This document shows, in pieces, positions 1 through 64,000 of a stretch of 64,000 bases of DNA. This DNA is from Liolophura sinensis. Lineage: Eukaryota > Mollusca > Polyplacophora > Chitonida > Chitonidae. The translations under genes were made by a program, and so were the position numbers. The notes below the pieces were generated by a model. It ran no database searches and was not told the origin of the DNA. It saw only the letters and a list, made by a program, of their open reading frames with translations. The first letter of the stretch is position 1; each line of letters begins with the position of its first letter. The stretch is from positions 48,954,984 through 49,018,983 of the forward strand of contig NC_088300.1 of assembly GCF_032854445.1 (NCBI RefSeq). Direction: 5' to 3'.

Positions 1-1400
1 AAGCACTTTTCTTGAACGGAATCCTAAACGATTCGATAAACTAAGATCAGAGGTTTACCCCACGCGGGCACTTCGGTTTCTACCACTCATAAATTTTTTG
101 AGTGTGGCGTTCAACAACTATGAAATATAAACACACAAATATGTTTGTGTAAAATAGTCATTGCGAAGAATCTGCAAAGAACCCGAACAAACCAAAAGCT
201 CCAATTTGTTTTGGTTATTTACACGATATTGTTCTTCATTAAGATCAATCGTTGCATTAAGATTTAAGCAGGTAACAATCCTTCTGTTTGTCTATCTGTA
301 TACACGACTGTCATTCTATATAACAAATCGTTATAGGAGGTTGTTTTATGATGGTAGAGGACCACCCAACTACAACATTGGTATATGTCAGTTAACTGCT
401 TCTGCACGCATGTCTCTTGGCATCGTTCTTTACCTATATTTATGAACAATCATTTTGAAATATTTGTCGTAATAAAAATAATTGCACGCTTAGATTTTAC
501 GTTGTTGAAAAAAATGAGACTTTCAAACATTCATTTTGACCACTTTTAGTGCTTAGGCTTACACAAAGATCAGTGGTTACTCCCCAGTATTGAGAGTTAA
601 TATGACAAATGACAGACATTTTAACCTTATTCGTGCTATCCTTAGCACACTCCGCCCTCACTTGTAAAAATCTATAATTTCTCTTACAAGAAAGACCAAT
701 ATACGCGATGTTTACCACTGCAGAACGCGATAACCTTTAATGAGTCGAAATGAACCTGATTAGAATCACAGGCTAAATTGAGCATGCGATTAGGCCTACC
801 TAAATCACTTTTTCAGGTACCGGTACCGGTAGTTTTTGTCTTGTTTATTACACGTTCATTTTTAACAGCTTTCATTTTTAACAACTTTCATCGGCCTTGA
901 ACGAATGGTCAACAAGTATTATTTCACCTCTTTGATTTAATTAGGTATACGCATTTCCTGCATGGTAAAGGACAAACAATTCCAACAACACGATTCTAGA
1001 GTGCTTCCAAGGCGGTCACCCAACAACGGTTTCATGATCCAAGGGACGTCACTCTAGATAACAAACTACAGCAAAACGACCCAGGGGAGGTAATACTTTG
1101 AGGAATGACGAATAGCGCTCAGGAATGTGTTTGTTTCTTTACTAAGATTTAAAGGTACTTTCACTATTATTTAAGTCATTTAATAGCGGTGTTTCCTAGT
1201 AAAACGCTGGGAGCAATATCAACTATGGCGAAAACATCAGGTATGACACCAAGGTCAGTTATATACTTACGCTAAACTGACACCAGGTTGAATACACCGA
1301 GTTCAATCGGTTAACAGACACTAATGAGTGAGTGGGTGGGTGCTAAGGGTTTAACGTTGTACTTAACAATTTTTCTATCATATCACGCGAGTCCTTGGAG
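1..1400. other. Intergenic, no gene recognised
   Basis: No reading frame here resembles a known protein. The short open frames are AT-rich and lack splice-site context. A fragment near 61-120 contains GAGTGTGGCGTTCAACAAC, which weakly resembles the reverse complement of the GTGTTTTACGCCG core of the SINE-like repeat seen elsewhere in the window. A short palindromic GGTACCGGTACCGGTA lies near 820-835. Nothing else is supportable. Confidence 0.5.
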
Positions 1401-1419
1401 TGCATGTACGAGTAATGTG

Positions 1420-1690
1420 CCTCTTTGTGGCAGGACGGATTTCCACCGCTCTTTTATCTAGTGCTGCATCACTGAAACGACTTACCGAGGACAAGTAAGC
1501 CGCCCCACCCGAGCCATTATACTGATATGGGTCAACCAGTCGTTGCATTATCCCCTTCATGCTGAACGCCAAGCAAGGAAGCTACAAACTTCCTCTTTTA
1601 AGGTGTTGGGTGTGACCCGACCCAGGATTGACCCTGGATCTACTGCCCCCAAGCCATCATCAGGGGCGGTGAGGTGCTAATGAGGTCATG
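1420..1690 (-). repeat. Degraded SINE-like dispersed repeat, copy 1
   Basis: This stretch aligns by eye with 29110-29345. Shared landmarks in order are GCTGC-TCACTG-AACG, a CCGA-GACA block, CCACCC, ACCAACCGACC-like and GGGTCAACCAG blocks, GCTGA-CGCCAAGC, and a terminal CCAGGATTGA-CC. Read on the - strand, the last block becomes GGTCAATCCTGG, similar to a tRNA-type B box (GGTTCGANTCC), so the RNA-polymerase-III head would be on the - strand. The assignment to a tRNA-derived SINE is an inference from this motif; no A box was identified with certainty. Confidence 0.45.
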
Positions 1691-2200
1691 ACTCTAGAAG
1701 ACACAAAAACATACCTAATGCAAGTAAAATTTATATTTTACTGACACATTATTTATTTGCCTATACAGATAATCATAAAGGTAATGGATGGACAACATTT
1801 ATAAGTTCACTGACAATATTCGGAATATGCTTAGTCCTTGAGGCAACAAATACAGCATTGGATAATTTGTCTCTACATTTTGTCAGCTAAGTAAGTAGAG
1901 CAGCTGGATTTAAACACTACATGTTAAGATTTTGGCTCCAGATATCAGGGATGAAAAAATTTCTCTCATTAAGTATGAATTAAATATGGCAGCACTCAAA
2001 TGCATGTGCAATCAGAATGCTAGCTGACAACACACATCTTAAAACAGATCTAGGCACAACATTGCATCATTTAAATATATGCTAACCATCTCAGATTTCA
2101 CTTTTCACATTCATCCAGCAGCCTCAAAACAACAGCGCCAACCACTCCCGTTGTCAGATTGATTACAGATGTAGCTAACAACAACCATTTTTACATCAAA

Positions 2201-2522
2201 ACTATTTTGTCTCTTTCAATAAAGTCTGCGGCATGTTTCACAGTCCCATATACACACTCATGAGCACAGCTGGCTTTGATCTTTAAAAGCACGGAAAAAA
2301 TTTACCATTAATTCGAATCACTTTTGCTGAAAAACTTTTGCTAACAAAAATTTGTTAACAAAAAAAAAACTATTTTGTCTCTTTCAATAAAGTCTGCGGC
2401 ATGTTTCACAGTCCCATATACACACTCATGAGCACAGCTGGCTTTGATCTTTAAAAGCACGGAAAAAATTTACCATTAATTCGAATCACTTTTGCTGAAA
2501 AACTTTTGCTAACAAAAATTTA
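2201..2522. repeat. Two-copy tandem duplication, period 168 bp
   Basis: The sequence starting ACTATTTTGTCTCTTTCAAT at 2201 recurs at 2369 and stays nearly identical for about 150 bases in both copies (to about 2354 and 2522). The copies are separated by a short A-rich linker around 2355-2368. The near identity points to a recent duplication. It lies downstream of ADO, outside any coding region. Confidence 0.85.
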
Positions 2523-2696
2523 CAACATTAGTAAAGTTAAACTCCACTGATGACCTCTTGATGACCTCTTCGTGTTAATCGAGCAGCGTCAAGCATTTAC
2601 ACATATCTGGTCAGTCACGATTGGTGCGAACTTTAAATGAATCTAAAGTCTAAATAAATTAAAGTTTTAATGATACAGTACAGCATGTCATCATCG

Positions 2697-3431
2697 TCAG
2701 GTCCCCGAGGGGTAGGGGTTTATTGTAGGGCCTAGGTAAAAAGCCGAGTCACACCAATAATCGATAGGCTGAGACACCTGCTCTAAGACAACAAGTCTCT
2801 CGTCTTGACCTTCCGCCAGAGGACCTCTGTCTCGAAAATAGTTACACCGCCGGGCCCCATGTCTCTCATCGTAAGGTGGGGCTAAAATGTCAATGAAAGC
2901 TGCCGGGCCGGACTCGGTGGTTATTTCATGAATGTTTCCTTCGGACGGCGTCAGGACAACACAACTGTCATCTTCAGAAACGACTTTGTCCACATGTTTC
3001 TTCGCTTCTCTCAACATTCCTAATTCCCGCAGTCTGCGGAAAGCTTCGTTACCATGGGGACTTACACCCTCGACCTGACTGTAACTCCTGACTCTGACAG
3101 AACCATAGATAACTCTACACAGTCCAAACATGCCCGGATGATCGTGGAGAGGAAGGCGAGCTCCTCTTTTCAATACGAAAATACCCATGGAAAAGACGTC
3201 ACCGTCCCATAAATGAATGTACGTAACTGGCGCTACGCCAGTCTTTACCGACACGGGCTGTTCGTTTAACACGAGGTTTCTGTCAAAGTTCACGTCCTTA
3301 GCTGTTACACGGCTTAACAAAGAACCCAAGAACGCGATATTTTCTTGGAAAAGACTGTCACTGGTATCTGTTAAATCCCGGGCAAATGTCCGGTAAGCGT
3401 GCTGCGCTACTCTCTGAATCAGAGTAGCCAT
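2697..3431 (-). CDS. ADO: 2-aminoethanethiol (cysteamine) dioxygenase, intronless
   Basis: ADO is a non-haem Fe(II) cupin enzyme. It oxidises cysteamine to hypotaurine and oxidises N-terminal cysteines of regulatory proteins, feeding the oxygen-sensing Cys/Arg N-degron pathway. The 244-residue protein is close to the human length (270). It has MATLIQRVAQ at the start, matching the family N-terminus MASLIQRIA, so I chose this ATG over the one 102 bases upstream (3533). The cupin metal ligands are visible as PLHDHPGM (His96, His98) and GNIHEI (His168). Cys196 and Tyr198 (RCNYF) correspond to the residues that cross-link in mammalian ADO. VTYIHLW and GPAAFIDILAPPYD are further family blocks. No intron interrupts the frame. 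The gene is head-to-head with BIN3 across about 1 kb. An ATTAAA on the - strand near 2665 may serve as poly(A) signal. Confidence 0.95.
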   Translation of the reverse strand: MATLIQRVAQHAYRTFARDLTDTSDSLFQENIAFLGSLLSRVTAKDVNFDRNLVLNEQPVSVKTGVAPVTYIHLWDGDVFSMGIFVLKRGARLPLHDHPGMFGLCRVIYGSVRVRSYSQVEGVSPHGNEAFRRLRELGMLREAKKHVDKVVSEDDSCVVLTPSEGNIHEITTESGPAAFIDILAPPYDERHGARRCNYFRDRGPLAEGQDERLVVLEQVSQPIDYWCDSAFYLGPTINPYPSGT

Positions 3432-4441
3432 TTTGTTGTGGCGAGTAACATCAGCGCCCCCTATAAACACACCGACTGGGGGACGACCAGGCGTTGTTGT
3501 CCGAAGAAATGATTCAAGAAAGTGAGCCAACAAAGGCCTTCACCATGGATTTAACAAGTTCTAAACTGAGTAAATAGTGTCTCCACCAGACAAATTACAC
3601 GCTTACACATCAAATTTGCCATTCTCAGGTTAAAATTGTGGGAAATGAATGCGGAAGTATGCCACTGTCAGTAACATCATAAGGCCGTACGGGATTGTCG
3701 GATTCGTCGAACACCTAGGCCTATACTAGCGCAGCTGTAGTTACATTAAGCGAAGTAAACCTTTCTTTCAAGTGTAAACTCTCAGGATTAAAAGTTTGTC
3801 CGTTCATGTGACAATAGCAGTATGAATACTCACACATTTAAAATTAAAGTGTCACAGTGACACTTGACTATCCACCCCATTACAATCTAGACACAAATGT
3901 ATCATCAGGTAATAGAACGACACACTGTAAGAGTAAAGAAAAACATTGCAAAACTGAGCGAAGTTAAGAGGAGTTGCGAACATAAATGCATTTTTAATGA
4001 TACAGATACTCATTGAAACATAAATTTAGCTCAGCCTCTCGCGATGTTATTGATGTATAACTAAGGCCAATTTCTCGTCAGCGTTATTGTTTATTTACAC
4101 ATGCCTGTCTTACTCTTCCTCTTTCACTTTGTATCCCGCATTAATCTCCCATATAAGGAAGTGTGTTTGATGCCACACCTAACACCGCTTTAGGCTCCAA
4201 TCTACCTTGTGATATCAGACCAGGATTTCCTAAATATGATGTTTTAATTGTGACGTGCTGAACAAGCTTGCTGAATTTCAGGTGGTTTTCTCCCTATTAC
4301 CTTGCAGTCTATCACGATCATAACTTTGTTTTAGATAATGCTGATATGTTGTATTAAACAAATATTCCAAACAGAAGTGTCCTTTTTATTTACAGTTCCC
4401 ATTTGTGTATAAAATGAGATGAACATGACGAAGTGTGAACA
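3432..4441. promoter_or_regulatory. Shared divergent promoter region of ADO and BIN3
   Basis: This 1-kb interval separates the ATG of ADO (- strand) from the ATG of BIN3 (+ strand). Both 5' UTRs and transcription starts must lie here unless there are upstream noncoding exons. No TATA box, CpG island or other element could be assigned with confidence by eye. The promoter role is inferred from gene arrangement only. Confidence 0.5.
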
Positions 4442-5326
4442 ATGAGTAGGTAAGAATCAGGCAAATGTCTGGTGGGAAGATGTACCCAAGCCACCCCCTG
4501 ACTTATCACAGTTATCAGTCATGATCGAGTTTAGTTGTTCAACAATTATTGAACTCAGACTAGGTCAATTTTCTTTGAGCCTTTTGAACCAGCTACTTTC
4601 TGCATAGGCTGAAAAATGTTTTTTCTTAATTTTAAGTGCTTGCAAAGCCACATTTGCATTGTTTGTATTTTCACAGATCTTGTTATCCAACTGAGCACAT
4701 TTGATTTTACCCAACACTTTAAAGGTGAATTTAATTACAGCTTATATGTTTCTCTGTTTCAGGAACCTGTTCAGTCGGTACAGTGCTCCTAAAAAGAGTG
4801 TTATATCCCGCACTGTGAGTTCTGTCTTTTAAGTATAGATTTCAGTTAGATTTAGTAAGTGAGAAAAGAAGAGGGAGTTTTAGCATTGTTTTGAAGCATA
4901 TAAATATAGTTTTCATTAATGTATTTTCTTGATCAGTGTGTTGTCCACCCAAGAATGTTGCACTTCTCTGGTGGAGGTCAGGTTTTTGGAGGAGAAAACC
5001 AGACAGAGACCTTCAGGAGGAAAAGACACAGAAACCTTCAGGAGGAAAGCAATCAGAGCCTTCAAGGTGCCAGACAGAACCCTGAGAAAGCCGCCACACC
5101 TTACTAGCTACCTTGCAGAACTCCTGAAATTGAATACTATATTATGACAGCTCCAGAAAAGTTCCACATTTGATAAATATATACAAAAAATATGTAATTT
5201 AAGGGTATCAAAACATAGAAATATACTTGTGTTGGAAAATTTTTAAGTGGTGACATTTCAGGACTTAGGTTAAGAACTGAATGTTATGTTACTTTGCTAT
5301 TAGTTACTACATCTTATATGTTCATT

Positions 5327-5369
<43 letters not shown>

Positions 5370-8300
5370 TTACAGACAGAACGGGAAGTTGAGAGGGAGG
5401 CTAAGAAATTAGAAGGGTAAGAATGGTGCTACAGAAGTGCTTTCTTAAATTCAACCTAACATTATTTAAATGTAAAAGTGACATATATTTTGGCATCATC
5501 TCTATTTTCCTTTCCACATTAGGTATTCAGCCATAGAGAAGGTGTTTATTAGCTGGTAGGGAGTGCCATTAGCAGTAGGGAGTGCCATTAGCGGTAGGGA
5601 GTGCCAGTTCCGAAACAAAAGGACTGATGTTTAATTTATTTCTGACTTCTTATTATGACTTAATAGTCACTAGATATCTGCTGAAATGTGCTTCCAGCCA
5701 TCAGAAATACCAACCTTCCAGGGCCTTGGCAGCATGTGGATCTAAGATCTACTGGGCTAAGATACATCACATGGCGTTTCAAACATTTTATCATCCGTTT
5801 TTAGGCCTCAAATAAACAAATTGTGAAAAGTACTCAGGATGTGTCTCTAACTATCTACAGGCCTAGGTGACACCTGTCAGATCGAGATGGTTGACCCACT
5901 TTTGAAAATACCTGACAAAGTCTATGATTGGGCATTGTTACTTAGTATTACTCTGATTCATGATCAGCCTTGTTCAGGAACTGTGATTTATTGCTTTGTT
6001 CTCAATTCACATTCAAAATGGGTTATTATGCAGAATAACAAAATGTAATGGGTTGTTAATTAACAGTGCCAGCTTGGTCTGAAGACATCGTGAATTCATA
6101 TATATGCATTTGTTTAGAAAACTTGAGTACTTTACTGCATTATGTAGAAGTCATTTCACCATTTTAACATTTTTTTTTTGTTACAGGCTGGAAGATACAA
6201 CAAAAAAGTTGTACAAAGACATGAAGAGATGTATAGAATCTTGTACAGGTATGTTGGTACATCAAAATTGTGCAACTCTTTTCGAAATGGTTTGTGTCTA
6301 GATTAAAACACCATAAGGCAAAGTGGTATACAAGATATCGGTGAAAAATGTGGGTGAAGGTGGTTAAGGTGGGTGAGGTAAGTGATGGACCTGCCAGTTG
6401 AGCCATCCGATGACCAGATACTTCCATGGCCAGATACAGCTCCTGTAGGATAGGCTGTGACTTCTACGTCAGTAGGGTTATCAGGTACATAATGAGGTTC
6501 TGTGGTTTTGTGTTTTTTCCTGACTGTTATGCACCCAGTGATCACTGTGGTTCCCTATAGACAGTCAGGCACACATTGAGTTTTTATGGTTTCCTCTAGA
6601 CTGCTAACTACTAAAGGAGGTTGTACGGTTTCCTCCTGACCATCATGTACCTAGTGAGGCTCTCTGATTTCCTCTACTCTTTGAAGTACCTAGTTAGGCT
6701 CTGTAGTTTCCTCTAGACTGTTAAGTACTTAGGGAGGTTGTATGGCTTCCTCCTGACCATCAGTTACCTAGCAAGGCCTTGTGGTTTCCTCCAGACAGTC
6801 AAGTACTTAGGGAGGTGAGGGCCAAGGGAAGATCTGTCAGCAACCTACGAATGGTTGTGGGTTTCCCCTGGACTCTGCCTTGGTTCCCCGCACAGTAATG
6901 CTAGCCACCATTGGTATTTGTGAAATGTTCTTAAATACAGCGTAAAACTCTGCTGAAATGAAATAAAATAAATAACTAAATAGTGCAGGAAGTTGTATGG
7001 TTTCCTCTTGACTGTAAGGTGTCTAGTGGGGTTATGTAGTGTCCTCCTGACCATCAGGTACTGTTGAGGTGCTGTGGTTTCCTCTAGACTATTAAGTACT
7101 AAGCAAGGTTGTATGGTTTCCTCTTGACTGCAAGGTATCTAGAGGTTATGTAGCCTCCTCCTGACCGCCATGTACCGTTCCTATTGAGGTTATGTAGCTT
7201 CCTTCTGACTGCCATGTACCGTCTCTATTGAGGTTATGTAGCTACCTCCTGACTGTCATTTACCATACCTATTGAGGTCATGTAGCCTCCTTCTGACTGC
7301 CATGTACTGTACCTATTGAGGTTATGTAGCTTCCTCCTGACTGTCATGTACCATACATATTGAGGTCATGTAGCCTCCTTCTGACTGCCATGTACTGTAC
7401 CTGTTGAGGTCATGTAGCCTCCTTCTGACTGCCATGTACCGTACCTATTGAGGTTATGTAGCTTCCTCCTGACTGTCATGTACCGTACCTATTAAGGTTA
7501 TGTAGCCTCCTTCTGACTGCCATGTACTGTACCTATTGAGGTTATGTAGCCTCCTTCTGACTGCCATGTACTGTACCTGTTGAGGTCATGTAGCCTCCTT
7601 CTGACTGCCATGTACCGTACCTATTGAGGTTATGTAGCTTCCTCCTGACTGTCATGTACCATACCTATTGAGGTTATGTAGCGTCCTTCTGACTGCCATG
7701 TCGTCCCTGGCTGGCCGTGGAACTAGCCTTTGCGCTCTCAGCTTTTGTTTAGTGGTCACCCAGTCTGAAGGTGGTGTGACATTACGTTCTGTCGCTCTTA
7801 GAGGCAGGACGTATTCACTAGCTTCTTTGTAAATAGCCTGTACATAGTTTAGTGCATTTCCACTTTGTAATATCGTATCTATTTTGCACTCGGCATCCAC
7901 ACTGTTCCAAACGCATAGTTGTGGTCATCTCTTTAGGGTAGTAGTTCTCGCCCTGGCCCACAATGTTGTGGGCAGGGCGAGTAAATAGACCCTTAAGCCT
8001 TAAGCTTGTAATACAGGGAGGTGTACAACCGGTTGAAGTATACAATCGGCTAAAGGAGTTAGTGGGGAGTGGGCCTAATGTCCTAAAGGGACTAATCAAT
8101 GTCTCTAGAGATGTCTGGAATGTTACAGTGGCTACGCAAACTGTGAAGGAACAGCTGTTGGCTAGCGGCTTCTCATTTAACGGGGTAGATTGTCCAATAT
8201 ATGATGTGGAGGAGCAAAGGCTCCTGGTTAGATGTCGATGTCCGATCGAGGTGCCCGATGACACTATTGGAGGTTTGATAAGCAGGTAAACAAGCAGGCC

Positions 8301-11300
8301 ACTTTCAAAAGGACTGCCCGCTGAGCGATGAAAATGACAATGGCGATAATGATGATGATGATAAAGATAGTAATGTTTATGAAGTTGAAGGTGACAATAA
8401 AGATGAGAATGAAGGTCGAGGAGATGATGATGGTAATTATAGTGAGGGACATGGGAATGATATGGAAATTGGGGTTTCTGGCGAGTCTGTTCCTTCCAGT
8501 CAACAAAATAAAGGGACTTTGGATAACTCTGCTGCTGACAACGAAGCTGGAGAGTGGCAAGTTGTCACTAACTCCATGTCCTCCAGCAAAAAGATTCGAA
8601 ATAAGCGCATTGATGCTACAAATAAGGTCAGGAAGTTAAGCGAATCGCCAGTAGTAGGTGGGCCCCAGAGCCTTTGCGAGGCATCTCAGACGTCAAATAG
8701 CCCGGAGTGGGTTGTCAGTATGAATCAAAACTCGAATTCCTCCTCACCCCCTAGATCGTCAGAAATTTCGAATACTACGCCATCCTGCATTAAGGAGACG
8801 CAATCCAGTGGCGTGACGCCCTCCAAAGGTGCACTTGGTGAGAGTCTGTCCTTATGGGGTAGGACGTTCAGCCCTGACCCGTCTACAATGTCACAGTTAG
8901 ACACTAGAGATATAGCAGATTGCCTTGATCCTCAGGGAAGCTCTCAGCAATCTGATATGTTTAGGGCTGGTGGAGAATCCAATATGGAGGAATCTCTTTC
9001 GGAAATGGATGCACCCGAAGACTTGCCTGCCTATACCAGTGGCAAGGGTGAGGTCTTGGTACCTGTCTCAACATCCCTGGGGTCGTATTATTGCACATTG
9101 CGACGAGACTCTAAAGTTGACAAGGTTAAAAAGCAGAGGAAGTTGATAACGTTGTCACAGGAGGATTTTGCTGAGCGTAGGGCAGCAATGTACAAGAAGT
9201 CCAGAAAAAAGAAAAAGAATAAATAAATATTAATAATGGCTACTACAAAGATCTTACAGTGGAACTGTAGAGGATTGAGGTGTAACCTCGCAGAGCTCCA
9301 GATGTTAGCTCAAGACCTCAATCCTGTAGCTTTTAGCTTGCAGGAAACTCTGATGACTGATCCTAGTTATCAATGTCGAGGTTATGTATCTCATCACGCT
9401 GTTGCCACGTCTACGAATGGAAAGGCATCAGGGGGTTCTTCTCTTTTGATTAGGCAGGGTGTAATACACAATAGAATGGCACTGAACACCGATTTGCAGG
9501 CGGTGGCGGTGCGTATCACACTGGGTATAGTATTAACAACCTGTTCTATTTATATACCACCTTCTTCTACTCTTCTCCAACAAGAGCTGCGAAATTTATA
9601 TGACCAATTACCTAAACCGTGTCTTCTTTTGGGGGACTTTAATGCCCATAGTGTTCTCTGGGGTGACTCTAAACGTAACCAGAAGGGCTCTGTATTGGAG
9701 GATTTTATATCTAATAACTCTCTATGCGTCTTAAATGATGGCACACATACTTACCTTCATCCTGCAAAGGGAATTTATTCGGTCCTTGATTTAGCTCTGG
9801 CTGATGCAGGGCTAAGATCGGAATTCAGCTGGAGCGTCCATGATGATCTGTGCAGAAGCGACCACTTCCCCACCATACTTACCCTTGGGGAGCCGGTATC
9901 TTCCTCCCTTCCACGCTTTAATTATGATAAAGCAGACTGGCCCCGCTTTGCTGTTCTGTGTGGTGAAACACTTACTAGCGACCTTTTTCTTGATGCAGTT
10001 GATCCTATCCAGTTATTCTCAGATCAGCTAATCGATGTAGCCTCCAAACGTATCCCGAAATCTTGTGCGGTTCCTCGTATTAAGAAACCGTGGTTCACGG
10101 AGGACTGTAAATGAGCTAGGCGTTTCAGGAAACGTGCTGAGCGCGTGTACCAATGTAGACCATCTCCCGTTAATTTAGACGATGTTAGGCGTACTCGAGC
10201 TAAAGCTCGTAGGACTATCAAACAGTCCAAACGTGACTCTTGGAAACGTTATGTTTCTAAGATTAATTATCGTACCCCTATGTCAAAAGTCTGGAATATG
10301 ATCCAACGCATCAAAGGCAAGGGATCCAATGTCACTGTCAATCATCTTAAAGACGGGAATAATTCTTGAAAAAACTTGACATAGCCAATAGGTTGGGTGC
10401 TTCTTTTGCGCACCATTCGTCTTCAGATAATTACTTGCCTCAGTTCCAGCGTAACAAGGAACGGACCGAGGCAAGTCCTCTTGATTTTACATCCTCAAAT
10501 GAAGAATCCTACAATGCTACATTTTCTCTACATGAACTATCCGCATCCCTTAGCAAGGCCCATGACTCAACTCCAGGGCCAGATGATATCCACTATCAGC
10601 TTTTACAACACCTTCCAGAATCTTCCTTGAGGGTGCTTCTTGGAATTTTTAATACCATTTGGATTTCCGGGAATTTTCCTGCCTCATGGCAAAACGCTAT
10701 TATTGTCCCCATCCCAAAGCCCGGAAAGGATTCTACCGATCCAAATAACTATCGTCCTATTTCCTTAACCAGTTGTGTATGCAAGACTATGGAGAGGATG
10801 ATTAACGATCGCTTGGTTTGGTTTTTGGAGACTAATGAGTTGATAAGCGACATTCAATGTGGATTTCGAAAGAATCGCAGTACTGTTGATCACCTTGTTC
10901 GTCTAGAATGCTTTATTAAGAACGGTATCGTTAATCGTGACCATGTCGTATCTGTCTTTTTTGATCTGGAAAAGGCATATGACACTACTTGGAAATATGG
11001 CATTATGAAAGATATGCATGGATTTGGACTTAGAGGTCGGCTTCCTGACTTTATTCGTAAATTCTTAGACCATCGTCACTTCCAAGTTCAGGTTGGGGCT
11101 ACCCTATCTGACTACTTTGAACAAGACCAGGGGGTTCCTCAAGGCAGCATTTTATCAGTTACTCTCTTTATGCAGACTATTGAGAGACAGCTGCAGATTT
11201 GCCTTAACAAAGTCCATGCCTGGGCACTGGAGAACGGATTTAAGTTCTCCAAGTGGAAGACTAACTGCGTACACTTTTGTCGGAAGTACTTCCCCCATGA

Positions 11301-14300
11301 AGACCCCAAGGTATTTTTAGATGGATCCCCCATCAAGGTTGTGCCAGAGGCAAAATTCCTCGGGGTGATCTTCGATAAGCACCTTACATTTAAATCTCAC
11401 ATTAATTATCTTAGAGCCAGATGCCTAAAGGCGCTTGATATTTTGAAGGTTGTCTCTAGTGCTCGATGTGGAGGGGATCATAAAACCCTACTTCAGCTCT
11501 ATCGAGCACTGATTGGTTCTAAGCTAGACTATGCCTGCAGTGTTTATGGAGGTGCGTCACGCTCCCAGTTGCAGAAACTCAATACTGTACATCACCAGGC
11601 CCTACGGTTGTGCTTAGGTGCTTTCCGTACCTCTCCTGTGGAGAGTCTGTATGTTGAAGCAAACGAGCCTCCCCTGGAGCTTCGAAGAACTAAACTATCC
11701 TTACAGTATATCACCAAGCTTAGAGCCAATCCATCCAACCCAGCCTTTGATTGTGTCTTCCATCCGGAATTTGTAGACTTATATGCTCAGAAGCCATCCA
11801 TTGTTCCTCCACTGGGTGTCCGCATCCAGGAACATGTGCAAGCAGCTGGACTTGGGCTGGATACTATCACCCCCATACGCATCCAGGAAGATCCACCGTG
11901 GTTATGTCCTGAGCCTCAGGTTGATACCTCGCTCTCCTCCCTGAAGAAATGTTCCACCAACCCTTTAGTATACCAGCAGGAGTTTAGTAATATGTGTTCA
12001 AAGTATCCATTTTATCACCGCATATTCACTGACGATTCCAAGAATGATGATGGCGTGGCTTCTGCCGCTGTCCTTGGACCCAGAACCGTTTCAACTCGGT
12101 TTCCAAATTCCTGTTCTGTATTTACTGCGGAAGCCAAGGCAATTTTGTGCGCACTTCGGTCCATTCCAGAGCTAGGAGGTAGCAGATTTCTCATCTGCTC
12201 TGAGTCCCTTTCCTGCCTCCAGGCAATTCAGGCTAGTTCGCCTGTACATCCAGACATTCTGTCTATCAGGGAGATGTTTAAACGACTTAATGAAGATTTT
12301 GTCATTGTCTTTTGTTGGGTGCCCGGGCATATGGGTATCCCTGGGAATACTGCTGTTGATGAAGCCGCGAAGGCGGCTTTGCATTCCGTTACTACCCAAA
12401 CTGACGTTCCATATTCGGACTTGCGTTCACTTATTTGCTCCTATATCAAGCGCTTGTTTCAGGCTCAATGGGATGGCCAGACAACCAACAAACTGCATGA
12501 TATTCGTCAGTTTGTTGGTCCAGCGCCTTCCCTTTCACGGCATCGTCTCCGCTCTTGCATTTTGAGGAGGTGTTGTATCGGTCACACACGTGCTACGCAT
12601 GGGTATTTGTTAAAAGGAGAAGATGCTCCTCATTGCTTTGCTTGCATTGCTTCACAGTCAAGCACATATTGCTTGACTGTGGCGACTTTGCTCCTGTACG
12701 AGATTCCTTTTATCACGTGAGCTCTCTTTCAGAACTTTTCAATTCTGTAGAAAGTGATACTATTTTTGACTTTCTCTCTGCCATTGGTATGGCAGGAAAG
12801 CTGTAATTTTAAACTACCGTCTGTGTTTGTTATGTGACTTCTGGTGTCCTTTTTGACTGAATAGTAAATGAATTATCCGTAGTAGATCGACTATTTGACG
12901 TTTTATTGTCGCGATAAAACTGAGATATTGTTGAAAGAGACGTTAAAACTTTCGCTCACTCACTCACTCTGACTGCCATGCACTGTACCTATTGAGGTTA
13001 TGTAGCCTCCTTCTGACTGTCATGTACCGTACCTATTGAGGTTATGTAGCCTCCTCCTGACTGTCATGTACTGTATCTATTGAGATTATGTAGCGTCCTC
13101 CTTACTGTCATGTACTGTACCTGTTGAGGTTATGTAGCTTCCTCCTGACTGTCATGTACCATACCTATTGAGGTCATGTAGCCGCCTTTTGACTGCCATG
13201 TACCGTACCTATTGAGGTTATGTAGCGTCCTTCTGACTGTCATGTACCGTACCTATTGAGGTTATGTAGCCTCCTTCTGACTGCCATGTACTGTACCTAT
13301 TGAGGTTATGTAGCGTCCTTCTGACTGCCATGTACTGTACCTATTGGGGTTATGTAGCCTCCTTCTGACTGCCATGTACAGTACCTATTGAGGTTATGTA
13401 GCTTCCTTCTGACTGCCATGTACCGTACCTATTGAGGTTATGTAGCTTCCTCCTGACTGTCATGTACCGTACCTGTTGAGGGTATGTAGCCTCCTTCTGA
13501 CTGCCATGTACTGTACCTATTGAGGTTATGTGGCTTCCTCCTGACTGTCATGTACCATACCTATTGAGGTTATGTAGCGTCCTTCTGACTGCCATGTACC
13601 ATACCTATTGAGGTTATGTAGCTTCCTTCTGACTGCCATGTACCATACCTATTGAGGTTATGTAGCTTCCTCCTGACTGTCATGTACCATACCTATTGAG
13701 GTTATGTAGCTCCCTCCTGACTGTCATGTACCGTACCTATTGAGGTTATGTAGCCTCCTTCTGACTGCCATGTACTGTACCTGTTGAGGTTATGTAGCCT
13801 CCTCCTGACTGTCATGTACCGTACCTATTGAGGTTATGTAGCCTTCTCCTGACTGTCATGTACTGTGCCTATTGAGGTTATGTAGCCTCCTTCTGACTGT
13901 CATGTACCGTACCTATTGTGGTTATGTAGCCTCCTCCTGACTGTCATGTACCGTACCTATTGAGGCTATGTAGCCTCCTCCTGACTGTCATGTACAGTAC
14001 CTATTGAGGTTATGTAGCCTCCTCCTGACTGCCATGTACTGTACCTATTGAGGTTATGTAGCTTCCTCCTGACTGTCATGTACCATACCTATTGAGGTTA
14101 TGTAGCCTCCTCCTGACTGCCATGTACTGTACTTGTTGAGGTTATGTAGCCTCCTTCTGACTGCCATGTACTGTACCTATTGAGGTTATGTAGCGTCCTC
14201 CTGACTGTCATGTACCATACCTATTGAGGTTATGTAGCGTCCTTCTGACTGCCATGTACCATACCTATTGAGGTTATGTAGCTTCCTTCTGACTGCCATG

Positions 14301-17300
14301 TACTGTACTTGTTGAGGTTAAGTAGCGTCCTTCTGACTACCATGTACCGTACCTATTGAGGTTATGTAGCTTCCTTCTGACTGCCATGTACCGTACCTAT
14401 GGAGATTATGTAGTGTCCTCCTTACTGTCATGTACAGTACCTATTGAGGTTATGTAGCTTCCTCCTGACTGTCATGTACCGTACCTATTGAGGTTATGTA
14501 GCCTCCTTCTGACTGCCATGTACCGTACCTATTGAGGTTATGTAGCTTCCTCCTGACTGTCATGTACCATACCTATTGAGGTTATGTAGCGTCCTTCTGA
14601 CTGCCATGTACCGTACCTATTGAGGTTATGTGGCTTCCTCCTGACTGTCATGTACCATACCTATTGAGGTTATGTAGCGTCCTTCTGACTGCCATGTACC
14701 ATACCTATTGAGGTTATGTAGCTTCCTTCTGACTGCCATGTACCATACCTATTGAGGTTATGTAGCTTCCTCCTGACTGTCATGTACCATACCTATTGAG
14801 GTCATGTAGCCTTCTTCTGACTGCCATGTACCGTACCTATTGAGGTTATGTAGCTCCCTCCTGACTGTCATGTACCGTACCTATTGAGGTTATGTAGCCT
14901 CCTTCTGACTGCCATGTACTGTACCTGTTGAGGTTATGTAGCCTCCTCCTGACTGTCATGTACCGTACCTATTGAGGTTATGTAGCCTTCTCCTGACTGT
15001 CATGTACTGTGCCTATTGAGGTTATGTAGCCTCCTTCTGACTGTCATGTACCGTACCTATTGTGGTTATGTAGCCTCCTCCTGACTGTCATGTACCGTAC
15101 CTATTGAGGCTATGTAGCCTCCTCCTGACTGTCATGTACCATACCTATTGAGGTTATGTAGCCTCCTCCTGACTGCCATGTACTGTACCTATTGAGGTTA
15201 TGTAGCTTCCTCCTGACTGTTGTGTACTGTACTTGTTGAGGTTATGTAGCCTCCTTCTGACTGCCATGTACTGTACCTATTGAGGTTATGTGGCTTCCTC
15301 CTGACTGTCATGTACCATACCTATTGAGGTTATGTAGCCTCCTTCTGACTGCCATGTACCATACCTATTGAGGTTATGTAGCTTCCTTCTGACTGCCATG
15401 TACTGTACTTGTTGAGGTTATGTAGCGTCCTTCTGACTACCATGTACCGTACCTATTGAGGTTATGTAGCTTCCTTCTGACTGCCATGTACCGTACCTAT
15501 TGAGATTATGTAGTGTCCTCCTTACTGTCATGTACAGTACCTATTGAGGTTATGTAGCTTCCTCCTGACTGTCATGTACCGTACCTATTGAGGTCATGTG
15601 GCCTCCTTCTGACTGCCATGTACTGTACCTATTGAGGTTATGTGGCTTCCTCCTGACTGTCATGTACCATACCTATTGAGGTTATGTAGCTTCCTTCTGA
15701 CTGCCATGTACCATACCTATTGAGGTTATGTAGCTTCCTTCTGACTGCCATGTACTGTACTTGTTGAGGTTATGTAGCGTCCTTCTGACTACCATGTACC
15801 GTACCTATTGAGGTTATGTAGCTTCCTTCTGACTGCCATGTACCGTACCTATTGAGATTATGTAGTGTCCTCCTTACTGTCATGTACAGTACCTATTGAG
15901 GTTATGTAGCTTCCTCCTGACTGTCATGTACCGTACCTATTGAGGTCATGTAGCCTCCTTCTGACTGCCATGTACCGTACCTATTGAGGTTATGTAGCTT
16001 CCTCCTGACTGTCATGTACCATACCTATTGAGGTTATGTAGCGTCCTTCTGACTGCCATGTACCATACCTATTGAGGTTATGTAGCGTCCTTCTGACTGC
16101 CATGTACCATACCTATTGAGGTTATGTAGCGTCCTTCTGACTGCCATGTACCGTACCTATTGAGGTTATGTAGCTTCCTTCTGACTGTCATGTACCGTAC
16201 CTATTGAGGTTATGTAGCTTCCTTCTGACTGCCATGTACCGTACCTATTGAGGTTATGTAGCGTCCTTCTGACTGTCATGTACCGTACCTATTGAGGTTA
16301 TGTAGCCTCCTTCTGACCGCCATGTACCGTATCTATTGAGGTTAATGTAGCGTCTTCTGACTGTCATGTACCGTACCTATTGAGGTTATGTAGTCTCCTC
16401 CTGACTGTCATGTACTGTACCTATTGAGGGTTATGTAGCCTCCTCCTGACTGTCATGTACTGTACCTATTGAGGTTATATAGCGTCCTTCTGACTGCCAT
16501 GTACCGTACCTATTGAGGTTATGTAGCGTCCTTCTGACTGCCATGTACCGTACGTATTGAGGTCATGTAGCCTTCTTCTGACTGCCATGTACCGTACCTA
16601 TTGAGGTTATGTAGCTTCCTTCTGACTGCCATGTACCGTACCTATTGAGGTTATGTAGCGTCCTTCTGACTGCCATGTACCGTACGTATTGAGGTTATGT
16701 AGCGTCCTCTGACTGCCATGTACCATACTTATTGAGGTTGTGTAGCTTCCTCCTGACTGTCATGTACCGTACCTATTGAGGTTAAGTGGTTTTGTCCAGA
16801 TACACATTGAGATCATGGCTTCCTCCATTTGGGTTGCCGTCATATGAGTGACAAATTTTCAAAACACTAATGAGCAAAATAAAAAGTTAATAATTCTTGA
16901 AGAATTTGTTTGTAGTGTCCATCTCTTGTCTGAATGAATTTCTGTATGTTGGAAAATTCTTGAGTTAGGTGCCACGTTTTAAAGAAAACACATGTATGCC
17001 TTGAAAGATTTGAAAATATGCAAATTTCCGAGTTTCATTTCTACTCCTAATAGCCACAGCAAAAGCCGAAAGAAAAATTCCCCAGGGATCTTCTTGCTAG
17101 TGCCCTCTGTCAGCAGGATACAGAACTAAAATCTTTGGTAGAAGATTGGGACCATGCTGCTGTACGATTGGAGCATCATCAACAAGAACTTGTGAGTATT
17201 GGCCAATCACTGAGGACATGTCCAAAACGATAGCATGCAGTCAGCATGTGGAATATTACAAATAAAACTGATAATATAATGTGGTGTGGAACTGCCAAAA

Positions 17301-20253
17301 TTTCAGCTTAAAGGTATTATAGATAAAAAAAAACTGTCATGGCCTTTCTGCACAAATTGAAACAAGTGCCAATAATTTTATTGTACTTTGAACTCAATTC
17401 AGGCTAGAATTTAAAGGGTTTCACATGTTGCAAACATGTAGGTTTGTATTATTGGTTTTTAACCAGTTATTGATTACGGTACCTCTGATTTGATAATATA
17501 TGGATGTCTTGGTTTTGTTTTTTCAGAATTCCTGCTGTCAGAAAGTGGTGATGGAACCTACTAAAAAGTAAGTCCGATTCAGCATATTTGGTAACAGACT
17601 AAATTCTTTCAGCAGAGCATATAAACCTTTTCCATGCTATTTTGCAGATTAAGCAGTATTTTCCCGGGTGTTCAGGCCGCAATAAAGAAGAGGCAGCAAA
17701 GTCTACAGGTATGTTCTATTGTCATACAGTCATTATTTTGTGAAGAAGGTGAAAGTTATTGTTGGTTGAAGCTTTAAACATGATGATGCTGTGAACAGTG
17801 AATTGTAGAAGATCAATGTGTCAAAATGTTTTTTTGTTTTTTTTTTTAACTTATTGCATTATTAATACTTATGATAATGTTGTTGTTCAATGATGACATT
17901 TCTTTGATAGGAGTATAACAAATGCCAGGCCAAAATTGACAAATACCAAGAGCGAGAGAGAAACTGGGGGCAATGTGGTTAAGAGAGAGACAGTAAGTTC
18001 ATTTACGAATTTATACTTCATTTTTTTAACATTTCTATGTAACATATGTTGCAACAGCTTTGTGAAAAGGGAGCCTATGGGAGAGCTTATAATTTGTCTG
18101 ACTTTCAGCAAAAACTTTCTGCACTTTAGTCAACTGGACCAATCAGTTCAGACAGATGTCATAAAATATCTTAACGGTCATCTGATCTACGTTTTAATAT
18201 TTAATATTCATTAATATTCAGAGTTTTCTCCTAAGAGACACACTAGTGATGTTTGGAGAGTAAAGAAAGAATGCCAAAGAAGAATTCCAGTGCCTATGGT
18301 TTTTAGTATTACACTCCATTGATTTTTTCAGAGTAAAAAAGTTTTACAAAATGCTAAAGAAGAATTTGAGACCCAGCACTCCACCCTAATGGAAGAGATG
18401 CCAAAGCTGTATGAGGCCAGGACAGATTACTTCCAGCCTAGTTTTGAGGCACTGGTGAGGTCACAGGTACTGTATCAAAGTCACAGGTGTGCTGGACAGG
18501 GCAGATTACTTCCAGCCTAGCTTTAAGGCCCTAGTAGGGGAACAGGTGCTGTATTAAAAGTCACAGGTGTGTGGGACAGGACAGATTACTTCCACCCTAA
18601 CCTTGAGACATTAGTGAGGAAGCAGGCAGTGTATCATAGCCACAGGAGTTTTGTGACAGGGCAGATTACTTCCACCCTAACCTTGAAGCATTAGTGAGGA
18701 AGCAGGTACTGTATCATAGCCACAGGTGTTTGTGACAGGGCAGATTACTTCTACCCTAGCCTTGAGACATTAGTGAGGAAGCAGGTACTGTATCATAGCC
18801 ATAGGTGTTTGTGACAGGGCAGATTACTTCCACCCAAGCCTTGAGACATTAGTAAGGAAGCAGGTACTGTATCATAGCCACAGGGGTTTGTGACAGGATA
18901 GATTATTTCAACCCAAGCCTTGAGGCATTAGTGAGGAAGCAGGTACTGTATCATAGCCACAGGTGTTTGTGACAGGGGAGATTACTTCCACCCTAACCTT
19001 GAGACATTAGTGAGGAAGCAGATACTGTATCATAGCCACAGGTGTTTGTGACAGGACAGATTACTTCCACCCTAACCTTGAGGCATTAGTGCGGAAGCAG
19101 GTACTGTATCATAGCCACAGGTGTTTGTGACAGGGGAGATTACTTCCACCCTAGCCTTGAGACATTAGTGAGGAACCAGGTACTGTATCATAGTCACAGG
19201 TGTTTGAGACAGGGGAGATTACTTCCACCCTAACCTTAAGGCATTAATGAGGAAGCAGGTACTGTATCATAGCCACAGGTGTTTGAGACAGGGAAGATTA
19301 CTTCCACCCTAGCCATGAGACATTAGTGAGGAAGCAGGTACTGTATCATAGCCACAGGGGTTTGTGACAGGATAGATTACTTCCACGGAAGCCTTGAGGC
19401 ATTAGTGAGGAAGCAGGTACTGTATCATAGCCACAGGGTTTGTGACAGGATAGATTACTTCCACCCTGACCTTGAGACATTAGTGAGGAAGCAGGTACTG
19501 TATCATAGCCAGAGGTGTTTGTGACAGGGCAGATTACTTCCACCCAAGCCTTGAGACATTAGTGAAGAAGCAGGTACTGTATCATAGCAGGTGTTTTATG
19601 ATAGGGGAGATATCTTCCACCCTAGCCTTGAGATATTAGTCAGAAAGCAGGTACTGTATCATAGCCACAGGGGTTTGTGACAGGATAGATTACTTCCACC
19701 CTAGCCTTGAGACATTAGTGAGGAAGCAGGGAATGTATCATAGCCACAGGTGTTTGTGACAGGGCAGATTACTTCCACCCTAGCCTTGAAACATTAGTGA
19801 GGAATCAGGTACTGTATCATAGCCACAGGGGTTTGTGACAGGGTAGATTACTTCCACCCTAACCTAGAGGCATTAGTGAGGAAGCAGGTACTGTATTATA
19901 GCCACAGGTGTTAATGGAAATGCTGGTTCTTTATATAAGGTTCATTTAGTGAAAATTATTGGATTAGGTGTTCATCTGATAATATTTACTGTATCAGTTA
20001 GCACTGGTCAAGATGAAGGTTGGATGTAAATTGTAAAACCTGTAAACATACGGGTAGTCTTTACTGGTTGGTTAGCCAGACCTGATCCCTCATATTAAAT
20101 CTTCAGGTTTCCTATCACGCAGAGGCTTTCAAGATATACAGTGAGCTCTCCCACCAAATGACGGACAAAGATGGCCTCTCAGATGAAGATTACAGCGCTG
20201 TGATGCAACAAAAACTGACAGACATCAAAGCCCTGTCAATCACTGTTGATTGA
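4442..20253 (+). CDS. BIN3: BAR-domain protein, bridging integrator 3 (10 coding exons, two frame-disrupting indels)
   Basis: BIN3 is an N-BAR protein of the amphiphysin/Rvs161 family without an SH3 domain; it binds curved membrane and influences actin organisation. Exons by GT-AG rules: 4442-4449 (MSR), 4763-4814, 5376-5416, 6187-6248, 17054-17191, 17527-17567, 17648-17708, 17911-17992, 18332-18466 and 20107-20253 (stop). Diagnostic pieces are APKKSVISRT, EREVEREAKKLEG, LYKDMKR, DLLASALCQQD, VVMEPTKKLSSIFPGVQAA, QAKIDKYQE, TDYFQPSFEALVRSQ and VSYHAEAFKIYSEL, all in family order. With the two indels allowed for, the length is about 254-255 residues, against 253 in human. Exon 5 is one base too long (GGG at 17085-17087) and exon 8 shifts frame in the GAGCGAGAGAGAAA tract near 17950-17963. 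Either the assembly is wrong or this allele is broken; the otherwise intact exons and splice sites favour sequence error. Intron 4 is about 10.8 kb and filled by repeats. Confidence 0.9.
5329..5366. repeat. (TA)n microsatellite in BIN3 intron 2
   Basis: About 18 uninterrupted TA units lie just before the polypyrimidine-poor acceptor of BIN3 exon 3 (exon starts at 5376). They are therefore part of the 3' splice-site neighbourhood. Length polymorphism here could in principle affect acceptor use. Confidence 0.9.
5551..5607. repeat. Three-copy 19-bp tandem repeat
   Basis: The unit AGCAGTAGGGAGTGCCATT repeats three times with one or two mismatches in BIN3 intron 3. No function is apparent. Confidence 0.8.
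6480..7140. repeat. Diverged left edge of the 44-bp satellite array
   Basis: Degenerate units of roughly 44 bp can be followed, with the pattern TACCTAGTGAGG...TGTGGTTTCCTCCTGACCATCAGG. They are much less alike than the units to the right, and 6795-6985 is interrupted by a SINE-like insertion. A degenerate edge beside a homogeneous core is what unequal exchange predicts. The array lies in BIN3 intron 4. Confidence 0.8.
6800..6985 (+). mobile_element. SINE-like element inserted in the satellite edge
   Basis: The block has GTGGGTTTCCCCTGGACTCTGCC, then a CACAGTAATGCTAGCCACCATT block, GTGAAATGTTCTTAAATACAGC, GTAAAAC, and an A/T tail of AAATAAAATAAATAA type. This is the same family as the fragments at 24.8, 25.4, 25.5, 26.7, 28.4 and 63.3 kb, here in the + orientation with the tail at the 3' end. 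I recognise the family as a repeat common in mollusc genomes, but could not check it against a database. Confidence 0.6.
7141..7700. repeat. 44-bp satellite array, left block
   Basis: About 13 homogeneous units with the core ATTGAGGTTATGTAGC followed by TTCTGACTGCCATG and TACCGTACCT. The period is 44 bp. The block stops exactly at TCTGACTGCCATG (7688-7700), where the retrotransposon begins. Confidence 0.95.
7701..7967 (-). pseudogene. Inverted 5' segment of the retrotransposon (ORF1 N-terminal fragment)
   Basis: Coding-like sequence here reads on the - strand, opposite to the rest of the element: one frame gives GENYYPKEMTTTMRLEQ, and after a shift VDAECKIDTILQ and NALNYVQAIYKEASEYV. The junction with the forward part is a near-perfect foldback at 7947-7981 (CTCGCCCTG...CAGGGCGAG). 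This layout, inverted upstream part then forward downstream part between target-site copies, is the signature of twin-primed insertion known for LINEs. The assignment to ORF1 is inferred from position and coding character, not from a database match. Confidence 0.6.
7963..9226 (+). pseudogene. Retrotransposon ORF1 (gag-like), frame-disrupted
   Basis: The first part (7963-8286) encodes an RRM-like region, for example LKLVIQGGVQPVEVYNRLKE and NVTVATQTVKEQLLASGF. It ends at a TAA in front of a zinc-knuckle remnant, KQAGHFQKDCP, that lies in another frame and lacks its first two cysteines, so bases are missing near 8283-8293. The second part continues in the new frame as an acidic D/N/E-rich stretch (about 8320-8460), a serine-rich linker and a lysine-rich end (KKSRKKKKNK). 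The gag-like protein of this group coats the element RNA. ORF1 stops ten bases before the ORF2 start. Confidence 0.75.
9236..12806 (+). pseudogene. Retrotransposon ORF2: endonuclease, reverse transcriptase, RNase H; inactivated
   Basis: The APE-type endonuclease (9236-about 10000) shows LQWNCRGL, LQET, GDFNAH and SDHFPT. An in-frame TGA at 10112-10114 follows DCK, and a frameshift lies near 10360-10368. The reverse transcriptase then shows PGPDDI, NYRPISLTS, FFDLEKAYD and QGVPQGSILSVTLF. It jumps directly to an ERQLQICLNK block, so the segment with the catalytic aspartate pair (usually YxDD) is deleted without loss of frame at about 11168. RNase H follows with FTDDSK, TAEAKA, CSESLS (the usual aspartate is glutamate) and WVPGHMGIPGN. 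A frameshift near 12640 separates the last cysteine/histidine block (HILLDC, to 12806). These lesions make the protein non-functional. Confidence 0.9.
12968..16830. repeat. 44-bp satellite array, right block (about 87 units)
   Basis: The units continue directly from the left block after the retrotransposon. Core: ATTGAGGTTATGTAGC, then a CTCC/TTCC variant, TGACTG[CT]CATG and TAC[CT]GTACCT. Variant units recur at fixed distances: GAGATTATGTAGTGTCC at 15501 and 15853 (352 bp, eight units) and a related unit at 14401 (1100 bp, 25 units). The variant TTGTGGTTATG occurs at 13916 and 15060 (1144 bp, 26 units). The last units degrade at 16700-16830. The array fills BIN3 intron 4; 44 is not a multiple of three and no protein is expected from it. 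Confidence 0.95.
18418..19912 (+). repeat. 79-bp tandem array derived from the end of BIN3 exon 9 and its 5' splice site
   Basis: The first unit is the true exon 9 end plus intron start (CAGATTACTTCCAGCC ... CAG|GTACTGTATCA). It is followed by about 18 more units of CAGATTACTTCCACCCTA ... GAGGAAGCAG|GTACTGTATC ... CACAGGTGTTTGTGACAGG. The unit is 79 bp. Most units keep both the reading TDYFHP-LE-LVRKQ and a CAG|GTACTG donor-like junction. Copies after the first are intronic, and reading through the first donor meets a TAG within about 20 codons, so use of a later donor would truncate the protein. Confidence 0.9.
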
Positions 20254-20777
20254 GAGATGGATGTGGCTTGTTTATTAATTGACAGTATTTGAACACCAAC
20301 AAATCATGCTTCCACAACCAGCCTTTGCTGGAAAGAATCTTTCAAATTGATCCAATAATCCATGACGAGTCTCACTTTCATTTTATATTATAGGATGTGT
20401 TGCAGATATTGGGTATGGCTTAAAAGTGAGAATGGAATGCTGATCGTATGCAGTGTAAATGTTGTGATCACCGTGACCACTATGCCAGACTGTTTTTTAT
20501 GTGTTAATCGCCATTGGTGCTAGTTACGTGAAACTTTGATACAAGCACGCCGAATAATGACATTGTGGTCATCAGCGTAGAACTTAGACTAATGATTGAT
20601 TTCTGACTGGCTTTCAGTGACAGTGCTATAACACTTGACATTAGGCTATTGGAGACCAGTCCCTGTTCTACTCAGTTTTGTCTTCTGAACAATTCCTTGT
20701 GACATTTATACTGGGTTGCACTCAGGAGCAATGGAAACATTTCTAAAATGGTTGTGGTAGGAGAACAGTGAAATAAA
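20254..20777 (+). other. BIN3 3' untranslated region with candidate poly(A) signal
   Basis: After the BIN3 stop there is no further coding sequence. AATAAA occurs at 20772-20777 in GTGAAATAAAAAGAAC. It is the first convincing polyadenylation hexamer downstream of the stop, giving a 3' UTR of about 0.5 kb. The actual cleavage site is not determinable by eye. Confidence 0.5.
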
Positions 20778-23180
20778 AAGAACGTCCAAGTGCCATCAAA
20801 AAATATGGCTACTCTTTAACCCTCATCTACCAGTAATAATGTCAGTAAAAGTTAGTATTTAATTGGGCCACAAAGGCAAATCTGAAGTATAGTACTGTCA
20901 GCCCAATCAAATTTATCATTGCTCGGATAAACTATCTATGATTCATTGCACAGAGGTGGAATTTAGTTTTTGATTTCATGACGGCGTTTAGTTATAATGT
21001 TATATACATAGACACACGAAAACGACAACTGCCATGACAGCAACTCCATTTACATCATTTCTGCAAAATAGCATGGTGTCTCCCGCATTCATTATTATAA
21101 ACGCTTGAGATTATTTTTAAATAGTACCATGGGCAGGCTCCAGAGGGTATGTGTGTATTAAAATTGTGACATTATGAATTTTTATGTTTATGTGACGTCA
21201 AAATATAATAGAATCTTTGTACTTGGTGGGTAAATGAACGATACTCGTGAACATCGCAATTTATAACAAGTTATAACAAATTATAATGGTTATAAGATCG
21301 CAGGTAGATTATTAATATAATGTGTAAACCCACGAGTGAGAAAAACCTGCTGTGTTTTGATTTGTTTTTTCTTCGCCTGATGATTTTCGCAGTCTACTGG
21401 ATAGGCTACGATACCTCGGGAAGAATTGTACTGCAATGAATGGAATTTAATGAAATTGATGTGTCAAGGTTATTGCATCAAACGCCTTCACTCTTAAGTT
21501 TTTAAAGTTTTACGAGACAGTATCATTCTCTTGAAAGTAAATATTGACAGAGTGTCCGGAAACTGCTGAGTGTCCAGAAACTGCTGTCGACTTACTATTG
21601 ACCCTGGGCTAAAGCCCACGTTGGATATATGAACAGTTGCAATGAAGGGGCAGCTGGCAGAGATACATATCTTGATTAGAGCAAAACAGTTTTCTTAAAA
21701 CGTTCTGCTTTCCCTTTGAACTGGGACTACTATATATACAATTGTCTTAGGTTTTAAGCCCTCAATGTGACGGTTACGTATTACTGTACACGCTGAAAGC
21801 TGTGAAGATTACGGATATGGGTACGTGCGTAATTGTGTGAAACATAATCGGCGTGAAACTGAAAAGCATTCAAGTAAAATCCTGGAGACAAACGAATACA
21901 CTTATGACTTTCCGTGTATTTTTATAGTCCTTTTTTAAGTGATTTTGAAAGGAAGTCTGACACACTAAACCGCTCAGGTTGGCCTGAGTAAACCAGATCC
22001 GACTGAGTCTTGCATTCTTGAGTTTTCAATGTAATAAACGTAGCCACGTACTTTGAAACTATACTTTTTACAGAGTGTAACAGGGAAAATGCCAGAAAAC
22101 AGGCCTGGGGCCCAGAGTATTTAATGTTGGTGGCTGGTATACATATTAGAGGCCTCTTTCACACAGCTGTCACGACGTCGCAAATTTCGAGCTCCGACGT
22201 CGCTGGACTATGTGAGATTGCATGCCATTAGCAGCGAGTCGGGCCATAGTACAAAGTTCTCAAGGTTCCACTCGGGATTGTATCTGGCACAACAGAAAAA
22301 TTTCACTAAAACTGTACAACTAATGTTTGGCATACATTGAATCCACAAGTTATCCGATTTCAAAAGATGTCACAACTTGCTAGTCAAACCCCCTTCTAGC
22401 AAATAGTCTACCGGTTGAAAATTTTGAATTAAGAAGTCAAACTGACGCCCGTCCTGTTTTATGCTCGAAACTCGGGCAAGGTATACACAGTGCCGGCTGT
22501 TTGAAAGATCAACTGTTAACTATGAAATCCAATGACTACAGTTAAGGATCCCTCTCTAATATTTGACGGTAAAAGAAAAACAAAAATAAATTCCCGAATA
22601 AAAATCTCGTTGGAAAAAATTTCGAACCTCTTTGCCTCAATCTTGCTCGAACTAGGCAACAGCTTGATTTCGAAACTTGGAGCACGTTGGTTTGACATGT
22701 TCGATTCAAAATTGTAAGCAGCTGAATTACTGCGAAAAGGAGTGACAGGACGACTAGGCTAATTAGTCCCTTGATAGTTGAGTTTGTGACTGTAAACAAG
22801 TGCTTAAGGATCTTGTCTCAGTGCATGTCATCATGCCTGAAAAACGTTTTCACGACCATGCAACAATAAAGAACAAAAACACGCAAAGTAAACTTTATCT
22901 TTAAAATTGTAAAACAACAATTATACAAAGACGAATTTCTTGTCCAAAAAATAAACCATATTTGTTAATTAAAATCTGCACCTTTTATCAATACAGGTTT
23001 TGGTGGAAAAGTATTAAGAAACGTCGGAAAAACCCTAACATTTCTGCATGGTTCTGTGTGCTAACTTTTGTCAAGTAGTTTGTTAGAAGTGGACCTAAAA
23101 GTCATTGAAAAAATTAATATCCACACGTTTGTCCATAAAAACAATGTTCCGCCATCCGGATTCGCCCTTAATCCTGAATT
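20778..23180. other. Intergenic interval between BIN3 and the zinc-finger gene
   Basis: No protein-like reading frame was seen. The two convergent genes end towards each other here, so the right part must include the 3' UTR of the zinc-finger gene. A TGACGTCA (cAMP-response-element consensus) lies near 21192, two CGACGTCG palindromes lie near 22176-22203, and a short duplication of GAGTGTCC-GAAACTGCTG lies near 21550-21585. These are isolated motifs without context to support function. Confidence 0.45.
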
Positions 23181-24755
23181 TCATCCGAATCCTAAAGAAG
23201 GCCGTCTCACAAATTTCTTCGTGGCAGATCTGAAATGTATTTTGCGATGCCGTTTGAGGTTACTAGATTGGCTGAAGGCTTTCTTGCATATCGCGCATGT
23301 GTACGGTTTCTCCCCTGTGTGTAGGCGGGAATGTTTCTGCCACGATGAATAGTTCGAGAAAGCCCTACCACAGTCATGGCAAGGGTAAGGTTTTTCGCCT
23401 GTATGGGTCCGTATGTGGGTGGTTAGCGACGGCCTGTGGGCAAACCGCCTGTCACAGTGTGGACATTCGTAAGGCCGTTCTCCAGAATGGATCCTCATAT
23501 GCACGTTCTTACTGGCTCTGCAAGTGAAACGTTCCCCGCAAATGGTGCAAATGTGTTCTACCCGTTTTCTCCGACGTTTCTGCTTCTGTTGACGCCCCGC
23601 GCCAGCGTCACTGACATCTCTTGTCGTCGATCGCTCATCCTTGTTTCGCTTTGCATCAGTGTCCAACAAATCCGACTGAGGCTCAACTGTCGTAGTGTTC
23701 TTTCTATCAAGACTGTTTATAATGTCGTCCAAATGTTGGTCAATGAAGATAAGCTCCTCTAAATCTTTATCAGCGAAAACGGTCCCACTTAAATTGAGGG
23801 AAACAGATTCGTTCACGTTTTGATGGCGAGAATTCCCAACTTTCTCGTCTTCCAGTAGGTTCATTGCGATTTTGGAGTCTTTCATCAATGGCACTGCGAG
23901 ATGGCCTTTCCCGGCTCTCTGTAATTCCCTCTCTAGCATTATTTGACTCATCGTATCCCTGGCAGCGGCAGAAATGTTCGGTTTAGATAAGTACTCAGAC
24001 TTACCAAAGTTCTCTTGGTCTGCATTGTTCGTTGGGGTTTGCCTGGAACAAGAGCTTTCTTTGTGAACATATTTGAGGTGATGGCTTTGCCATGGTTTCT
24101 CACTAGTCTCGTAACCTGTTGCTGTTTTGGCACCGGGAAACAAATACCCTTCTCTGCACTGTCTTAAGCTTGATCTTTTGTCCTCCATTATCATTTTTCT
24201 TACATTTTCAGCATTTAAGACTTCTTTACCATGGACAATTTTTGTTGGGTTCTGCGTTCTCGACTCTGCGCCAAAGATTGGTGACTCTGTTCTTTGCGTC
24301 GTGCATTCCAAATTCTGATTACCATGTCCCAAAGAACTCGGAACCGTAATTTCTTTTTGTTGTGATTGTGGAATCAGATGAGATGCAGGCGAAGACTGCA
24401 ATGAAGGTTGATGGAAGAGAAGGTACGGAAGCTGATGTTGATGTTGGTAGTTTTGATTGCGTGAAGTATCGTTGCGCCTCGGCATCCCCCAAGGCTGCTG
24501 GGAATATCTGGCCATTCCATAATGCTGATACATATAGTGGCACATCCATGGGTTCCGAGCTTCTCTTGCTAAGTTGTACCATTGGTACTGTTGGTGCAAT
24601 GCGGCGTATCTTGCTTGGTACTCATTAAGTCCTTTAGCTGTATACGGATCATGCATCGCAGCCTGGTGGTAAGCTTGGTATTTCATGGCATCTGAAGTAG
24701 TATACGACCGGTACCAGTTAATCGCTGAATCACCTGTACCCTGGTAGTGAGCCAT
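23181..24755 (-). CDS. C2H2 zinc-finger protein with four C-terminal fingers
   Basis: The 524-residue protein ends in four consecutive C2H2 fingers (about residues 401-507), each Cys-x2-Cys-x12-His-x3-His. They begin ICTIC, YECPHC, YPCHDC and YTCAIC and are joined by S/TGE[KR]P linkers, the hallmark of DNA-binding Krueppel-type fingers. A basic stretch (KQKRRRKR) just before finger 1 is a likely nuclear-localisation signal. Residues 1-110 are rich in Tyr, Gln, His and Ala; the middle (110-390) is low-complexity and charged, with no known domain. No KRAB, SCAN or BTB domain is present, and the fingers lack the Cys-x4-Cys and RSDELTRH features of EGR proteins. On the - strand an acceptor (CTTTTCAG) lies 26 bases before the ATG, with the exon starting at 24781, so there is an intron in the 5' UTR. 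It is probably a transcription factor; target unknown. Confidence 0.9.
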   Translation of the reverse strand: MAHYQGTGDSAINWYRSYTTSDAMKYQAYHQAAMHDPYTAKGLNEYQARYAALHQQYQWYNLAREARNPWMCHYMYQHYGMARYSQQPWGMPRRNDTSRNQNYQHQHQLPYLLFHQPSLQSSPASHLIPQSQQKEITVPSSLGHGNQNLECTTQRTESPIFGAESRTQNPTKIVHGKEVLNAENVRKMIMEDKRSSLRQCREGYLFPGAKTATGYETSEKPWQSHHLKYVHKESSCSRQTPTNNADQENFGKSEYLSKPNISAAARDTMSQIMLERELQRAGKGHLAVPLMKDSKIAMNLLEDEKVGNSRHQNVNESVSLNLSGTVFADKDLEELIFIDQHLDDIINSLDRKNTTTVEPQSDLLDTDAKRNKDERSTTRDVSDAGAGRQQKQKRRRKRVEHICTICGERFTCRASKNVHMRIHSGERPYECPHCDRRFAHRPSLTTHIRTHTGEKPYPCHDCGRAFSNYSSWQKHSRLHTGEKPYTCAICKKAFSQSSNLKRHRKIHFRSATKKFVRRPSLGFG

Positions 24756-24814
24756 GGTGATGTTATTGCTTCTGTTTCAATCTGAAAAGATGAATATACA
24801 AATATGTTATTGAC

Positions 24815-24915
24815 AATATATTTATTTGTGTCGTTGGTGCTTAGCACAACACTCGAGAATTTTTCACTTATGCGATGGCGGTCAGTTTAACTGGTGGAGG
24901 AAAACGGAGTGTGCG
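24815..24915 (-). mobile_element. SINE-like fragment
   Basis: The sequence runs from TATTTATTTGTGTCG through CTCGAGAATTTTTCACTTA to GCGATGGCGGTCAG and GTGGAGGAAAACGG. This matches the reverse orientation of the 6.8-kb element. It lies upstream of the zinc-finger gene, in or near its promoter or first intron. Confidence 0.6.
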
Positions 24916-25121
24916 AGTAACCCATCTTTGTCACGTGAGCAAACGAACTTTCCCCCCATGTGACACACAAATATGCGCAGCATATCGGTGTCAGGATCAA
25001 ACCGAATGCTTAACCATATACACCGATACACACATCGATTATCCTACGGTAGTGAAGGGACCATGCTGACTCATGCTGGCCCAGACGGTTTAAGCTCAGT
25101 GGCCGGTTTCATGAACCTCAT

Positions 25122-25271
25122 TTAGCTAAGTAAGCCCTTAACTACCATGGTAACGTATGTTGTACAGATATAAAGTGCACTTAGATAAGGGTAACTTAAC
25201 ACTAAGTAAGCTTCATGAAACCGGGCATTGTTTCGCAAGCATGTCTGAGCCCTTTCACCATCAAGGTCGCG

Positions 25272-25320
<49 letters not shown>
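25122..25320. repeat. (TA)n microsatellite and flanking short dispersed repeat
   Basis: An uninterrupted TA run covers 25273-25317. The preceding segment 25090-25230 contains AAGTAAGCCCTTAACTA and later GTAACTTAACACTAAG plus CTTCATGAAACCGG. That segment forms an imperfect inverted repeat around 25100-25225 (CCGGTTTCATGAACCTC against GCTTCATGAAACCGG), suggesting a small foldback element. Confidence 0.65.
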
Positions 25321-25349
25321 ATATTTATTTGAATGGCTTTTTTTATACT

Positions 25350-25575
25350 TGTATATTCTTATTCAAGAATATTTAACTTATACGACAGCGGCCAGAATAA
25401 TGGTGCGTGCATGGGAGGAAACGAGGAGTCAGGGAGAAAATTCATCAGTACGCTGTCAGATATGATGAAATAAATATTCTATTTATTTATTTATTTATTT
25501 ATTTATTTGGTGTTTTACGCCGTACTCTAGAATATTTCACTTATACGACGGCGGCAAGTATTATGGTGAATATAA
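25350..25575 (-). mobile_element. Two adjacent SINE-like fragments
   Basis: Copy one runs about 25350-25440 (CAAGAATATTTAACTTATACGAC, GGAGGAAACG). Copy two runs about 25475-25575 and begins with an (ATTT)n tail, then GGTGTTTTACGCC, GTACTCTAGAATATTTCAC and GGCGGCAAG. Both are in the - orientation and end where the first half of the element should begin, so they are 5'-truncated. Confidence 0.65.
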
Positions 25576-25980
25576 TAAGTATACTAGCATTAAAGGATGA
25601 TATCATAACAATCGAATTAAATGTTGCTATATAGGCATTTGTTTAAACTTCTTAACAACAATTAAATATTGCAGTGGACAAATCAATGCTCGGTTTCAAC
25701 ACATTTCAAGGAAACAACAAATGGTTGAATTACTTTAAACGAAAAATTATATAGTATTTAAGGTACTCACGTACCTGTAATCGTTAGTATGTAGGTATTC
25801 TTCTTTTTTTCCGTCGTACTTAAACAACTTTTCAGTCGTGTGACGACGAGGAGGCATTAGGTATGAGTGTGCATATACTGCGTTTTCTTCGGGCATTAGA
25901 TCAAGTGTCAGCTATACATCGGTGCAGCTAGTCCTTATCCGGGCAGTTTAGTATACGATTAGCCTCATTCCCCAACCTCT

Positions 25981-26526
25981 ACGCATGTGAAAGTGCAACC
26001 TTCAGTGAAATTTTTGGTACATTTGTATAAAACTACATTGGTTGGATTGGTCAGTTACAGGGCCTCACAAAAAGTATGATTTTAACAGTCTGCAAAGAAG
26101 AATGTCCAAAACAGGACAATGGTGTGGAAAGCTGCATATATTCAACATTTTCAGTAAACCCTACGATTTCTACCCATACGTGTACACGTGAATGTGTCAG
26201 GGGAACTTGGTTTAGATGCACAGCAGGAAATTTACTCAAATAATTTATCCTTCACGCATGTGAAAGAGCAACCTTCAGTGAAATTTTTGTACATTTGTAT
26301 AAAACTACATTGGTTAGATTGGTCAGTCACAGGGCCTCACAAAAGTATAATTTTAAGAGTCTACAAAGAAGAATGTCCAGAACAGGACAGGGGTGTGGAA
26401 AGCTGCATATATTCAACATTTTCAGTAAACCCTACGATTTCTACCCATACGTGTACACGTGAATGTGTCAGGGGAACTTGGTTTAGATGAATATCAGGTA
26501 AGTTACCCAAATAATTTATCCTTATA
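25981..26526. repeat. 273-bp tandem duplication of a dispersed repeat
   Basis: ACGCATGTGAAAG-GCAACC at 25981 recurs at 26254. The two copies stay about 95% alike through GTGTACACGTGAATGTGTCA to the end near 26526. A diverged third relative lies at 48524-48660. Single-base differences put the open frames of the two copies in different registers, so there is no sign of coding selection. Confidence 0.85.
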
Positions 26527-26624
26527 ATTATTACATGTGTGTACAGAGTTTAAAGCTGCATCAGTGATATACTAGGCCGAAATGAATACTCAGGACTACC
26601 AATTTTTAGCAATGTTCTGCGTAG

Positions 26625-26785
26625 TAGGGTTATTTATTTATTTATTTATTTGTTTATTTATTTATTTATTTATTTATTTTTTTGATTGGTGTACTCGAGA
26701 ATATTTAACTTACACGACAGCAGCCAGTATTGTGGTGGGAAGAAATCCGGCAGAGCCCCAGGGGAAACCAACGGAAGAGTTATGA
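26625..26785 (-). mobile_element. SINE-like fragment
   Basis: An (ATTT)n tail (about 26630-26685) is followed by GATTGGTGTACTCGAGAA, TATTTAACTTACACGACAGC and GCAGAGCCCCAGGGGAAACC. This is one of the longer copies of the family and includes the GGGGAAACC block that the 6.8-kb copy shows as GGTTTCCCC. Confidence 0.65.
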
Positions 26786-28118
26786 GGAACAATAATTAAT
26801 TAGGTGCTTTACAGAGATGCCTGGTTCAGTGCAATACAAGTCTACGCTACGTGTGGGTAAACTGAATTAAAATCGCAGGAAAAGCATAATTGACAGGCAC
26901 ACTCAGAATTTAAAAAACGACAAAATTATGTAAAACACAAAGAAAACAAAAAAATAACAGAAAAAAAAATTGACAAACAGAAGTCCGAACTAATAGGAAA
27001 TACCGCAGACCAGGTAGTCAACAGGTCTATTTTGTATACTTGTAAGTATCACCCCAAGCGTCAAAGCCAGCGCAATACTATTTTGAATCTCAATGTTAAC
27101 CTCTCCAATTTTCTGCCCTAAAAAAGATTATTTCCATCAAATGATTAAATAACCTGACAATCCTTTGTCCCAGTAAAAATTTCTGTTCCTTATTCTCAAC
27201 TATATGGTGAGACAGGAGATAAACAAGAATTGACATAGTCATGTCTAATGATACTTTGATTGACCGACTGATTGACTGACTGACCGACTGATTGACTGAT
27301 AGATGAATCTTACATGGCTTTATGCATGTGCCCTTATAAAATAATCTTTATAGTGATCGTTATAACACAACCAAAATGCGAATTCCCAAGGAAACCAAAA
27401 TGCGAATTCCAAAGGAAACTAAAATGCCTCAGTTATTGAGCAAAATCCATGTGCTAATCATATCTGCCTTGTGTGTTGAAAACATACTTTTCGTCTTGCA
27501 TGAAGGACTATTTAGCCTGACCCCATAGTGAATACGTCAGAGCAGAAAAAGCATGCAATTATTCACAGAAAACAGAGATCGGAATTCCCTCAAATAGCGT
27601 TACTAATTAATATAGAATCACATGTACTCACAATACTGGCCTAAGCTTTGCTTTGTACAGAACACGATAAGACAACCATCTCTGTTGCTTCCTGGCTTGT
27701 TCTACTTCACAGCACATGTCACCTGCGCAACCGTCTGCGCTTGTGACGTGGATTAAGTGCTAAAGTAACTGGGCAGTCACATGCAACTTCAGCCGGGAGC
27801 TGCCTGATGTGAGAACAGGGGCAGCAACTCTGTAAGGCTTATTTTATGCAACACCACACAGACCTGCCTAAGTTACCTCCAAGGTTAAGTTCAGCTGGAA
27901 AAACGCACATAAATTTCTGGGGTTGTCCTACCCCATCTATATTGGCACAGAACAGTATGTGCGATAAAGAATGTTTTACCTGCGAAAACCTTATCAATAC
28001 ACATACACGAGTTTTTCCTCTGTTGTAGCGAAAGTATACAGTTTAAATATTCACTGCATTGTTCAGGGTCGGTTATCTCCCTTGGGCAATGAGATCGCTA
28101 CACTCAAGGAATTAATCC
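26786..28118. other. Intergenic, no gene recognised
   Basis: AT-rich sequence with an A-rich stretch (26930-26985) and a GACT-type microsatellite at about 27252-27305. GAATTCC-AAGGAAAC is repeated two or three times near 27375-27425. No reading frame resembles a protein. Confidence 0.45.
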
Positions 28119-28315
28119 GGTAATTTCAACGGAAACTCTTTTGTCTGAGTGATGCTAGAATGTATTATGTTATTATAACACAATATTATGTTATATTCAA
28201 CATAATATCCTGCTAGTCTAATAAAATCTTTATGTTATATTTAACAGAACAACTTGCTACAATAACAGAATCCATTCCAGCATCACCCAGACAACAGACT
28301 TTCTGTTAAATTAAC
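28119..28315. mobile_element. Short inverted-repeat element (MITE family A, copy 1)
   Basis: The left arm beginning TAATTTCAACGGAAAC and containing TCTGAGTGATGCTAGAATG matches the reverse complement of the right arm, which contains CATTCCAGCATCACCCAGAC and ends GTTAAATTA. The arms are about 55 bases and the whole is about 195 bases. TA at both outer ends would fit a TA target duplication (Tc1/mariner type), which is inference. No coding capacity. Confidence 0.75.
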
Positions 28316-28366
28316 ATATTAATTTCTTGGCCTGTACTGAAGACAACATGAACTGTATTAAAGTTA

Positions 28367-28470
28367 TAATAAATTTATTTATTTATCTGGTGTTTTACCA
28401 TATATTTTACTTATACGATGGGGGCCGGGCACAACACAAGGGAAACACATGGCCATCCAAGGATTAAAAA
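28367..28470 (-). mobile_element. SINE-like fragment
   Basis: An (ATTT)n tail is followed by CTGGTGTTTTACCATATA, TTTTACTTATACGATGGGGG, CACAAGGGAAACACATGG and CCATCCAAGG. Same family and - orientation as the copies at 24.8-26.8 kb, lying 50 bases from the MITE. Confidence 0.6.
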
Positions 28471-29109
28471 GGATGAAATCCTTTGATGTGTGTTTTGGCC
28501 TAAACTTTATTGAAAACAATGTCCTCTAAACAATTAAGAACAGAAAGATCTCTTGATGAGGCATAATTTCTTTCAAGGCTCTGTAAAAGCACTGGATGGG
28601 GGTTTGGAGGTAACTCATCTTGTTGTATATGTTCTTTCTTCTTGCCCAGTGGTCTAATATCCTGGAATAGTACTTAATACAAAAATTGTCTGTGCAAATT
28701 CCGGGATTCAGAACGAGACAAGGGTCATCCTGGGATAAAAGTCGTATATCTAGAACGCACCACAGGTGCGGGGTACGTAAAAACCTTACACAGGGCACAA
28801 AATAACAGTTGTTGTATAACTGAACAACTCACAACTTACAAAAATTTTAACCGTGTAGGTACTGTTTTTATGACTTTTTTTTTTTTAAGGTGTGCGTAAC
28901 TGTTTGTTTTATACTTCTTATAACAGTACATCCTTCTTCGGAGAAAGTGAACATGTTCTGCTTCTTTTCGTGAAGACAAGATACATGCCGCTGGCTGAAT
29001 GCTTCTCCATGAGAGCCGTTGTATGTTTAACTGTGTGTTTGAATGGAATTTAGGGTTACTTTCAAAATTATTTCGATCTTATCAAAATGTGTCTCGTTGT
29101 AGCAGGCCG

Positions 29110-29345
29110 GACCCAATGCCGACACATTTATAGAGCTGCCTCACTGCAACGCCATGCCGAAGACAAAACACACACCACACTCCACCCAATCACAATATAC
29201 AGCATCACACCAACCGACCATTACTTTGTCCAATCTTCGAATGCTGAGGGCCAAGCCAGACGGCACCAGATGTTGAAGTGTTTCATGTGGAGTCCATCCA
29301 GGATTGAACCTCGAATATACCGTTTAAGAGGAAGGCGGAACAGAT
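29110..29345 (-). repeat. Degraded SINE-like dispersed repeat, copy 2
   Basis: Homologous by eye to 1420-1690: AGCTGCCTCACTGCAACGCC, CCGAAGAC, CACCCAATCACAATATAC, ACCAACCGACC, ATGCTGAGGGCCAAGC and CCAGGATTGAACCTCG occur in the same order. The last block reads GGTTCAATCC on the - strand, close to a tRNA B box. An open frame covers part of it but follows the repeat and is not a gene. Confidence 0.5.
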
Positions 29346-29475
29346 GCCCATCGTTTAAGTATATAAGACTAGCACAGGACTACGCAGTTCTAAACCCCAT
29401 AATGGAGTATGGGTTAACATATAAATTGTCCCTGTTTGATTTTAAACATCTTTAAAATTTAATTTTTGGTAACAA

Positions 29476-29977
29476 TGTTAGAAGGGCCTGGTCAATTCGA
29501 CCAAACCAACTTTGGTACAGATGCGTCCGACCAAATAATGGGTCGAAAAAAGGGTCGAAATGATCAGGTATCTTAGGGTCAGATTTTCTTTGGTCGCCAG
29601 AATAGGGTCAAAGTATCCATTAATAGATTGGCCCAAGGAATAAATACAATTTTGTTTATAATCTTTGCCATGACCCTATTTTGGTGACAAAAAAATGCAA
29701 CCACAGAAAATGCGAACTCATTTGTTTTGGTTGCTTTGCCCAAAAGTAATGGTTACTTTGACCCTATTATACTGACCATTAAAATCCGACCATAATGGCT
29801 CTGATCATTTGGACCTTTCTTTTAATGGTTACATTGACTCTGTTTGGGTGATCAAATAAAATCTGACCCTAAGATATCTGTTCATTTCGACACTTTAATG
29901 TTTGGTCGCCCCATTATTTTGGTCAAACTTGTCTGTATCAAAATTTGTATGTTCGAATTGACCAGATCCTTCTAACA
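29476..29977. mobile_element. Foldback element with long terminal inverted repeats (MITE family B)
   Basis: The left arm begins GTTAGAAGGGCCTGGTCAAT and the right arm is its inverted partner, ending ATTGACCAGATCCTTCTAAC. The arms stay similar for about 150 bases, for example ATCTTAGGGTCAGATTTT on the left and AAAATCTGACCCTAAGAT on the right. They flank a centre of about 180 bases with further TGACCCTAT / ATAGGGTCA inverted motifs. No open frame of interest. The element is about 500 bases long. Flanking target duplication is unclear. Confidence 0.85.
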
Positions 29978-30109
29978 GTGTACAAATGAAATAAATCATA
30001 GTATGCATTTTATTTCCAGTGCAGTTGGGTGCACCGGCTGTAATATCTAAACTGGCATTTGTGACGCACAATGTCAGCTTACTACATGTACCTGGCACCA
30101 AAAAACAAT

Positions 30110-30320
30110 CTGTTAAATTTAACAGAAGTTTGGTGTCTGAGTGAGTGTATGTATTCTGTAGCGGATGGCTCTGTTAAATAGTGCACATCACATATCATAT
30201 TAATTCAACACAAAGATTGTAACAATATGATATTATGTTGAGTATGACACAGTATTATGTAATGATGACAGAATACAATCTAGCATCACTCACACAACAG
30301 ATTTTTGGTTAAAATAATAA
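30110..30320. mobile_element. Short inverted-repeat element (MITE family A, copy 2)
   Basis: The left arm is TTAAATTTAACAGAAGTTTG, then GTGTCTGAGTGAGTGTATG and TATTCTGTA. It pairs with the right arm ACAGAATACAATCTAGCATC, ACTCACACAACAG, TTAAAATAATA. The ACTCACACAACAG and CTAGCATCACTC blocks identify it as the same family as 28119-28315. It lies only 130 bases from the family-B element. Confidence 0.7.
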
Positions 30321-33300
30321 GATTATATTTTGAACGTACAGGCCTACATGTATATTCATCTACTGGTAACTTTCCAATAGGGAATTCCCCTATATGCCAG
30401 GACTTGCCCAGACTTGTTTCGCTTACAGCCTAGATCAGAACAGTAATACAAACAAATCCAGGTTAACAGGAGATTATCTGCACAAATACAGATTGCTTGG
30501 GAAAGCTAGATAGGTCTGTAAACTGAGCGATATGTCCTCTCTTGTTAACTGTCCTTCGTGACCTAGATTGTGGATGAATGAAAGTTGGCCCGGTCTGACC
30601 TAGTTGTTATTACCTTATAAGGCACACCGAGCCTCCCGTCGTAGTTTGATTGGCTCAAAGTTATGACGCTTCATGTGCGAGTTGTTGGCGGTTGGGGATC
30701 ATGACAGGACATGTTCAGACAAGTTGAACAAGTGGTTAGATCCTAACGCCGCTCGGCATTGTTTCCTTTATGTTACCGCTTCATAAAAGCACAGCGTGAG
30801 ATAGTGTCATTCATTAATCCATGGAAGGTAGGTCTAATTTGATAATCCTTACTTTTTGTAACCCAAGACAACGGTTTTTTTTTTCTCCACAACTCTGGAC
30901 AATTTCTACGCTATGCTTTTTTGGCTTAATAACACGTCTGTATAAGAGGACAAGTAAGAGTTTCTATAAATAGCTCCGTGTTGTGGAGTCTGGGTGGGTG
31001 AAGCTGATTCAATCACGATGTTAAACATCTTCTCGGATTTTTGCCATGGCAACACCACCCCACGTCAAGGAGGATAGCTGTTCCCTGGAACCTTGCTCAA
31101 GTCACTTTTGACAAAAGTTCAGCATAGGGCGGTTTGTGTTCCGCCTGTTTTATTGAATGGATTTCACAATTCACAACTGCACTGCCTGAAGTTCGCAAGT
31201 AGAAAAAGTTTGTAGCTTTTATTCTAAGTCATCAAGTGCGTTAAATCTGCACGAATGGCGTTAATAATATAGGTATTACAATCGGCTATTGTGCGGCAAG
31301 TTGTGATTAGCACGTGATACCTTATTACATTATTAGGCGTATTCGACCCATTCAGGCGTGTAATGTATTACCGAATCGACCACGTGTGGTATATTACTGA
31401 CTCCATTAAGTGGTGTAATATATTACTGAATCTAATTACACGTTTATACATGTACTGTTGTATATTACTGGCTTGGTAACGGCTTTACGTCAGGGAGTTA
31501 GTGGTTACCTGATTAGACAGGGTGGTTTCACCCAGAAAGTATGCGTTTACCACTTAAGCCATTGACCATTGTATATTCCACGAGGCCGTGTGTTCGGCTC
31601 CAACAACTGCTGAGTTGGCTGTACTTTTGGAAGTTGTTGATGTGTCTTGCGAGGTGGGATAATTTCTCAGGCCGTGCCTGATTTCATCGCCTTATTTACC
31701 TGACTGTCGCAATATTCTTGAGGAAGTCGACAGTTATCAAATTATCCAGTAAATAAATATGTACCGATTTAATGACGGATTTATACACGGAAACTCTTCA
31801 ACTGACACCATTGGTTAACAAATTTAAGCATATATATGGTGAATGGGTTTTACTGCAAAATGTAAGATTAAATATCGTGAATACTCTTAAGAAAGCAGTA
31901 ACCCTACTATACAATTAGAGCGAGATAAAGTGAGTTTCCCTTTTAAATCAGTCGCTCATGACGAAGTTATGCAGATGTTATCTTATAAGCTAAAAACAAA
32001 CTCTTACACAATTAGTTTTCACACCAAGCTGAACCCACACACATTCCAATACGGCTATAAGCTATTTATGTGATATCCATGTAAGATACATTTACAAATT
32101 ACGACACGCTTTTCCACCGTGCCATCGTGTTTGGGATCCTCTTAATCAATTTCATACCTTATTCGTCCATTCTTTTACGTAAATTCCCACATCTACATAC
32201 ATTATACCGCTGACTTTTTCTTCCATGCATTCACCTATTGCATACCGTACAAGTATGTCTTTATCGGATATACATTTTCTACACTGTAAACAAAGCAAGT
32301 AAATAAGCAAGTATATACAATTGATAACTTCTATATACCCACTTCGGACATCGACCAACTTGTCTTTCCTTTTATAATCTGACCACTGTTAAATAAATAT
32401 AAAATAAAATAAGGTGCCATTTTAAGTAACGACTATATGCAGAGATATCCTTCGATATTCCTGAACGTTCTTCCACTCAGAACCCACACAAAGTCCAAAG
32501 TCACGTCTGCTCGATACGTCTTCATAAACTACGCTTAACACCGGTCTCCGTCGGTCCTAGAGACGCCCCCAGGCTTGTATTTATGCCTACAGCATGGGAA
32601 TTACACCTAAAGCTTCCTGCGCGATTGTCAGAAATAGATGATGTTAATGATATAAACAATCCATCAACTATCTATCCACGTCAATGTTTCTTTTCCACTT
32701 GTTTTTCGTCCCAAGCGAATGTGTAGACACTTGCCTCCTATATTTGTTTTGTGTGTGCATATATACGACGGGATGTGAATTAATCGACAGTATCAACGGA
32801 AAGAGACTTTTGTGTAAGCTTAAGTCCAGACAGGGATCTGCCTCCCATGCACACAGACAGACGTGGACCAAGGAGCAGCTAAAAACGCTCGGTCAGAAAC
32901 AGACGGACATTGCATGCATTGTATTCGCACCCTGGGTACAGTCACGAGTTCGAATCTGAACACCTCCTGTCTGTCAATGATTGGGTGGTAAGTTTGAGTG
33001 ACAATCTCAATTCTCCGTTTAACCCTCTCTGTGTATACAGTAAATGACATGCCATGGAGTTTTTATCCATGGCTAAGTTGTACATTTTTGCCTGACTGAG
33101 AGTTCTGTTGATCTTGGAAAAGAGTTTTGAGGTTTCTTTGGCTGGTAAAATAATATTCTGTACTGGAAAAATGTAGGTACCAGAAGCAAAACTAATAGAT
33201 TATTATCTTTTTTGAGTATATATTTAATGTGCAAATATTGTGTTTACCGTACAAAGTTTGGCACGAATAACAGTCTCACTATAAGGAAACTGTGCTTGTG

Positions 33301-36300
33301 TGCACACAGGTATAGGCCTATATAGCAGCAATACGCGTTTGTTTGTTTGTTTCGACTGCACGTGTACACGACATCGAATGGCAGTTTTAAGAATATTTCA
33401 TTTATTTGCAAAGAAATGACGTACATACGAGTTTGAATACTATAAAGTTTCCAGTAATCATATACTACTTCAATACTGCAGTTTCCTGTTGAAAGACCTA
33501 CCACAGAACTGTTTTATATACATCAATCGATCTCAATTTTATCGAATCGGCGGGTAAGTTTTTACACAGAAACAAGTCATTCGTTGGTCAGCATAATTTA
33601 GAGTCTATTCCATGGCTCGGGATTTAAGGGACAGCACTGGACGTCACAGTAAACAGAAGTGTAGTTACATGTGGCATTATGTCTGTTGTTTTCGGCTTCA
33701 GTGGTACTTCAATGAGAGGAGATACTCGCTGCAATGAGATCACATGAACATTTGCCTTATGTTATTCTATGTGATGCTTAAAAATATTTCTCACATAATA
33801 TACCACTGTGGTCAGAAAACTGGACAGAGCCATATATATATGGAAGCCGTCAGATGTCTAACAAACATCCTGACGTAAAGCTACAGTCGGTCAATAGGGA
33901 TCAGGCGATCCCATTGGTCAACGGCCAGCTGTTAGCGAGCATAAACTGAATGAATAATCATGGCTTAACGCCACCTATGGCCTTCGATGTGAAAAAGAGA
34001 ACATCTGAAACCAAACGAAAATTGATGGTCATATTTAAAGCAAGCTATAAAAACAACAACTTAAAAGTTAAAATTCACGTCCAAAAATTTCTTCAGTTAA
34101 AATTCATGTCGAAAACCATAATTAAAACAGTTATTACATTTTATGATACTTACCAGTGGATCACGGACTTAGAAAGTGAGGCCCCATCAGAATAACGTAA
34201 TAATTAAGAAAGAAAGTTATATTAGGTACGCCAGGCCTTGACAGCCGTCATTCCTGCTTGTATACACTTGCATGCACGGGCCAATGTCTATAGAGTCAGT
34301 TTATGTAAGGACCTAGCAGAAACTTTTACACAATACAGGCCTATTGATTACTGAATATGAATTTGATGTTTTTCTCGTTGAATGTTGAAGCTAGCAGGCA
34401 GCTCTCTTCTTCTTTTGCCATGGCTCGTATGTATATGTGCTCATCGTTCATCATTTGCACGCAAGTCTTGTGTCCACTTGTTTACAGGCATGCACACGCA
34501 ATGACCGGAAATATATACCCATATGAAGCTCTTCATAAGGAATTCCAGTGTGATGAGGATGTTATTGGATATAAACAACCACTAAGAAACAGTAGTAGTG
34601 CAAAGTTCCTCAGATGGTTTAATAAAATTCTCGACGGCTTTCTGAAGTACTGCAGAGATTACTGATAAAAGGCAGATACTGACAAGCAGCTATGTAGGTT
34701 TGTATCCACTGGTGTGGAATTTTGGTCCTAAATGTAAATTATGATGCATATTATTATCTGTGAAACATTTTAAATTTCGTGTCTCACAGTTATATATGCT
34801 ATGTACAAAGTTTAAATTACATTATAATCCGATTAGTTAATTTGATATGTGAAGACATTCGCCCGTGTTTGGATGAAGAAAACGTGACCAAGTCGGCGGG
34901 ATAACCTGACCATTTCTAGACTGTAAGTCGACATAAGCTCAAACCAGGAGCAGTATAATGGTCTACAGTGAACAACGTTTATTCGGTCGCTATTGGAGGA
35001 ATTCGCGCCTACTGCAGCATTTATAAGGGCATGTTATTCATGCCATGGCGTCGATATATGCCACAAGTATTTATTTTAGAGAATAGTTTATCGTTTAAAG
35101 TTATAAGATTGTGCAACGTGCATATGCAGCGCTCTTAATTCCCGAATTCCGCATTACCCGGGGTTCGATATATAGGCTAGGGCTCTATCAAACTGTTTTT
35201 CATCGGTTAGGTGCTTACTACTCTCTACAACACACTATATAAGTTCCAGCAAACGAAGGCTACAAATATCTGCCAGAGGAGACTAGATGCTTACATGCAT
35301 GAACAGTCGAGCCACAATTAACCAATGAGGTCGGGCGTTCAAACCCAAGTGGTATTTTGTGAAGGTATAGTGCACCGTTTCCTCCACACACAGATATTAA
35401 TTGTTGAACACTGCTGAGTTCAACATTTCAAACATTATGCATGTATGTCTAAATGCAATGTTTTCAATGTCCCTGAATTGTTTCATGGTTCGATGATATG
35501 CCCTCGCGATATGGCTGAAATACTTTCAATGTGATCTCATTTTGTTTTATAATTTAATCATTCTGATGGCTCAGTCTTCCCCTCAATGCAATCTGTCGGT
35601 GTTTTTTGTTACCTGCATTGGATTACTACACGTCTTTGGGGTCTCAGGCAGGATAGCTGTCCCCAGCTGTACCGGTTACCTCCTCCACTGAATCTGCAAG
35701 AGTGGGGTATGGGAGATATTCTGTTTTTGTGAATATTTCTGCGTTCACCCAGTGAAAATTTCCGATTGTAAAGATGGCTGTTTGTTCTGTACTTATATTT
35801 CTAACCTTTCCAGGCCTGTGCTAAATTATTCTTGCTGTGTGAGGAAGTAAGTTTGATGGAACAGCCAGTTCAGCCCGAGACTGAATTGAAGCTTCAAATT
35901 TTAACAGCTGTGCTATCTGAGCGTAAATATAGAAACAGGGGAATTTTATAATTTCACCAGCGGCCTATTGAGTCACGTTTATATTTAGACAGCCCCAGAC
36001 TATAAGGTCAATGGAGGATCGTACTGATTCATGCTGACCGTGGGTTTGGGCGGGACCTCAACGAGGTTTCTTTAGGGTCACGTGGTTTGAGCTATATGTA
36101 GTAGGAACGTAATAGGTACGTCTTTATCGCAACAGTAGCGTTTATTCAGTTGAACTGTTGGATGAATGATAAGCAGACCTATTGCATCAGCTTGTTTAGC
36201 CTGTCTTTTACAGGTTAAATTGACGGAGAGGTATGAATTCTAGCCATTGTCTAAAGCCAGGGAAAGCAGTCTGGAAATAATATCATATATTGCTAAACAT

Positions 36301-36598
36301 AATATGCTTGTAACTTCATTAATTTGACCTGAAAGAAGACGTCACTGAAACAAGATTTGAGGAAACCTGATCATAGTAGCTGTGTTGATCCCCTAGTTCA
36401 GATCTAATCATAATAAAGGAGCATAAATGAACACGTTTTTTTTAAGCCCAAATATATACTGTAATCTTTTCGTTTTCTTCGACAAGTGTGGCCAACTTTC
36501 AATTGCCAATCTGCTTGCTGTTTTATTTTTATGTTTCTTACTTGAATTTTGAATTATTTTAGGGTTTGATACTCACAGTTCTATACTTGTGTTATCAG
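30321..36598. other. Intergenic or 5' non-coding sequence, no gene recognised
   Basis: Six kilobases without a protein-like frame. It must contain at least one 5' non-coding exon of the TNF-receptor-like gene, because the 36599 exon begins at an acceptor, but that exon could not be placed. 31355-31475 holds a short repeat. An open frame at 34357-34665 encodes a leader-like segment but has no other support. Confidence 0.45.
31345..31475. repeat. Short degenerate tandem repeat around GTATATTACTG
   Basis: Four loosely spaced units (26-45 bases apart) share G-GTAATRTATTAC[CT]GAATC or GTATATTACTG: near 31360, 31389, 31412 and 31453. The words CACGTG and ATTACACG are interspersed. No function is evident. 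Confidence 0.5.
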
Positions 36599-37079
36599 GT
36601 TCGATGTGTCTGCCTTGACAAGATGAAGAGCGAAATCATTTTACCTATCATTTTTACCCTCACCGTGGCAGTGGCAGTGGCAGAGGGCGAAGTTTACAGA
36701 AAGCGACAGTGCAAAACGGGCAAATATTTCGATACTTCCATTAAACGGTGCAAACTTTGTTCAATTTGTCCACAAGACCAAATCGTTCGTATACCGTGTG
36801 GTGGCACCAGTGACGTTCTTTGTGGCGATTTTACGGAATTCAGTGAATTTAATCAACATGCAGGACAGGGTTTGGTTCAAAACACGACCTTGGCTAACAG
36901 AGACAATCAGCACAACCAACAGGACACGCTGTCGCCACAGCCTGGCTGGATAAACATGACAGTGGTCATTGTTTTGTCTCTAATTGTAGCATTTTTAACA
37001 TTTGGTGCCCTGACATTCTATTTATGGCGCAAAAGGCAGGCGGGTACCAAGGAGATCACCACCGTTGTCTACCAAATAG
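36599..37079 (+). CDS. TNF-receptor-superfamily-like protein: signal peptide, one cysteine-rich domain, transmembrane segment (internal exon carrying the start codon)
   Basis: The exon begins at an acceptor (TTATCAG, 36598) and the likely start ATG is at 36623. The earlier in-frame ATG at 36566 would be in the intron. Residues 1-20 form a signal peptide (IILPIIFTLTVAVAVA). Residues 30-67 carry six cysteines (30, 43, 46, 49, 59, 67) in a TNF-receptor-type repeat: GKYFDTSIKRCKLC, then CPQDQIVRIPCG and DVLCG. A 40-residue stalk has N-glycosylation sites at N87 and N111. One hydrophobic helix (about 112-134, VVIVLSLIVAFLTFGALTFY) is followed by a basic stop-transfer WRKRQ. The exon ends ATA G|GTAAGG in phase 1. 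A single repeat recalls BCMA, Fn14 and insect Wengen/Grindelwald. Ligand and signalling partners are unknown. The probable end of the protein is at 61493-61761. Confidence 0.8.
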
Positions 37080-40000
37080 GTAAGGTCATTGATTTCTGTG
37101 ATACGTTTATAAGTCCGATTAATTCGCGATCAACCATTTTGCAGTCTGCAATTTTCTTCCGCTGAAAACAAGATTTTCTTTCTTTTAACCAGCTAATGTT
37201 TTCCGCCCATCAGATTTGTAGTTTGTCAGAAACAGTTTTTTGTCATTCTGTCACACGACAATCACCTGCTCTTAGTGATCTTCCTGGTAACCAAGATTTT
37301 TAACTTCCCTTAAACCATTGTCAGGTCGTTAGGCTTTTAAAGACTGAGACTTTCTCCACGGTTATTATCTGCTCGTTCAAGCCAATCTCCTGTGTTCTTC
37401 GCGCAGTCGCAAACCGCCTCATTGTCACGCGCAGCGAGTTCACGCGGGGAATCGGAAGGGGCGTTGATAACAGATTATTCCGTGCGTGAAGAAAGTTGAT
37501 CTGCCTCCCTGCTCTTCCTCGCAATCCTGTGTGGTCCAGTTTTATTTTCCCACTAATCTCGGTGTTCAGAAAACGCTATAATTAAGCATGCACGTGGTAG
37601 TCAGTAAAGAAATCCATGCCAAGATTCCAAATGTTGCCACCTGTTACCTTATTGTACAGTCAATCCTTCCAATATTAGACTGGCTCTATACAACATCATA
37701 TTATGAGAACAAGTGGGTTGTTTTAGCCGTCACTCGCAACATTATACCTAAGATGAGTCTTTGCTTAATTATTTCAGCTTTTAGGATGTACCTGTAGGAT
37801 ATGCTGGAATTTTAATACCTTTAATACCCTAAATGACCATAAATTTCGTTCATGACTAGCTTGCCCATTTTTCCTGATTATGGGAATTATATTGATTTTA
37901 GAAAAGTGTTTTGAGGTTTGCTTAGAAAATGGTATGATATTCTCCTCGAAAATTGTAAGTTACAGCACCAAAAAGTCATATTTTGTGACATTTATTTGCC
38001 TCTAGAAATGCACTTTTACATCCTGTAGGGTATATAGAATACATATACAAGTGTGACTGTATATTGTCAGAATAAGCGCAGTTAGAAAGAGTTAGTACAA
38101 AGTTGATACAAAGTATTTGGTACATTACCAGTTAATGTTTCGTAAGGGAAATGAAGTATGAAGTTTGCTGGAATAAGATGAAGAAGTAGAAATATGTCAG
38201 GGTATCTTATTTTTATGAAAAGAGATTAATTTATCAATGATGATGTTCAGTGTTTGGCACTCTGAGTATTCACATCTGAAAAGATGAGAAAGGTATTTCA
38301 AAAATATCATTGTCAATAATACAGCATATGTTCAGTTGAATGATTTAGTACATTGGGCCTGCCTATGATTAGTATGAATGGTGAAGGGGTAAGTTTGATA
38401 CGCAAACGTTGAGTGTTGATGTACTAAAGCAAACAAAGAGACACTGAGTCATCAAATAATTGATATTCATCCAAAAATACATGAGTTACATGTATGGAAA
38501 ATGATTTATAAATATTTTCTCAAGGATTTAAGAAGGTTGTGTTTGGACATGAGTTTGTCACGTTTTCATCCATGCGAGGTATTCCCTCATTATCTAAGCT
38601 GAACTGTTATCTGACAGTGTAATAAGGACACTGGTTAGTATGCATATTTTTCACATAACTTATGCATTTGACTGTTGCCATCAGCTGGTTGCATAAATTA
38701 GAAAGCTTGATCTACCACACTGATATTAGTGTTTAATGAGTCATACAAATCTCTTCCTGAAATAAAATCATTAAATAAGATGATTTTTCTTTGATAAAGG
38801 TGAATTTCTATCAGTAAAAACAGGGCTTTAGAATTTAAACACAGGAAATTAAAAGTGACATTATTTAAGTAAATAAGCTTTTTATTGGATTGTTTTGAGA
38901 TTCTCAGCAGATTATAAAGGAAGTGACTAAAGTAAGTGAATTATATGCATGAGCAAGTTGTTATGTAATGAATGTTATTCATAGTGGGTTTTATTAGTAA
39001 TTTTAATAAAATCATTTTGTGGGAAATTATACAAACTGGGACAATTCAACATTTATTCTTTCCAGTTTTTATTTTGAGTTAAACTGATAGAAATTGTATC
39101 TGAGGATAAACTTTTGTCTATCTCTGATGATGTATTGAATCTGTCTTACTATTTCATAAGTTTTTCATGTATACTTCATGTAAATTCATGAATTGCTGTT
39201 ATTCCTCAAATGGCAATCACTGTGAATATTTTCATTCTGCGATAGCTGTCAGGTTTCTGGGTGGTGGAAACCAGCAAGAACTCTGACAAAACTTCCACAT
39301 TTTGCCAAGTACCTGACAAGCGAACTGTCTACATTTTATTTTTAATAATTGCTTCAATCTGTTTGAAACCCAAACGGTGCGGGTCTGCTGAAAACAATAT
39401 GGGACAAATCTTAAGACAAATTTTAAATCAATACCCAAGCATTAATCTTCTGAAGAAAAAAGAAAAACAAACTACAAAACAGAACATTGCTAATTCTTAC
39501 GATCCATTCTATCGAGGTGCATGAACTATTCACTAAATTTTACAGCAGGATGTAGGGCAGTTAAACCTTTATATCGAGACTGCTAACGCTGAATATCGCT
39601 GAAGAGCCCTCTTCATGGAAGGATCGCCCACTTCCTTTAGAAAAGCTCAGCCCAAATATAAAGCTGATGCAATGGTGGTGGCCTATTTGCTGACATAGAT
39701 CTCTGGCTAAACAGAAACATGTGGTTCATGTTGCCAACACCAAAAACATCTAAAGTGCTTTTACAAGGGGGGTAGTTTGCAATCAGTGTTTATATAAGTA
39801 CCTCAAAGCAGGGTCCTATTTGTCGCAGTTACATACTCAGCAGGATTTCATGATTCAGACCTAGAGTTTTTTCTCCGTTAGTTGCATTCTTTATACACGT
39901 TTTGACATTCACTGTTGTATGCTGTGTTTCCTGTTACTATAGTCCAGACTCTGTGCCTGTTGTGGCCTGTAAATGGGTGTGTTGCTTCAAATCAAATTGG

Positions 40001-43000
40001 TATTAATCTAATTTGTGGCACGTACATGTATGTCTGGCATTTCATTTGGGTCATCTGTGTTTAGATGGTGGTTTCTGGGAAGAAGACGGTATGGGGTATA
40101 GTTCATAAACCTTGCATTAATGGAAAAAGTATTTATACCCTAAATCTTCAACATTTTTGACCAGTACAACAGTTTCTACCAGTACAACGTTAAGCCTAAT
40201 TTGAAAGCATAGTTCATAAAATATTGAAGACTAAAATGTATTGTTCAGGTAGAAGCACTTATGAATTCCAAAGAAATTCTTAAAAAACCTGTTTGAATCA
40301 GATAATATTCCTCCAATAGTCAAAAACGTGTGCTATATTTGTGGTTGAATTTGTTAAGGATTTATGCTACGGCACACACATTGCACAACTCCAGCTTCCA
40401 GATCTGATGACCTCACCTCTCTGTCATGCTTTTTGCCGAAAGGGATAACAAATCAAGAGAGCAACTCTACCACAACATATTAATTCGAGAAGATACGCTG
40501 CCCAACAGACATATATTATTGAAACAGCATACGTATAGCTACATATGTACAACACTTCAGTGGATTTACTCTGTTAAATATAGGTTGGCAGCATGCATAT
40601 CTCTTGAAACAAGTTTTGCTTCCTTTTTTGCAGTTAGGTATAGTGTTATCATACTCACAATTACATTGTATGAAATAGTAATTTGTCAACAGTACATGCT
40701 GTCCCCTTGTCAGGTTGCGTGCAGGTACATGGAAATTGTGTACAAAGATCTCTGTTTATTTTAAATGGATTATTTACATTGGAGACCATATCTTGACCCA
40801 TGCCCCTGGTCTTTAGATTTTCCCCAGAGTAAGACCCATTTGGCCATGAGGAAAGGGCATCAGAAGGAGAACATCATGGGAGGGTGGGTACAGGACAGGA
40901 AGTGAGGGAGCATGGGCCCAGGTGGGCCTGTGTACTGTTAAACCAGATCAGATTCAGCCCCATCTGGTTTACATTGTAAATGTATGCTGGTCAGTGGAGC
41001 ACAAGCTTGGTGTAAGAGATGGATGAGCTAAAGGGATTTAGAGTCAGGGTGGGGTCTGAAAGACACAGAAGATATTAAAGATCCAGAGAATGGAATATAG
41101 AACTGTATTTCACCCCAAAAGTGCATTTGTTTAGAGGCAAACCAAGGTGATAGAGTATTACTTTTTGGCTAAAATTTGTGTTTTCCCAAACCTCAATATA
41201 CCTTTCTAAGATCAACATAACTCTGAATAACAGATTTTTAGGTCAAATAAGCAGTAATGTGAGAGTGTGGACTCAGAGCAAACCTTGGACACTGAAATGT
41301 ATCAAGATGTGTGAAAACTTGAGAAAATCATTCAGAAGAAAATATGCTGGTTTATCAATGAAAAAACATGTAAAGTCTTTCATTCAAAGGCATAAAAGTT
41401 CTTTAACAACATCATTTTGATGTGTATTTTGTAAACACATTCTTACAACAGGGTTGCAATGCCACCTTTACATTTTTTTCTAGATCTGGCCCAGGTACTG
41501 TCTTTTTATTAGGATGATTAAAGGAGTCAGTTGGTACCGGTACCACAATGAATAATCGCCTGTAGGCTGATATGTCATCTAATCCTCTTGTCGGGCATCA
41601 AAATAACTACAGCAATAAACAGATAGGATCACATTTAGCAAAAGTGTAAATTAAGTATCTTAAAGTATTATATTCCCTTATGGAGTTTGTCCTTTTTTGC
41701 TTTCTGTAACTGATGAGCGCATTTAACACATTTAAGCTGTTCTAGGGAGAAACCATACTGACTACATTAACATTCATTGAGTTTTTATCACCAGTGTGTT
41801 GGAGAAACTCACTAAAAGAAAATTAAATAAGTGGTAGTAATTCTGGCAAAACCTGGCGTATCTATATCTGATTCCATCCTAGCCATCCTCATCTACACCT
41901 GTCCATCAGTTCACTCTGCCCAACCTCAAACTGATCATCCCTCTAAAACCTGCCCTACCCAGCAAATCATGCCTAGTACCCTTAAGAATCCCCCCTAATG
42001 GGTACCCTTCATGAAGAAGTGGGGGGTAAGGATGCTTCCCCATGATATAGCAAAGAGATCATCATTAGTGATAATCTTATACCAGAAAAACCATTTCCTG
42101 GTTGGGCATGTGCAACTCCACGTGTCTTATGTCATACATATGTTATTATAAAAGTGTGCAAATGTGCTTGAGATGAGTTTTGATGTACAGAACACTGTCA
42201 TTTCACAAATGTTGACATAAAACATGCATGCAGATAGCAAAGGAGCAGCTGTTTATGGGTTTTCAGTGTGTGTTTATCAAATGAAGGTGTTGTGAAATTG
42301 ACTTGTGACTTCATTAGATATCATTTCAGTGAAATGATATTTCAGGTTTTCACCCTTTTTTAGGTGTTTTCCAAGTAATTTTTTGGAAATTTGCCAATCC
42401 ACTAATAACCTTTATTGTGGCTTAGATTAAAGAAACAATCAAAATACTTTTTTTTTTCTTCAAGATTTCAGATAATTGTAAGGAAAAATTTTACAACATG
42501 CTATTTAGAAAAAAGTAGGAAAACAAAAACAAAAGAACTGATTGAAAGAGTATTTTTGTTTCCCTTTAATATTTTGCTACGGTTTTAGGGGGTTTGTGGA
42601 TGGTATAGGAATGTCTACCAGAGTCTGCAAATTACCATCTTCTTTCAAGTTTATGGGCTTTTCCTGTGGGAAATAAGCCACCCTGGTCCACCCCACTCCT
42701 CCCAATCCCCTCCCACAGCCATCAGTCCCTCACCACCACTCATCACCTTTAATTACCCTCAGAACCAGGACTAAGGGTGACAGAAGGGCCTGCCTCTGTC
42801 AGCAAGCCCCCATCTTTAGAGTGTGTTAATACCATCCACTCTGAATGCCTGGCACAAATCAGTACATTTGAAAACTAGAGTAAAATCTCTGCTGTGGAAC
42901 GTGAATCCTGGGATTACCCTCTCTTCGGAATACTCTGATCACACATGTAGACTAACGTGACTGATGTAGAACTTCTCACACATTTGCTAAAACCTTTAAG

Positions 43001-46000
43001 TTATTGGGTGTAGAAAGAATACATAACTTTATTTCATTTCATTCAGTTTATTATTTGTATGCCTACAGAAGACTAAAGATTGAATAATTCTGAAAGTTCA
43101 CAGTAAAGCAGTTGCAAAACAATTATTTACTTGAAAACACTTGTTTTGCCACAGTATTTACACATGAAGTCCATGAGATAACAGTGTTGAAACTTCATTC
43201 AAGGTTTTTACATTAAAGCTCTCTTGTTGGATTCCACCAAGAGAAAAAGGATACCTTTATCTCATCAGTTCCCTGAAACATGGTCCCTCCCCCCTCCCTC
43301 TTGCCTAATTTGCCCCTCCTCCTTTTTGTACCCCATCTCTAAATCCCATTAAAGTGCCACCCAGTTTGAATTTCCCATAGCTGAACATAATGTACATCCA
43401 TTAACCCCAGTAGAGTCACCCCAACTCAAATAAACAGTTTAACAAGGGGAGGTAATTATCATGCTATCAGTGATGCTTGAAGCAGGCTTTTGTCAGGCAC
43501 TGAAGATACATTTACAACTTTAACTGCTTAAAAGTTTTGATGAGATGAACAGGGTTACAACTCCAGAACAACTGTACACTCTAGTGACATTACTGTGAAA
43601 AACGTCCTGTCATGAAGTGGTCACAAAGGCAACATGTTATCAACAGAGACAATAAAGAAGAAAGCTCATTTTCTTGAAGACCGCTACATGTAGGTGTATG
43701 TATTTTATTTTGGAAAGAAACATGTATTTCTTAAGCATTTTTTAAGTGAAATTAAAATATGCATGCTTTTTAAATAGATTAGGAATGTAATTATGTTTTT
43801 TTTAAATATTATTTTGTGCAAAGTTAATTGCCGTAGACTTGTAAGCTTTGGAGTTAAAATGTGCCCATCATATCTGTATATTGCATTAAAAATTTAAACT
43901 TTCCAGACATCAGTATATTGATCAGTTACATGCAAGGTATGCAGAATAAACTAGATCTTTTGTCTCTTGAGATTCCCAGTCTTAAAAAATACATTCTCTA
44001 TATTTAGAAATAAAATAGTTGTATTGAAATACATCAATATACTAAATGTGAGTGAACACAAAAAATGCAGTCATGTTGAGTGTCAAAAAGAGCAGAAGTT
44101 AAGAAGTCTATGAATTATTTTTTGCTGCAAATCACGACAATAGTTAAACAAAAGCCACGCATGGATATGAAATATATAATACAAAACAGTTTTAACAAAA
44201 ATCTAAGAAAAATGTAGAATTAATTAAGTCTAATAATTTTCACTAGCTGTTTTTTTTTTTACATCATCATACTGATGTGAAAGAATGTAGTAATTGCCTA
44301 CTTGTACACTTTACTTACGATTGTCTTTTGTTAACTTTTTTCTTTTTTTTTCTTAATTAACATAATATGAGTGAAACTTCTTCTTTCCCAGAGAAGCTGC
44401 CTGTTTCATTAATGATTTTCCTTGTTTTACAACATGAGTGAAATATCTGGAGGATATTTGATTTCTGCTAAGATAAGATTGAATTTCAGGAAGCAAATGT
44501 CAAAACTTGTGTCATCTAACAGCTGGCATACTTCTGTACCAGAGATAAACAGTCATTTGGTCCTTCCTGCTATATTCTTTCTTTCCACTGAGGGCCTTTC
44601 AGACTGTCTGTGTACAGTGCTGCATGTATGGTGGACAGTTTGACAAACCAAGAGAAACAAATTCTGTTTGTCTGTTTCCACAATTTGATGGAAGGATTTA
44701 TCAGTACTTTGATTGGAAGCTTTGTGATTGTTGATATAGTGTTGTGGTTTGGAGGCTTTTGTGAATGTTTTGATTTGATTATCTTTTGTGGGTACAGAAT
44801 TTCTTGTGATTGCTAAAATTGAGGAGTATGTTGCTTTGGATTTTATGGTTTGTTGTTGTCATTCTGAATGGAGGGACTGATATAATTGCAGTGAGGAGTC
44901 TGTTGGATTGATTGGTCTGTTGTAGTTGCTACATGCATGTTTGGAGGGCAGTAAGTATTGTTGCTGTCTTGATTGGCTTGTAAACTTTGTTGCCATTTGA
45001 GTAGAGGATATTTTCCATTTTATTTGACTAGAAGACTTCTTTCTTTGTTACAGGATGTGAGTGATGTGGTAAAATTTGTTAACATTCATTTGGTAGAAAG
45101 GTTAGAGGCCATTCTTTCCTTGCAGTATTTGCTGTTATTTCTGGGGGGAAGAAGTTTGTCTAGAGTTAGATTAGTGAGAAATTTTGTTATCTGTACAAGG
45201 ACTAAATGTCACTGCAGTTGACATTGATTTCTGTGAAGGGTTTTCTACCATTATCCTGTACATATTGTTTGTTGCAACTTCATTGCTTTATAGAGGATTT
45301 GCTTTCAAGCTCTGTAATGGTAGAGTGTACATTTCTTTCTTTACAGAATTTGTTACCAGTTATACAGATGGCCTGTTGCAGCTTCATTTTTGTTACTCGG
45401 TGGGATTTGGAATCAGTGTTGTGTAGAGGTTGTTAAACATTAAAGGGTTTGTTTTAGGGTCTGTGTGTAATGCTTGGTCTTTGACTGTCAGAGGACTCTC
45501 TACCCAGCCCATCACTTCTTACCACTCTCATCCCCAACCCGGTGACCTTACCCCACCCTATTTTTCAGTCATACACCACCACCACAGACTCTTTCCCTCC
45601 CACCCTCAGACCTGTGGTAAATGACTGTAATTTGGTTTTAACAACAATTAGTTTACAGGCCATGTTTCATCTCTTGCTTAATTTAGTTTAAGTGAGCAGC
45701 TGGGAGTGGATTTAATGCCTGGCTTGTTCCAGACCATTTCTGCCTGGAGCAGGCAATGTGATGAGAACACCACATGGGAGTCTCCATGGCTTGTGAACCA
45801 GGGTGACAGGGCCAGATATTCTGTGCTTATCATTTAATAAACAGCTTAATCATAGCGGTAGAACCAAATTCTTCATTTCAAAAGCTGTTACTATTTTTTT
45901 GTTCTCATATTGAGATTTTTTATGTTTACAAACCTGACCATTGTTTGTACAAGAGAAAACTTTCCAGACTTGAAGAGTCTTTACATCTGTAGGCCTACAT

Positions 46001-46598
46001 GTCAATGAAATTATGACACACCAATTATACATCAACTTAATATATTTTAGTAAAAACTATTTATGTAAAAACTGTATGTGCATCAGTATGAAATGTGTTG
46101 CTGGTAGTATCAGTTTGTCCTCTCTTTCCCAAACTCTTAGGGCCTTTTTTTAAGTCATAACAGGAAATATAATTGTCACGTTACTGATCTGAAAATTATT
46201 TTACATAAAAACCGTCTTTAAGCAGTATCATATAGTTCCATATATTAGGACAATTTTGAAGTTAATATTTTTTATTTCAATGTGTTAGTGAGCTTTATTG
46301 GCCAGTTCTTAGATTTTGCATGGTAACATAAAACCTGTTTGAAAGAAATATGCTCCCTAGAATCTTTTGATTTTGAAATTTTTTTTATAACTAATTATTG
46401 AACGTCATTCTCAAATGTGCCGTGTTGTATTGACAATTCCCTCCAGTTCCTGACAAATCATGTTGATTTGTCGTCGCAATAAATATTATCACAGTCAACA
46501 TGTAGCACAAGGATTGATTTCCATTTTTGAATGCAGTGACGTTCATTTTTTCATTGTGTTTCTTGAAAATAAAGCTATTTGCTTTGGCACAAAATTAG
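37080..46598. other. Intronic desert of the receptor gene, first part
   Basis: If the terminal exon at 61.5 kb belongs to this gene, all of this is intron. The sequence is AT-rich with no recognisable exon. An open frame at 39261-39533 has some hydrophobic and lysine-rich sequence but no homology or clean splice context. T-rich tracts and short homopolymers are frequent; no long tandem array was noticed. Confidence 0.4.
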
Positions 46599-46661
46599 AT
46601 GGAGCCGTTAAGAGTTTCCGATGCTGAATTGAGTGCCTGTATGGATATGCCTTTTGTTCAG
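46599..46661 (+). CDS. Possible small coding exon (low confidence)
   Basis: ATG follows immediately after an acceptor-like AATTAG and begins 21 codons (MEPLRVSDAELSA...) ending in CAG|GTAAAT, a good donor. Base composition is more GC-rich than the surroundings. Read in phase 0 it is open, but it would hit a stop if entered from the phase-1 end of the 37079 exon. It therefore cannot be a simple internal exon of the receptor; an alternative first exon is conceivable. No homology recognised. Confidence 0.25.
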
Positions 46662-49600
46662 GTAAATGTACAAATATATATTTACATATTAGAGCGGTCT
46701 TGCCAGTGTTTACCTTGATTAAGTGTAAGGAATAAGTGAAATTACAGTGTGGAGGTTTTCCGGGCTTGTTTTGTTACATTGACAATGGACAATGACTGCT
46801 TTGCAAACGAACGGGATTAAGTCAGCTGCAGCCTATTTTCTTTTCGCACGCCTCCTCAGGAGATTTCCCTGTTTTCCACCAGTTAGACTATTTGCTCGGT
46901 GGAGATGCCCAGTAACCACAATGACATTCATACAGGAGCAGACAGACACTGTTACACATGTTTCGGGGTGGTCAGTGCTGATAATACATTGACCCCTTTA
47001 TTTCAGAACATTCAAAGAGCAGCCTAGGCTCAGTTTTCATGGTCAATCAAACAGAGCTTCTAAACAAATCATTTGTGTCAGTTTCCACAGAAAACCACAA
47101 AGTAACCAATCAGAATAGTTTATTGAGGTGTTGAAAAGTGTCCAGCTAACAACAGGGCTCAGTTCTCACCTATTTTTACACCTCATTGGTGATCAACAAT
47201 ACATTGTGGTAAAGCCTTTGCTGGCTTGGTCAGTCCTTTGTCCCCTGTGTTGCATAATACTTTTCTGGACTCATTACTTGATGTGGTGAAGTAGCATAGT
47301 AACCCACTTCATGTGAATACTGGTTTGATTTGGCCACTTTTCACTTGAATTTGATTCAACACTTTTCTCACCACAAAGTCAAGTCCTTACAAAAAGAGGT
47401 AGCCCTAGTTGCTGGTAACCTATTGTCTGAGAGCTGTTAAGGCAAATTAAGTTTGTGATAACTGTGCCCCTGCTGGCTTCTTGCTCAGAAAAGTGCACCA
47501 GTGAAGAGCAATGAGTGGAATATAATGATAGTCAGATTGAGGCAGGACAATTTATCAGTGTCTTGCACCTTTTAAAGATCACAGACTGTCGGACATAAAG
47601 ACGGGCAAAAGATACAAAAATATCCCAAAACATGAATACCCATTAGCCTGAGACTGTCTTCTGTCAAGAATAGAGTATGTGCTGGAGATTAATGAGCTTA
47701 GCAATGGCAGGCCTCTAATAGACAAATTGCTTCAATCATCAGCCTGATTAAATACATGTTGTTGTTTTAAGAGAGTATAACACAATGTTTCTGAAGGGGT
47801 TCAGCTCCTTTTCAAAAAGATGCGATGAAAGCAAACCCTGATGCAGGTTTCTGTTCTCACACGTGGCCTGTTGCATCGATGCAGCAATGAGAAGGTGCGT
47901 TACAAAAAGTGTTGTTACTTCTCCATGTTTTGCTTACTCTGGCTATCGTGCTGAGAGAAAAACAAACAACGTCCAACAACTGTCTTAATTCTGCACTCAC
48001 TTCCGCTTCACACCGGGCCACCCCTCGCCAGGAATGCCTTTGTCGGAAACCTTTGTAGTAAAATGACCCAGAAATGTCTGGGATATTTGGAAAAGCTTTA
48101 CAAATCTCCATCAGTCTAACTTGGCTAATTTCCCATACAAACAACAAGGTCCTCAATGTTGTATTTGTGTATGAAAAGGTTGCGCCCTGTCTATATCAGT
48201 TTGGCCTTGACAACACCTAATCTGACACCAGCTAACCAGACTTGGCAGAAAGATTTTAACACAAAAAGCCTAACACAGACTTAGGCTAAACCTGCAGAAA
48301 ATATTTATCAATGTCGTTCATCATTGCTAACTGATTTATTGAAAGAATTGAAATCTGTGGTTAAATAAAACTCTTTCCTTTGTTTCTTTTTCTTGATATA
48401 TTTTATTGCTAAGTAATTGTAAATTTGTGTAAGATTCCTTGTCTTAATTTTATTCCTATGAATATTTTTGGTGTTTGACCTCATGAATGGCCTTGGCGTT
48501 ATACCCTACTTCCTCAAACTTTTCGCATACAAAAGAGCAACTTTCAGTGAGATTTATGCACCTTATAAATTAGCTTTTGGAGACAAATTGGGTTGACCGA
48601 TTTCAGGGTTTGACAAAAAGTATAATTTTTGTCAGTCAACAGAGAATAATGCCTTCAGATTATACTTGAATAAACACCTTGCAAACATGGGAAAAGGTGG
48701 AAGAATTACAGTAGATGTATATTCTTGAAACTTTACCAATGTGTTCCAATGATTATCATATATTGTAAATTTGATATACTATAATAAGGACAAGTTTTCA
48801 GGGTTGTATTCTATGGTATGCTTCATTATTATATTGAATATATTCACTGTTCAATTTTTACAAAGCGATACTCTTTTAAATTTGTCATATGCAATTCAGA
48901 ATGTTTAGCTTCTCTTGAATTTACTTTCTTTATGTACTTCTGATAGTAATGTTCAGATAAGTGAATATTTCTACATGCACCTTCCCAGTGTTATCGGTTG
49001 CACAATGGCTTATACCAAGATGTCCTGCTCAACCCAATGCTTTATTCATGAATGCATGAGAAATGAATTAACTTACAGTTGTGAGAGTCGGTTATGGCTT
49101 TAATGAGGCGTCCTCTTCTTCAGTCATTTTATTAGGGATCATCTGAGCTAATGCAAATCTTTAATCACTATCTTCAGCTGTAGTTCAAAAAAGGTAAATT
49201 GAGCTGGTGAGATCCGCTAATACCTTGCTGGTGGGAACTTCTGGCATAGAGTCATTGTGGTCGTATTAACATTTACTTATGCAACTGTATTTTGCTCAGT
49301 TTTCACACACCAGGACACAATCGTCCATGCCTATGACCTTCTAATTCATGCATGGAAGGTCATGTTTTCATGCCCCCATTGTAAATGCATATGGGGGCAT
49401 CTGGATTTGAACCTGTCTGTAAAGGGGGAGGGGGGGGGGGGTCCTACAAAGTATCTTGTATACAATCTCCTACTACTATATTATTATAATCTAAAGATTT
49501 TTTTAGGAATGTTACATGGCTGTAATTTTTCATTTTTTACCACATTTTACAGAGTTTGGACTCTTCTTGGAATTTGTGTTCTCAATTGGTGACTGGCGCC

Positions 49601-52600
49601 TGTGTGTTTTATAAACACCTGGTGCGGTATCCAGTTCAGGAGGATTGTCAAAGTCATGTCACACTGTCTGTCTAATGATCTGCACCTTTTTAGAAGTTGA
49701 GCCTATAGAAGTGAAAAGAGCAATACTGTAATTCAATACTTTAACCACGCCTGGTAAGCGATGCTGATGACATTTTAAGTTTCTTCGTGCTAGCTCCTCT
49801 TTGTTTTCTGATAGATTTTTTTCTTCCAATTTTTTCCCTGCCTTTGGGATGTCTGATAAAAACAGACTGTTTGCGACATGAGATGGCCGACAGGAAATCA
49901 GCCCAACATGGCATCCAGATTACTATCAGAGAAAGGAGGAGAGACATTGAATCCTTCTGCAAGAAAAAAAGAAGAGTTTAGCGTCAATTTTTTCGTGTTG
50001 TTTGATATGCTTATAATCTCTCGTAAAATCAGCAGAGATCAAAATGTCAAACTTGCTGTCATTACAAAGTAAGTCACGGCCTTATACTCACCTTTTGAAG
50101 TCACTTCTAACGAAGACACAGCATGTTTTTTTTTTTTACCTGCCATGAAATTATGTTGACAAAACTTTGTACTGTGCATCATCCAGCATTTCACAGCATT
50201 ACTTTTCTTAGGAAATGTGCCAGGCGTAGTAATGATCACTAATTTGCTATTTATCCCGCAGTCAGCTTTGACTTCGCCTGTCATTTTGTCTGACAATTTT
50301 GCATGGATTAAAATAGTATATTTGACACCTGAGGCAGTTCGGCAAATGTGGTCCATGGTGAATTGGTGGAGCTCTCCTCTGTAGGAGTATCTCTTATTGT
50401 AACCATATTAAATGAACACAGGTTGTTGTCTCTGGTTTACTAGATAATCATGTTGAAATATTACTTTCAGAGGCAGTACCATTATTTTATTGTTAATTCC
50501 TACTTTTGTTTTATTGAAGTCACAAAATGTAACCATTCTTGATAATATATATATTTTATATTTTAATAGAGAAAAATTAAGTCAACATATTATGAAATTG
50601 CTGACCACAAGAAAGGAAATGAAAATACATGTGGGGTATTACAACAAAGATATAAACAAAAAGGTTACTACTTGCTATAGAGTAGAATTTGGGATGAAAT
50701 CCCTGAGGCTTAAGACTTTCATCCGTACGTTTTTATATGTACATGTATTCTGTACCACATTCTGTCAACACAATTGATATCTTTACCATGAAGATTCTGC
50801 CCTTTAAAATCATCATACTTTTGCCTTGTAAAAACATTTAGGACATTTTTGTGGGTATCGTTTTTGGTTATGCATACATGTGTTTTAGTTTGACGTCCAG
50901 ACTTCTTGTCTTCGTTAGGCAGGACTGAAAAGAAGAAGCAAGAAGAAGAAAAAAAGTTGTTCGCGTAAGATGTTTTTGTGTTACGTCTCCGACACCTGAT
51001 ATTCTTTCACATTCTGCTTGAAGTATTTCTATTAGGGTTATTGGCAGGCAGGAATTCTGTACTTGGCGTTGGTCTACTAGGGAAAACCCTGTCATCTTGG
51101 GGGAAGCAAGTCAGTGTGCTCCTAGGCTGTATTGTTTCCAGTCTCTCTGTGCCAGATGACATTGTTGAAATTCTTCCCTGTTTTCCCAATTTTTTCTCCT
51201 CCTCATCTTTATCACATCCTGCAGTCACTCGGGGTATACAGAGTTGATACAGTCAGCACATGGAGGCTTTACCCAACTCACAGGGTTACTAGTGAAGGCC
51301 AGGGGCTATATTGGGGCCAGAACGTGCAGTATTTATAAGTGCCTCTGATCGGCTGTGACTGTCACCTCTGTTCATTAGATGGAGAACTGATTTCATTGGT
51401 TATTAAAATACTCGATTAAAATATTTTGCACATTTTAAATGATGTCATTAATGATTTTTCTAGATGGGATATATAATGTAAATGTTTTATATACAACTAA
51501 CATTTCTTGAAAGTTCAGCTTGAAGCATGTTATTACAATGACCAATTTCAATACAGTCAGCAAAGGGGAACTAAAATAGGGCAAGAAGCGATTTTTATTC
51601 TTTGTTTTTATTTTGTAAATTGAAAAGCTACCTTTAGTTTCTAAATTAAAGGCGCAAACTTCATACCAGTAGACCCCTATCATGTGCAGCCTGGTCAGTC
51701 TACAAATTACTTACATTGATGAAAGAGGTTTCTATGTATACACATAAAGCTTATTATCCAACAATGGATCATAAAGACAAACTGTGAATAATCTAAATTT
51801 GTGTCTATCTGGGTCAAGGGTTGAAGTTGGGCTGTTTCAGTTACATCAGTTTTGATGTTATGAAGTGAGTCATTTTGATGCGAGTATCAGACAGTCCTGT
51901 ATGAATCACTGGAGTTAGAGCAAGAAGGTGAACAACAGGTGTCTAACAATACCTGTTGTGTTATGAAATGATTTAAGCTGTTAATCATGACTTGGAAAAT
52001 GATTGTGCCATAGATGTTTGTTTTCCTTGATGTGATGTGGCTAAGCTGTTATCTTAATGCCACATCCGGTCCAACAACTCTATCACTATTGTTCCCTGTA
52101 GAAGTTGGCCAGTCCATGACTCATAGGTCTGTTGATCACATTTTATATACGATGTTGACACCTTTCCAGGTTATGTAACAGCTGAGGTGAACTTCATCAT
52201 TTGTTTCTTAAGATAACCAAGAATGTATAAACAAAGCACACAAAAAGTGTCCATTGTTGCTCAACATCATTTGCGCATTGAAATATAGCTACATGTATTT
52301 TTATTTTTTTTCCCACCGATTTGGGAAAAAATCCTTCCAAAACAATTTTTGATGTTTTTACATTGAATCCTCCAAAAGAAATAACTAGAAATTATTTTAG
52401 TTCCAAAGGAAAAAGATGTTGAGTGACTGCTGGACATAGCCAATCCCGAAAAGAGAAAATAATAGAAGACAAAGTCTGGTCAGTTACATAGGACCCATTT
52501 ATCCTGTATTACTACATTCATAATTAATGCACAGGTAGCAGCTGGATAAACACGAAGGAGGTCTTCTGCTTTATATTTATCTCTTAAGTTTTTGTGAAGA

Positions 52601-55600
52601 CTGTTATACTAACAGATTTCATGACATTGTTTTTTTTTTTTATTTGATTTTTTTTCTTTAAATGTTTTTATTGAAAGCATTCCAAGTATTTAATGTATAA
52701 AAATAAATGCTGAAATGAAAGTATAAATCCTGCTTATTCCAGTGTGTTTCAGATCTCTGTAAATATGGTTCTTTTTCATGATTAGAATTCCCTAAGACAC
52801 TGCTTGTTTTGGGAGGGGTGATATTTTATCTCATTTAATTGCTGTTATTTTATTATTAAGAATACTTTTCTGTTGGTTTCTTTCAATGGATCTGGCTAAG
52901 AAAGAACATTTCCAAGAAGAAAATACCCTTTTAGAGCCTCTTAAAAAAAGACACTGTTATTATGTCAGTGCAACAAGTGAAATGCTTACTCCACTGGGGT
53001 TAACCTGTTGACAGTGGAAACAGGCCTGCCACTGTGTCCCCTCTTCCACCCTCCCTCCCCCCCCCCCCCACTCTTTCCCAAGTAACTGGCACTCATGGGA
53101 TCACTGGGAAAATCTGTATGCCTACCCCACACAACTACTGGCCATGATTGTAGCCTCTTCACAAAGACCATAGAAGCTAACTAGAAATGGCCCCACAGTT
53201 ACATAAGGGAACTGCTAGAATCAATAGCATGTTGGGCGTATACACGTAATCTGAAATACAAATGGATAAATGCAATCTAAGGCTGATCTCTGTATATTTT
53301 CTATTTCCATTTCTATGGCAACACCAACAAATGGCACAAGGCCAAACATGATTGAATATTTCAGGTTAATTTAAACTATTTTCAGTTTATTATCTGTGCA
53401 TCTAATTTGATTGGATTATTGACAGACATATGCATGAGTCATTAAACTCACGTGATTAACTTGTGACAATATCTTTTAGTTCTCCTTTTGGAACTATTCT
53501 TGGAACTATGTGGTATGATAAGGCCTTGCAAATCTTCTGTCAGTATGTGAAAAGGCTATTCAGTGATTTATGTTGAATATCAGCAGCAGAGGTGAAATTA
53601 ACAAACATTATGATTGCTCTATTAGATGTTAGTGTGAAAGATGAAAGTAGCAAACATCATTGATTAACAAACATTGATCTATAATTCTTTAGATGCATCA
53701 GCATCCAAAATAACAAGCTGCTAATGTTTATTGGTAGTATTCAGGTTCAGTGAAATATCTTCCAATAGTAGGACTTTAAATACTAAGTAAAAGGCAAGGG
53801 GTGGGAGGAGAGAAGGGTTAGCTCAAGAAGAGATATATAAATAGAGTGAAAGTAAATGCCATGGGAAAGCCCCTGGGCGAGTACCTACATGTAAACTACC
53901 CTTCTCACAGACCCAGGGGGACAGCCCTAACTGTGTTAACAAGGGCATACCAAAATGTAACATTAAACGCTCACAGCTTATTCTACAGAGACATGAATGC
54001 TTGTAGACATGGAGCTGTCTTCCTTCAAATTGTCATTGGATTATTTGTTCAACAATTGTAGACGTTCTAAAAATGTTTCCTCTGTAAAATGTCTTTTAAA
54101 ATAGTTTGTTCAGATTGTTTGAAGATTTTTTCACATTATTCATTGGTGTATTTTTCAATTTAACTGCTTTTAAACTTTGGAATACTGATAAACTACCTGA
54201 AATAGAGGCTATCTAAATTGATACTTATAATTAGATGATCTGCAAGAATTTAATTAGTTTCTTTTAAATGTCTTGACACTGTAGTTTGTCTTCTTATGGT
54301 CTTTAATGTTAGCATTTCCACTACTTCATTTTCATGCTATGGACTTTACCATATTGTGGGAATATTACACTCTCTAAGCAGATATGCTTGGTACACAGGT
54401 GCAGTGAATAACCTGGATATCTGTCAAAAATGTTAAAATCATGTCAGAAGTGGCATTGCATTTCAAGATTTGAAGTGCATGTATAATGTTACATTTTCAT
54501 GTCTTCTTTAGAAATCTCCATACATGTACATTGTTGCTGAACTTACCACATATTTTAAAGTGTAGGGTTAACTAGGGTAACTGAGGCTGCCTGCCCTCCC
54601 TGCCCCAAAGGTCAGACCTCTTGTTACCTAGAGGATAGGAAGATAAATAAACTGTTCCCCATTTGGTAAAGAACCTGCATTTATACATTCTGTCAACTGT
54701 TATGATTTTACTTATTTACTCAACTAGACATTTTATCTACCAATAGTTATCCTCTTGCAAGGTCTAGGAAGCAGTATATGTGACTGAAAGTAAACCAACT
54801 TGAACATTGTGAGCTGTAGTTCAGTAAGTACATATATGAAGACGGAAGGGTGATATGTGATGTTGGGATAAGAGATGAGGTGTTTTGTGGCGAAGGGAAT
54901 TTAAAATATATATACCTAATACCTAAAATAATATACCTTATAAAGATATGTGTTGTTACCATTTGAAAACTGAAAACTGCATGTAATCACAATTTCTTTC
55001 AATGGTTTTTGTATCCATTTATACAGGTACGTGAAATGTGGGACAGATATGCTGTTTATGCATATTATTAGTAATCGAATGCGGCAGACAATTTTATATT
55101 TAGTTACCAGCATTTGTTAACAGTCAAGACGGGTTAACTGGAAGACAGCTTGTGGCTGTCAGCTAGTTTTATTGTGAGTGACCATGTCTCAGTAGATATC
55201 TGTCTATACCCAGGGTGTGTGAGCTCGTCACTACAGGGTGGGTAATGGTTTCAGACAGACAGAAACCTGTGCTGTTAAACAGGGTGACAGAGGACGGAAC
55301 GGAACGCCAGCCTCCTGAAAACAGATGAGTTAGTCAGGAAGACAAGTACAGTCTGAACTTGTCATTAGTGCCTCAGACTTCCTGTTCTAGGAGTGCAGTC
55401 CTAGCTAACAATCACAGAAATAAAGCCTCCCCCCCCCCCCCCTCCAACAACTTCCCTACACCCACATCTGTCTTCTCCAGACCTAAATAAATATCACCTC
55501 ATTCTGACTCCAGCCTACAGAAAAGGAAGTTTTGCCCAAGGCAATGATAAGGGATAAGTCCAGGAACAATGGACATTTGAGTGTTAAAGATGGTAGGTTT

Positions 55601-55720
55601 TACAGAAAACTTTTTGCCAGGCTTTGCCAGAAGCAAAGTGTGATATATAGAGACAGTGGCATCATTGTTATTTACTGCCGGTGTATCACTTTGTTTGTGT
55701 CGATGTGTTATGTATACATG
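46662..55720. other. Intronic desert of the receptor gene, second part
   Basis: No exon recognised. Contents seen: a diverged dispersed repeat at 48524-48660; two small adjacent hairpins at about 49333-49405 (ATGACCTTC/GAAGGTCAT and ATGCCCCCA/TGGGGGCAT); a G run of about 13 at 49428-49440; and C runs near 53058-53070 and 55431-55442. The rest is AT-rich unique-looking sequence. Confidence 0.4.
48524..48660. repeat. Diverged dispersed repeat related to the 26-kb duplication
   Basis: CGCATACAAAAGAGCAACTT, CAGTGAGATTT, TTGACCGATTTCAGGG, TTTGACAAAAAGTATAATTT and GTCAACAGAGAATAATG follow the same order as GAGCAACCTTCAGTGAAATT, GATTGGTCAGTCACAGGG, CCTCACAAAAGTATAATTTT and GTCTACAAAGAAGAATG at 26.26-26.38 kb. 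Identity is perhaps 70-75% by eye. Confidence 0.65.
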
Positions 55721-55724
55721 TAAC

Positions 55725-56065
55725 TCAAAATCCAGTATCCATGTGCTACACAGCAAAAGTATTCATGTGCCTCACTGATGCACTGTTCATGTGCTACACT
55801 GAGATAATATTCGTCACATTAAGTATCAATGTGCTACACTTATACAATTTCCATGTGCTACACTTATATAGTATCCATGTGCTACACTTATACAGTATCC
55901 ATGTGCTACACTGAGACAGTATCCATGTGCTACACTTATATAGTATCCATGTGCTACACTGAGACAGTATCCATATGCTGCACTGAGACAGTATCCATGT
56001 GCCACTGTGAAACAGGATCCCCGTGCTAAAGTGAAACAGTATCCCACACTGAGACAGTATCACAT
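55725..56065. repeat. 24-bp minisatellite
   Basis: Unit ATCCATGTGCTACACTTATA or its CACTGAGACAGT variant, period 24, about 14 units, with edge copies degraded on both sides. Because 24 is a multiple of three, both strands stay open for about 70 codons (VAHGYCIS-type repeats). The open frames are explained by the repeat and are not taken as genes. Confidence 0.9.
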
Positions 56066-56229
56066 TCAACATTATTTCAGCCTTATCCAGTGAAGCTCTG
56101 TCAATGAAGCCATAATATATTTTGTCTCCTGGAACAGTCCTTGCAGAAGGTCCTAGACATGAAACCACACCCACTAACATTTCAAAGGTTTTATCCCAAG
56201 ATGTCAGTTTATTGTCTGCCGGTTGATAC

Positions 56230-57665
56230 TTTTGTTGTTTCATCTGATAATGTCTCTATTTTTGTTAGATGATTCCAAACAGTTTTCCAAACAGTGTTAT
56301 TCAACAACTCTTTCATCAGATTATTTCAATTCATTTGTCAAAGGATGTCAGTTTTTCTGTCAAAGGATTTCAATTCTCCTGTTAAATGACTTCAGTTCTC
56401 TTGCCAAATGATTTCATTCTCCTGTCAAATGATTTCAGTTCTCCTGTCCGATGATTTCATTCTCCTGTCAAATGAATTCAAGTTTTCTGTCAAATGATTT
56501 CATTCTCCTGTTAAATGATTTCATTCTCCTGTTAAATGATTTCATTCTCCTGTCAAATGAATTCAAGTTTTCTGTCAAATGATTTCATTCTCCTGTTAAA
56601 TGATTTCAGTTCTCTTGCCAAATGATTTCATTCTCCTGTCAAATGATTTCAGTTCTCCTGTCTGATGATTTCATTCTCCTGTCAAATGAATTCAAGTTTT
56701 CTGTCAAATGATTTCATTCTCCTGTTAAATGATTTCAGTTCTCTTGCCAAATGATTTCATTCTCCTGTCAAATGATTTCAGTTCTCCTGTCCAATGATTT
56801 CATTCTCCTGTCAAATGAATTCAAGTTTTCTGTCAAATGATTTCATTCTCCTGTTAAATGATTTCAGTTCTCTTGCCAAATGATTTCATTCTCCTGTCAA
56901 ATGATTTCAGTTCTCCTGTCAGATGATTTCATTCTCCTGTCAAATGAATTCAAGTTTTCTGTCAAATGATTTCATTCTCCTGTTAAATGATTTCAGTTCT
57001 CTTGCCAAATGATTTCATTCTCCTGTCAAATGATTTCAGTTCTCCTGTCCAATGATTTCATTCTCCTGTCAAATGAATTCAAGTTTTCTGTCAAATGATT
57101 TCATTCTCCTGTTAAATGATTTCAGTTCTCTTGCCAAATGATTTCATTCTCCTGTCAAATGATTTCAGTTCTCCTGTCAGATGATTTCATTCTCCTGTCA
57201 AATGAATTCAAGTTTTCTGTCAAATGATTTCATTCTCCTGTTAAATGATTTCAGTTCTCTTGCCAAATGATTTCATTCTCCTGTCAAATGATTTCAGTTC
57301 TCCTGTCCAATGATTTCATTCTCCTGTCAAATGAATTCAAGTTTTCTGTCAAATGATTTCATTCTCCTGTTAAATGATTTCAGTTCTCTTGCCAAATGAT
57401 TTCATTCTCCTGTCAAATGATTTCAGTTCTCCTGTCAGATGATTTCATTCTCCTGTCAAATGAATTCAAGTTTTCTGTCAAATGATTTCATTCTCCTGTT
57501 AAATGATTTCAGTTCTCATGCCAAATGATTTCATTCTCCTGTTAAATGATTTCAGTTCTCATGCCAAATGATTTCATTCTCCTGTCAAATGATTTCAGTT
57601 CTCCTGTCAGATGATTTCATTCTCCTGTCAAATGAATTCAAGTTTTCTGTCAAATGATTTCAATA
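56230..57665. repeat. Minisatellite with 43-, 129- and 258-bp hierarchy
   Basis: The basic dimer is AAATGATTTCATTCTCCTGT plus AAATGATTTCAGTTCTCCTG (about 43 bases). Three dimers make a 129-base unit marked by GAATTCAAGTTTTCTG. The mark falls at 56688, 56817, 56946, 57075, 57204, 57333 and 57462, exactly 129 apart, then 57634 (172 later, one extra dimer). CCAATG and CAGATG variants alternate from one 129-base unit to the next, giving a 258-base period. Left-edge copies are simpler. Confidence 0.95.
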
Positions 57666-60104
57666 TTTGTGAGAAGATGCCAATATATTTGTCACATGAT
57701 ATAAATTGTTTTGTTACTAGTGCTTGATATCATATGTATCATTATTCATATCACTTTGTTGCCTTGCTCTTGGTTTTCATATTCTCTGGTAATGTGGTGG
57801 ATTAATGTAGATATAAAGGTGTAATCTTAATGGTAATTGACAAACGTGCAGGGCTGCAAAACTGCATGCAGTAGAAGCTTGTCATATGTAATGGCCCTGT
57901 GCGAGGCTTTTCTTTGTCACTACCAGGTCGAGGTCATTATGATGCAGGCAGAAAAGTCCCTGATATATGTACAACTGTCAGGCAAATAAACAATATTCTT
58001 AAGATAACATAACGTACACATTACATGTGGTAAAACCCAGACAGGGCAGAGTGATGGAGTGGCAAATCTTTGTAGGGGTGATGTTGTACGGGCGCCTGCC
58101 ACAAAATTAGTGAGATTTTTGCGTGTTGACACTAACTGGCAGAGGAACCCTGGACACACACATAATGTCAAATGGGCACATTTTCTGGCCGTGGTTGAAT
58201 GGCGTGCGAGTGGGGTCTTTAAATGCCCCAGACATTATGGCACAGTGTTCATGAATACAGTTATTTCTGCCTCCCACTGTGTCACTTAACAAGCTGGAGA
58301 ACAAATTTTTGATATCCCAGCAAAGTAGTAGGTTTTCATAGTGTGCTACATTCAGAAACACGTACAGCCCCCCCACAGCCCCCCCCCCTAAAATAACAAT
58401 TCATGTATAATAATAAATTGGGATGATCTGTTGAAAGAAATCCACAAGAATATGTACTTGTACATGCAGTGCTGTTGCAGTATAAATGCACTTATTAATG
58501 TACAAAAAAAAATCCTAGAGTTCGCCCTACCCCACCCTAATATATTTTTATGTGCCTTACATGTCAAAAATGTTTATGAGGAGAAAAGTTTTTTTTATAG
58601 GGATACACTGATTGTCAAATCAATGTCCACCCTTTGCTCACCATATATCAAATTCTCTGCTAAGTGTTACACTCATTTTACCAGAATTTGACACCTTTTA
58701 TTTACAGTTTGTTAGTATAAACTCTCAGACAGTTTACAATATTGCCCCCCCCCCCCTCCCCCCCACTCCCAGTTGAAAAACAAACTTCAGTTTAACACTT
58801 TCTGATTTGCAAATAGCTGAAATTTAATGAGGGTTTTCCTATTTCAGTATGTGATGAGGTGTCATAACTGGGCGCTGATAACATGTTCCAGTAGAGGAAA
58901 ATAACGGAATACCTTCTCACATTGCTGTAGGCAGAGGTTAGAAGGTTGGCAGTGAACAGTAAATATTGGAGTTATTATTTATTGGGCTGAGCATCTGGAC
59001 TCTATCAGATTGCCAAACATTGCTGGGCTGGCCGAATAAAGAGTCACAAACTGTGATCAAGCCAACCACATTAAAAACTATATGCACCTGACGTAGATAT
59101 AGATGTACCCTGGCTAGTGTCAAGACTTTTCTATGAATACCAGAAGACAACAGTAAATGTAAATTAAATAGTGAAATAATTTTTTTTTTCAGATGATAAT
59201 CTGCTCCTTTGGGTTGATAAAAACTCAAAACATACATATATACTGTACACTTTATATACATATTCAGTGTATTTGGTGACAGAAGAGAGCAGAGAATGTG
59301 TCAATTAACAACTTAAACTTAACAACAATAATAAATTAATGTAAATGGATTTATGATCTTATTTCTCAGACTTAAAAATAAAAAATACTTTTGAAAAGAA
59401 ATCACACAAATCTTTCTAATACTAAGTGACAAATCAGTCGTCATAACTGTTATTCCAGTTTTCGAGAGCATTTTGACCATCTTTGTCTGACTACATGCCA
59501 AACATGGTAAAATGATGTTATTTCTTTGAATTTAACATTCAAAATGCCGGCCTTGTCCAGTACAAATCTACCAGAGTGAATTTATACTGCATCTAGGCTT
59601 CTAATTTAAGACTTAAGGCTCAATTCTTGCAAACATTTTGTATGTACATGTATATTACTGTTTGCGCATCATCTATTTTAAAATGTAAATTACAGTAAAT
59701 TATACAACATTTTATTCATATAATATGCCTGTGATGTTGTTCCAATACAAGCCCTGATATAAACCCGCTGTGGTGGACTTTCCTCACCGCTGCAATGCAC
59801 ATGTTACATCAACAGTTCTGCAGATGTTACACTTTAGGTTAGGATGCGTAGTTTCCTCAGTATAATGGGTCATTTGCTTGGCAGTGCTCAGCTGAAGCAC
59901 AATCCGTGTACTGTAGTACAGGAAGTGCTGTGGCAAGGCCCCGCAACAAACAGGAACAGCTTCTGTGGCCGTGGCTACTGCAGGTGCATCCCAGCTAAAA
60001 CACGTGTCCTGTGTCCTGTCAACTGACAAAATACAGGCTTTTTTATCCTCTTTTCTTAGTTTTTTTTTTCTTCTTCTTCTTTTTTTCTGCGTGCTGAACA
60101 TGAG
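57666..60104. other. Receptor intron, third part
   Basis: No exon recognised. Contains C-rich homopolymer patches at about 58366-58389 and 58743-58763 and a T/C tract at 60050-60090 that could serve as the polypyrimidine tract of a following exon. Segment 59760-60020 is more GC-rich than its surroundings but has no supported reading. Confidence 0.4.
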
Positions 60105-60290
60105 TGGGTATCAATGTCATATAGGATGAGTATGTTGCCAGGCAATGGAGAAAAGTGTCTTGGTTTGGCCGGGGGTCGGGGGTTTGAGGTGAAAGTCGTC
60201 CCTGATATCAGAGAGAAAAACTTGACGGACTTTGTTCAGCTGGCCCGGGACCACAAAGATGTCTTACCCTATAGTCACAAACTATTCCTG
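60105..60290 (+). CDS. Possible exon (low confidence)
   Basis: After a long pyrimidine tract (60052-60090) an AG at 60103-60104 opens a 62-codon frame containing GFEVKVVPDIREKNL and DFVQLARDHKDVLPYSH. Composition is markedly more GC-rich and coding-like than the flanks. Candidate donors (CTG|GTCATA at 60290 or ATA|GTACGC at 60296) are poor, and neither end has phase 1, so it does not fit between the two receptor exons without further exons. I recognise no family. It could be an exon of an isoform, of a nested gene, or chance. Confidence 0.3.
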
Positions 60291-61024
60291 GTCATAGTAC
60301 GCATTTTCATCTTTGTTTTTGTTGTTTTGGCAGTTCATGCAAATATTCTTAGCTTTGAAATATAAATGTCAATTCTTAGTAATGAAAATTATAATATTGC
60401 AGAGTTCTGAAGAGAAGACTAAAATGGATTCTGCATAACTAAATCAGCTTTATTAACATGTGGCATGGCATGGTACCTCAACACCATATGCCCACTTCAT
60501 ATTCAGCACATATAAATGTATGCGGAAAGAGGTATAGGCTTCAAGAAAGTAAGGAAAAAGGGAGAAAGTTTTTGTTTAGTTAAGAGTTTTTTGTGTGTGG
60601 TGTACAGTGTGCTTTACATGCTGGTGGCAGGGTCTAGTTTTCAAGTCATTAATTCTCTAATATGGCATAAGTGTGCCATTACTTGTCAACCTTTTTTACT
60701 CGAGCAGTGTTATTTCAGATACACTAAACAAAACCGTTTGTGAATTTCAATTGAAATTCTTTGATTTTGTATTCAATTAACCAGAACTGTTTGACACATG
60801 CACAACATTGCCACCAAGACATATAGAATGTAATGGTAATGGTGTATACATGTAGTTTTACAAAAATCCTCATTACTTTTCAGTTAGTGTATGAGACATA
60901 ACTACAAGTAAAAAAGATCGTTACGCCATCTTATTTCTTAAATTGGTGCATTCTGTAGTTTGATTTTCTCACTCACAGGCTGGCGAGGAACTTTATCAAA
61001 TCCTCTGAATCTCGGACATAAGCG

Positions 61025-61112
61025 TATATAACACAGGGCCTGATTAGTCCAGAGATGGTGATCTTGAGTATATAACACAAGGCCTGATTGGCTCAGAGAT
61101 GGTGGTCTTGAG
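61025..61112. repeat. Two-copy 44-bp tandem duplication
   Basis: TATATAACACAGGGCCTGAT at 61025 recurs with few changes at 61069, each copy continuing AGAGATGGTG-TCTTGAG. Despite the same period it is unrelated in sequence to the BIN3 satellite. Confidence 0.8.
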
Positions 61113-61492
61113 TGAAGAATATTACATGCACAAAATATGCATTTACTACACATGCTATGTACAGCCTTCATTATCTTGAGTGGGCTATGCTGGGGTTTTC
61201 AGAGGTTATGATGTGTTTGCAGAAGGTCATGTGTCTTTTTTATTCTTCATGCTCGGTCATATTTTTTAATCCAAGCTTTATCGAGCAGTTTTTGACAAGG
61301 TCAACACTTTAAAGGTTGTGTGAAATGTTGTTGTAGTAAGTATTGGAATTCTGTGTGTACACACTAATCTTTTGTTGTAGAATGAAAGTACAGCCAAAAT
61401 TTGAGTACAGTCTCATTTAAGAAATATGGGACCGATTATGAAAGAAATCAATCAGTTTATTAAAACTGTATTTTTTACGTTGTATTTTACAG

Positions 61493-61761
61493 ATCCGATG
61501 TCGAACGAGACTGTGGCCAATCCTCTGGCAACCACATTCCCGCAGGACACAACTTGTCTGGAAACGAACACCTTTGTTCCTGAGCCAAGCACCTCTGGGG
61601 AATGGAGGAGGTCACCCAAGAAGAATGACTATGTCAAACTTTTTCGTCCCTCCGACAAAAACTGTCGAGAGATTGATCTGGATATTGAAGAGAAAAGCAT
61701 GGGAATCGTGTCATCTGACATGAAGGACACTGGAGCAAATGGAACGTCATCTCCAATTTGA
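61493..61761 (+). CDS. Terminal exon, probable cytoplasmic tail of the TNF-receptor-like protein
   Basis: An acceptor (GTATTTTACAG) at 61492 precedes an open frame entered in phase 1, which is the phase left by the donor at 37079. Direct joining gives VVYQI-DPMSNETVAN. The exon encodes 89 residues to a TGA: Ser/Thr/Pro-rich at first (FVPEPSTSGEWRRSPKKN), then YVKLFRPSDKN, then the acidic CREIDLDIEEKS, ending NGTSSPI. No death domain and no clear TRAF-binding consensus are seen, so signalling cannot be deduced. Belonging to the receptor is inferred from strand, phase and absence of another partner; the intron would be about 24.4 kb unless further exons lie between. Confidence 0.55.
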
Positions 61762-61939
61762 AGCTGTAGAAAAGAACTAAATATTAACCTATATTACAAA
61801 TTAAGTGCCAGGGCATGACGGAGAAAGATTATATACTTTAGCTGTGCTCAAGTATAATGTTTTGGAAATCTTGGAGGTTATGAGAGATTTTGTTGTCTTT
61901 ACATTGCTTATTGCTGTTTATAAAGATTTGGAAACGATT

Positions 61940-62525
61940 TTGGTTTCTCACTTGCATCAGGAGGAGAATGGTTAACTACCTAGTGAGATAAGGTGGTTTC
62001 CTCCTTTCATCAGGAGGAGGATGGTTAACTACCTAGTGAGATAAGGTGGTTTCTTCTTTTGCATCAGGAAGAGGATGGTTAGTTACCTTGGGAGATATGG
62101 TGATTTCCTCCCTGCACCAGAAGGAGAAGGTTTAGCTACCTAGTGAGATATGGTGGTTTCTTCTTTTGCATCAGGAAGAGGATGGTTAGTTACCTAGAGA
62201 GATATGGTGATTTCCTCCCTGCACCAGAAGGAGAATGTTTAGCTACCTAGTGAGATATGGTGGTTTCCTCCTTGCATCAGGAGGATGGTTAGATAATTAG
62301 TAAGTCAGTGGTTTTCTCCTTGCATCAGGAGGAGAATGGTTAGCTACCTAGTGAGATACAGTGGTTTCCTCCTTGCATCAGGAGAATGGTTACATACCTA
62401 GTGAGATACAGTGATTTCTCCCTTGCCTCAGGAGAATGATTACCTTCCTAATGAGATACAGTGGTTTCCTCCTTGCATCAGGAGAATGGTTAGCTGCCTA
62501 GTGAGATATGGTGGTTTATATGTAA
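61940..62525. repeat. Minisatellite of about 50-53 bp
   Basis: About eleven units of TACCTAGTGAGATATGGTGG, TTTCCTCCTTGCATCAGG and AGGAGAATGGTTAGC, some lacking AGG and so 50 rather than 53 bases long. It lies in the 3' UTR or just downstream of the terminal receptor exon. The first about 37 bases of the unit resemble the diverged edge units of the 44-bp satellite at 6.5-7.1 kb. Confidence 0.9.
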
Positions 62526-62920
62526 AGTAAACTAAACTAGGCGCATGAAACCTGTTTAGCATTGTACTGGTGAAACAGTGGTCAGGTTAATGAGTGAAGG
62601 AATCTCGGCCGTTGACTTAAAAAAGAGTTATGTCACAAATGATGGCAACCAAAAAGAAAAGTTTATAACATTATCTGTTACCCAGCATTACTTATTTCAC
62701 AGGTTGTAAGACATAAGTTTTCAAATATAGTTTTCAGTTGTCAAGACATTTTACCCTGATTTTCCTCTGGGTTTTTCTTTCCTTTTAAATTTTTGTGTTA
62801 ACCAAACAGCTTCAACTTTTATTTTCATGAACATGTGGATGCATGTATAAATACTTATAAGTACATAAGTATTTTCATTTTTCATAGCTAAAAATCATCT
62901 CTCTTAGAACCACATTCATT

Positions 62921-63003
<83 letters not shown>

Positions 63004-63024
63004 GTGTGTATGTATGTATGTAGG
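62921..63024. repeat. Compound (TG)n(TA)n(TG)n(TATG)n microsatellite
   Basis: TGTGTGTG is followed by about 35 TA units (62929-62999), then TGTGTGTG and three TATG units. It is near-palindromic and likely hypervariable. Confidence 0.95.
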
Positions 63025-63302
63025 AAATTTACAAAAGTCCAGCTGTTCTATTTTCAAACTGCATATAGAAAGAATGTTTAGGTGGTTTAAATACATGTAA
63101 CAAGTTTGACCAGACAATGGCAACAGTGTTGCCTATGTGAGTTACATACACATATGAAACATTTACTTAAATAATGTTAGTTATTTCGTAAGCATTGTTT
63201 TATTATATTTATATACTGTAATTCTTCTAATTTTGGGGACAGATAATAGTAGTGCTGAAAGCAAAAAATTATCTCAGTTATCTCAGTTCTTTTGGAAGTG
63301 AA

Positions 63303-63360
63303 ACATTCTTGAGTATGGCGTAAAACACCAACCAAATAAATAAATAAATAAATTTATTAA
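63303..63360 (+). mobile_element. SINE-like 3' end fragment
   Basis: TTCTTGAGTATGGC, GTAAAACACCAACC and an (AAAT)n tail form the + orientation 3' end of the family seen at 6.8 and 24.8-28.4 kb. It is heavily 5'-truncated. Confidence 0.7.
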
Positions 63361-63430
63361 GTGGACAAACTATGTGAGAAAAAAAGAAACTGTATATTCC
63401 TGCTACCTGTATATTGGCTAAAAAGAGCAG

Positions 63431-63535
63431 ATCAGATGTCCCAAAAAGTAGAAGAATTACAGAAGTACCGACTCCAACAGAGTAAGGAAGGAAATAATCA
63501 AGCTTACAGACGTGAGCCATCCTCATGGACCACAG
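63431..63535 (+). CDS. Possible first coding exon of a further + strand gene
   Basis: An acceptor-like AAAAGAGCAG (63430) is followed by ATG at 63436 and an open frame of 33 codons plus one base: MSQKVEELQKYRLQQSK, then EGNNQAYRREPSSWTT. It ends at a good donor CACAG|GTAAC. The heptad-like VEELQKYRLQQ suggests a short coiled coil. The upstream codons are also open, so it might be an internal exon instead. The rest of the gene is outside the window. I do not recognise the family. Confidence 0.45.
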
Positions 63536-64000
63536 GTAACAAAACCTCAGTCCTCAAACCAAAGATTTCAGTGACTTGTAATAAATATACGTTGTGTACA
63601 CCTGTTTCTTTTTCTTATTAAGAGGCTAAGCCCCATTTGCGTTTAAAAGAGCTCCAGAATTTATGAGCTGAAATTTGCATTTTGTGTGTTTTTCATGTTT
63701 CTTTTTTCAACTTGTTAAAACTGTTCATATATATTCTGTGATCATCATATATGTGTCTATCTCAATTTTCACAACATATATTTTGATATAAATGACTGGT
63801 AGAGACTTAATACTTTATGTGAATCAAGTCCTCACATCATGCTTTGTACATGTAGCACTGTAGTACACATGTTTGTGTTCATTAGTGCAAGTAATTTTTG
63901 AGTAGTTGTCCAATGTGGGCAACATAATTTGCATATTATTACATACATATGTGCATCGTTATGTACATAGTTCCAACTTATTCTGATTTTGTTTTGTTTT
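63536..64000. other. Likely intron of the preceding candidate exon
   Basis: AT-rich sequence with no reading frame of interest and no repeat of note, running to the end of the window. Confidence 0.35.

Follow-up and report, generated by a model that had tools for sequence, protein, structure and literature searches.

"Mirages" are minisatellite-like duplications of exon-intron boundaries, splice signals included, which have been described in lancelet genes (PMC3087553, PMC3902484). The reported examples comprise Adh3, troponin C, the globins BflGb6 and BflGb9, and PGBD5, with PGBD5 and troponin C added by the second report (PMC3902484). Many mirage units carry AG/GT signals and the arrays are described as unstable in length; data on Adh3 as well as RT-PCR suggest regular splicing, which is reported as undisturbed (PMC3087553). 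Two other systems are related at least in part. In the minisatellite of human IFI6 (6-16), two downstream repeat units are reported to be used as splice donors (PMC4526556, citing Turri et al. 1995), and the fission-yeast genes SPOG_01682 / SOCG_00815 are described as containing 24-bp exonic AGGT repeats, with an intron that extends over copies of a piece of exon (PMC4974935).

The locus considered here lies in a stretch of 64,000 nt, called the window below. A tandem array begins within the penultimate coding exon of a BAR gene of the BIN3/amphiphysin type and occupies most of the following intron (Table 1). We read it, with good confidence, as a neutral minisatellite of the mirage type, derived from the exon-intron boundary and most likely spliced out together with the intron.

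Host gene and likely authentic donor

Exons of the host gene were located by tblastn, using the human BIN3 protein sequence as a query. Pieces with E below 0.1 are found at 17075, 17646, 18329 and 20092, and weaker candidates, with E from 0.2 to 14, at 4788, 6185, 17536 and 17911. The exon in which the array begins is matched with E of 5e-14; its start at 18332 was inferred from the reading frame and the acceptor TTTTTTCAG. At the other end of the intron, the acceptor AG occupies 20105-20106 and is directly followed by the last exon. The alignment to the solved amphiphysin 1uru (E 5e-5) has no gap at the junction between these two exons. The upstream exon had initially been numbered exon 9, which is provisional, and its end had been described as invariant within the BAR domain, which it is not: the solved structures of amphiphysin (1uru) and BIN1 (2fic) differ at this stretch. 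A search of the open-licence literature for BIN3 gene structure returned nothing useful. In the weaker BIN3-like exon at 17911-17993, the likeness appears by eye to shift frame, which could reflect an assembly error, an allele or decay of the gene.

The peptide joined from the exons of the window scores 63.8 bits against the Pfam BAR model with the donor at 18466|18467, and 54.6 bits if this donor is skipped. Another donor-like word, CTG|GTGAGG at 18455-18460 (GT at 18455), is located inside the exon, in frame and 12 nt upstream, and its modelled U1 pairing (-8.6) is better than that of the downstream donor; its use, however, would delete VRSQ in frame and bring the BAR score from 63.8 down to 50.7 bits, and it was rejected as the real donor. 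The BAR score is highest with 18466|18467, which points to this site as the likely real donor, and it is so called below.

Table 1. Positions of the array, its units and the flanking exons in the window
Feature	Position	Strand	Remarks
Second-last coding exon, BIN3-like BAR gene (SKKVLQ...EALVRSQ), source of the repeat	18332..18466	+	135 nt
Unit 1	18418..18496	+	Real exon end, 49 bp (18418-18466), and 30 bp of intron (18467-18496)
Likely authentic GT donor, CAG|GTACTG	18467..18468	+	Backed by Pfam BAR scores
Unit 2	18497..18576	+	Between exon and array consensus; decoy CAG|GTGCTG at 18545|18546
First in-frame stop (TAG) on skipping the real donor	18518..18520	+	Precedes boundary decoys of units 2-19
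Units 3-19	18577..19912	+	Homogenised; mean pairwise identity 0.903; CAG|GTACTG exact in 14/17; last unit truncated
Non-repeat rest of the intron	19913..20106	+	194 bp; ends ...TCTTCAG
Last coding exon (VSYHAEAFKIYSEL...ALSITVD, stop)	20107..20253	+	tblastn match to human BIN3, E 2e-7

Structure and history of the array

Tandem Repeats Finder places the array at 18418-19912, with a period of 79, 18.9 copies, 88% matches, 1% indels and a score of 2210, which is far beyond chance; the limits are identical to those given in the initial annotation, which had counted about 18 copies of 79 bp. Unit-by-unit alignment divides the array into 19 units, so that units 2-19 make up 18 intronic units, of which unit 19 is truncated. 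In these 18, the exon part shares 65-82% identity with the real exon end of 49 bp, and the likeness is thus not confined to the junction; identity at this level over 49 bp rules out a coincidental match of a few bases. Nor is there a second source within the window, where a copy of the array sequence independent of BIN3 was looked for and where, once the array and the exon it comes from are set aside, blastn finds nothing better than E of 1.1. The proposal that the array was seeded by the exon-intron boundary is supported by both observations, i.e., homology over 49 exon bases and no other copy in the window.

On the exon side, blastn of the consensus ran the alignment on to 18400 (80% over 91 bases). 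Anchored tests of such an upstream extension, the outcome of which varies with scoring, gave P of 0.015-0.20 (consensus), 0.23-0.42 (unit 1), 0.015-0.07 (unit 2) and 0.20-1.0 (unit 3). Given these borderline values, a likeness reaching further into the exon was not accepted and the division into 49 + 30 bp was retained; the left edge of the unit is not sharp, and could be as much as 18 bases further upstream.

Other repeats and elements are present in the window. One 44-bp minisatellite forms two blocks upstream in the same gene region, at 7142-7701 (12.7 copies) and 12968-16784 (86.8 copies), and between the blocks there is a LINE-like element, whose endonuclease and reverse transcriptase domains pass the Pfam cut-off and whose RNase H domain narrowly misses it. 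The word TCTGACTGCCATG is seen at both edges of this element, as if the element had been inserted inside the 44-bp array; the word belongs to the repeat unit and is no proof of insertion. Minisatellites at 6589-6815 and 61941-62517 have units that look by eye akin to those of the 44-bp repeat, with the words CCTCCT and TACCTA, and are perhaps members of a dispersed family. A repeat of 43 bp, with a higher-order period of 129 bp, occupies 56336-57662 (10.3 copies, 95%), and an open frame of 153 codons on the minus strand, 55794-56255, is overlapped by a 24/72-bp repeat (55822-56044). A perfect 168-bp tandem duplication at 2198-2521 is either very recent or an assembly effect, and about 180 bp from it, at 2697-3539 on the minus strand, there is an open frame matching 2-aminoethanethiol dioxygenase.

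The history of the BIN3-associated array can be approached through the differences between its units. The consensus of units 3-19 departs from the exon unit at 13 positions within the first 75 columns; at these diagnostic columns, unit 2 is exon-like in 8 of 13 cases and units 3-19 in 0-2. Identity to the consensus is 79-80% for units 1 and 2 and 87-97% for the other 17, the value of 87% belonging to the truncated last unit with gaps counted. Among units 3-19, which are 83-96% identical pairwise (90.3% on average), neighbours are no more alike than in shuffled order (0.899 vs 0.903, P 0.85), and ladder-like spread, under which adjacent units should resemble each other more, was rejected. Together with the intermediate character of unit 2, this is consistent with amplification in a burst. 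We propose that a segment of about 79 bp over the end of the BIN3-like exon and the start of the intron was duplicated in tandem, probably by slippage or unequal exchange. One early duplication would have been followed by divergence of a copy and then by the burst that amplified this copy into the intron, whereupon the amplified copies would have gathered mutations under no detectable constraint.

The same divergence bears on the idea that the array, or its copy number, was misassembled. The apparent frameshift in the nearby exon (about 17911-17993, by eye) suggests that small errors are possible in this assembly, and the copy number may be off; units that are 83-96% identical and have private changes are, however, unlike the near-identical units of an assembly stutter, and we give misassembly a very slim chance of being the explanation.

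Constraint was assessed in units 3-19, with units 1 and 2 omitted. The exon part of these units contains 28 distinct changes, 20 of them non-synonymous, 8 synonymous and none to a stop, where chance would give 20.1, 6.7 and 1.2, respectively (P 0.35 and 0.31). The donor 9-mer has 0.56 differing units per column (of 17), against 1.08 in the other columns, and five changes in all; five or fewer are found in 25 of the 67 nine-base windows, the donor itself included. No selection on either the reading frame or the donors is detectable in the substitution pattern of units 3-19, which is indistinguishable from neutral.

A different origin for the array would be the birth of the intron itself, with coding DNA containing AGGT duplicated in tandem and the copies turned into intron (the Rogers model). 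Fission-yeast introns that span 24-bp AGGT repeats (PMC4974935) and the cases reported in flies (PMC2891723) provide precedents of this kind. At our locus, the first intron codons of the unit read VLYHS in frame and resemble VSYHA of the next exon, and 0.2-0.6% of the sites in the window that start with GT or AGGT attain the peptide score of the consensus. The real intron start, in unit 1, nevertheless scores only at the 0.9-17% level in this peptide test, which was picked after the match had been seen, and at the DNA level the intron start of the unit and the beginning of the last exon agree at 11 of 30 positions (P from 0.52 to 1.0, depending on scoring). VVYYS of human BIN3 also resembles VLYHS of the unit. 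Moreover, the simple form of the model requires the intron to terminate in a copy of the exon end, directly next to the following exon, and of the last 49 bp of the intron 11 are identical to the exon end and 13 to the consensus. With the signal weak in the peptide and absent in the DNA, and with the 3' copy missing, we rejected intron birth and regard it as very improbable.

Decoy donors and reading frame

A GT dinucleotide is found at the donor position in 15 of the 18 intronic units, 14 of which have CAG|GTACTG, the exact 9-mer of the real donor, and one, unit 2, CAG|GTGCTG; it has been lost in unit 3 (GC), unit 8 (AT) and unit 17 (GG). The earlier view that most copies keep CAG|GTACTG and form a row of decoy donors is therefore upheld. 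Modelled U1 pairing is -7.1 kcal/mol for the real donor as well as for each of the 14 exact decoys, and thus weaker than with the full consensus (-11.6). Additional donor-like words recur within the units: 11 of the 19 have a second CAGGTG in their intron part, the first of them at 18484 and thus before the in-frame stop, and 13 of the 19 have GTGAGG in their exon part.

Whichever unit from 2 to 19 supplied the boundary decoy, the 17-residue tail would be identical, as translation would end at the same TAG. This stop lies 25 nt before the junction of unit 2 and at least 185 nt before those of later units that keep GT. Nonsense-mediated decay follows a 50-nt rule, by which only the unit-2 isoform would be stable. 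The exon, 135 nt long with the real donor, would grow to 214 nt with the boundary decoy of unit 2 and to 374 nt with that of unit 4, the next one with GT.

In the initial annotation, changes in splicing, truncated isoforms and an expression that depends on repeat length were named as possible consequences of the array; the sequence gives no detectable sign of selection maintaining the donors or the frame. The properties of the decoys raise the possibility that some donors of the array are used at a low regular rate and produce a BIN3 that ends in ...VRSQVLYQSHRCAGQGRLLPA, with transcripts from distant decoys decayed and the output tuned by array length. The preservation of the donor 9-mer in most intronic units, the position of all boundary decoys of units 2-19 downstream of the stop, and the repeat units of IFI6 reported as used donors (PMC4526556) all speak for active decoys. 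Against them stand the conservation of the donor, which is within the spread of other 9-mers; the size of the resulting exon, which in our judgement would be ordinary only via unit 2; and the lancelet mirages, described as free of splicing interference (PMC3087553, PMC3902484). On balance, we find such use unlikely. Still more doubtful, and in our view very unlikely, is that the array acts as a copy-number rheostat, in which a weak real donor faces identical 9-mers and a share of BIN3 transcripts that depends on array length ends early. Were this the case, a stable truncated isoform should arise from unit 2, and transcripts from the units further away should decay.

Under the neutral reading, the spliceosome most likely stays with the first donor, 18466|18467, which bounds the exon of 135 nt, presumably through exon definition; the entire array would then leave with the intron, and splicing would be normal. 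The array itself most likely arose passively, as a side effect of tandem duplication. Several observations count to some extent against neutrality: judged by modelled U1 pairing, the real donor is weak and not favoured over the decoys around it, the donor 9-mer is about half as variable as the other columns, and the exon frame is open in all 19 units, as expected by chance in about three cases in ten, the latter two being non-significant.

Comparison with described boundary minisatellites

The initial annotation implied that an array of this origin is a rarity, which was overstated, as the same structure has been published in the form of lancelet mirages, and a donor minisatellite has been cited for IFI6. 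Decapod cases were also looked for in the open-licence literature, and none were found there.

The fission-yeast genes share with our locus an intragenic tandem duplication that contains AGGT and is present in multiple copies. Their intron, however, crosses duplicates of an exonic segment, whereas here the repeat constitutes the 5' part of the intron and the 3' end is unrelated. The minisatellite of IFI6 is similar in being a tandem repeat located at a donor, with units that offer donors; two of its downstream units are reported as used, while the donors of our array are candidate sites read from the DNA. The repeat unit of IFI6 is 12 nt long and overlaps the exon.

The closest resemblance is to the mirages. 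According to their published descriptions, mirages and the array have in common a tandem minisatellite inside a gene (in our case between two coding exons), a unit that spans an exon-intron boundary (49 + 30 bp), and a splice signal in many but not all units (15 of 18). The boundary unit of mirages is described as escaping homogenisation, and here units 1 and 2 do so too, on the exon side only. The period of 79 bp falls within the range given for mirages, from tens of bp to about 160 bp, and mirages are reported to form from 5' as well as 3' boundaries. Some differences are also apparent: BflGb6 is described with 6 and 3 repeat units, whereas our array has 19, the real boundary included; and splicing and length variation have been examined in lancelets, while our array is known from the sequence of one haplotype. 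With four sequence-level features of mirages found at this locus, we call the array a probable member of this published kind. It is a large and clean minisatellite, in which the founder, the end of a coding exon with its donor, can be read directly. Fifteen donors with the real 9-mer in one intron (the real one and 14 exact decoys) amount to a natural test of how the spliceosome chooses among equals. If the host is not a lancelet, mirages would extend beyond the only group for which we found the term used in the open-licence literature.
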